From positions 1 through 39,766 of the forward strand of contig NZ_NVXQ01000014.1 in NCBI RefSeq assembly GCF_002733955.1: 39,766 nucleotides of DNA. Direction: 5' to 3'. The notes below the pieces were generated by a model that had not been told where the DNA came from, made no database searches, and saw nothing but the letters and a program-made list of their open reading frames with translations. Source of the DNA: Hoeflea sp. (GTDB taxonomy: Bacteria > Pseudomonadota > Alphaproteobacteria > Rhizobiales > Rhizobiaceae). A program made the position numbers and the translations under genes. Below, piece after piece: positions 1 to 39,766 of this stretch (the stretch's first letter is position 1; each line of letters begins with the position of its first letter).

Positions 1-160
1 TCGCGCCATGTGGGCCGCCCAAGCCGAGGCGAACATACGCACGACCGTCGATACCGCGCGTCTCAAAGGCGCAAATCCCTTCCAGGTCATCAAATCCGTT
101 CTGGCATAGTGCGATAGAAGCACGCGGCAGGAAATTACGAATTCAGGGGTGGGTAAATAC
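1..160 (+). mobile_element. IS66-family element, partial (transposase 3' end and terminal end)
   Basis: This is the last 160 bp of an IS66-type element. The same 160 bases occur in reverse complement at 39428-39587. Identity stops exactly at 160/161 here and 39428/39427 there, so the IS tip is read as GTATTTACCC (inward from 160 on the minus strand), starting with the GTA usual for the family. The rest of the element lies outside the window. Sequence from 161 belongs to an IS200-type gene, so this copy inserted into that gene. Confidence 0.8.
2..109 (+). CDS. IS66-family transposase (TnpC), C-terminal 35 residues
   Basis: The open frame from base 2 to the TAG at 107-109 encodes the C-terminal tail of an IS66 DDE transposase, beginning near RAMWAAQAEANIRTTVDTAR. 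It is identical to the end of the longer copy on the minus strand at 39479-39766, which shows the upstream part of the catalytic domain with its final acidic residue (NNTSERKLRP). The 5' part is cut off by the window edge. The reading frame and stop are certain; family assignment rests on the longer mate. Confidence 0.8.
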   Translation, partial: RAMWAAQAEANIRTTVDTARLKGANPFQVIKSVLA

Positions 161-526
161 ACAAAATACAGATTTGATGTTTTGGCTGGCGATATCGGAG
201 TACGTTGCCGTGAGCTGTTGCGTGAGATTGCGATGGCGCATGAGATGCATATTCATGCAGGATCGATCAACCGGGACCATGTGCACATGCTGATCTCGAT
301 CCCGCCGAACCTATCGGTGTCGCGTGCTGTGCAATTCTTGAAGGGGAAAAGTTCGCACAAGCTGCTGCGCGAGTACAAAAGCTTGCGCAAACGCTATTGG
401 GGGCAGCATTTGTGGGGACGGGGTTATTGGGTGAACACAAGCGGGAATGTGACGGACGAAGTGTGGAAAGAGTATATCAAGAACCAGAAGCCGCCTGAGC
501 CAGACGATGATTTTGAGGTGGTATAG
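161..526 (+). pseudogene. tnpA: IS200/IS605-family Y1 transposase (tnpA), 5'-truncated
   Basis: The frame carries the core of a Y1 HUH single-strand transposase. It has TKYRFDVLAGDIGVRCRELLRE, then the HUH motif as HVHMLISIPP, and the helix with the catalytic Tyr region near GYWVNTSGNVTDEVWKEYI. Full-length members have about 20 more residues before TKYR (a strand with HIVWV); these are missing because IS66 sequence replaces them at 160/161. A GTG at 149 gives an open frame of 125 residues, but its first four codons come from the IS66 end. The protein is therefore an accidental remnant and probably inactive. The usual 3' hairpin follows at 572-591. Confidence 0.8.
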
Positions 527-571
527 TCCGCCCAATGGCGGACCGATCCGGCTTCTAGCCGTAACCCGAAG

Positions 572-591
572 CCACCGGCTTTAGCCGGTGG
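572..591 (+). repeat. Subterminal hairpin of the IS200/IS605 right end
   Basis: A perfect 9-bp stem (CCACCGGCT / AGCCGGTGG) with a TT loop sits 45 bp after the tnpA stop. IS200/IS605 transposases recognise such a hairpin close to the cleavage site of the right end. The following TTCAC at 596-600 is a plausible cleavage pentanucleotide, but this is a guess because the left end is lost. Confidence 0.65.
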
Positions 592-694
592 AGCATTCAC
601 CTTTTGATAGGTGCTGGCGTCGGGATTCTGGCTTACCTGCTCATGCGGTGCGCAGTCGGTGGTTTTTGGTCGTGGGCCGAAGCGGGGTGTCAGT

Positions 695-895
695 TCAAAC
701 ATTTCCTGCCTCACTGTTTAACACGGTATAATCCATAGCCTTGCGCTGATCCGGAGCGGCCTGGATCAGTAAGATTTCGATAGCTTCCATCAAGGGTTCG
801 TGGTCAAGCATCCCGACCACCATTTGAATGGTAATCGCGGTCAGCCGTTGTATCCGCGAGTATGTATATTCCGATTTGCACGATATGTCCTTCAT
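695..895 (-). CDS. Small hypothetical protein, 66 aa
   Basis: ATG at 895 opens a 66-residue frame (starts MKDISCKSEYTYSRIQRL, ends in EAGNV). A GGCGAG stretch lies upstream but too far away to be a convincing ribosome site. The middle is hydrophobic/helical (ITIQMVVGMLDHEPLMEAIEILLIQAAP). I do not recognise the family. It lies 49 bp downstream of the glutathione S-transferase gene on the same strand, so it could be the last gene of that operon or a chance frame. Confidence 0.3.
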   Translation of the reverse strand: MKDISCKSEYTYSRIQRLTAITIQMVVGMLDHEPLMEAIEILLIQAAPDQRKAMDYTVLNSEAGNV

Positions 896-944
896 TGAAG
901 CGGAGGCGAATGGCTCGCCCCCGCAAATGTTTCCGTGAATAATC

Positions 945-1580
945 CTAATCGCCAAACAGGGCCAGAACGGGAGCAAACGCGGCCTTCCACGAGGCGCGCG
1001 CCTCAACCCGTTCGATCCAGGCCGCGACATTCGGCAGATCGTCAAGTGAGATGTCAGACTGCGCGCGATACATGAATGTCGAGGCCAGCGAAAAATCTGC
1101 CACGCTGAGATTGCCTGCGATCCAGTCCTTGCCCGCAAGGCCGATTTCCAGTACCGCCAGAAACTGATCGACGTTCTTCACCTCGGCGTCGATAACGCTT
1201 TTATCTGCGTCTCCCATGCCGAATTTCGCCTTCAAGAATCGTTCGAACGAAAGTTTCTGCATCGCCGGGCCAAGGTGGATTGTTTGCCAGTAAAGCCACT
1301 GATCTACCGTCGCCCGGGCCTTTGGGTCATCGGGATAAAGACCGCGTTCCGGTTTGTTGCTGGCCAGATAGGAATTGATGGCGCGCGATTCCCAGATCAC
1401 GAAATCCCCGTCCACCAGCACCGGTACCTTGCCATTGGGATTCATTGCCAGGAATTCATCGCTACGGTTGTCTCCAGCGCGTATGTCGACTTCGATGATC
1501 TCAAGGTCGATCCCCAGCTCCAAGGCAACCGCACGCACCCGAAGGGCGTTTGGCGAGAAATTGGCGTTGTAAAGTTTCAT
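945..1580 (-). CDS. Glutathione S-transferase
   Basis: This 211-residue protein has the GST layout. An N-terminal thioredoxin-like domain (about 1-78) carries Ser9 in NFSPNALRV, the conserved cis-Pro region NPNGKVPVL and the ESRAI glutathione-binding motif. An all-helical C-terminal domain (about 88-205) includes IAGNLSVADFSLAS, the N-capping box. GSTs conjugate glutathione to electrophiles or reduce quinones and peroxides in the cytoplasm. The start is supported by AAGGAAACC just upstream. Only 10 bp separate it from the NmrA-like gene, so the two are co-transcribed leftwards with the dioxygenase and DoxX genes. The exact substrate is not visible. Confidence 0.9.
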   Translation of the reverse strand: MKLYNANFSPNALRVRAVALELGIDLEIIEVDIRAGDNRSDEFLAMNPNGKVPVLVDGDFVIWESRAINSYLASNKPERGLYPDDPKARATVDQWLYWQTIHLGPAMQKLSFERFLKAKFGMGDADKSVIDAEVKNVDQFLAVLEIGLAGKDWIAGNLSVADFSLASTFMYRAQSDISLDDLPNVAAWIERVEARASWKAAFAPVLALFGD

Positions 1581-1590
1581 CGTGGTTTCC

Positions 1591-2490
1591 TTAATGCTGT
1601 GGCGGGGTCAGCAGAGTTGTCTTGTTGGCAATCAGGAAATCACGCACTGACTGTCCGGCCTGTCCCGTCAGTTTTTCCAGATCGCCCGTCGCAACGCTCA
1701 GATAGTCCTTGGCCATCGCCTCGTCGAAGGACGCAAAGACCTTTGCCATGAACTCTGGCAAGCCAGCGTCGACCATGGCCTTAACCAGATCGTCGGTTGA
1801 GATCGGGATATAGGGGATATCCTTGCCCGAGATTTCCGACAGGATGGCCGCGATGTCACCTTGGGAAACCGCCGCGGGTCCGGTGATGTCCAGAACGCTT
1901 GAACCGGTTTCCTGCATCAGGGCCGTTGCGGCGGCGCGGGCGCAATCGGCGCGGGTGACATAGCCGGTTTTTCCCTCGGCAGCTGCAGCGAAATGCTGAC
2001 CCATACCAATGCTTTGCCCGCCACCCATCAGGACCAGATCGGTGTAAAGGTTGTTGCGCAGAATCGTATAGCTAGCACCGGTGTCCTTGATCAGCGCTTC
2101 GGTGTCGCTGTGATCTTTGGAGAAGGTGATAGGGCTTTCCTCTACCGGGTTCGTCAGCGAAGTATAGACGATATGTGTGATCCCTTCCTTCGTTGCGGCG
2201 GCGATGGCATTCTGATGCGCCGCCAATCGCTTGCCCGGCTCCAGATCGTCGGTCGAGATGATCAGCAGGCGCTTGCCGCCAGCAAAGGCTGCACCCAGCG
2301 ATGCGGGGTCGTTGAAATCGCCCTTGCGGGCCTCGACGCCCTTGTCGGCCAGATCGGCCAGCTTTTCCGGCGAGCGGGAAATGGCGATGATCGGACCGGC
2401 ACCGGCCGCAATCAGGTTGTCGATGACCTGTCGGCCAAGCTGGCCGGATGCACCGGTGACGATGAAAGGGCCGTTTTGAATGTTTGTCAT
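1591..2490 (-). CDS. NmrA-like / QOR2-type NAD(P)H:quinone oxidoreductase (atypical SDR)
   Basis: The 299-residue protein begins with a Rossmann dinucleotide site, TGASGQLGR (about residues 12-20), followed by a substrate domain typical of the NmrA-like, QOR2 (YtfG) branch of atypical SDRs: YTSLTNP, the RNNLYTD turn and a conserved TRADCARAAA segment. Members reduce small quinones with NADPH or act as redox sensors. AGGAAAATCC precedes the ATG. It sits in a leftward operon between a class III dioxygenase (55 bp upstream) and a GST (10 bp downstream), which favours a quinone-detoxification role. Whether it is an enzyme or a sensor cannot be told from sequence. Confidence 0.88.
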   Translation of the reverse strand: MTNIQNGPFIVTGASGQLGRQVIDNLIAAGAGPIIAISRSPEKLADLADKGVEARKGDFNDPASLGAAFAGGKRLLIISTDDLEPGKRLAAHQNAIAAATKEGITHIVYTSLTNPVEESPITFSKDHSDTEALIKDTGASYTILRNNLYTDLVLMGGGQSIGMGQHFAAAAEGKTGYVTRADCARAAATALMQETGSSVLDITGPAAVSQGDIAAILSEISGKDIPYIPISTDDLVKAMVDAGLPEFMAKVFASFDEAMAKDYLSVATGDLEKLTGQAGQSVRDFLIANKTTLLTPPQH

Positions 2491-2545
2491 TGGATTTTCC
2501 TAGATTTTCCGGGTTGGATTTGGATGTTCAAGCGTCTCAATGGAG

Positions 2546-3358
2546 TCAGCCGAAAGTAAACGCGCTTTCGACTGCGCCTAGCACGTGATCCTCCAACGTT
2601 TTCATGCCTTTGTCGGCAAGGGCTGCCCCCGCGACCACATGCAGCGGAATCAGATGTTCCTCGCGCGGGTTTGCATCGCGAGCACCGGGAGCGGCGGCCC
2701 ATTGTGCCAGCATTCGATCACGCTCTACCGGATCGGTGCGGGTGGCCGCATCGCTCAGCCAGCGGTCAAATTCCTGCCCGTTCACGAAATCGGCGGCGCC
2801 ATCCCGCATCGCGCGCATCATTTTTTGCATGTTATGATAGGTGTTGCCCGAACCGATGATCAGAACACCTTCATCTCGCAACGGTGCCAATGCCCGCCCG
2901 ACCGCAATATGCGCAGCCGGGTCAAGATCACTTCGCAGGCTCAGCTGTACACAGGGAATGTCGGCCTGCGGAAAGGCCACCTTAAGCGGAATGAACACGC
3001 CGTGATCGTAACCGCGCGCCTCATCAACGGGGCAGGGAAACCCGGCCGCCTCGAGCAGCGCCTGCACCCTGTCGGATAGCGCCGGAGCGCCGGGCGCGGG
3101 CCAGGTCAGTTCGTAGGTGTGGGGTGGAAACCCGTTATAATCGAACAACAGCGGTGGGTCCGGGTTTCTCTGCACGGTGAACTGCGGCTCTTCCCAATGG
3201 CCCGAAATCACCAGCAATGCCTTGGGGGTTTCCGGCAGTGATGCCGGTAAATCCGCAAGGAACTCGCGCTGCCGGTTCCAGGTTTCTGGCGGGGTCCAGT
3301 CCATGAAGAAACATGGGCCTCCACCGTGTGGAATGAACATCGTCGGCATCCGAGTCAT
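2546..3358 (-). CDS. Class III extradiol dioxygenase, DODA/YgiD (LigB-like) family
   Basis: This 270-residue LigB-fold protein matches the 4,5-DOPA dioxygenase extradiol (YgiD) family in length and motifs. It has FIPHGGGP (His11), SGHWEEPQFTV (His54), RGYDHGVFIPL and the late EEHLIPLHV histidines; these place the metal-binding His residues. The family opens catechol-type rings in the cytoplasm with Fe or Zn. A close functional parallel is the MhqO-type dioxygenase made under hydroquinone stress. ATG at 3358 follows AAAGGAC; an internal ATG at 3349 (MPTMFIPHGG) is an alternative start. It lies between DoxX (73 bp upstream) and the NmrA-like gene. Confidence 0.88.
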   Translation of the reverse strand: MTRMPTMFIPHGGGPCFFMDWTPPETWNRQREFLADLPASLPETPKALLVISGHWEEPQFTVQRNPDPPLLFDYNGFPPHTYELTWPAPGAPALSDRVQALLEAAGFPCPVDEARGYDHGVFIPLKVAFPQADIPCVQLSLRSDLDPAAHIAVGRALAPLRDEGVLIIGSGNTYHNMQKMMRAMRDGAADFVNGQEFDRWLSDAATRTDPVERDRMLAQWAAAPGARDANPREEHLIPLHVVAGAALADKGMKTLEDHVLGAVESAFTFG

Positions 3359-3431
3359 GTACTGCGTCCTTTCGCTTGTTTTACTGGCAGAGCGTGATGG
3401 CCAGCCGGCATGTGGCCGTCGGAAAATCCGG

Positions 3432-3836
3432 TTACGCGGCGCGCTTCAGCAAATCACCGTAGGGTGATTTCTTTTCGCGCACCCGGTTTTGCGTCAGGAA
3501 CGACACAAGCAGCGCAATCCAGGCAACAATCGCCGGCGGCCAGCCCGGATCGCCGGCAGCCATATGCGCCGAGGCGGCCAGCAACAGGTGCCAGAACATC
3601 GCCGCATAGGCGAAATCGGACAGAAACGTCGACGGGCGCCAAAGGATGACTACGGCCGCCACGATCTTCAGCATGGCCAACGGCCATATTATGTAGGTTG
3701 GGTATTTCAACAGGCCCTCATACATTCCCGCAACCATGTCATGCGCGGTGATGTAAAATGCCGCTCCGCCCAGATAGACCAATGCAACCAGCCCGGTTGC
3801 AGCCCAGTACGTAATTTTCGCAGATTTGTCGCTCAT
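3432..3836 (-). CDS. DoxX-like integral membrane protein
   Basis: The 134-residue protein has four hydrophobic segments (about 12-30, 46-65, 74-92 and 100-116), with short charged ends and the PLAMLKIVAAVVIL segment typical of DoxX-like (MhqP-type) proteins. These inner-membrane proteins are found with quinone and thiol redox enzymes. GAGG lies 8 bp before the ATG. It is the first gene of the leftward operon and faces the HxlR gene across a 137-bp intergenic region, so it is probably under direct control of that regulator. Confidence 0.85.
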   Translation of the reverse strand: MSDKSAKITYWAATGLVALVYLGGAAFYITAHDMVAGMYEGLLKYPTYIIWPLAMLKIVAAVVILWRPSTFLSDFAYAAMFWHLLLAASAHMAAGDPGWPPAIVAWIALLVSFLTQNRVREKKSPYGDLLKRAA

Positions 3837-3973
3837 CTAGACGTCCTCTATTTTGTTCAAATTACCCGAGCACTCTTCCGTATGGCTCACCCTTGCCAGG
3901 TTTTGCCTTTCACTCTAGTATCTTTAGGCGTCTTAGTTTAAAAGGAAAAGTAGGCACAGAAAAGTAACTACCT
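3837..3973. promoter_or_regulatory. Divergent control region between doxX-like and hxlR-like genes
   Basis: This AT-richer stretch separates two divergently transcribed genes and must hold both promoters. Two GAAAAGTA copies lie about 14 bp apart near 3945-3967, followed by AACTACC; GTAG and CTAC elements flank the second copy. HxlR-type repressors bind short interrupted repeats of this size, so this is a candidate operator just before the regulator start. No clear -35/-10 pair could be assigned. Confidence 0.4.
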
Positions 3974-4342
3974 TTGGAAAACCTCAAAATGAAACAGAAA
4001 ACACCGCCCGCGTGTCCCATGGACTCCATTCTGCGCCTGCTGATGGGTCCGTGGACAACCTATATTCTCTGGGTCCTTAGCGACGGCGGGCCGCAACGTT
4101 TCGGGGCGCTGAAGCGGGCAGTGCCGGGAATCTCAACCCGGGTGCTGACGGAACGGTTGCGAATGTTGCAGGCGGCCGGAGTGATCTGGCGCGATCAGAC
4201 CCAAACGATTCCGCCTGCGGTCACCTACGGTTTGACAGAGCGCGGTGACGATCTGCGACAAGTGCTCGATTCCTTAGGCGAAATCGCGCAGCGTTGGCAG
4301 GCCGTAGGTGCGTTTGAAACGGGAGTTGTGGCGGCGGAATAA
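3974..4342 (+). CDS. HxlR-family winged-helix transcriptional regulator
   Basis: The 122-residue protein shows the HxlR signature: a Cys near the N-terminus (CPMDSILRLLMGPWTTYILWVL), the recognition region RFGALKRAVPGISTRVLTERLRMLQAAGVI, and a wing-like segment VTYGLTERGDDL. The CP Cys at about residue 13 sits where YodB/QorR-type sensors have their redox- or quinone-reactive Cys. The track start is a TTG; the ATG five codons later (3989) is equally possible, and neither has a strong ribosome site. It is divergent from the DoxX-dioxygenase-NmrA-GST operon, so regulation of that operon in response to electrophiles is the likely job. Confidence 0.9.
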   Translation: MENLKMKQKTPPACPMDSILRLLMGPWTTYILWVLSDGGPQRFGALKRAVPGISTRVLTERLRMLQAAGVIWRDQTQTIPPAVTYGLTERGDDLRQVLDSLGEIAQRWQAVGAFETGVVAAE

Positions 4343-4373
4343 TCAACTCAATAGTACACTGGGGTGTCATGTC

Positions 4374-4385
4374 TGGATGGCGCCC
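4374..4385 (+). repeat. Subterminal inverted repeat of the IS110 element (transposase 3' side)
   Basis: TGGATGGCGCCC; its exact reverse complement is at 5768-5779, on the other side of the transposase gene. Confidence 0.65.
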
Positions 4386-4653
4386 ATTTGGCAACGTGAT
4401 TTTGGTGATGTTTTAGCTTGGCGGGTCGGGTGCAGTCATGTCTCCGGCCTGTTTATGCGGCACGATATGACCGCTGGCCCTGATGTTATCCGCCTGAACC
4501 GATCCCTATCACATTATCGCGCTGTTGATGCGCAAGACAACGCCGCGGGTTCTTCGGTTCGTGCGGTCCATTCCGCTCTGCTGTCACATCATACCATCGT
4601 CACTCCGCCAACTGTAGTGCCCCGAAAGGCAAGTCTTGTTCGCTCCTATATGC
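4386..4653 (-). ncRNA. Candidate bridge/seek RNA region of the IS110 element
   Basis: This 268-nt stretch lies between the transposase stop and the subterminal repeat and holds no convincing gene. In IS1111-type elements the guide RNA (bridge RNA or seekRNA) that pairs with target and donor DNA is made from the non-coding region downstream of the transposase. The position and length fit; the pairing loops were not worked out here, so the RNA itself is inferred from element architecture. Confidence 0.45.
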
Positions 4654-5706
4654 CTACACTGAAGCCGGTACCCGGTGATCAGGCACGAAGTCCGGCTGGA
4701 ATTGTATATTCCGCGCCATGATCGCCCATGCAATGCGGGCAATCTTGTTTGCGAGGGCGACCGCAACAAGCTTGAAGGATTTCTTCTCCAGCAGGGTTCT
4801 CGCCCAATTCGCCAGTGGGGATTGGGTCTTGCCATTCTTCATCCTGTAAAGCGCGGCATGTGCTCCAACCACAAGAAGTTTGCGCAAGCGTCTATTGCCC
4901 ATTTTGGAAATGGAGCCCAGCCTTGGCTTCCCACCCGTTGAATGTTGCCTGGGAACGAGACCCAGCCAGGCTGCAAACTCTCGCCCGCCGACAAACAGCT
5001 TGGCGTCCGGCACACTGGCAGAAAGGCAAGTGGCGATGACGGGGCCTATCCCGGGAACAGTTGCAAGCCGGAGGCTGACATCGTCGTTGCGATGAGCGGC
5101 GATGATCGCCTTATCGAGCGTTGCGATCTGGCCCTCGATCTCTATCAATGTTGTCGCCAGCGGTCCGAGAGCAATGCGAACGGCGTCCGGGGTGTATCGT
5201 TCATCATCATCCAGAATGGCGATTAACTGCCGTGCGTTGTGAGCTCCCTGTGGGGCGACAATGCCAAGTTCAGCAAAATGACCACGCAAGGCATTGATGA
5301 GAGCAGTCCGTTGAGAGATCAGAAGTTCGCGCGCGCTATGCAGCATCAATGTCGCCTGCTGTTCCTCACTCTTGACTGGAACAAACCGCATCGATGGTCG
5401 TGTGACGGCTTCACAAATAGTGGCGGCATCTGCAGCATCGTTTTTCTGCCGACGCAAGTATGGCTTGATATAGCTCGGTGGGATCAGCCGGACGTCATGA
5501 CCCGCTGCTATCAGCGTTCGCGCCCAGTGATGGGCTGTTGCGCAGGCTTCCATACCGATCAGGCAGGGAGCAAGCTTCTCAAAGAACGGCTGCATCTGCC
5601 CGCGTCGTAGCGTCTTGCGCAAAACTATCTGCCCGTCCGCATCAACTCCATGAAGCTGGAAAACATTCTTTGCGATATCAAGTCCAATTGTCGTAATCTT
5701 ATCCAT
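4654..5706 (-). CDS. IS110-family transposase (DEDD)
   Basis: Starting at the ATG at 5706 (AGGAG 9 bp upstream; an in-frame start at 5751 is less likely) the protein is 350 residues. The N-terminal RuvC-like DEDD domain shows GLDIAKNVFQLHG (first Asp), MEAC (Glu) and RQKNDAADAATICEAV (Asp pair). The C-terminal transposase-20 domain has VPGIGPVIATCLSASV and the serine region STGGKPRLGSISKMGN, the site of the nucleophilic Ser in the family. Length and motifs are complete, so the enzyme should be functional. It would act with an RNA made from its 3' flank. Confidence 0.92.
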   Translation of the reverse strand: MDKITTIGLDIAKNVFQLHGVDADGQIVLRKTLRRGQMQPFFEKLAPCLIGMEACATAHHWARTLIAAGHDVRLIPPSYIKPYLRRQKNDAADAATICEAVTRPSMRFVPVKSEEQQATLMLHSARELLISQRTALINALRGHFAELGIVAPQGAHNARQLIAILDDDERYTPDAVRIALGPLATTLIEIEGQIATLDKAIIAAHRNDDVSLRLATVPGIGPVIATCLSASVPDAKLFVGGREFAAWLGLVPRQHSTGGKPRLGSISKMGNRRLRKLLVVGAHAALYRMKNGKTQSPLANWARTLLEKKSFKLVAVALANKIARIAWAIMARNIQFQPDFVPDHRVPASV

Positions 5707-5767
5707 GGTGGGTGGCTCCTCTCTTGGGTTTTGCAAAAACCATTTTGGCACATTCGATGCCGTCGGA

Positions 5768-5779
5768 GGGCGCCATCCA
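5768..5779 (-). repeat. Subterminal inverted repeat of the IS110 element (transposase 5' side)
   Basis: Reverse complement of TGGATGGCGCCC at 4374-4385; 62 bp upstream of the transposase start. Confidence 0.65.
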
Positions 5780-5894
5780 CTACATCACATTAACCGGTTC
5801 TTCCTCATATGGGCGTTGATGATGTAGACGCCCGCGACGACCCCAGTGTGTGGCAAGATGAGCTTGTTTGAACCGCCATTGGAGGATGGGCATC

Positions 5895-6141
5895 ATGAGC
5901 GAAGTTCGTACGATTGGTTTGGATCTGGCCAAACACATATTTCAGGTCCACGGCGCGGATGCATCGGGGGCAGTTGTGTTTCGCAAACAGTTGCGACGTG
6001 GACAGGTTTTGAAATTCTTTGGTGGCCTGCCACGGTGCCTGGTTGCGATGGAAGCCTGTGGAAGCTCCTACTTCTGGGCGCGTGAGATAGGCCGTTTGGG
6101 ACACGAAGTCCGGATGATCCCACCGGCCTACGTTCAAGCCG
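5895..6141 (+). pseudogene. Second IS110-family transposase, N-terminal fragment
   Basis: ATG at 5895 opens MSEVRTIGLDLAKHIFQVHG, then FRKQLRRGQVLKFF, MEACGSSYFWAREIGRLGHEVRMIPPAYV. These are the first 80 or so residues of an IS110 transposase related to, but different from, the one at 4654-5706. Similarity ends at PPAYV; the family would continue KPY, but the DNA instead runs into a metal-efflux gene through a shared AAGCCG (6136-6141), out of frame. The remaining 260 residues, including the DAAD and serine motifs, are gone. The two IS110 genes are head to head, 188 bp apart. Confidence 0.85.
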
Positions 6142-7884
6142 TTGGCCTGGACCAAGACCTTCGCCATGGCGGCGGCAGCGCTTCTGTCGATCCTTGTCGT
6201 TCCGGCCCTGATGGTGCTGTTCGTGCGCGGCCGCATCGTCCCCGAGCACCGCAATCCGGTGAATCGTCTGCTCATCTGGTTATATCGGCCGATCATTACC
6301 GCAGTGCTGAGGGTCAAGACTCTCACTGTTGTCGTGGCGGTGGCCGTGCTTGCGGTCAGCGTATGGCCAGCGACGAAGATCGGCTCCGAATTCATGCCAA
6401 GCCTCAATGAAGGCACAATTATGTACATGCCGACCACGCTGCCGGGGCTTTCCATCACCAAGTCTGCTGAATTGTTGCAGACACAAAACCGGATCATCAA
6501 GACATTCCCGGAAGTGGAGAATGTGTTCGGAAAGGCGGGTCGTGCGGCAACTGCCACGGACCCGGCTCCTACCGAGATGTTCGAAGCGATCATCAATCTG
6601 AAACTTGAATTGCAGTGGCGTCCTGGCGTCACCGTTGATTCGCTGATCCAGGAAATGGATCGCGCCTTGCAGTTTCCCGGCGTTTCCAACGCATGGACCA
6701 TGCCGATCAAGGCGCGCATCGACATGCTGGCGACGGGCATCCGCACGCCAGTCGGTGTGAAGGTGATTGGACAGGATCTGTTCGAGATTGAAAAGCTCGC
6801 GCGCCAGATCGAGGCGGCGATCAAGACCGTGCCCGGAACCTCGAGTGCCTTCGCCGAGCGCATCAATGGCGGGTACTATCTGGATATAGATCCGGATCGC
6901 CGAGAGCTCGCGCGGTACGGATTATCGATTGCCGACGTTCAGGCGGTCGTAGCTTCCGCTATCGGCGCCGAGACCGTGACCACGACTGTCGAGGGTCGCG
7001 AACGTTACGCCGTCAGCATTCGGTATCCGCGCGACCTGCGCTCGGATCCGCAGGCGATCGCCCGCGAGGTGCTGGTGCCACTTGCCGAGGGCGCATCGAT
7101 CCCGCTCGGCCAGGTGGCCAAGGTTTCATTGGTGCGCGGGCCGGGTTCAATCCGGACCGAGAACGCCCAACTCGCCGCCTACATATTCGTGGATGCCCGC
7201 GAACGCGATCTGGGCAGCTATGTCGCCGATGCCAAGAAAGCGGTGGCGCAGAGCGTTGACTTCCCGCCCGGCTATTATGCGATCTGGAGTGGCCAGTTCG
7301 AGTTTTACGAGCGCGCGAGAAAGCGTCTCGCCATTGTCGTGCCGCTGACGCTGCTTTTGATCTTGCTGCTGCTCTATCTCAACTTCAGGCGCATGACGGA
7401 AACCCTGATTGTCATGTTGTCATTGCCGTTTGCGCTGGTTGGCGGCCTGTGGCTGATGTGGTTGGGTTTCAACCTTTCGGTTGCAGTCGCAGTCGGCTTT
7501 ATTGCACTTGCGGGTGTGGCTGCCGAGACCGGCGTCATTATGCTGATCTACCTTGATCACGCGCTCGATGCGCGCAAGGCGCTTGCGCTGAAGGAGGGGC
7601 GTCCAATTGACAAATCCGACATTGCCGCGGCGATCATGGAAGGCGCCGTCGAACGGGTGCGGCCGAAGATGATGACCGTCGTCGCCATCATGGCGGGCCT
7701 GGTTCCAATCTTGTGGAGCCAGGGCACCGGATCGGAGATCATGCAGCGCATTGCCGTGCCGATGATCGGCGGAATGGTGTCATCGACCATCCTCACGCTG
7801 GTTGTCATTCCGGCAATCTATGCCTTGGTGAAGGGGTTCGGGCTCGAACGAGCCCGAACATTCGCAGTCGCCGAAGCCGCCTGA
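6136..7884 (+). pseudogene. CusA/CzcA-type heavy-metal efflux RND transporter, C-terminal half
   Basis: From KPLAWTKTFAMAAAALLS (about transmembrane helix 6) to the stop, the frame encodes the second half of a heavy-metal RND pump (583 codons against about 1050 in full proteins). It includes GSEFMPSLNEGTIMYMPTTLPG, the second porter domain with MPIKARIDMLATGIRTPVG, and the C-terminal helix bundle (VVPLTLLLILLLLYLNFRRM, the FALVGGLWLM region, VERVRPKMMTVVAIMAGLVP). The N-terminal half, including the first porter domain and the proton-relay helix 4, is missing at the IS110 junction. A TTG at 6142 could start translation, but half a pump should not work. No CusB/CusC partner is nearby. Confidence 0.88.
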
Positions 7885-8326
7885 ACTGTGTCAGAATATC
7901 TATGTGCCTCCCCAAGTGTCCGGCTTGGCTGTGATTGTACGACAACTTATGCTGCAATCATATCGGGTGTATGTCAGAAATACTCCTCGGTACCGGGACC
8001 GTGTTGGACGAAAAGGCCGGCGTCGCCCGTCGGGCCGAACTATTGGCAAAGCTGAAGCACGCAACCGGTCTTCCTCAATCCGGGCGGCAATCCTTGACGC
8101 AGGGGACGGCCGTGAGAGCAGTGAAAACACCCCTCGTGCCGCTTGCGAGCGATGGCCGGCAAGGGAAGCTATCGCCGCTTCTGGCAGTGAGTACAAGGCC
8201 TTGGCAAAACTGCCGGCTTGCCAGTCGCGCCCTTGCCTGCCTTGCTCTTCGCGGCCTCCGGGTCCAGCCCCGAAAAGTGAAGGAGCGGAAACCCGGACAG
8301 AGGACCGCGCGCAACGCGGAGAGTGA
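7885..8326. other. 442-bp gap without a confident gene
   Basis: An open frame with ATG at 7971 (MSEILLGTGTVLDEKAGVARRAELLAKLK) runs to 8354 and overlaps the next gene, but its second half reads like non-coding sequence and it was not called. GGAGAG just before 8327 is the ribosome site of the following gene. No repeat or RNA was recognised. Confidence 0.5.
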
Positions 8327-9220
8327 ATGGAAAAAGCCGAACTGGAAGAACTGAGGGAAAAAGTCGCCTGTGGAGCCGTGCTGGAATCCGCCGGCTTTGC
8401 CGTCGATCTAAAGGAAAGCACCCGCAAAGCGGTCAAATACCGCCGCGGCGGCGACATCGTCATCGTCATTCATGACGGCAAGGGCTGGTTTGACCCTTTG
8501 TCGGACGCCAAGGGCGACGTGTTCCGCCTTGTCGAGCATCTCGACGGGCTCCCCTTTACTGCTGCGCTGTATGTCGTCGCGGACCTCATCGGCTTCACGC
8601 CGTCAGAGCCCGCCTGGATCCGTCAGGCCAGGGAGAAAGTGCCGGACCAGACGGTGGCGCAACGCTGGCAAAGCCGCCGAAAGTCATGGCGTGGCTCGTC
8701 GAGCTGGCGCTATCTCAGCGAGACGCGAGGCATCCCGGACGCGGTTCTGCGGCAGGCGATAGCCGCCGATGCCCTGCGCGAAGGTCCGCACGGCAGCATG
8801 TGGGCCGGTCATTTCGACGAGGCCGGTCGCGTCACCGGCTGGGAAGAACGGGGGCCCGATTGGCGCGGTTTTGCGACCGGCGGCGCCAAGGTCCTCTTTC
8901 GACTCGGACCCGCCGGCGCCACTCGGCTTTGCGTAACCGAGGCGGCGATCGACGCCATGAGCCTTGCCGCGATCGAACGTTCGTCGCCCGGAACGCTCTA
9001 TCTCAGCACCGGCGGCGGCTGGTCGCCATCGACCGAAGCCGCCCTTCGCGGGCTTGCCGCCCGCCCGGACGCCCTCCTCGTCGCGGCGACCGACGCCAAC
9101 AGTCAGGGCGAGGCATTTGCCGAACGCCTGCGGGTCCTCGCCGATGAGAAAGGCTGCAACTGGCAGCGCCTCAGACCACCGTCTGATGACTGGAACGCCA
9201 GTCTGAAAAAGAGGGAATGA
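8327..9220 (+). CDS. DUF3991/TOPRIM-domain protein (primase-like)
   Basis: This is a 297-residue protein with an N-terminal DUF3991-type region (about 1-90, AVKYRRGGDIVIVIHDGKGWFDPLSDAKGDVFRLVEHL) and a C-terminal TOPRIM region. The TOPRIM part shows LCVTEAAIDAMSLAAIE with the metal-binding Glu and LLVAATDANSQGEAFAERL, where DxN replaces the usual DxD. Such proteins sit on plasmids and integrative elements and are thought to be primase- or nuclease-like, but no role is proven. GGAGAG precedes the ATG. It heads a rightward block of plasmid-type genes and is followed by 199 bp of purine-rich, then GC-rich sequence. Confidence 0.8.
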   Translation: MEKAELEELREKVACGAVLESAGFAVDLKESTRKAVKYRRGGDIVIVIHDGKGWFDPLSDAKGDVFRLVEHLDGLPFTAALYVVADLIGFTPSEPAWIRQAREKVPDQTVAQRWQSRRKSWRGSSSWRYLSETRGIPDAVLRQAIAADALREGPHGSMWAGHFDEAGRVTGWEERGPDWRGFATGGAKVLFRLGPAGATRLCVTEAAIDAMSLAAIERSSPGTLYLSTGGGWSPSTEAALRGLAARPDALLVAATDANSQGEAFAERLRVLADEKGCNWQRLRPPSDDWNASLKKRE

Positions 9221-9419
9221 GAAAAGGAGAAAGGAGGAAGAAGGCGTGCCGCATGCCCGCCGTCCGCCTCAAGGGTGACGCTCCGCCCGGCTGACGCCGG
9301 CCCTTGACCCGGCCGGACGGAGAGACGGCCGCGGGAAAGGGTCCGGAAGGGCTGAAGAAGATGGTGAGCCGGGGACGGCGCCGCGCTTCAGCCCGTGACA
9401 GGCCTCAAAGGAGCCCGCA

Positions 9420-10016
9420 ATGACCTCTCCTATCCGCAAGATCCATTTCGGGATCGCAGACCGCCACCAGATGTTTCGTCTCTTCGATCGGCACGCCCGG
9501 CGGCCAAATCGTTGGCAGAACGATGACAGCGCGCTTTACGCTGGCGAGTGGTTCGAAATCGCCCGTGCCGAGCACGACTACATGCTCGAAATCCTGCCGC
9601 CGCTCTGGATGCGCGGCGAGATGTTCGCCCTGCGCGAATTCCTGACCGGCAGCATCACCAGCCTCTTCTACACGCTCTGCATCAATGGCGTGACCCGGTT
9701 CTTCCACGCCTATTGCGATCTCTCCGATCCGCGCTCTCCCTACGAGATGCGCGATGCCATCGTCGAGCGCGAGCGCCGGCCGGTCAAGGCGATGACCCGC
9801 GAAGAGCGCATCGAACACATCTGGAGCGCCACCCATGACGATTATCGCGGCTATGCCGGCGCGGACTTCCGCCCCGAACATCGCGGCAAGCGCACTGTCA
9901 TCGTCTATGGTCGGCCGGGGAACAGGTTTCAGCTGCTCGACCACCTGACCGACGCGCAGATCTCCGAGAAGCTGCCTATTCATTTGCGTCACCTGCCGCT
10001 GCCTGAAGCTGCGTGA
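9420..10016 (+). CDS. DUF1419-like protein
   Basis: This 198-residue protein resembles the DUF1419 family of alphaproteobacterial plasmids: MFRLFDRHARRPNRWQNDDSALYAGEWFEIARAEHDYMLEILPPLWMRGEMFALREFLTGSITSLFYTL. It is rich in aromatic and acidic residues and has no membrane segment or known catalytic motif. AAAGGAG lies 7 bp before the ATG. The next gene begins 8 bp after its stop, so the two are co-transcribed. Function is unknown; the family name is from memory of typical members and is the weaker part of this call. Confidence 0.65.
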   Translation: MTSPIRKIHFGIADRHQMFRLFDRHARRPNRWQNDDSALYAGEWFEIARAEHDYMLEILPPLWMRGEMFALREFLTGSITSLFYTLCINGVTRFFHAYCDLSDPRSPYEMRDAIVERERRPVKAMTREERIEHIWSATHDDYRGYAGADFRPEHRGKRTVIVYGRPGNRFQLLDHLTDAQISEKLPIHLRHLPLPEAA

Positions 10017-10024
10017 GGTCGGTC

Positions 10025-10423
10025 ATGTTCACATTTCCTTGTCATGCGGTGCGCAAGGTCATCGCGCGCGGCGAAGCGGATGCGGCCGCCAATGGCGGCT
10101 TCCGCAATCCGTATTACGGCACCAGGCCAGGCGAGGGCGAAAATCCCGGTTTCTGGCTCGTTGGCGACGAGGGGGTCTACATCATATCCAACGGTAAGCT
10201 CGCCGAGGGTGAGACACCGCTCGTCGTCTATTCGAACGAGTGCCACCCCAAGGGCAGTGACGACTGGTGGGATTACAAGCGCCGGCATTTCGGAGGCGAT
10301 GACGGCATCGAGTTCATCGACGCCGACCTCGTCGTTCCGAACTTCAACCGGAACTTCGCCGCGTCCTATCTCGGGATCCAGCTCACCGAGAACGAGATCT
10401 CGTTCTCGCTGATCACCCGCTAA
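10025..10423 (+). CDS. DUF3085-like protein
   Basis: Starting at ATG 10025 (GAGGT just upstream; a GTG at 10013 is also in frame) the product is 132 residues. The segment PGFWLVGDEGVYIISNGKLAEG followed by VVYSNECHPKG resembles DUF3085, a small family of plasmid-borne proteins of unknown function. WWDYKRRHFGGDDGIEFIDAD is acidic and could mimic DNA, but that is only a thought. It is tightly linked to the DUF1419-like gene and lies 87 bp before the large methyltransferase-helicase. Confidence 0.65.
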   Translation: MFTFPCHAVRKVIARGEADAAANGGFRNPYYGTRPGEGENPGFWLVGDEGVYIISNGKLAEGETPLVVYSNECHPKGSDDWWDYKRRHFGGDDGIEFIDADLVVPNFNRNFAASYLGIQLTENEISFSLITR

Positions 10424-10510
10424 CCGCACTTCCAATTCCGCACGTCCCCCACGCGACCGGTTCGCCCGGCGCCGCGGCTCCGTGCGCTCGCATCACAGGA
10501 GAAACCATCA

Positions 10511-13500
10511 ATGTCCGACCACGATCCCTTGACCCTCGACATGTTTGGCAGTTCGCAGAGCGCACTGTCTTCCGGCCTGGGCTTTGGCGTCACCGCCTTT
10601 GCCAACAGCCCGAAATCCGAAACGACCGAATCCGATACTCCAGCCGACGATCAGGTCAACAGCCAGGTTCTGGCGGCTGCTTCCCGGAAGCTCGACATCG
10701 ACGACACGGCGCGCGGCAGCAATTTTCATCTTTCCGGTAGCCGGAACCTCGCTAAGGGCTGGAAAACCCGGGCGCGCGACAATCTCGCCGCCATCTCGCT
10801 CGCTGAAACAATTACGGCCGAGGACCGGCCCGCGACGCCGGAGGAACAGGCTCGTCTTGTTCGCTTCACAGGCTTTGGCGCCTCCGATCTTGCCAATGCG
10901 ATCTTCTCCCGGCCCTGCGAGGATGGGTTCCGGAAGGGGTGGGAAGACCTTGGCGAAGAGCTGCAGGAGGCCGTGAACGAGGCCGATTACGCCTCGCTTG
11001 CCCGCTGCACGCAATATGCCCATTTCACGCCGGAGTTCATCGTCCGGGCGATCTGGAAGGGTCTCGAACGGCTCGGCTGGCGCGGCGGCCGCGTCCTCGA
11101 ACCGGGGGTCGGGACGGGGCTGTTCCCAGCCCTCATGCCAGAAGCGCTTCGCGGTCAGTCATTCGTCACCGGCGTCGAGCTCGATCCGGTCACCGCGCGG
11201 ATCGCCCAGCTCCTCCAGCCGGTCGCCCGCATCATCGAAGGTGATTTCGCGCGCACCGATCTGCCGGCGCATTTCGATCTCGCCATCGGCAATCCGCCGT
11301 TCTCGGACAGGACCGTCCGCTCCGACCGCGCATACCGGTCAATGGGCCTGCGGCTGCATGACTATTTCATCGCGCGATCGATCGATCTCCTGAAGCCCGG
11401 CGCGCTCGCCGCCTTCGTCACGTCGTCGGGCACGATGGACAAGGCCGATGCGACAGCCCGCGAACACATCGCCAAGTCGGCCAACCTCATCGCCGCGCTC
11501 CGCCTGCCCGAAGGCAGTTTTCGCGCCGATGCCGGCACTGATGTCGTCGTCGACATCCTGTTCTTCCGCAAGCGCAAGCCCGGCGAGTTGCAGGGCGACG
11601 CGAGCTGGCTGAACCTGGCTGAGGTTGCACCCGCCAGCGAGGACGGCGAGGCCATCCGGGTCAATCGCTGGTTCGCCGATCACCCCGCTCATGTCCTGGG
11701 CCGCCACGCGATCACGTCCGGACCCTTCGGCGAAGCCTATACCTGCTTGGCCGGTGGCGGCGACCTCGCGGCCGATCTGGATGCCGCCGTCCTCTCCCTC
11801 CCGAGCGCCCTCTATGACGGCGAGCCCGTCGCTATCGATATCGATCTCGAACTTGGGACGACCCTGACCGACATCGCGAGACCCGAAGATGCCCATGTCC
11901 GCGAGGGCAGCTTCTTCTTCGGCCCCCCGAAAGGGCTAATGCAGGTTCTCGACGGCAAACCCGCACCGGTTCCTGTCCGCAAGGGTCGGTCGGGCGAGGG
12001 GTTTTCCGAAAAGCAGATCAACATCGTCAGAAAGCTGATCCCGGTCCGAGACGCCGTGCGGGCGGTCCTGAAGGCCCAGGAGACTGATCAGCCGTGGCGG
12101 GACCTTCAGGTGAAGCTGCGCATCGCCTGGTCGAGCTTCGTGCGCGATTTCGGGCCGATCAACCACACCAGGGTGTCGATCTCGGAGAACGATGCGACCG
12201 GAGAGACCCGCGAGACGCATCGCCGCCCGAATCTGCAGCCCTTCCTCGACGATCCCGATTGCTGGCTGGTCGCCTCCATCGAAAATTACGATCTCGATAC
12301 CGACACTGCCAAGCCCGGCCCGATCTTCTCCGAACGGGTGATTGCTCCGCCTTCGCCGCCGGTGATCACCAACGCCACCGATGCGCTTGCCGTCGTCCTC
12401 AATGAACGCGGCCATGTCGATATCGACCATATCGCCGAGCTTTTGCATGAGAATCGCAAGACCGTCATCGAGGGACTGGGTAGCGCAATCTATCGCGATC
12501 CGGCGGATGCGTCCTGGCAGACATCCGACGCCTACCTCTCCGGCCCGGTCCGCGACAAGCTGGCGATCGCGGAAGCGGCCGCTGAGCTAGACCCGGCCTA
12601 CAAGCGCAATGTCGAAGCGCTTGAAGCGGTGCAGCCGGCCGATCTCAGCCCGTCGGAGATCACCGCACGGCTGGGCGCCCCATGGATTCCCGCCAGCGAT
12701 GTCGTCGATTTCGTAAGAGAGACGATGGGCACCGAGATCACGATCCGGCACATGCCAGAGCTCGCCTCCTGGACGGTCGATGCCCGCATGCTGGCCTTCC
12801 GGGCCGAGGGCACGTCGGAATGGGGCACCAAGCGCCGGCATGCCGGCGAGCTCATCGCAGACGCCCTCAATAGCCGTATCCCGCAGATCTTCGACACGAT
12901 CAGGGACGGGGCCAGTGAACGCCGGGTGCTCAACGTCGTCGACACCGAGGCGGCCAAGGAGAAGCTCACCAAGATCAAGACCGCCTTCCAGAGCTGGGTC
13001 TGGTCCGATCCGGACCGCACCGACCGGCTGGCGCGCCTATATAACGACCGCTTCAACAATATCGCGCCCCGATCCTTCAACGGGGACCATCTCCAGCTAC
13101 CGGGCGCCTCAGGCGCCTTTGTTCTTTATGGCCACCAGAAACGCGGCATCTGGCGGATCATCTCCTCCGGCGCGACCTATCTCGCTCACGCCGTCGGCGC
13201 TGGCAAGACCATGACGATAGCGGCCGCCATCATGGAGCAACGCCGGCTCGGCCTGATCTCGAAAGCCATGCTGGTCGTACCCGGACACTGCCTGGCCCAG
13301 GCCGCCCGCGAGTTCCTGGCGCTTTATCCGACTGCGCGGATACTCGTCGCCGACGAGACGAATTTTTCCAAAGAGAAACGTCACCGCTTCTTGTCGCGCG
13401 CCGCGACGGCCAATTGGGACGCGATCATCATTACCCATTCCGCCTTCAAGTTCATCGCTGTACCGGCAGTCTTCGAAAAGCAGATGATCGAGGATGAACT

Positions 13501-15604
13501 CACGCTTTATGAAGACCTGCTCACCAGGGTCGAGGGCGACGATCGGGTGTCACGCAAGCGACTGGAACGGCTGAAGGAGGGCCTGAAGGACCGGCTGGAA
13601 TCTCTGGCGACCGTCAAGGACGATCTCCTGACCATTTCCGAGATCGGCGTCGATCAGATCGTCGTCGACGAGGCGCAGGAATTCCGGAAGCTGAGTTTTG
13701 CGACGAACATGTCGACCCTGAAAGGCGTCGATCCGAACGGCTCGCAGCGGGCCTGGGACCTCTATGTGAAATCCCGCTTCATCGAGACAAAGAACCGGGG
13801 TCGGGCACTGGTGCTGGCCTCGGGTACGCCGATCACCAACACGCTTGGCGAAATGTTCTCGGTTCAGCGCTTCCTCGGCTTCGACGCGCTCAAGGAACGC
13901 GGCTTGCACGAATTCGACGCCTGGGCCTCGACTTTCGGCGATGTGGCGACCGAACTCGAATTGCAGCCCTCGGGCAAATACAAGCCCGTCTCGCGCTTTG
14001 CGACCTTCGTCAATGTGCCGGAACTGATCGCCATGTTCCGCTCCTTCGCCGATGTCGTGTTGCCGGAGGATCTGAAGCAATATGTGAAAATTCCCGCCGT
14101 CTCGAAGGGCAAACGGCAGATCGTCACCGCAAAGCCGACCGACGACTTCAAGCTCTATCAGCAGGTGCTCGAGGCCCGCATCAGGGCCATCGAAAAGCGC
14201 GAAGGTCCGGCCCAACCCGGCGACGACATTCTGCTTTCCGTCATTACCGACGGGCGCCATGCGGCGATTGATCTGCGGCTGGTCGATCCCGACAATGACA
14301 ATGAGCCGGGCAACAAGCTCAACAAGCTGATCGCCAACGCCTATCGCATCTGGCGCGAGTCCGGAGAAAACGAGTACCTGACCCGTGAGGGCAAGCCCTT
14401 CGACCTGCCCGGCGCGGCGCAGATGATCTTCTCCGATCTTGGCACGATCAGCGTCGAGAAAAGCAGAGGCTTTTCCGCCTATCGCTGGATCCGCAACGAG
14501 CTCGTCCGGTTTGGCGTTCCGGCCTCGGAGATCGCCTTCATGCAGGACTACAAGAAGACCGAGGCCAAGCAGCGGCTGTTCGCCGATGTCAATGCGGGCA
14601 AGGTCCGCTTCCTGATCGGCTCATCGGAAACCATGGGCACCGGCGTCAACGCCCAGCTTCGCCTAAAGGCGCTCCACCATCTCGACGTGCCCTGGCTTCC
14701 CTCCCAGATCGAGCAACGCGAGGGCCGCATCGAGCGGCAGGGCAATCAGCATGACGAGATCGACATCTTCGCCTACGCCACCGAAGGCTCGATGGATGCG
14801 CAGATGTGGCAGAACAACGAGCGCAAGGCCCGGTTCATCGCCGCGGCCCTCTCCGGCGACACATCGGTACGCCGCCTGGAGGATCTGGGCGAGGGGCAGG
14901 CCAACCAGTTCGCCATGGCCAAGGCGATCGCTTCCGGCGATCAGCGCCTGATGCAGAAGGCAGGCCTCGAGGCCAATATCGCCCGGCTCGAACGCTTGTG
15001 CGCCGCGCACCGAGACGATCTCTTTGCCGTGCGTCGTCAAATCCGCAACGCCGAACGCGATATCGAGCATGATACCCGTCGCATCGCGGAGATCGCCAAG
15101 GACATCGAGCGTCGGATTCCGACCGCCGGCGATGCCTTTGCCATGACCGTTGCTGGGCAATCCTTCACCGAGCGCAAGCCTGCCGGCCGTGCCCTGATGA
15201 AGGAAATCATGACGCTCGTGCATCTTCGCGAGGAGGATGAAAAGACGATCGCCACGATTGGCGGCTTCGATCTCGTTTTCTCGGGCCAGCGTGTCGGTCA
15301 GGACGATTTCCAGTACGACGTAACGATTGCGCGGACTGGCGCGGAATCCGAGATCGACCTGGCGCTGACCGTCACTCCGCTCGGCGCCGTCTCCCGCATC
15401 GAACATGTGCTCGGCGGCTTCGAAGACGAGCGCTCGCAATACCGCTTCCGCCTCGACGACGCGGAGCGCCGGCTGGCCTCATACCAGACCCGCCAGGGCG
15501 GAGAATTCGGCTTCGAAGACGAGCTTGCAGAGAAGCGCCAACAACTCGCCAAAATCGAGGCAGATCTGGCGGATGAGGTATTGAAGGAGGGGGAGGCGGC
15601 CTGA
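10511..15604 (+). CDS. Giant N6-adenine methyltransferase-SF2 helicase fusion (DarB-like)
   Basis: A single 1697-residue protein. An N-terminal class I methyltransferase has VLEPGVGTGLFPALMP (SAM site, about 195) and IGNPPFSD (NPPF at 261-264, the adenine-N6 motif), then LPEGSFRADAGTDVVVDILFF. After a linker comes an SF2 helicase: HQKRGIWRII, AVGAGKTMT (Walker A Lys899), VVDEAQEF (DEAQ at 1053-1056), and a C-terminal RecA domain ending QREGRIERQG. A coiled-coil-rich tail (about 1480-1550) follows. The layout matches phage P1 DarB and plasmid methylase-helicases linked to protection of incoming DNA from restriction. AGGAG precedes the ATG. No restriction endonuclease domain was seen. Antirestriction is inference; DNA remodelling or epigenetic marking are alternatives. 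Confidence 0.85.
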   Translation: MSDHDPLTLDMFGSSQSALSSGLGFGVTAFANSPKSETTESDTPADDQVNSQVLAAASRKLDIDDTARGSNFHLSGSRNLAKGWKTRARDNLAAISLAETITAEDRPATPEEQARLVRFTGFGASDLANAIFSRPCEDGFRKGWEDLGEELQEAVNEADYASLARCTQYAHFTPEFIVRAIWKGLERLGWRGGRVLEPGVGTGLFPALMPEALRGQSFVTGVELDPVTARIAQLLQPVARIIEGDFARTDLPAHFDLAIGNPPFSDRTVRSDRAYRSMGLRLHDYFIARSIDLLKPGALAAFVTSSGTMDKADATAREHIAKSANLIAALRLPEGSFRADAGTDVVVDILFFRKRKPGELQGDASWLNLAEVAPASEDGEAIRVNRWFADHPAHVLGRHAITSGPFGEAYTCLAGGGDLAADLDAAVLSLPSALYDGEPVAIDIDLELGTTLTDIARPEDAHVREGSFFFGPPKGLMQVLDGKPAPVPVRKGRSGEGFSEKQINIVRKLIPVRDAVRAVLKAQETDQPWRDLQVKLRIAWSSFVRDFGPINHTRVSISENDATGETRETHRRPNLQPFLDDPDCWLVASIENYDLDTDTAKPGPIFSERVIAPPSPPVITNATDALAVVLNERGHVDIDHIAELLHENRKTVIEGLGSAIYRDPADASWQTSDAYLSGPVRDKLAIAEAAAELDPAYKRNVEALEAVQPADLSPSEITARLGAPWIPASDVVDFVRETMGTEITIRHMPELASWTVDARMLAFRAEGTSEWGTKRRHAGELIADALNSRIPQIFDTIRDGASERRVLNVVDTEAAKEKLTKIKTAFQSWVWSDPDRTDRLARLYNDRFNNIAPRSFNGDHLQLPGASGAFVLYGHQKRGIWRIISSGATYLAHAVGAGKTMTIAAAIMEQRRLGLISKAMLVVPGHCLAQAAREFLALYPTARILVADETNFSKEKRHRFLSRAATANWDAIIITHSAFKFIAVPAVFEKQMIEDELTLYEDLLTRVEGDDRVSRKRLERLKEGLKDRLESLATVKDDLLTISEIGVDQIVVDEAQEFRKLSFATNMSTLKGVDPNGSQRAWDLYVKSRFIETKNRGRALVLASGTPITNTLGEMFSVQRFLGFDALKERGLHEFDAWASTFGDVATELELQPSGKYKPVSRFATFVNVPELIAMFRSFADVVLPEDLKQYVKIPAVSKGKRQIVTAKPTDDFKLYQQVLEARIRAIEKREGPAQPGDDILLSVITDGRHAAIDLRLVDPDNDNEPGNKLNKLIANAYRIWRESGENEYLTREGKPFDLPGAAQMIFSDLGTISVEKSRGFSAYRWIRNELVRFGVPASEIAFMQDYKKTEAKQRLFADVNAGKVRFLIGSSETMGTGVNAQLRLKALHHLDVPWLPSQIEQREGRIERQGNQHDEIDIFAYATEGSMDAQMWQNNERKARFIAAALSGDTSVRRLEDLGEGQANQFAMAKAIASGDQRLMQKAGLEANIARLERLCAAHRDDLFAVRRQIRNAERDIEHDTRRIAEIAKDIERRIPTAGDAFAMTVAGQSFTERKPAGRALMKEIMTLVHLREEDEKTIATIGGFDLVFSGQRVGQDDFQYDVTIARTGAESEIDLALTVTPLGAVSRIEHVLGGFEDERSQYRFRLDDAERRLASYQTRQGGEFGFEDELAEKRQQLAKIEADLADEVLKEGEAA

Positions 15605-15855
15605 AGAAGAAGTAGGAAGGGGACCGGTCGCAGATCGGTCGAACCGGTGATGCTGTCGCTCAACCGCCGCCTGCGCCATCCCGACCCGTCGTTCCTCGCA
15701 GGGCTGGCCAGCCCCGCTCACCCGGCCGGGCAGGGACGCTCGGCCGCAGTTGCACCGGCCCGCCCGCTCCGCGGTCCCGGGGATGTCTTCGAGAAGAAGA
15801 CGAAAAAGGGAACCGGCGGCGTGCCGGGTCCTCAATCCGCAACCAGGAGCTTCCA

Positions 15856-17520
15856 ATGCATATCATCAAGATCGACCCGCGCGCGCTGAAGGAAAATCCC
15901 AACGATGCCCGCAAATCCAAATCCACGCCGCAGGGCGATGCGCTGCTGGTCGCGACCATCAAGGCCGTCGGCATCATCCAGCCGCCCGTCGTTTCCCCCG
16001 AAGCGGGTGGCGGCAACGGCTTCATCATCCAGGCCGGCCATCGCCGCACCAGAGGTGCGATTGCCGCGGAGCTCGAAGAGATCGAGGTCATCGTGACCGA
16101 TCCGGCCGGTGACGGCGGCGCCATGCGCTCAATGGTCGAGAACATCGCCCGCGAACCGCTCAACCCCGTCGATCAGTGGCGCGCCATCGAACGTCTGGTG
16201 GCGCTCGGTTGGACCCAGGAAGGCATTGCCGCGGCGCTGTCGCTTCCGGTCCGCCAGATCAAGAAGCTCCGCCTTCTCGCCAATGTGCTTCCCGCCATGC
16301 TGGACCAGATGGCCAAGGGCGACATGCCGGATGAACGGCAGCTCAGGACCATTGCCGCAGCCTCGATCGCGGAGCAGAAGGAGGTCTGGAAGATCCACAA
16401 GCCCAAGAAGAACGAAACGACGTCCTGGTGCTCGGTTGCCAACGGCCTGTCCAAGACCCGCATGTATGCACGCGACGCCAGCTTCCACGATGAGCTGGCG
16501 CAGGCCTACGGCATCGCCTGGGTTGAGGACCTCTTCGCCCCCGCCGACGAGGACAGCCGTTATACGAACGATGTCGAGGCCTTTCTCGGCGCCCAGCAGG
16601 AATGGATGACCAACAACCTGCCCAAGAACGGCATGATTACCGAGCTCAATGGCTGGAACGGTCCCGATCTGCCCAAGAAGGCCGAACGCGTCTACGGCAA
16701 GCCAAAGAAGTCCGACCATACGGCCATGTATCTCGATCGCGACGGCAAGGTTCAGTCCGTCGTCTACCGGATGCCGGAGCCGAAAGCAGCGAAGAGCAAG
16801 GCGGAGGAGAGCGGTGCCATAGCACCGACGCAACGTTCGGACGTCACCCAGAAGGGCCAGGACATGATCGGCGATTTCCGCACCGATGCGCTGCACGAGG
16901 CGCTTCACCGCGCACCGATCGAGGACGACACGCTGATGGCGCTGCTCGTCATTGCCTTTGCCGGTCAAAACGTCCGCGTCGATACAGGATCCGGCAATAC
17001 GGGTTCGTTCCGAAGCCTGATCGCGCCCCATGCCGCGACCTTGGTTGATGGCACTGGCAATCTCGCCGTCGACACGGAGACGCTCAGGGTCGCGGCCCGC
17101 TCGGTGCTGATCGAGGTGCTGTCGTGCCGCCGCAACATGTCGAACAGCGGCATCGTCTCGCGGGTGGCCGGCGTTGTGATTGGGGCCGACAGCTTCCTGC
17201 CCAATATGGGGACCGAGGATTTCCTCGTGTGCCTGTCCCGGCAGGCTCTCGAGGCCGTTTGCGCGGACACCTCGGTCCTGCCGCGCAACAAAGTCCGGGA
17301 TACGCGCGCCGCGCTCGTCGAGCATTTCAAGGAAGAACGCTTCGTTCACACCTCGGCGCTCTTCGCGCCGGAGGCAAACGAACTCTCCGACTGGAAGGCC
17401 CGCAACGAGCTCACCAAGGACGAGGAAGCCGGGGATGCCGACGGCTCCATCGACGGGCCGGATGAGGTCGACATCGACTCGGACGCCGTCTCCGAGGGTT
17501 TCCGCGAAGCCGCCGAATAG
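15856..17520 (+). CDS. ParB/RepB/Spo0J-family protein, orphan
   Basis: This 554-residue protein has a full ParB N-terminal domain: FIIQAGHRRTRGAI (CTP-binding box), MVENIAREPLNPVDQWRAI (the ENI-R box), and a helix-turn-helix, WTQEGIAAALSLPVRQIKKL. The remaining 400 residues are an extension not found in classical 300-residue ParBs. It contains a basic segment with PKKSDHTAMYLDRDGKVQ and an acidic C-terminus (DEEAGDADGSIDGPDEVDIDSD). No ParA gene and no obvious parS are adjacent, so a role in gene control, DNA protection or DNA loading is as likely as segregation. AGGAG precedes the ATG; a terminator-like hairpin follows the stop. Confidence 0.88.
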   Translation: MHIIKIDPRALKENPNDARKSKSTPQGDALLVATIKAVGIIQPPVVSPEAGGGNGFIIQAGHRRTRGAIAAELEEIEVIVTDPAGDGGAMRSMVENIAREPLNPVDQWRAIERLVALGWTQEGIAAALSLPVRQIKKLRLLANVLPAMLDQMAKGDMPDERQLRTIAAASIAEQKEVWKIHKPKKNETTSWCSVANGLSKTRMYARDASFHDELAQAYGIAWVEDLFAPADEDSRYTNDVEAFLGAQQEWMTNNLPKNGMITELNGWNGPDLPKKAERVYGKPKKSDHTAMYLDRDGKVQSVVYRMPEPKAAKSKAEESGAIAPTQRSDVTQKGQDMIGDFRTDALHEALHRAPIEDDTLMALLVIAFAGQNVRVDTGSGNTGSFRSLIAPHAATLVDGTGNLAVDTETLRVAARSVLIEVLSCRRNMSNSGIVSRVAGVVIGADSFLPNMGTEDFLVCLSRQALEAVCADTSVLPRNKVRDTRAALVEHFKEERFVHTSALFAPEANELSDWKARNELTKDEEAGDADGSIDGPDEVDIDSDAVSEGFREAAE

Positions 17521-17548
17521 CGGTCTACTTCCTTCCGAACGCACATCA

Positions 17549-17580
17549 CGCCGCCGGCATCGTCCGGCGGCGCTTTCGTT
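17549..17580 (+). terminator. Terminator-like hairpin after the parB-like gene
   Basis: A 9-bp GC-only stem (CGCCGCCGG / CCGGCGGCG) with a six-base loop is followed by CTTTCGTTT. It lies 29 bp after the ParB stop. The T-tract is broken by C and G, so termination may be partial and the next gene may still be read from upstream. Confidence 0.55.
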
Positions 17581-17610
17581 TCCGATTCATCCAACAGGAG
17601 GACATCACTC

Positions 17611-18084
17611 ATGTCCGCGCAACTGATCTTCGACACTGCACCGCTCGGCGCGATCATCCGCTATTCCGACGGCACACTCCGTCCCCCTGAGCGGCACCGC
17701 CGCAAGCTCCAGGCCTGGGAGCGCCACAACAACACCGGCCGTCTCGTCAAGAGACAGGCGGGTGCCCGCGTCGGGGAAACCATCATTCCCGGAAGCTTTA
17801 CCCTGCATGAGGGCGACTACGGCACCAAGGCGGTGATCGTACTGAAGGTCTTCAAGACCTTCTCGCTCGACAGCGATCTCGACTTCACCGTCATCGAGCG
17901 TCCTTCTGCCGGCTCGGTTCTCGTGCTCAGCCGGCCCGGCGATGCGGGCGAACTGGTCCACGTCGCGGTCAGCAGGGCCGCGGCCGATGAATGGCTGTCG
18001 CGCCACGGCTACCCCGATGCGGTGCTGCATGAGGTGACCGCCGACCAGGTGGCCTCCGATCATGTCGAGGGGAGGGCGGCATGA
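17611..18084 (+). CDS. Conserved plasmid-type hypothetical protein, 157 aa
   Basis: The frame starts at an ATG with AGGAGG 10 bp upstream and ends in an ATGA overlap with the next gene, good signs of a real gene. The protein is soluble, with a basic region (PPERHRRKLQAWERHNNTGRLVKRQ, about 24-48) and a beta-rich middle (FTLHEGDYGTKAVIVLKVFKTFSL). I do not recognise a named family. It is the first of four genes (17611-19407) joined by start/stop overlaps and probably translated together. Confidence 0.7.
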   Translation: MSAQLIFDTAPLGAIIRYSDGTLRPPERHRRKLQAWERHNNTGRLVKRQAGARVGETIIPGSFTLHEGDYGTKAVIVLKVFKTFSLDSDLDFTVIERPSAGSVLVLSRPGDAGELVHVAVSRAAADEWLSRHGYPDAVLHEVTADQVASDHVEGRAA

Positions 18085-18959
18085 CCAATTCCGCCCAATC
18101 CCACCCTTCCGCCTCACAGCCCACCGACATGGTCGGGGTTGAGTTCGGGACCAGCGCCGACGGTTTCGCTGTGGCGTGCATCGATGACACCGCCTACGCC
18201 ATGCTGCCCGGCCGGAATGGAACCCACCACCTTGCCGCGGCATGGTTGGTGCGCCGGCCCTTGCACGAGCTCGCACGGGGAGACTTCTACGGGTTTCAAG
18301 GCGCGCTCGCCGACGAGCCCGCTTTCCGTGCCAAAATGGCCGAGAAAGCCGAGCACATCCGCGAGAAAAATGCTCTCGGCCGCCGGGAAATCCACTCCCG
18401 GGCGTATACGCCCTGGGGACCCTCGCAGGGCGCCACGGTCTTTGCAGTGGGGATCGTCTGCCATTCGACCGCCGGTCATGGCGGGTTCCATCTTGCGACC
18501 GATCGCAATGCCAGGGTCGATGGGCGGCTTCGCAATGCCAATAGCTGGTACGAAGAAGACGTCGAGTGGGCGATCGTTGCGATTACCTTCCCGGAATTGT
18601 TTACCAGCTTCGAACGGCGATGCGCCGACCAGACGGTCAAGGACAGTTGGCCAGACGAATTCGAGGCGATCACGGGAACCGTGCTCGAACCCGGTCAATC
18701 CCGCGAAAAGGATCGCCGGGCCTTCCAGTCGCGCCATGCCGGCGACTGGATCGTGATCTCCGCTATCAGGTCGGATCATCACGACGGCTTTGTCGAGGTC
18801 GTCGCGACGCTTGGCGGCACGCGCGATCACGCTGCGGAGGAGCGCCGATTTCTGGTTCGCTCGGCGGAATACACGGTCGGCCCATTTGGTTTCGTCATCG
18901 ATCCCGCCCGCCACGATGTCTATGACGGGCCCTCCAGCTTTATCGGATGGGGGCGCTGA
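18081..18959 (+). CDS. DUF7007-like plasmid protein, 292 aa
   Basis: The 292-residue frame overlaps the previous stop (ATGA) and its own stop overlaps the next start (TGATG). Segments such as SRAYTPWGPSQGATVFAVGIVCHSTAGHGGFHL resemble the DUF7007 family, in which a WGPSQ-type motif and a GHGG(F/Y) motif are conserved. The function is unknown and no catalytic motif stands out. It contains no membrane segment. The family name is a moderate-confidence recognition; the reading frame is solid. Confidence 0.7.
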   Translation: MTNSAQSHPSASQPTDMVGVEFGTSADGFAVACIDDTAYAMLPGRNGTHHLAAAWLVRRPLHELARGDFYGFQGALADEPAFRAKMAEKAEHIREKNALGRREIHSRAYTPWGPSQGATVFAVGIVCHSTAGHGGFHLATDRNARVDGRLRNANSWYEEDVEWAIVAITFPELFTSFERRCADQTVKDSWPDEFEAITGTVLEPGQSREKDRRAFQSRHAGDWIVISAIRSDHHDGFVEVVATLGGTRDHAAEERRFLVRSAEYTVGPFGFVIDPARHDVYDGPSSFIGWGR

Positions 18960-19159
18960 TGTCCGTCCCCTGGAAACTGATCGCCATTGCCTTCGGCTGG
19001 CACGCCAGCTTCCGGATGGAGGGCGCCTATCCGAAGCTCATCATCCATCACAGGCGGCACAGCACCCGGTTCGCGGGGGCCGACGCCTGGAAGCGCGCGG
19101 CTCTGACGTCGATCCACGCTCCCCGCTTCATGACCCCGAACAGGAGACCCAGACCATGA
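18959..19159 (+). CDS. Small basic hypothetical protein, 66 aa
   Basis: ATG at 18959 overlaps the TGA of the preceding gene (TGATG), and its own TGA overlaps the next ATG (ATGA at 19156). The product (MSVPWKLIAIAFGWHASFRM...) is short, strongly basic (pI clearly high, many Arg and His) and has no named domain. Being locked between two genes by overlaps is the main evidence that it is translated. Confidence 0.55.
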   Translation: MSVPWKLIAIAFGWHASFRMEGAYPKLIIHHRRHSTRFAGADAWKRAALTSIHAPRFMTPNRRPRP

Positions 19160-19407
19160 CCGCATGGCTCGTTGCAGTCCATATTCTCGTGACGGCCGAT
19201 ACCACCAATCCCCGTGCGCATATCGCCGAAGCGCTCGAAGCCCATCTTGACGGATCGTCACCATTTCCCGATCAGGCCAACGTCGCCATCATCGACTGGG
19301 CAGTCGCCGGCGAGGACCTTGCGGCGTCCATGGCCCCTGCCGCCATCCCGCCAGACTATGAACCCGGAAGCATGCCCTTCCCGCAATGGCCGGTAGGCAA
19401 GGGTTAG
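19156..19407 (+). CDS. Small hypothetical protein, 83 aa
   Basis: It starts in an ATGA overlap with the 66-residue gene. The product has a beta strand followed by an acidic helix (MTAWLVAVHILVTADTTN, then AHIAEALEAHLDG) and a Pro-rich tail (PPDYEPGSMPFPQWPVGKG). I do not recognise a family. It is the last of the four overlapping genes and is followed by a 401-bp gene-free region. Confidence 0.55.
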   Translation: MTAWLVAVHILVTADTTNPRAHIAEALEAHLDGSSPFPDQANVAIIDWAVAGEDLAASMAPAAIPPDYEPGSMPFPQWPVGKG

Positions 19408-19808
19408 CGCAGCGATCTCCCGAACCGCATCGGCAGACGCAGCGGTGGTTTGGTCGGGTTAGCGGTCCGGTTGGCGATCGTCATTTCCTTCACACATCGC
19501 CGCCAGTGGAGCGCCATGTCTGCCGGCCTTCCCTTCGGGACAGGCTGCGGTCGTAAACCGGCGGCCGGAGCCTTCAAGGCCGCTGACGCGCCGCGGTGCG
19601 GCCGCGCGGACCATCCTCGCCAAGCCGGCCCCGCGGTATGGCGCAAGGGCTGAAAGCTTTGCTGACCCGCAGGACAGGTTCGCTCGTCTCGGTCCGCGCG
19701 GACCCTGAAGCCTCCGTCTTTCCACCGGTTTTTCCTGACCGCGCCCGAAGGGAAGGCCGGCAGTCCGGCTTGAGCCTTCGGCCATACCGTGAAGGAAAGG
19801 AAAATCAC
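19408..19808. repeat. 401-bp gene-free region with a long imperfect inverted repeat
   Basis: A 19-bp stretch at 19521-19539 (TGCCGGCCTTCCCTTCGGG) is repeated exactly in reverse complement at 19744-19762. Similarity goes on inwards on both sides: CGGTCGTAAACCGG against a mirrored CGGTCAGGAAAAACCGG, then CGGAGCCTTCAAGG against a mirrored CGGAGGCTTCAGGG. Transcribed, this would fold into a long interrupted hairpin of roughly 240 nt. It could be a structured RNA leader of the 19809 gene, a protein-binding or transfer-related site, or a decayed repeat. No open frame here is convincing. Confidence 0.6.
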
Positions 19809-20396
19809 ATGACCAGTACCGCTCGTTCTCCCCGTCAATCCGCCAAGGTCACCCAGCTTCGCAAGGGCGCTTCGCTCGAAATGGTCCGACTTGCCTGCCC
19901 CGATAGCGCTCAGGCCTCCCTCATCTCCGAAAGCTTCGGTCTTCCCGTGATCGACGGTGACGGCATTCGCGAACTTCATCACAAGATCATCGTCGACACG
20001 GCCGACGCCCTCAACGAGGGTCTCGGCGAACGGGCGATGCAGATCCACCTGCAGCGCATCGTCGGTTCGTTTGTCGGCTCCGCCCACGGGGCCGGACAAT
20101 TCTACAGCCGCGCCGTGACCGAGGCCCGCGATGCCACGGCCAAGGGATCCAATGACACTCGGGACGAGGACATCGATGGCCCGGTCGGCTTCGATGGGGC
20201 AGCCCAACGCAAGCGCGAATTCGCGGCCGATATGGGCCTGCAGGCGCATGCGCTCCGTTGCGCCGCCGAAGGCGTCGTGACTGCCTACGAAGAGGTGGTC
20301 GGCGAGGCGTGGAAGCCCTTCCAGCGCCTGATCGACAACCCAGGTCAGACCGTCGACCGCAAGGCGGCCGAACTGCAGTTGGCCGCACTCAGCTAG
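19809..20396 (+). CDS. Conserved plasmid-type hypothetical protein, 195 aa
   Basis: ATG at 19809 follows AAGGAAAGGAAAA. The mostly helical protein has a central stretch LHHKIIVDTADALNEGLGERAMQIHLQRIVGSFVGSAHGAGQFYSRAVTEARDAT and ends with KPFQRLIDNPGQTVDRKAAELQLAALS. No membrane segment, metal motif or nucleotide site is visible, and I do not recognise a named family. A strong intrinsic terminator follows within 8 bp, so this closes the plasmid-type block. Confidence 0.65.
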   Translation: MTSTARSPRQSAKVTQLRKGASLEMVRLACPDSAQASLISESFGLPVIDGDGIRELHHKIIVDTADALNEGLGERAMQIHLQRIVGSFVGSAHGAGQFYSRAVTEARDATAKGSNDTRDEDIDGPVGFDGAAQRKREFAADMGLQAHALRCAAEGVVTAYEEVVGEAWKPFQRLIDNPGQTVDRKAAELQLAALS

Positions 20397-20403
20397 GCCA
20401 AAC

Positions 20404-20432
20404 GGGCGGAGTTCCGGCTCCGCCCCTTTTTT
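20404..20432 (+). terminator. Intrinsic terminator
   Basis: An 8-bp perfect stem (GGGCGGAG / CTCCGCCC) with a six-base loop is followed directly by C and six T. It ends the transcript of the 195-residue gene and insulates the toxin-antitoxin promoter, which begins 20 bp later. Confidence 0.85.
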
Positions 20433-20451
20433 GTCGACACGAAGACTCGAA

Positions 20452-20490
20452 TTGACAAAATTACATGGAATACCTATTTTACGTAAAATA
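20452..20490 (+). promoter_or_regulatory. Promoter and operator of the toxin-antitoxin pair
   Basis: TTGACA (20452-20457), a 17-bp spacer and TATTTT (20475-20480) form a near-consensus promoter. The -10 box opens a perfect 16-bp palindrome, TATTTTACGTAAAATA (20475-20490). Phd/YefM-type antitoxins repress their own promoters by binding such palindromes, so this is the probable autoregulation site; it lies 14 bp before the antitoxin start. Confidence 0.8.
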
Positions 20491-20504
20491 CTGGAGCCTT
20501 TGCG

Positions 20505-20759
20505 ATGAAGCAGTTCACCTTTTCCGACATGAACCGATCTTCGGGCGAAATCCTCGAGGCGGCGATGATCGAACCGGTCGTGCTCACCAAGCACGGCAAG
20601 GAGAAGCTCTTTGTTCTCTCTGCCCGGGACTACCACCGGATGCGCGGTGAACCGAGCCCGACGAAGTCCTATTCCCTGCACGATGCGCCGGATGACATCC
20701 ATCAAGAACTGATGTCCGGTATAGACGCCATCCTCGAGCCTGCAAAAAACGATGCTTGA
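20505..20759 (+). CDS. Phd/YefM-family antitoxin
   Basis: This 84-residue protein has the Phd fold signature in its N-terminal half: SDMNRSSGEILEAAMIEPVVLTKHGKEKLFVLSARDYHRM, in which DMNRSSGEIL forms the DNA-contacting helix and PVVLTKHGKEKLFVLSA the central strands. The C-terminal part (SLHDAPDDIHQELMSGIDAILEP) is acidic and would wrap the toxin. Its TGA overlaps the toxin start by 8 bases. The palindrome over its promoter fits autoregulation. Protease turnover of the antitoxin is expected from the family. Confidence 0.85.
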   Translation: MKQFTFSDMNRSSGEILEAAMIEPVVLTKHGKEKLFVLSARDYHRMRGEPSPTKSYSLHDAPDDIHQELMSGIDAILEPAKNDA

Positions 20760-21147
20760 ACAGGGCGATGTCGCCGAGTTTCATTACCTCTGGCACCGCG
20801 AAGCGGAAAAGGGCGAGGAATCCGGCCGGAAGCCTCGCCCTGTCTGCATCGTCATCAAAACACCCGGCAATCCTGATGTCGTGTTTCTCTTTCCTTTTAC
20901 CTCCAGGCAGCCGCTCGACGGCCAGCTTGCGCTGATTGTCCCTGAAATCGAGTGCCGGCGCATTGGGCTCAACCCCCCATGCTGGATCATTCTCGACGAG
21001 TTCAATCGCGTGGAGATGGATAAGGACTATGATTTCGTGTCCACCGAGCCGATCGGATCTGTCAGCGCGGCGTTCCTCCGCGAGATTGCCACGACAATCA
21101 AGCAAGCGGCCCGCGCGTCCGCGATCAAGGCCGTGAAGCGGACCTGA
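20752..21147 (+). CDS. Probable PemK/MazF-like toxin
   Basis: The 131-residue protein starts inside the antitoxin gene. LEQGDVAEFHYLWHREAEKGEESGRKPRPVCIVI resembles the N-terminal strand-loop-strand of PemK-like growth inhibitors (GD(V/I), then KxRPxxVV), here with a longer insert. Family toxins cut mRNA in the cytoplasm. The rest (FLFPFTSRQPLDGQLALIVPEIECRRIGL) is beta-rich as expected, with a basic C-terminal helix. Pairing with a Phd antitoxin rather than MazE/PemI is less usual. Toxin identity is from operon position plus partial motif match and should be regarded as probable only. Confidence 0.65.
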   Translation: MLEQGDVAEFHYLWHREAEKGEESGRKPRPVCIVIKTPGNPDVVFLFPFTSRQPLDGQLALIVPEIECRRIGLNPPCWIILDEFNRVEMDKDYDFVSTEPIGSVSAAFLREIATTIKQAARASAIKAVKRT

Positions 21148-21387
21148 CTTCCGCTCTAAACACTTCCCGACAACAAGACCTCGTATCCCGCACCGTGTTC
21201 GGCTCTCATCTCCCGACCTGGCTGTCCAGCCTCGACCAGGCCGATCCGACCGCACCTGACCAGAACTCTATCCCGGATGCAGCCCAACCTCGCTCTTTGA
21301 GAGATGGCATTCCTGGTGCGGCGCGGACTTCCACGATCAACCCGTAAAGGGTCCGCTCGCAAGCGGCGGCCGCTTGGCTTTGGCCTG

Positions 21388-21414
21388 TGTGTTTCGGCGT
21401 GCAAAATTGACCCC
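21388..21414 (+). repeat. IS21 left terminal repeat
   Basis: Starts TGTGTTTCGGCG and ends TTGACCCC; pairs with 26468-26494 with roughly three quarters of positions identical. Confidence 0.7.
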
Positions 21415-21485
21415 ATTAGCGGGGTGATCGGCGTCCAATTTTGCCCCCCCTCGGATTTATCTGACCATCCGTGTTTTGACAGCGG

Positions 21486-22997
21486 ATGGAGAGGGAGTTG
21501 AAGCGAGTGGATACGATTGCGCGCGTCCGGCGAGCCTTCCATGTTCGAGGCTGGTCGATGAAGAAGATCGCCCGCGAACTGCATGTTTCCCGCAATACGG
21601 TCCGCAAGATATTGCGCTCCGACGAGACCGACTTCTTCTACGAGCGCGAACGACAGCCTTTGCCGAAGACGGGTGTCTGGAAAGTCGAGATCGAGCGTTT
21701 TCTTGCGGCAAACGAAGGCCGGCCATCACGTGAACGGCTGACGCTGATCCGGATTTACGAGGAGCTTCGGGCGCTCGGATACGACGGCAGCTACGATGCG
21801 ATCCGCCGTTACGCCAAGGGTTGGGCCAAGAACCGCGGATCAGCGACGGCGCAGGCCTATGTGCCGCTTTACTATGCACCCGGCGAAGCCTTCCAGTTCG
21901 ACTGGAGCCACGAGATTGTGTTGATCAACGGGGTGACGACGACCGTCAAGGTCGCCCATGTCCGGCTCTACCACAGCCGTATGATGTTTGCCCGCGCCTA
22001 TATGCGCGAGAGCCAGGAGATGGTGTTCGACGCCCATGACAAGGCCTTCGCCTTCTTCCGCGGCACCTGCACGCGCGGCATCTACGACAACATGAAGACG
22101 GCGGTGGAGACGGTCTTCGTTGGCAAGGAGCGGCTATACAATCGCCGTTTCCTGCAGATGTGCAGCCATTACCTCGTGCAGCCGGTTGCCTGCACCCCGG
22201 CGTCTGGTTGGGAGAAAGGCCAGGTCGAGAACCAGGTCGGCCTGGTGCGCGAACGCTTCTTCACCCCGCGCCTGAGGGGCAAGAGCCTTGAGGAATTGAA
22301 CGTCTGGCTGCTCGACAAATGTGTGGCCTACGCCAAGGCGCACAACCATCCGGAACAGGCCGACCAAACGATCTGGCAGATGTTCGAGGCCGAGCGCGGC
22401 AGTCTCGTCCCCTATGTAGGGCCGTTCGACGGCTTTCACTGCGTTCCGGCCTCGGTGTCCAAGACCTGCACGGTCCGTTTCGACAATAACAAATACTCGG
22501 TCCTCTCAACGGCTGTCGGCCGCCCGGTCGAAGTCCACGCCTATGCCGACCGGATTGTCGTCAAGCAGGATGGCACGGTCATCGCCGAACATCGGCGCAG
22601 CTTCGGCCGCGGCGAGACGGTCTATGATCCCTGGCATTATGTGCCTGTCCTGGCCCGTAAACCCGGCGCTCTTCGCAATGGCGCACCGTTCCGCGACTGG
22701 GTGCTGCCGGCGGCGATGGAGAAGGTCCGCAAGCGATTGAAGACCATCGATGACGGTGATCGGCAAATGGTCACCATTCTCGGCTGCGTGCCAGACGACG
22801 GCATCACCGCCGTGGAGGCCGCATGTCAGGAAGCGCTTGATCAAGGTGTTTGCTCGGCTGCCGTCATCCTGAACATCCTCGCGCGACGTCGTGATCCGGC
22901 CCCGACCGCGCCCCTGCAAATCCCCGATGCGCTGCGGCTGACCCATGAGCCGGTCGCCGATTGTGCACGATACGACAGCCTCAGGAGGGCAAGCTGA
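21486..22997 (+). CDS. istA: IS21-family transposase IstA
   Basis: The 503-residue protein has an N-terminal helix-turn-helix ([21 protein letters not shown], about 18-40) and an RNase H-fold DDE domain: [15 protein letters not shown] (first Asp), [13 protein letters not shown] (second Asp) and [18 protein letters not shown] (Glu). A C-terminal beta domain follows ([23 protein letters not shown]). It is full length for the family. The stop TGA overlaps the istB start (TGATG), the usual translational coupling. The enzyme needs IstB, which is broken here, so this copy should not move alone. Confidence 0.93.
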
Positions 22998-23628
22998 TGG
23001 AACGCACACAGGTTCTGGAATTGATGAGCACCTTGAAGCTCTACGGCATGCGCAGTGCCTATGACGAGGTCATGGGTAATGGGATCAAACGACAGCATGA
23101 GCCGCCGCGTATTGTTGGTGATCTCCTGCAGTCCGAGATCGCCGAGAAACAGGCGCGCTCCATCCGTTACCAGCTCAGCATCGCCAAGCTGCCTCTGGCC
23201 AAGGACATCGACGACTTCGACTTCGCCAACACGCCCGTCAATGAAGGCCTCGTCCGCGAACTGGCCACCGGAGCCTTTGTCGCCGATCAGCGCAATGTCG
23301 TTCTTGTCGGCGGCACAGGCACAGGCAAGAGCCACCTGGCCATCGCGATTGCCCGTGCTCTCATCCGCAATGGCACACGCGGGCGCTTCTTCAATGTCGT
23401 CGATCTGGTCAACCGCCTGGAGACGGAGACGCGCAGCGGAAAGCAGGGAAGAACGGCGGACTATCTCAACCGTCTCGACTTCATCATCCTCGATGAACTG
23501 GGCTATCTGCCCTTCGCCCAGGCCGGAGGTCAGCTTCTATTCCATCTGATCAGCAGGCTCTACGAGCGCACCTCGATCATCGTCACCACCAACCTCGCAT
23601 TCGGCGAATGGCCAACCGTGTTCGGCGA
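22997..23628 (+). pseudogene. istB: IstB ATPase, 5' part (210 codons), interrupted
   Basis: This part encodes the AAA+ helper of IS21 up to [11 protein letters not shown]. It has Walker [13 protein letters not shown] and Walker [13 protein letters not shown], and the N-terminal zone [18 protein letters not shown]. The frame stops being IstB after GGCGA at 23628, inside the conserved [14 protein letters not shown] motif. The missing 35 codons are at 26253-26357. Joining 23628 to 26255 restores GAC and an uninterrupted 244-residue IstB, so the insertion is recent and precise. Confidence 0.92.
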
Positions 23629-23648
23629 ACCAAACATCACAGGCTGCC
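23609..23648 (+). other. attL-like junction of the serine-recombinase element
   Basis: IstB sequence GTGTTCGGC is followed by GA (23627-23628) and then by the element end ACCAAACATCACAGGC. The same GA occurs at the right junction, as expected for the 2-bp crossover of a serine recombinase. Confidence 0.7.
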
Positions 23649-23663
23649 GCCATTCTCGACAGG

Positions 23664-24143
23664 ATGGTGTCTCATTTGACGGTCGTCGACCCGCGCCACG
23701 GCCTTGCGGGTCAGCGTCTCGAGCTCGTTTCAGGCCGGTCCGGGCGCGGTCCGGCGTTCGTTGTCGTTCGATTACCTGACGGACGCTGCCGTTCAATTCG
23801 CCGCTCAGCGACCGATCTTGCGGCCGAAACACCGGAAGATCGGAATGCATCGAAGTCGGCGCCTCGCGTCAGCGTTCGAACGCTGCTCACATTGATGCAC
23901 CATTTGAACAGCAAGGTTGCCTCCCGTTCCAAGGAGGTGATTCGCGATGAACGTGCAATCGAATCCGTACCGCGTAGCGTCCCAGTCTCTCACAAAGCTT
24001 CTGAACCCGAGCACGCCACGCCCGCGTCCGTGGCTCGATCTGCCGGCGGAGACGCGGAAACAGATCGCTCAGGGTCTTGCGCCACTGTTGATGCGGATGC
24101 GGTGGTCGACCCGCGCGCCGACAAAGGTGGATCGGCATGTTGA
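23664..24143 (+). CDS. DUF5372-like small protein of the recombinase element
   Basis: ATG at 23664 begins [52 protein letters not shown], which resembles DUF5372 proteins (HPxHxLxGxxFELV...DGRLRSLPxxWTDL) that accompany recombinases and transposases. That homology ends near [15 protein letters not shown] (about residue 85). The frame then stays open to 24143 across the next gene in another phase, so the true product may be extended by loss of a stop. The role of these proteins is unknown; a helper in recombination is an inference from constant linkage. Confidence 0.6.
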
Positions 24144-24156
24144 GAGCTTCGAATAG
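23947..24156 (+). CDS. 69-aa accessory protein of the recombinase element
   Basis: It begins at an ATG preceded by AAGGAGGTGATT, an unusually complete match to the 16S anti-Shine-Dalgarno end, so strong translation is expected. The product contains [25 protein letters not shown], a helix pair seen in small ORFs next to recombinases in alphaproteobacteria and actinobacteria; no name is known to me. It overlaps the recombinase start by 20 bases, implying coupled translation. Confidence 0.65.
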   Translation: MNVQSNPYRVASQSLTKLLNPSTPRPRPWLDLPAETRKQIAQGLAPLLMRMRWSTRAPTKVDRHVESFE

Positions 24157-26242
24157 TCCCGACGAACGCGTCACGGCCGAGCATCGCGGCAAGCTCGCCT
24201 ACATCTATGTCCGCCAGTCTTCCGTGAACCAAGTGCGGCATCATCAAGAAAGCACGGAGCTGCAGTATCGTCTCGTCGATCGGGCCGTCGCTCTTGGCTG
24301 GCCGCATGAACGCGTGCACGTCATTGATGAAGATCTCGGCAAATCCGGGACCGGTCTCGTCGAGCGAGAGGGCTTCAAGAAGCTGATCGCCGAGATAGGG
24401 CTGGGAAACGCCGGACTGGTCATCAGCCTCGACGCCTCCCGGCTTGCTCGCAACAACCGCGATTGGCATCAGCTCCTCGATCTGTGCTCATTGTTCGGCG
24501 TCATCATCGCTGACGGGGAACGGCTCTACGATCCCTGCGCTTACCACGACCGCCTGTTGCTGGGCTTGTCCGGCATCATGAGCGAAGCGGAGTTGCATCA
24601 GATCAAGCAGCGCCTCCATCAGGGCGAGCGCCAGAAAGCGGCGCGCGGCGAGCTGCGCCTTCCTCTTCCCGCCGGATTGGCTCATGACCGTTCGGGCCAG
24701 ATCATTCTCAATCCCGATGAGCAGGTGCAGGCGAGGCTCGGCCTAGTCTTCAACAAGTTCCGCGAGCTTGGAAGCGCGCGGGCGGTGATGCGCTATCTGC
24801 GAAAGGAGAATTTGCCGCTGCCGATGCGTCCCTTGCTTGGTCCGGCGCCGCACGAAGTGGTCTGGCGTGAGGCAAGCAATCCGCGGGTGCTCAGCATTCT
24901 CCATAATCCCGGCTATGCTGGGGCGTATGTGTATGGTCGGCGGCGGCTGAATGGCGGGCGCGTTCGCCAGGGTGTTTACCGCCCGCGGACAACCAAGGTC
25001 CCCATCGCGGACTGGGAGGTCTGTCTTGAAGCCGCTCATCCTGGTTACATTAACTGGGAGGAGTTCATGGAGAACCAGAGGCGATTGGCGAACAATATCA
25101 ACCGCTACGAAGCCGGCCATTCAGGCACGCCGCGCAAGGGTGCCGCACTGCTGCAGGGCATCGCGGTCTGTGGGCGGTGTGGTCGTCGGATGAGTCTGCG
25201 CTATAGCGGTCCCGCAGGGAACTATCCCGTCTACACATGCCGCGCCGACCGCGGCCACGACGGGGGGGCGTTATGCCAGGAAGTGCGCGCGCTACCGGTC
25301 GATGCACGCGTCGAAAGCATTCTGCTTGACGCCCTGATGCCGGACAGGATCGCCATCGCCGTCGCCGCACTGGGCCAGATCGAAGAGGAAGCGCGTCAAC
25401 TCGAGCGTCAATGGGCCCTGCGGCGCGAACGGGCGCGCTATGAGGCGGAAAGGGCACGGCGCCAATACGATGCGGTCGAGCCCGAAAACCGCTTGGTGGC
25501 GCGTTCGCTGGAGCGCGGCTGGGAAGAGAAGCTGCGCGCCGCCGAGGCGATCGAGCAGGATTATGAACGGTGGCGGTCTGACGAGCCCCTGGTCCTGAGT
25601 GAGGCAGACCGCGACGGTTTGCTGGCGCTCGGAAAAGACCTGCCCGGCATCTGGCGCGCCCCGTCGACCATGGCGGCCGAGCGCAAAAGCATCCTGCGCC
25701 TCATTATCTATGAAGTCGTCCTCGACCAGAAACGCCTGCGGGGACGGGTCTGGTTCAAGATCCTGTGGCAAACGGGAGCGACAAGCGAACACTCTCTCCA
25801 GAGGCGCGTTCACACCTATGGCGACTACATCGATATCGACAGGCTGCGGAAGCGCGTGACGGAGCTGAACGCCGCTGGGAAGATGGACAAGGAAATCGCG
25901 TCGACGCTGAACGCGGAAGGCTTCTTTGCGGCACAGAACTGCGCCTTCAAGGGTGATAATGTCTGGTTGTTGCGGAGACGTTGGGGTATTCCTACAGTCA
26001 AAATCAACGGCACGAGCGCCAATCCCATCCGATGGCCGGACGGAACCTATTCCATCCACGGAGCTGCTGTTGCTCTCGGCGTTACGCCGCAGACCATCTT
26101 CAAATACCTGGCTCGCGGCCTGGTCGAAGGCCGGCAGTTGGTGAAAGGACAACCATGGCAGATAGAACTGACGGACGAGCTGATAGACACTCTGCGCGCT
26201 CGCGCCCAACGCAATAGACGATCGAGGAAACAGGCATCATGA
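24137..26242 (+). CDS. Large serine recombinase (resolvase/invertase fold), 701 aa
   Basis: N-terminal catalytic domain: [13 protein letters not shown] with catalytic Ser28 after Arg26, [33 protein letters not shown] and the long helix [28 protein letters not shown] recombinase domain follows ([33 protein letters not shown]). Then comes a zinc ribbon, CGRCGRRM ... [16 protein letters not shown] (about 349-382), a coiled-coil ([27 protein letters not shown], about 415-450) and a C-terminal basic region with a helix-turn-helix-like [17 protein letters not shown]. Length and order fit the large serine integrase group. It acts on att sites at 23627 and 26253. GGTGG precedes the ATG. Confidence 0.93.
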
Positions 26243-26274
26243 AATCATTGGTGACGCCAAGATGACGACCGCAC
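26233..26274 (+). other. attR-like junction of the serine-recombinase element
   Basis: The element end CATCATGAAATCATTGGT is followed by GA (26253-26254) and IstB sequence CGCCAAGATGACG. It overlaps the recombinase stop at 26240-26242, so the gene runs almost to the element edge. Confidence 0.7.
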
Positions 26275-26357
26275 TGCTCGACAGGCTCACCCATCACTGC
26301 GAGATCGTCGAAACCGGCAACGAGTCCTGGCGCTTCAAAAACCGCTCTCAAAGCTAA
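26253..26357 (+). pseudogene. istB: IstB ATPase, 3' part (last 34 residues)
   Basis: The frame [20 protein letters not shown]... ends NRSQS at TAA 26355-26357. It is the conserved C-terminal end of IstB and continues exactly the reading frame broken at 23628. No start of its own is expected. Confidence 0.92.
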
Positions 26358-26467
26358 AGCCGAAGAGCCCTACCACCCGCACCTGGTTCGCCCTCTGCAA
26401 CCCCGGCCAGCGCCGGGCGAACCAGGTGCTGATCGTCAACATGGGGGTCAACATTGGACGCCGATAT

Positions 26468-26494
26468 GGGGTCAAATTTCCGCGCCGATTGACA
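26468..26494 (-). repeat. IS21 right terminal repeat
   Basis: Reads TGTCAATCGGCG inward on the minus strand and ends TTTGACCCC; mate of 21388-21414. At 26494/26495 it joins the ISL3 transposase gene. Confidence 0.7.
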
Positions 26495-27425
26495 GCCCTT
26501 GCTGGCGCAAAGCGTGGAGCATGTCGAATATTTCCTGGCGGGATTGCCGATGCGCAAGACGGGCGCGACGGCGATGTGTGGCAGCGTCAACAATTGCGTC
26601 CTCTGGCAGAATAGCCCTGCCGGTGGCGCGCCCCGAAAGGCTCATCTGTTCTTCGATGGCCGAGCGAAGGTTCTGGACCAGATGAAACCGATCGGCGACC
26701 TGTTGGGCCTGCGGTGCGCCTTCACGAGCCGCCTGCGCATACAGGCCGCAGCGGTCCCGACTAACAATTTCGATGGAAGGACGGTCACGCAGCCACTTGG
26801 CCGCACTCTCGACGCTACGGTCATCCAGTATGTCGACAACCGAGCGGCGCTCGAGGTCGACCATGATGGTTCCGTAGTTCGTCGCCCTCCGCCAACTCCA
26901 ATCATCGATACCGACCACCCGTAACTCGGAATTGCGATGAGCAACCTCGGCATCCCGCTTCAACTGCCTCAGGATGGTGTCATCATTGACGGGCATGCCG
27001 AGCCGCTGCATTAACCGCTCACCAGGGCGGCCGCCGGCGCTATGGCCGAACAGGCCGACAATCTCTCCGACCCTTCTCGTCCGACGCGCGTATGGATCAG
27101 CTACCGTCGGCAGTCGGTCTGTGAACGTTCGTCGTGGGCATTCCCGCTGTGCACATCGCCAGCGGCTCAGCAGCAGCTTCACTGTCACCGGCTTGCCCTG
27201 GACCGGCAGATCCTGGAGGCTGCGGCGGGCCCAACCATGCCGACTTCGGCTTCGCCGTCCACAATCGGGGCAGATGCCGATCGCGGATCCAGCAGCGGAA
27301 ACAACCCACCCGTCGTCAACAGTGAGCGTGGCACCCAGAATCTTAACCCCTGGGCCGGGCGACCATGTCGATTTCTTTTGCATGCCCGCCCATAGCGACA
27401 TCATCGCTAACAGCCGATGAATCAC
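26495..27425 (-). pseudogene. ISL3-family transposase, 3'-truncated by IS21
   Basis: The minus-strand frame has an N-terminal zinc-finger zone (ICPDCGRRSRSRHGWARRSLQDLP, then RWRCAQRECPRRTFTDRLP). Part of the DDE domain follows: RVVGIDDWSWRRATNYGTIMVDLERR (Asp) and IVSRDRCGLYAQAAREGAPQAQQVADRFHLVQNL (Asp). It breaks off at MLHALRQQG where the IS21 end begins. The final Glu and about 80-150 C-terminal residues are absent. The element's outer end probably lies at 27454 (GGCACTTAATGAGG inward). Start could be GTG 27425 or ATG 27383 (MQKKSTW). Confidence 0.88.
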
Positions 27426-27454
27426 ACAAAGTGAGGAAGAACCTCATTAAGTGC
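26495..27454 (-). mobile_element. ISL3-family element remnant
   Basis: One end (near 27454) and most of the transposase remain; the other end was lost at the IS21 junction. The sequence left of IS21 (21148-21387) does not continue this transposase, so more than a simple insertion happened. Confidence 0.65.
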
Positions 27455-27466
27455 CAAGTCACACAC

Positions 27467-27495
27467 TTGCTTTTAAAAACAAACGCACGTATAAA
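27467..27495 (+). promoter_or_regulatory. Candidate promoter of the TRAP/catabolic operon
   Basis: TTGCTT (27467-27472), 17 bp, TATAAA (27490-27495), 83 bp before dctQ. The palindrome CAAGT-N5-ACTTG (27455-27469) overlaps the -35 box and could be an operator. Both lie immediately beside the ISL3 end, so the IS may have supplied or disturbed control. Confidence 0.5.
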
Positions 27496-27577
27496 CAAAA
27501 GCCGAGTAGTGCATGCGTGGCCTCGCCGAAGGCGGCGAAGGGAGTGCCCAGCAGGCAGAGGGAGGGGAGGATGTCAC

Positions 27578-28072
27578 TTGGCTCTGGATACCGTTGTGAA
27601 CAAGTTTTCGGCTGGCGGCGAGATTATTGCTCGCATGGCGCTTCTGCTAATGGTGGTGCACGTCTGCGCCGAGGTAATTGGGCGATATGTTTTAAATCAA
27701 CCGCTTCCGATGACGATAGAAATCGTCGCCCACTACTACTTGGTTGCAGTAATTTTTTTGCCGATGGCGAGCGTCGAGCTGATGAACGACCATACGAAAG
27801 TCGAGCTCCTGACAGAAATGGCCGGGCCTCGGCTAGCTGCCGTGGCGGAGTTGATGTCCGGCATTTTATCAGTCGGTATTCTCTCACTGCTTGTCGTCGC
27901 GACGTTACAGGAGGCGATTGCTCAATCCCGTGTTGGCGCGGCTGCAAGTGGCCCGTTTTTCGATCTGCTGGTCTGGCCTACACGCTGGTTGGTGCTTGTG
28001 GGCTTGGGACTGTTCCTTGTGGCGCTCGTCTTGCGGCTTATCGGTGTTTGGCGTCGGGTTTGTACTGCATGA
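27578..28072 (+). CDS. dctQ: TRAP transporter small permease (DctQ)
   Basis: The 164-residue membrane protein starts at a TTG placed 7 bp after GGAGGGGAGG; no ATG is in a better place in this frame. It has four hydrophobic helices and the family segment VHVCAEVIGRYVLNQPLPMTIEIVAHYYLVAVIFLPMASVE, followed by the short loop DHTKVELL. DctQ pairs with DctM in the inner membrane to import a carboxylate driven by Na+ or H+. An IS1595 element separates it from dctM; before that insertion the gap was only about 50 bp. Confidence 0.85.
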   Translation: MALDTVVNKFSAGGEIIARMALLLMVVHVCAEVIGRYVLNQPLPMTIEIVAHYYLVAVIFLPMASVELMNDHTKVELLTEMAGPRLAAVAELMSGILSVGILSLLVVATLQEAIAQSRVGAAASGPFFDLLVWPTRWLVLVGLGLFLVALVLRLIGVWRRVCTA

Positions 28073-28110
28073 GCGCAAGAGTCTCGCCCCAAATCCGCAG
28101 CGACATAAAC

Positions 28111-28118
28111 GAGGCAAT
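28111..28118 (+). repeat. IS1595 target duplication, left copy
   Basis: GAGGCAAT here and GAGGCAAC at 29182-29189 (7 of 8 identical) flank the element ends, as expected for the 8-bp duplication of IS1595. Confidence 0.6.
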
Positions 28119-29181
28119 CTTGCCTATCCGGTTGTTACCCACACCCACTAAATGTGGGGTGCACCCATTCTCCGGAGAAAAGCCCGTCAAAGGTCGGCGC
28201 GGCTGCCTCGCCGGCGATTCCGAGCAGCGAGCGGAATGCGTTGAAGGGATAGAAGCGCCGATTGAATCGAAACATGAACTCGTTGAGGTAGGCTTGTAGA
28301 TGCTTGACGCTGTCTCCGTGATGGATGCCATTGATCCAAGTCTTCAGATTGGCGAAGACCAAGTGGATGATCGGCAGGAATTCCTCTGCGATCTCTGGGT
28401 CTCCGCATTCGGCGATCGCGTGGTGGTCGAATCCGCGCTTGCGGAGGCCGGCATAGCCGCTCCAGTCGTCGGTGACGATCAAGTGATCCGGGAGCAACGG
28501 CGTTCTCGACGAATCCGCAGAGCGAATTGGCGCTACGGTCAGGGACGACAGCGAGACGAACACGCCCCGCATAGCGACCGTCTTTCCGATTGTCGAGCTT
28601 GGTTCCCGGCTTGCGGCGCCGCACCTCCACGGCGCAGGAGACGAGAACCTTGTGATGGACGCCTCGGGGGTCCGTCCACCGACCCACGTTTCATCCACTT
28701 CGACATGTTCTTGCGGCTTCCCGCCGATCTTGTCGCGTTCGGGGCGCACCATCCCGGCGCGGAGTTTGTGAAGGATGCCGAAGGCCGTCTCGTAGCGCGA
28801 CAGGCCGAGTTGCCGCTGAAATTGGACGGCCGACGACATTCCGGGCGTCTGGCTGGCTATCAAATAGGCCGCCCAGTACCAAGTCGACACCGGCGTGTGG
28901 CCGCGCTCCATGACGGTCCCGGCCATCAGGCTTACGTCTTTGCGACAGGCGCGGCAGCCGCAGAACGCCTGGGCGGGCTTCGAAACGGAACGGCTCGCCA
29001 ACGACGCCGCACCTTGGACAAGCGAAACCTCCCTTCCATCGGGCCTTTTCGAGATAGGCAGCACAGGCCGCGCCGTCCGGGAAAATGCGTTGGAACTGCG
29101 GGAACTGCAGGTCGTCACGGGCCAGGATATCCATGCCAAACACTAGATCTGGTGGGTGTGGGAGTTAACCGGATAGGCAAG
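28119..29181 (-). mobile_element. IS1595-family element (1063 bp) between dctQ and dctM
   Basis: Ends are inverted repeats: CTTGCCTATCCGGTT then ACCCACACCCAC on the left, and the same in reverse complement on the right with two or three differences. Size, DDE transposase and a near-perfect 8-bp duplication agree with IS1595. The transposase carries frameshifts, so the copy is immobile on its own, but it may block or alter transcription from dctQ into dctM. Confidence 0.8.
28135..29143 (-). pseudogene. IS1595-family transposase with three frameshifts
   Basis: Family motifs run through two reading frames. The N-terminal zone (QFQRIFPDGAACAAYLEKARW, CPRCGVVG) is in one frame to about 28985. Then CRACRKDVSLMAGTVME... 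and VEVDETWVGG are in another to about 28690. The segment VHHKVLVSCAVEVRRRKPG is back in the first to about 28480, and IVTDDWSGYAGLRKRGFDHH ... HLVFANLKTWINGIHHG is in the second to the end. Three shifts are too many for programmed frameshifting, so this is a broken gene. The DDE/N residues themselves are still present. Confidence 0.82.
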
Positions 29182-29189
29182 GAGGCAAC
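29182..29189 (+). repeat. IS1595 target duplication, right copy
   Basis: GAGGCAAC, one base different from 28111-28118; it sits 6 bp before the dctM start. Confidence 0.6.
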
Positions 29190-29195
29190 GAACCC

Positions 29196-30509
29196 ATGAC
29201 AGGTGTGACTATAGGATTTATCGGGTTAGCGTTGCTTGTGGTCTTGTTGTTTTTCCGGATGCATGTTGGCTTGGCACTTTCTCTTGTCTCCTTTGGGGGG
29301 CTTGCGTCCCTCCGCGGCTTTGATGCGGCTTACGGCGCGCTCAGGTCGTTACCCTATGATTTTGCAGCGAATTGGTCGCTGGCCGCAATACCGATGTTCC
29401 TACTGATGGGAGCGATTGCCTACCATGGGGGATTGACATCGGGGCTTTTTCGGGCGGCAAAGGCATGGCTTGGCCAGTTGCCGGGTGGACTGGCAGTTGC
29501 ATCCACTATAGCGTGCGCGATGTTCGCAGCGGTCAGCGGCTCCAGCTTGGCCACGGCATCCGCGATGGGGCGCATCGCCATTCCCGAGATGCTCCACGCG
29601 CGTTACGATGCAGGTTTAGCCGCGGGTACTGTGGCGGCCGCCGGTACGATAGGGTCCTTGATTCCGCCCAGTATTCTGATGATTCTCTATGCTGTGTTTA
29701 CAGAGCAATCGATCGGGATATGCCTGATGGCTGGAATTCTTCCCGGTTTGCTGACTGCTTTCATGTATACAGTAATGATCGTTCTCCGCTGTTATTTGAA
29801 TGACGAACTTGCTCCGTCAGTGCATGCGTCATCTTGGCCGGAGCGGTTTACCGCGTTGAGGGAGGTTTGGCCGGTGCTGCTGGTCGCTGGTGGTGTAATT
29901 ACGGGGATCTATGCCGGGATTGCCACTGAGAGCGAAGCCGCTGGTATTGGTGCGGCATTGATGGCGGTGGTGGCTTTCGTGCGTCTGCGCAGCGGTTACA
30001 GGAGGCGGGCGTTCTTGGACGCCGCTCGCGAAACGGTCATCTCGACGGCCTCGATCCTCCTGATTGCTATCGGGGCGAGTTTGCTGACGCGCTTTGTGGT
30101 GGTCAGCGGCATTCCGCAATTTATCGGCGCCGAGATCACCGATATGGGGTTGGGTTCGACGATGGTGCTGTTCGTTATTGCGGCTTTCACGCTCGTTTTA
30201 GGAATGTTTTTGGATCCCATGGGTGTTCTTCTAATCACGCTCCCCGTCGCGCTTCCGCTTGTCGAGGCGGCGAATATAAACCTCATTTGGTTCGCAGTAA
30301 TCATGATCAAGTTGATTGAAATAGGTCTGATCACACCCCCTATCGGTATGAACGTTTTCGTGATCAAGGGCGTGGTGGGCAAAAGTATAGCGCTGGGGAC
30401 AATCTTTCGAGGGGTCAGCTGGTTCGTTGTCATCGAAATGTTGACGCTTCTACTGCTGATACTGTTTCCGCAGATTTCTCTATATGTCCCCAACTTAATG
30501 GTCGGCTAG
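29196..30509 (+). CDS. dctM: TRAP transporter large permease (DctM)
   Basis: This 437-residue protein has about twelve hydrophobic helices and the DctM hallmarks: LALSLVSFGGLASLRG near the start, the GSSLATASAMGRIAIPEM segment with the first helical hairpin, AGTIGSLIPPSILMILYAVFTEQSIG, and the second hairpin LGMFLDPMGVLLITLPVALPLV followed by GLITPPIGMNVFVIKG. It forms the substrate path in the inner membrane with DctQ. Its ribosome site (GGAGGCAACG) overlaps the IS1595 right duplication. The next gene, dctP, starts 63 bp downstream. Confidence 0.93.
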   Translation: MTGVTIGFIGLALLVVLLFFRMHVGLALSLVSFGGLASLRGFDAAYGALRSLPYDFAANWSLAAIPMFLLMGAIAYHGGLTSGLFRAAKAWLGQLPGGLAVASTIACAMFAAVSGSSLATASAMGRIAIPEMLHARYDAGLAAGTVAAAGTIGSLIPPSILMILYAVFTEQSIGICLMAGILPGLLTAFMYTVMIVLRCYLNDELAPSVHASSWPERFTALREVWPVLLVAGGVITGIYAGIATESEAAGIGAALMAVVAFVRLRSGYRRRAFLDAARETVISTASILLIAIGASLLTRFVVVSGIPQFIGAEITDMGLGSTMVLFVIAAFTLVLGMFLDPMGVLLITLPVALPLVEAANINLIWFAVIMIKLIEIGLITPPIGMNVFVIKGVVGKSIALGTIFRGVSWFVVIEMLTLLLLILFPQISLYVPNLMVG

Positions 30510-30572
30510 TTCTGGCTAGGTCTTGGGAACAGCGTTCTCTTCAATATATCATCTTAACATGGAGGAAAAGAA

Positions 30573-31700
30573 ATGATCAGACCAATCTTCAGAGCTACAT
30601 GTATCGGCGTCGGAATTTTACTTTTCGCTGCATCGAGCGGGCGGTCAGAAGAGGCGCGTATGCTTGTTTATGCGAATTATCAGCCACCCTCAAACGCGGC
30701 AAACAAATACGGCTATGGTCCGTACTTCGAGGCGGTTACTAGAGATACGAACGGTAAGTTGACCTTTGATCTAGTAGCCGGGGGCGCTCTCCTCGGGGCC
30801 TCGGCGATGTTGCCCGGCCTGCGCGACGGGATCGCCGATGGTGGATTCGTCGTCTCGATTTATTCACCTAGTAACCTTCCGCGCGATTCGATGCTATCGG
30901 AGATGGCGTTGGTCGGCGAGAATCCCGCAGTAATGGCGGCAGCGGTGGCCGAGACTGTTCTTCTGGATTGTCCCGATTGCAAAGCTGAATGGGATCAGAA
31001 TGGCATTGCCTATGTAGCACCCTACGCGACTATGCCCTATTACCTGATGTGCAAGGGCGATCTGCAAAGCAGCGCCGACATTCAGGGAAAAAAGATCCGC
31101 GCGGTCGGCGCTTGGGGCAGATGGGCTAACGCGCTAGGGGCTGTACCGGTGAATCTGCCATCATCGGAGGTCTATCAGGCTTTGGAGCGAAACCAGGCGG
31201 ACTGCGTGCTCGGCTCGATTGCGTGGCTAAAACAGCTTTCTCTTATCGAGCTGGTCGACACCATCGTTGATCTGCCAATGGGCACATTCCACGGCGGTGG
31301 CTACGTGGTCTATTCTAAATCGACTTGGGATGGATTGCCGGAAGACCAAAGGGCGGCGCTTATCGCAAATGCGCCAATTGCTATCTCGGGCGAGATCTTC
31401 CGCGGTTATTTACCCGAAGATCTCGAGACCTTGCAGGATGCGCGGGACAAGGGAATTAAATTCCTTGCTCCTGATGACAGCCTGCTGGCGAAATTGAAAG
31501 CCTATAAGGCGGCCGAGGGTGATGCAGTCGCCAGTATTGCCGAGGGTCGAGGGGTTAAGAATGCTCGCGAGATCATCGCGACGCTTCTGGAAAACAAAGC
31601 CAAATGGGAAGGCCTAAGCGCCGAGTTCGGCGATGACCCGGAGAAATACGAAGAGGTATTGTCGCGCGAGATCTACTCCAAAGTTCAGCCGGGACAATAG
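30573..31700 (+). CDS. dctP: TRAP transporter substrate-binding protein (DctP)
   Basis: A 375-residue periplasmic receptor. The first 26 residues form a signal peptide (MIRPIFRATCIGVGILLFAASSG, cleavage near GRS-EEA). The mature part has DctP landmarks: the GGALLGASAMLPGLRDGIADGG ligand-lobe segment, and IQGKKIRAVGAWGRWANALGAVPVNLPSSEVYQALERNQADCVLGS, where GKKIR-type Arg usually binds the carboxylate. Two Cys pairs (LLDCPDC and MCKG) are unusual. GGAGGAAAAG gives a strong ribosome site. The thiolase-like gene starts 4 bp after the stop. The ligand is a carboxylate; its identity is not visible. Confidence 0.93.
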   Translation: MIRPIFRATCIGVGILLFAASSGRSEEARMLVYANYQPPSNAANKYGYGPYFEAVTRDTNGKLTFDLVAGGALLGASAMLPGLRDGIADGGFVVSIYSPSNLPRDSMLSEMALVGENPAVMAAAVAETVLLDCPDCKAEWDQNGIAYVAPYATMPYYLMCKGDLQSSADIQGKKIRAVGAWGRWANALGAVPVNLPSSEVYQALERNQADCVLGSIAWLKQLSLIELVDTIVDLPMGTFHGGGYVVYSKSTWDGLPEDQRAALIANAPIAISGEIFRGYLPEDLETLQDARDKGIKFLAPDDSLLAKLKAYKAAEGDAVASIAEGRGVKNAREIIATLLENKAKWEGLSAEFGDDPEKYEEVLSREIYSKVQPGQ

Positions 31701-31704
31701 TAGA

Positions 31705-32901
31705 ATGCAACCGGTGAATGAAGTCACTCTCTTAGCTGCGTCGGCGACTCCGGTCGGGAAAATCCAATCCCGCCCGGGGGCCGCACAACAGGTTCTGGAA
31801 CATGAACTGCTCGCGCAGGTGGTGAGTCAGGCGATCGCGGATGCAAATGTCGACAAGATGCAGGTGGGTGCGATGATTTTCGCTGAGCCGCACATCTACA
31901 CGCGTCAGAAATACTTCGCGACCTTCATGGCAGGCTATCTAGACATGAAATGCGACGGCGGTGTGATGGAGATCCTGGGCAACGGCATGACCGGCGGGTT
32001 GGTTTTCGACCGAGCCGCCGATGAAATTCGGCTCGGCCGGACCGAGCTGGCGTTGGCGCTTGGCGTCAATCTGGAAACGGCGGTGCCTGCCACCGAACAT
32101 ATGAACTATACGATGCGCGCGGTCGGCGATGTGGATTTTCAATCCGCCGCTGGATTCACGCCGATCTCCTGGTATGCGATGGACGCCGTGCGTTACATGC
32201 ACGAGACCGGCGCAACCCGGGAACAGATTTCAAGCGTTGCGCTGAAGAACCGCAAACACGCTGAATTGAACCCGCTGGCACAGTTCAGAAAACCGATGAC
32301 TATCGATGATGTCCTGGCCGCCAAGCCCATCGTGCACCCATTATCGCTGCTGGATGTACCGCCTCGCTCGGATGGGGCCATCTGTCTGGTGCTTGCCTCG
32401 CGCCGCGTGGCCGAGCAGAGCGGTCGGCCCTTTGTAGTGTTGCGAGGGCGGGGGGCCTATCACGAGGGGGTGCATCAGATTGCCGATGCGCCTGCTGACA
32501 TGATCGCCCTGAACGCGGCACAGCGGGCTGGACGCGCAGCCTATGACGATGCCGGTTTGACGCCCGATCAGATCGATCTCGCCGAGCTTTATGCTCCTTG
32601 CACGATCGTCGAGATTCTCGTGGCTGAAGCGCTTGGTCTGCTAGAGAAGGGCAAGGGCGCCGAGCAGACCGAGGCGGGGCAGACTACACTCGGTGGGCGG
32701 ATTCCCATCAACACATCTGGGGGCTGCCAGTCGCGTGGCCATCCGGCGCGGCTGACGCCGCTCTACAACGCCTTGGAACTATATCAGCAGCTGACGTCGC
32801 AGGCGGGCCACAGGCAAGTTGACATGGCGCGAATTGGCTTAATGTGCTGCGAGTTGGGAAATTACAACGCGGCGCTTATACATATACTGGAGGCGGCATG
32901 A
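31705..32901 (+). CDS. Thiolase-fold protein lacking the nucleophilic Cys (Ltp2/DitF-like)
   Basis: The 398-residue protein has the two-domain thiolase fold, with ELALALGVN in the N-half and DLAELYAPCTIVEILVAEALG plus NTSGGCQSRGHPARLTPL (the GHP His) in the C-half. Where thiolases have CxSG for acyl transfer, this protein has MEILGNGMTGG (about residues 88-98), with Gly94 at the Cys position by my alignment. It is directly coupled (ATGA) to a DUF35 gene. The same pairing forms the steroid side-chain retro-aldolase Ltp2-ChsH2, which also lacks the Cys. An aldolase role is therefore preferred over thiolysis, though the call is inferred. Confidence 0.85.
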   Translation: MQPVNEVTLLAASATPVGKIQSRPGAAQQVLEHELLAQVVSQAIADANVDKMQVGAMIFAEPHIYTRQKYFATFMAGYLDMKCDGGVMEILGNGMTGGLVFDRAADEIRLGRTELALALGVNLETAVPATEHMNYTMRAVGDVDFQSAAGFTPISWYAMDAVRYMHETGATREQISSVALKNRKHAELNPLAQFRKPMTIDDVLAAKPIVHPLSLLDVPPRSDGAICLVLASRRVAEQSGRPFVVLRGRGAYHEGVHQIADAPADMIALNAAQRAGRAAYDDAGLTPDQIDLAELYAPCTIVEILVAEALGLLEKGKGAEQTEAGQTTLGGRIPINTSGGCQSRGHPARLTPLYNALELYQQLTSQAGHRQVDMARIGLMCCELGNYNAALIHILEAA

Positions 32902-33338
32902 TCGAACATGTAATCCCTATGACAGGCAACCGTCCCTATCCGCCCCGGATTTCAGGTTTCACCCAAACCTTCTGGGATGGTCTTACGGAAGGGCGGTTTC
33001 TGACCACCTGCTGCGCCGCCTGCCAGAAGACAACCTTTCCACCCAAGCCCATATGCCCGGCTTGTCTAGGCGCCAAGGTGGAATGGAGAGAAATCTCGGG
33101 CCGAGGCCACATCTATTCCTATACGATCGTCCACGCGGCTCCGAGCATCTTCACGCATGAAGCGCCGTATGCGGTTGGAATTGTGGACACTCCCGAGGGG
33201 TTGCGCATGGCGGCCCGTCTGCTGATCTCGCCAGAGCGGCTGCGGGTCACGATGCCGGTCGCGGTAGGGAGGATGGCGTATGAGGACGGATCATTTTTCG
33301 GCTTTGTCGAAGCGGAAGGTGACCGTGCAAATGACTGA
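32898..33338 (+). CDS. DUF35/OB-fold acyl-CoA-binding partner protein
   Basis: A 146-residue protein with the rubredoxin-like zinc ribbon CCAACQKTTFPPKPICPACLG (about 37-57), then the OB-fold EWREISGRGHIYSYTIVHAAPSIFTHEAPYAVGIVD. This is the DUF35_N plus OB-fold pair that binds the CoA part of the substrate for thiolase-fold partners. It starts in an ATGA overlap with the thiolase-like gene and overlaps the next gene by 8 bases, so equal production with its partner is likely. Confidence 0.92.
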   Translation: MIEHVIPMTGNRPYPPRISGFTQTFWDGLTEGRFLTTCCAACQKTTFPPKPICPACLGAKVEWREISGRGHIYSYTIVHAAPSIFTHEAPYAVGIVDTPEGLRMAARLLISPERLRVTMPVAVGRMAYEDGSFFGFVEAEGDRAND

Positions 33339-35511
33339 TCGCCCGCTTCACACCCAAGAACAGTTGCGCCGCCTGGTGCAACCTGACAGCATTGCCGTTG
33401 TCGGCGCTTCGCCGAAACCGGGCTCTTTCGGAAAGCGCACGTTGGATAACCTCGCTAGTTTCGGCGGCAGGGTCTGTGCGGTAAATCCCAAGTACCAGCA
33501 GATCGACGCGGTGCCCTGCTATCCGTCACTAGATGCGATTCCACAGGTACCGGACTGCGTGGTACTTTGTGTGGCCAGCGATGCGGTCGTGTCGATGGTG
33601 GAAAGTTGTGCTGACCTAGGAGTAGGAGGGGTAATCATTTACGCCTCGGGCTTTGCTGAGATGCCCGGCGAGGAGGGTGCGCTCGCGCAAGCACGCTTGG
33701 CCGAGATTTCCCGGAGCACGGGACTTCGCATTGCCGGCCCTAATTGCGCAGGTCTGCTGAATTTCGGCACAGGCGCGCTTATGCATTTCATTGGCGGACT
33801 TGCGCCCGGCGAGATGGTGCATGGTCCGGTCGGGCTGGTGTCCCAGAGCGGCGGTATCGGTTACGGCATTCTTCAGGCAATGGACCGGGGAATAGGGTTC
33901 AGTCATTTTTTTGCGGTAGGCAATTCCTGCGATGTCGATGCCTGCGATCTGATGAACTACATGCTCGATGATCCCGGAACGTCAGTGATCGTTACTTTTC
34001 TCGAAGGGCTGGAATCCGGGGCGCGCCTGCGCGAGTTGGGCCGGCGGGCACTGGAAAAAAACAAGCCAATAGTGATCTGCAAGACCGGCCAGTCTGATCA
34101 AAGCCATGCTGCGATCCGCTCACATACCGGTGCGGTGGTCGGATCGATCGAGGCCTATCTGGCCTTGTTCGAGGAAACCGGCCTGATCCACGTGGACAGC
34201 GTCGAAGGGATGACGGAAATCGCTCAGTTCCTGAGCAAGGCACCCCCGCCCGGTATGGGGGGGCTCGGGGTGATGACGACCTCGGGTGGTCTGGCGGTGA
34301 TGGCGGTGGATAAGGCGGATTATGCAGGGGTGGATCTTCCGCAACTGTCGGAACAATGCCAGAGCGCTCTGCGCGCTCTTGTCCCCAGCTTCGGCATGGT
34401 CGGTAACCCTCTGGATATCACTGCAGCGGCGCAGGGCGACCCGACGCTGTTTCGCGACTGCATCGCAGCACTGTGCAATGAGCCGGGATTTGCTGTGCTG
34501 CTGATCGCGGTGCCTTATGCGCAGAAGATTGTGGCCGAGCAGCGCGCCCACCTGATCTGCGAGGCTGCGCGCGGTAGCTCGATCCCCATAGTTGTGGCTT
34601 GGATGAACGAGGCGCTGGATTGCCCGGCGGCGCGCATATACGAAAATGACGAGAACGTAGTGTTGTTCCGGTCGATGACGCGCGCGATGGAAGCTATCCG
34701 TGCCTGGAAATGGCGGGAGGCGCTGCGGGTCAAGAGTCTCGAAAGGTGGATGGCGCGGCTGTCGCCCCCCGAGGCCTTCGATGTGGTCCGTCCAATGTTG
34801 GAGGATGCAGTCCGCGACGGCAGAGCGCTCAGTGAACGCGAGTCGAAATCTGTTCTGCGGGCCTATGGGGTCGAGACCACCCAAGACCGGTTCGCAGCGA
34901 GCCGGTTCGAGGCCGTACAGGCAGCAGAGGCAATCGGCTTTCCTGTCGTCCTCAAGGTCGAGTCTACGGACATCCTGCACAAGACCGATGCCGGCTTGGT
35001 GATCTTGGGTCTCGAAAACCCTGAAGCAGTTGCTGAAGCGTTCGATTCGGTCATGGCACGCACGCGCGAAGCATTTCCGGATGCGAGGGTGCAGGGTGCG
35101 GTCGTGCAGGCAATGGTACCGCCGGGAGTCGAGATCATTGTCGGCGCGAAGTACGAGCCGGCCTTGGGTCAGGTTCTCATGTTCGGACTTGGCGGGGTAT
35201 TTGTCGAATTGATGAAGGACTTGGCGTTTGCGTTGGCGCCGGTGGCTCCGGATCAGGTTGTGGCCAAACTGACGGAATTGAAGGGCGCAGCGTTGTTGCG
35301 GGGCTATCGTGGGACGCCTGCGGTCGATCTGGACGTATTGGCGAACCAGATCGCGCGGATATCAGAATTTGTAGCCGATGCTGAAGATTTGGTAGCTGAG
35401 CTTGACGTGAACCCGATCTTCGCGCGAGGCGACGGCGCGATTGCCGTCGACGCGGTTATTATCCCATATGTCGCCGCAAACGAACAAGCTCAGGGCAGAA
35501 CCCATGCCTAA
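33331..35511 (+). CDS. Acyl-CoA synthetase (ADP-forming), fused alpha-beta type
   Basis: Starting at ATG 33331 (GGAAGGTGA upstream), 726 residues. The N-terminal CoA-binding domain has SIAVVGASPKPGSFGKRTLDNL. Two succinyl-CoA-ligase-like domains follow, with LVSQSGGIGYGILQAMDRG and the phospho-His segment RSHTGAVVGS (His265). The C-terminal ATP-grasp domain (about 500-720) has AIGFPVVLKVESTDILHKTDAGLV and VQAMVPPGVEIIVGAKYEPALGQVLMFGLGG. It makes an acyl-CoA from the free acid with ATP to ADP. In this operon it should activate the acid brought in by the TRAP system. It overlaps its neighbours on both sides by 8 bases. Confidence 0.92.
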   Translation: MTDRPLHTQEQLRRLVQPDSIAVVGASPKPGSFGKRTLDNLASFGGRVCAVNPKYQQIDAVPCYPSLDAIPQVPDCVVLCVASDAVVSMVESCADLGVGGVIIYASGFAEMPGEEGALAQARLAEISRSTGLRIAGPNCAGLLNFGTGALMHFIGGLAPGEMVHGPVGLVSQSGGIGYGILQAMDRGIGFSHFFAVGNSCDVDACDLMNYMLDDPGTSVIVTFLEGLESGARLRELGRRALEKNKPIVICKTGQSDQSHAAIRSHTGAVVGSIEAYLALFEETGLIHVDSVEGMTEIAQFLSKAPPPGMGGLGVMTTSGGLAVMAVDKADYAGVDLPQLSEQCQSALRALVPSFGMVGNPLDITAAAQGDPTLFRDCIAALCNEPGFAVLLIAVPYAQKIVAEQRAHLICEAARGSSIPIVVAWMNEALDCPAARIYENDENVVLFRSMTRAMEAIRAWKWREALRVKSLERWMARLSPPEAFDVVRPMLEDAVRDGRALSERESKSVLRAYGVETTQDRFAASRFEAVQAAEAIGFPVVLKVESTDILHKTDAGLVILGLENPEAVAEAFDSVMARTREAFPDARVQGAVVQAMVPPGVEIIVGAKYEPALGQVLMFGLGGVFVELMKDLAFALAPVAPDQVVAKLTELKGAALLRGYRGTPAVDLDVLANQIARISEFVADAEDLVAELDVNPIFARGDGAIAVDAVIIPYVAANEQAQGRTHA

Positions 35512-35956
35512 GTATTATGAAGATCTCGAGGTCGGTGATAAGTTCATCACCCCCCGCCGGACCATCACAGAAGCCGATATCGTGGCCTTCTCGGGGATTT
35601 CGGGCGACTACAACGCGCTGCACACGGACGAGGTGTTTGCCTTGGAAACCGAGTTCGGTGGACGGATTGCGCATGGCCCTTTGGGGCTTGTGATCGCGAC
35701 TGGGCTGAGCAATCGCACCGGTTTGTTTGACGGTTCCACCATCGCCTTTCTGGAGATGCAGTGGAAATTCACCGCCCCGATTTATCCGGGCGACACGGTG
35801 CATCTGGAAATGACCGTCGCAGAGATGCGGCCGACATCTAAAGTCGGCCGCGGCATTCTCGTCCGCCAGATGAACCTGATCAACCAAAAGGGTCATTTGG
35901 TGCAGACTGGACGGTTCATCACATTGATCCGCATGAGGGACGTCGGGGCAGGTTGA
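35504..35956 (+). CDS. MaoC-like enoyl-CoA hydratase
   Basis: This 150-residue hot-dog protein shows the R-hydratase core DIVAFSGISGDYNALHTDEVFA, with catalytic Asp and His in GDYNALHTD, and then FGGRIAHGPLGLVIATGL. It would hydrate a 2-enoyl-CoA to a 3-hydroxyacyl-CoA in the cytoplasm. The ATG overlaps the end of the synthetase gene by 8 bases. The next gene, an acyl-CoA dehydrogenase that would make its substrate, begins 72 bp further on. Confidence 0.92.
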   Translation: MPKYYEDLEVGDKFITPRRTITEADIVAFSGISGDYNALHTDEVFALETEFGGRIAHGPLGLVIATGLSNRTGLFDGSTIAFLEMQWKFTAPIYPGDTVHLEMTVAEMRPTSKVGRGILVRQMNLINQKGHLVQTGRFITLIRMRDVGAG

Positions 35957-36028
35957 TGTCTGCAATCGCTTGCGCCGCTAGAGGGATTAGACGGGGAATC
36001 AGTCCTCTCCAAATAGGGAATATACAAG

Positions 36029-37180
36029 ATGCATGGAATGCCTGATTACGGACTTACCGACGAGCAGAAGATGATGCGCGAAAGCGTGCTGGGGCTATTG
36101 CAGCGCGTTCTGCCGGACGAAAAGGTCCAGCAACTCGACGAAGCGGGTGAGTTTCCCCACGAGGCATATCGAACGCTCGCCGCCGAAGGATGGATGGCGT
36201 TGCCGTTTGAGGAGAAATACGGCGGAATGAACGCCAGCTACGCCGATCTGGCGATCTTCATCGAAACCATCGCCTATCACTGGAGCGGCATAAGCTCCGC
36301 CTACCTGACCACGGTGACGCTGGGGGGCGGCCATATCAAGCTTTACGGCAACGACGAGCAGAAGGTAGAGTTCATCCCGCGGATCATCTCGGGCGAGATC
36401 AAGACGGCCTTTTCGCTGACCGAGCCGGGTGCAGGATCGGATGCCGCGGCGATCCAGACTCGTGCCGAACGGCGTGGCAATGAATGGGTAATCAACGGCA
36501 GTAAGGTCTACACCACCGGTGCCCATGTAGCCGATTATCTCGTCGTCGCGACCAAAACCGACCCCTCCGCCGGGCATCGCGGGATGACCCAGTTCATCGT
36601 CGATACTAAACAGGAAGGCCTCACGATCCGCCCGTTGCGCCAGCTGGGGCGGCGATCGGTACATACGAACGAGGTGTTTTTCCAGGATGTCGTGGTTCCC
36701 GCGCGGCATATGCTGGGCGAGGAAAACAAGGGATGGCACAATCTGATGCTTGGTCTGAACCTTGAACGGCTTATTATCGCAGCCACCCATTGCGGAAATT
36801 GCCAAAGGATCATCGACTATGTGAAGGGTTACGCTCTAGAACGCAAACAGTTTGGCCAGCCGATCACTAAATTTCAGGCAATCGCGCACAAGATGGCGGA
36901 CATGCAGATCATGGCCGAACAGGCCCGTCTGATCACCTATAAAGTCGCCCAGATGATGGATGATGGGCTCAGGCCAGTCCAGGAGACTGCAATGGCCAAG
37001 GTCATCGCGACAGAGAACAATGTCAGGATCGCCGACCACGGTATGCAGATCATGGGCGGAGCTGGATATATGATGGATCATGCAATGCAGATGCATTATC
37101 GCGACTGCCGCATCGGCCCGATCGGCGGCGGCTCCAATGAAATACAGAGGACCGTCATCGCAAAGACCATGGGGCTTTGA
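36029..37180 (+). CDS. Acyl-CoA dehydrogenase with isovaleryl-CoA-dehydrogenase-type catalytic Glu
   Basis: Full-length (383 residues) FAD enzyme: FSLTEPGAGSDAAAIQT (FAD/substrate site), VHTNEVFFQDVVVPARHMLGEENKGW, YALERKQFGQPITKFQAIAHKMADM and the C-terminal GGAGYMMDHAMQMHYRDCRIGPIGGGSNEIQR. The usual IYEGT Glu of short- and medium-chain enzymes is Gly here (IGGGSNEI). Instead Glu246 in LNLERLIIAA takes the helix-G place used by isovaleryl- and long-chain acyl-CoA dehydrogenases. That placement suits branched acyl chains. It makes a 2-enoyl-CoA for the MaoC hydratase and is the last gene of the operon. An unusual adenine-rich leader (AATATACAAG) precedes the ATG. Confidence 0.92.
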   Translation: MHGMPDYGLTDEQKMMRESVLGLLQRVLPDEKVQQLDEAGEFPHEAYRTLAAEGWMALPFEEKYGGMNASYADLAIFIETIAYHWSGISSAYLTTVTLGGGHIKLYGNDEQKVEFIPRIISGEIKTAFSLTEPGAGSDAAAIQTRAERRGNEWVINGSKVYTTGAHVADYLVVATKTDPSAGHRGMTQFIVDTKQEGLTIRPLRQLGRRSVHTNEVFFQDVVVPARHMLGEENKGWHNLMLGLNLERLIIAATHCGNCQRIIDYVKGYALERKQFGQPITKFQAIAHKMADMQIMAEQARLITYKVAQMMDDGLRPVQETAMAKVIATENNVRIADHGMQIMGGAGYMMDHAMQMHYRDCRIGPIGGGSNEIQRTVIAKTMGL

Positions 37181-37397
37181 TCCCGGATTAGAAGGCACTA
37201 TACAGTCCCAAGGGTGTTTTCTGTACTTCGTTACGGGTGAGATAGCCGATCCGCAGCGAAGTGAAGTACACCAGCGATTTCGCTCGTTATTTGTTGGATG
37301 TCGAAATGCATTTTCAGTGCAAATGGAGACCTCGAAATACCTCCCGCTTTTCGGCAAATCGTGATTCAATCCGGCTTGTGTGATTTGCCGGGAGCGG

Positions 37398-37715
37398 ATG
37401 ATGCGGGGACAGCCGGGGTTCTTTGATTTGGACGAACGTTACGAGCGGCTGAGTGCCGTGGGTGATCCTCTGGAAAAGCTGAACGGGATCATTCCCTGGC
37501 CCGTGTTTGAAAAGCCGCTGGCGAAGGCATTGAAGCGATCGGATGGATCGAAGGGCGGACGTCCTGCTTTCCCGTCGGTGCTGATGTTCAAGATCCTGGT
37601 GCTGCAGGCGCTTTACAACCTCTCCGACGATCAGGCCGAGTTCGTCATTCAGGACCGGCTGTCGTTCATGCGGTCTCTGGGACTGGGTTTGTCTGACAAG
37701 GTTCCGGACGCCAAA
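37398..37715 (+). pseudogene. IS5-family transposase, N-terminal fragment
   Basis: The frame reads MMRGQPGFFDLDERYERLSAVGDPLEKLNGIIPWPVF, then SVLMFKILVLQALYNLSDDQAEFVIQDRLSFMRSLGLGLSDKVPDAK, the N-terminal third of an IS5-group DDE transposase. Family similarity ends at VPDAK (37715). The DDE core is absent and the frame runs on to 37808 in unrelated sequence. GGAGCGG precedes the first of two ATGs. The remnant splits the acyl-CoA dehydrogenase from the SDR gene. Confidence 0.85.
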
Positions 37716-37848
37716 GGGGAGGGAATGCCAATACCAACAGTTCAAAAATCTCCGCCAAACGTGACGACATGCCTCAAATCGTCCCGTCAATGCCGGAAAG
37801 CGGAGTAAATCGAGGTGTTCACATGATTAAGAGCCAGGGAGAATCTCG

Positions 37849-38628
37849 ATGAGCAATAGTGACTTGGCGGAAGACGCGGAGAAACCGACAGCTCTGGTCG
37901 TGGGCGGTTCTGGCGCGCTCGGCTCAGCGATTTGCGAAAGGCTCGCGGACGACGGTTATCGGCTATTTATAACCTATCGCTCTTCAAGGACGGCGGTGGA
38001 ATCTCTGCGTGAAAAGCTGGGCGAAACAGCGGAGGTGCATCTCGGCCAGATGGACCTGTGCGACGAGGCGTCCATCCAGCGATGCATGGCCGAGGCGAAC
38101 GGGACGTTCTCACGGCTATCTACGCTGATTTACGCGTCCGGCGTGAATATCGATCAGCCATTCATCTTCGACACCCAGGCAGAACAGTGGGATCAGGTGA
38201 TCAAGGTTGAGTCGCTCGGCTTCATTCATCTCGTCAGTGCAGCCTTGCCGGCATTGCGCGCCAGCGGCAGGGCTAGCATCGTGTCGATCGGTACGTTCGC
38301 CACGCATCTTTACATGTCGGGCGATGCGCTCTCCGCAGTGCCCAAGGCCGCCGTGGAGATGATGACGCGGGCTGTCGCGAAGGAAGAGGGGCGTTACGGA
38401 ATACGCGCCAATTGCGTTGCTCCGGGCATTATCAATGCGGGACTGGGATCGAAGATGCAGACCGAGATCCACGATCCCGCAGTCTGGGAAACGCAGCGTA
38501 AACGCGTTCCGCTCCGCCGTTTCGGGGAGGCGTCGGAGATCGCCGAGGCGGTCGCATTTCTTGCTTCGGACCGGGCGAGCTATATCACGGGCCAGACCCT
38601 GATCGTCGATGGTGGATTGCACGTGTAA
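37849..38628 (+). CDS. SDR-family oxidoreductase without the YxxxK Tyr
   Basis: The 259-residue protein has the SDR NAD(P) site TALVVGGSGALGSAICERLADDG (about 15-36), a modified NAG segment (LIYASGVN), Ser146 in SIVSIGTF, and the C-terminal motif RFGEASEIAEAVAFLASDRASYITGQTLIVDGG. The catalytic YxxxK is SAVPK instead: Lys166 is kept but the place of Tyr is Ser162. It may be an inactive or altered enzyme. GGGAGAA supports the ATG. It might reduce or oxidise a product of the upstream pathway, but the IS5 remnant breaks the link and the TetR gene next to it may control it. Confidence 0.88.
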   Translation: MSNSDLAEDAEKPTALVVGGSGALGSAICERLADDGYRLFITYRSSRTAVESLREKLGETAEVHLGQMDLCDEASIQRCMAEANGTFSRLSTLIYASGVNIDQPFIFDTQAEQWDQVIKVESLGFIHLVSAALPALRASGRASIVSIGTFATHLYMSGDALSAVPKAAVEMMTRAVAKEEGRYGIRANCVAPGIINAGLGSKMQTEIHDPAVWETQRKRVPLRRFGEASEIAEAVAFLASDRASYITGQTLIVDGGLHV

Positions 38629-38808
38629 TCGGGCTTGCAGTGTTCACGGCAGTTGTCGAAACTCGATCACTCGGTTTAGACCTGCGGTCATGCCATCACG
38701 GTTGACGAGGCGCTGATGGCAAAACCGGGACTTGTGCGGGTCGGTTGAACCCGCCCAGTCGGTAACATGCAACGGCGTGTCCGCGCGTCGAAACCACGGG
38801 AGCGTCCA

Positions 38809-39405
38809 ATGAGGACAGTTGGATCCAGCCGCGAAAAGACCTGGCCGAGGATTCGGACCAAGGGCATCGACCTAATATGCAAGACCGGGTTCGAGCGCAT
38901 GAATCTGCGCAAGCTGGCCAAGGAATCCGGTATCCAGGTGGGATCGCTCTACAACTACTTTTCGAGCAAGGACGAATTTCTCTACAAGGTGATCTGCGAA
39001 ATCATGAGCGATCTCCTCGCGACCATCGAGGAGGCGATTGAAGGCACAAGCAATCCGGTCGAGCGGCTTCGCATCTATGTTCGTACGATGGTTGTCTGGC
39101 ATTGCGAGCGGCGCAAGGAAGCCTATGTCTCGCATAACGAATTAAAGAGCCTGCCGAAAGCCGGCTATAACGAGGTGAGATCGCTACGCAAGCGTTTCGA
39201 GATCATCCTGGGCGACATTGTCGAAAAGGGATGCGCCTCTGGCGATTTCACTGTTGCATGCCGGCCGGTGACGGTCGTGGCGATCCTTAACATGCTCACT
39301 AGCATCTCGGAATGGTATCGTCCCAGTGGCGCGTTGCGCGTCGAGCTGATCGTCGATACCTATGAAAAGCTTATCGGAAACATGTTGCTGTTGAAGCACC
39401 AATAG
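38809..39405 (+). CDS. TetR-family transcriptional regulator
   Basis: Start chosen at ATG 38809 (GGGAG 6 bp upstream, 198 residues); an in-frame ATG at 38767 has no ribosome site. The N-terminal DNA-binding domain is typical: RIRTKGIDLICKTGFERMNLRKLAKESGIQVGSLYNYFSSKDEFLYKVI. The remaining helices form the ligand domain. Such repressors often sense CoA thioesters beside catabolic genes. It is the last complete gene before the IS66 end and is in the same direction as the operon, so control of that pathway is plausible but unproven. Confidence 0.9.
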   Translation: MRTVGSSREKTWPRIRTKGIDLICKTGFERMNLRKLAKESGIQVGSLYNYFSSKDEFLYKVICEIMSDLLATIEEAIEGTSNPVERLRIYVRTMVVWHCERRKEAYVSHNELKSLPKAGYNEVRSLRKRFEIILGDIVEKGCASGDFTVACRPVTVVAILNMLTSISEWYRPSGALRVELIVDTYEKLIGNMLLLKHQ

Positions 39406-39427
39406 GCTGTTCTTCAACGCGCGTTCC

Positions 39428-39766
39428 GTATTTACCCACCCCTGAATTCGTAATTTCCTGCCGCGTGCTTCTATCGCACTATGCCAGGACGGATTTGATG
39501 ACCTGGAAGGGGTTTGCGCCTTTGAGACGTGCGGTATCGACGGTCGTGCGTATGTTCGCCTCGGCTTGGGCGGCCCACATGGCGCGATATCCGTTTGTCA
39601 CCTTTCGCTGGATGACCCATGGGCGGAGCTTTCGCTCAGACGTGTTGTTGGTGACATCGACCTCTCCGGGATAGTCGCAAAACGTCAGCAGCTGATCGCG
39701 GGCCCGCCCGATCTTGGCCTGGAGCTTTTGGGCCAGTTCGCATGACGTCGGGGTGCATAGAAGCCC
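39428..39766 (-). mobile_element. IS66-family element, second copy (inverted), partial
   Basis: The tip GTATTTACCCACC starts at 39428; bases 39428-39587 are the exact reverse complement of 1-160. This copy extends 179 bp further into the transposase before the window ends. Its 8 flanking bases (39420-39427, CGCGTTCC) do not match those of the first copy (161-168, ACAAAATA). Confidence 0.8.
39479..39766 (-). CDS. IS66-family transposase (TnpC), C-terminal 95 residues
   Basis: On the minus strand the frame reads ... GRARDQLLTFCDYPGEVDVTNNTSERKLRPWVIQRKVTNGYRAMWAAQAE ... KSVLA and stops at 39479. NNTSERKLRPWVIQRK is the signature around the last catalytic acidic residue (Glu) of IS66 transposases. 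The N-terminal two thirds lie outside the window. The sequence is identical to the fragment at 2-109. Confidence 0.9.
   Translation of the reverse strand, partial: GLLCTPTSCELAQKLQAKIGRARDQLLTFCDYPGEVDVTNNTSERKLRPWVIQRKVTNGYRAMWAAQAEANIRTTVDTARLKGANPFQVIKSVLA

Follow-up and report, generated by a model that had tools for sequence, protein, structure and literature searches.

A minimal serine-recombinase element at codon 211 of an IS21 istB gene in Hoeflea sp., and relatives that appear to settle in genes of other mobile elements

The istB gene of an IS21 element in Hoeflea sp. (NCBI RefSeq assembly GCF_002733955.1) is interrupted near its 3' end. This raises the question of what has entered the gene, whether the interrupting DNA moves by itself and why it sits at this particular codon. 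The window, which is the whole stretch of 39,766 nucleotides of contig NZ_NVXQ01000014.1 that was analyzed, contains the features collected in Table 1. The sequence bears out the initial annotation, according to which istB breaks off after 210 codons and a GA, restarts in frame with another GA and, when the flanks are joined with a single GA, encodes an IstB of 244 amino acids. The two parts match positions 3–204 (of 238) and 199–237 of the Pfam IstB_IS21 profile, respectively. The joined form is also natural, as the empty site on an A. vitis plasmid (L132) is uninterrupted and reads TTCGGC-GA-CGCCAAGATGAC. Both this plasmid and a Rhizobium plasmid (L141) carry an intact annotated istB of 735 nt, in IS21 DNA that is 92.2 and 91.2% identical, respectively, to window positions 21350–23628. 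Because a natural empty site and intact istB genes of the same length are found on plasmids, the insertion is real and exact, and the presence of a 2.6-kb element at codon 211 of this istB is confirmed.

Table 1. Features of the inserted element and its host IS21 in the Hoeflea window.
Feature	Coordinates	Strand	Remarks
istA of host IS21, apparently intact	21486..22997	+	NF033546 285.9 bits, cut-off 160
Left terminal inverted repeat of host IS21	21388..21416	+	inverted repeat pair
istB 5' part, codons 1-210 plus GA	22997..23628 (codon 210 ends 23626)	+	PF01695 E 4e-58
GA core, left junction (putative attL)	23627..23628	+	
Inserted element	23629..26252	+	2624 bp plus one GA core copy; relatives with similar ends
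Left element end, one putative attP arm, ACCAAACATCACAGGCTGCC	23629..23648	+	mirrors other arm
DUF5372-like protein, 159 aa	23664..24143	+	Pfam 24.7 bits, just under cut-off 25
69-aa protein	23947..24156	+	similar sequence in 41 loci
Large serine recombinase, 701 aa	24137..26242	+	PF00239, PF07508, PF13408
Right element end, other putative attP arm, overlapping recombinase stop codon	26233..26252	+	
GA core, right junction (putative attR), first two bases of istB codon 211	26253..26254	+	
istB 3' part, codons 211-244 and stop (26355-26357)	26253..26357	+	PF01695 positions 199-237
Right terminal inverted repeat of host IS21	26466..26494	+	inverted repeat pair

The three open reading frames described initially are present, and nothing recognizable as cargo was matched. 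The recombinase exceeds the Pfam cut-offs for the Resolvase (PF00239, 64.7 bits), Recombinase (PF07508, 47.6 bits) and Zn_ribbon_recom (PF13408, 36 bits) domains. No match up to E 0.1 was obtained for DUF4368, a domain of the TnpX/TndX subfamily, and the NCBIfam models for the SCCmec Ccr recombinases gave 15–26 bits with cut-offs of 700–900. Neither the list of open reading frames nor family scans of the three genes revealed phage or ICE genes for structure, replication or conjugation within 23629–26252, and no phage record covered 80% of the recombinase.

The two small proteins are less readily classified. Clear DUF5372 proteins lie upstream of the recombinase in two relatives (L103, 100 bits; L125, 90 bits), and they align with the window protein at 27–28% identity. 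The first 95 amino acids of the DUF5372-like protein have tblastn matches (E up to 0.05) in 71 loci and the 69-aa protein in 41, counts that include repeat views of the window, and both small reading frames appear to be conserved at the protein level. The 69-aa protein had no match in Pfam and NCBIfam at E up to 0.1. For the DUF5372 part, a structural model (pLDDT 76, pTM 0.48) contains four strands and a helix, a predicted small beta barrel plus helix. Since its resemblance to SH3-like barrels is only weak (best E 0.013, TM 0.42), no function is claimed. As a guess, the two proteins may perhaps take part in excision, act as directionality factors or have a regulatory role. Extra genes for an HTH protein and a small protein lie between the DUF5372 gene and the recombinase gene in L125 and, by reading, in L082 and L122.

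The ends of the element resemble an attachment site. When they are brought together, the two arms mirror each other at 14 of 20 positions, which corrects the 15 counted in the initial annotation; by our own arithmetic, the binomial chance of such mirroring at 1/4 per position is about 3e-5. The arms of the empty site do so at only 6 of 20 positions and are hardly symmetric. The core lies 11–12 bases past the recombinase stop codon, and GA or TC is found there in most readable relatives. Very probably, this is a minimal site-specific mobile element whose serine recombinase uses the istB site as attB. The element ends would abut in a circular form to create attP, which the recombinase would join to attB, the conserved Phe-Gly-Asp codons of IS21 istB. 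The 2-bp core at which strands would be exchanged corresponds to the first and second positions of codon 211, GA in the window, and the other bases would remain unchanged. Where codon 211 encodes Asp, the core would fix the orientation, with GA read along istB and TC against it. Insertion would separate the C-terminal 34 residues from the rest of IstB, and the host IS21 is probably silenced. For this reason, the element is presumably moved by its own recombinase, and IS21 would serve as a widespread landing pad.

A survey of homologues and their flanking genes, as proposed in the initial annotation, allows this model to be examined. A scan of genome contigs yielded 128 relatives, and the 80 best ones, representing 79 loci, were retained. 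The close set consists of 77 loci with recombinases at least 52% identical to that of the window, namely 71 from the contig scan, two from a further genome search and four on plasmids, these being four of the 39 plasmid records with at least 60% identity. A gap delimits this set, the complete sequences beyond it reaching at most 43% identity. Junctions are readable at 74 of the 77 loci (all except L046, L051, and L070), and at 67 of these 74 the insertion is at istB codon 211, a count in which L054 is represented by its right side only, the junction lists were entered by hand, the left cores of L014, L021, L024, and L055 were set by reading, and the nine Rhizobium altiplani loci, which consist of left or right element ends at the edges of contigs, may correspond to fewer insertions. 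Both istB halves are found in one sense at 38 loci (the left side of L017 by our own reading, with no blast match). Many of the target IstBs are just 25–50% identical to that of the window. The element runs along istB in 29 of the 67 cases, against it in 36 and is mixed in two (L033 and L040). These last two lie between two like halves (both 3' or both 5') that come from different istBs, which looks like the product of recombination between two insertions.

The seven loci outside istB include an IS5-type transposase gene (L039) and two IS630-type genes (L063 and L065, with AC and AT cores), all three assigned by our own motif reading, and a HerA-like ATPase gene (L066, PF05872, left half only). 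At L023 a second copy of the element lies on the right side; L062 and L069 complete the group. The proposal that the element spreads wherever istB occurs is therefore upheld for the great majority of the clade, but the occurrence of relatives in unrelated genes, which had been named as evidence against it, is real though rare (7 of 74, three of them transposase genes by reading), and the targeting of istB seems to be one example of a broader tendency to strike genes of other mobile elements. Overall, the earlier interpretation is supported.

The junction sequences agree with a large serine recombinase and a 2-bp crossover, as had been suggested: an identical dinucleotide is present at both junctions in 34 of the 37 loci read on both sides (L034 is not part of this comparison). 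However, the core is not always GA. Element-strand cores also include TC, AA, CT (L055, left side only), and AC or AT (L063 and L065). At L050 the core is AA on both sides, and istB restarts with an AAC codon. The unequal cores of L017, L019, and L098 each show one G-to-A difference in the istB sense, which could reflect either a tolerated core mismatch or a later mutation. L009, represented by its left end only, has an AA core.

Elements with GA cores lie along istB and those with TC cores against it. This link was considered as an independent test of polarity and rejected, because in istBs with an Asp codon it follows from the shared core, so that core and orientation are a single observation. 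Support for polarity control therefore comes from the clade pattern, in which polarity clusters on the recombinase tree with five changes, from non-Asp targets and from one pair of loci. The elements at L013 and L097 are 93.1% identical over 2621 bases and have TC and GA cores, respectively, and opposite orientations, which would be predicted if polarity were determined by the central dinucleotide. For the Bxb1 and phiC31 serine integrases, such a role of the central dinucleotide is established by work cited in PMC3783163. The circular form may itself have left a trace. At L023, the right end of one element is followed by TC and then by the left end of another, diverged element, whose aligned pieces are 78–83% identical to the first. 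This arrangement is the end-to-end joint predicted for the circle.

Movement by the element's own recombinase has to be weighed against other histories. The window genome holds only one full copy, and the host IS21 retains istA and both of its ends, as might be seen if an immobile element had entered one istB long ago and had since been passed on through transposition of IS21 and by vertical descent. In Mesorhizobium sophorae, however, three copies identical at 2625 of 2625 bases each lie in a different istB gene; of the three flank pairs, two have no blastn similarity, and the third is 76% identical over 281 bases. The target IstBs of the clade cover an identity range of about 25–98%, while its recombinases are 55–100% identical to that of the window, and insertions are found in both orientations. 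Passive carriage by IS21 is thus very unlikely indeed.

The GA core and the seven of 74 loci elsewhere would also suit a TnpX/TndX-like serine transposon that has multiple targets and a loose preference for GA, and that strikes istB because IS21 is abundant. According to the accessible part of PMC4430133, the TndX of Tn5397 requires GA at the center of its site and, in C. difficile, favors a Fic-domain site. Against this, a single codon of a single gene accounts for 67 of the 74 loci, and the recombinase has no match to DUF4368, the domain carried by 63% of the multi-targeting clade in the accessible part of PMC10083194, which makes this explanation very unlikely. Another possibility, an extremely improbable one, is a programmed reversible switch by which excision restores istB and the host controls IS21. 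In cyanobacteria, fdxN is a coding gene that contains a serine-recombinase element, and XisF restores it by excision. The window element likewise lies within a coding gene, its precise junctions would restore the istB frame, and the recombinase has a weak similarity to the XisF equivalog model NF041201. Nevertheless, the score is 56.5 bits against a cut-off of 375, and the many target genes and hosts argue against such a switch.

With insertion by the element's own recombinase at a specific site as the preferred reading, the relationships among the recombinases become informative. A FastTree phylogeny of 85 recombinases was used only for its short, well-supported clades, because the program warns of joined long branches in this quick tree. 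All istB-211 recombinases fall within one branch of 39 sequences (local support 100), which also includes L039 (IS5-type) and three sequences lacking a target label. Among the labeled sequences, six from IS66 TnpC genes with a common site (IRP) occupy one side of a branch (support 100), as do four from IS3 (support 100) and four from LtrA split at FFD (support 99). The TnpC sequence L111 (inserted at a different site), the IstB P-loop sequence, the TnpB sequences and the IS701 sequences did not group with their like in this tree. Several recombinase clades, as assigned from these sequences, each have a common target codon.

More distant relatives extend this pattern to other genes. Fifty-two loci were taken and 46 counted, with recombinases 33–43% identical to that of the window; L087 (the same protein as L086) and the incomplete L095, L118, L119, L123, and L124 were left out. 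The 46 comprise eight from the contig scan, 25 from searches of 397, 385, and 398 genomes, and 13 plasmid loci that were hand-picked among hundreds more records, some with their transposon annotation in view. At 22 of the 46, both halves of a mobile-element gene lie at the sides of the element. Tblastn matches to both halves identify 16 of these: LtrA split at FFD (L100, L104, L105, L120) or at GIPTV (L102, L103), IS66 TnpC (L086, L090, L092, L111, L128, L131), IS66 TnpB (L083, L129), ISNCY split at KGR (L125), and an IstB 67–81% identical to that of the window but split at the P-loop (L116, GGTGTGKSH), which gives istB a second target codon. The remaining six were assigned at least partly by our own motif reading, namely IS3 split at Tyr-Asn (L088, L089, L091, L113), ISAs1 split at HWxIEN (L072) and IS110 (L117); L072, L088, L091, and L117 have a family match to one half.

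A single likely half was seen at 12 of the 46 loci, and these one-sided cases are weak evidence. The half was assigned by family or tblastn match at seven (L084, L085, L112, L122, L126, L127, L130) and by our own reading at five (L075, L079, L082, L093, L121), L121 being an M15 peptidase gene that we read as a prophage gene. Two loci lie in genes of other kinds, encoding an SpvB-like protein (L076) and a nucleoside hydrolase (L108), and ten have no assigned target (L074, L077, L078, L080, L094, L101, L107, L109, L110, L114). Family scans gave no match for the left half of L072, L075, both halves of L101, the L082 half and the N-terminal half of L103, a result that speaks against the assignments made by reading or lends them no help. 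The family looks like a set of specialists on the genes of other mobile elements, and the codon shared within clades is the strongest part of the evidence. The claim for the family as a whole is weaker, because hosts and plasmids with many mobile elements were over-sampled, several assignments are readings and the counts have no matched background.

These properties can be compared with those of known systems. The domain set, the 2-bp core, a partly mirrored attP and the use of a single conserved coding site for attB are shared with the site-specific large serine integrases (Bxb1, phiC31, A118) and with large serine recombinase elements that have conserved coding targets, such as genes for a Mg-chelatase-like protein and a prolyl isomerase (Durrant et al. 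2022, PMC10083194). The accessible part of that paper gives competence genes and a Mg-chelatase as favored targets and does not name transposon genes as enriched. The window element differs from these in its size of about 2.6 kb, its lack of phage or ICE genes and its target, a gene of another mobile element. With Tn4451 and Tn5397 (TnpX/TndX) it shares the GA core and, as far as the available text of PMC4430133 goes, TndX also prefers one protein-domain coding site. In contrast, the window element has no DUF4368 match, no conjugation or resistance genes and a narrower site.

A set of genes on pNGR234a of Sinorhizobium fredii is similar in that its recombinase is 42% identical, a DUF5372 gene lies upstream and the set is located within a transposase gene (ISNCY, KGR). 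It differs in its target and in having four genes, annotated as recombinase, transposase, HTH, and DUF5372, which we take to be y4bA-D, a name aided by the Y4bD/Y4pK label on the matched record. The group II intron RmInt1 homes into ISRm2011-2, an insertion sequence. Introns of this type are likewise mobile elements specialized on a site in other mobile elements, but they move by RNA retrotransposition, whereas the window element would use DNA strand exchange by a serine recombinase. No literature title or abstract among the matches listed describes an element with a serine recombinase in istB or in a gene of a transposon; the search did not extend to subscription papers or supplements.

It seems fairly likely that the elements represent an old and extensive lineage of minimal serine-recombinase transposons, which are hyperparasites of other mobile elements, with individual clades settled on conserved codons. 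These codons, which are often catalytic, would include IstB Phe-Gly-Asp or P-loop, LtrA GIPTV or FFD, IS66 TnpC, IS3 Tyr-Asn, ISNCY KGR, ISAs1 HWxIEN, IS110, and others. Site-specific elements usually have tRNA or conserved host genes as their safe landing sites. Codons of selfish elements should cost the cell little as targets, and the spread of the insertions would follow that of those elements. If this is true, a landing site would be available in very many genomes with the cell unharmed, and such DNA-level hyperparasites of transposons may naturally restrain insertion sequences and group II introns. By our own reading, some close relatives have changed their target from istB to genes of the IS630 or IS5 type, which would amount to a natural retargeting experiment for a large serine recombinase. 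Together with polarity switching by the core dinucleotide, such retargeting is of interest for recombinase tools. In addition, DUF5372 and DUF6788 genes gain a likely context.

Around the host IS21, a target-site duplication was looked for and none was seen. An ISL3-family transposase reading frame (window positions 26472–27425, minus strand; PF01610 and PF14690) ends at the right end of IS21, which therefore probably lies inside the ISL3 transposase gene, so that the locus would be a nest of mobile elements. Upstream of IS21, at 20752–21147 on the plus strand, is a gene for a PemK/MazF-like protein (PF02452, 20 bits, below the cut-off of 23.1). A second istB of the same genome, on contig 39 at 55888–56551 (L137 and L138), contains no element and is matched as two adjoining pieces in different frames, as if it had been frameshifted.
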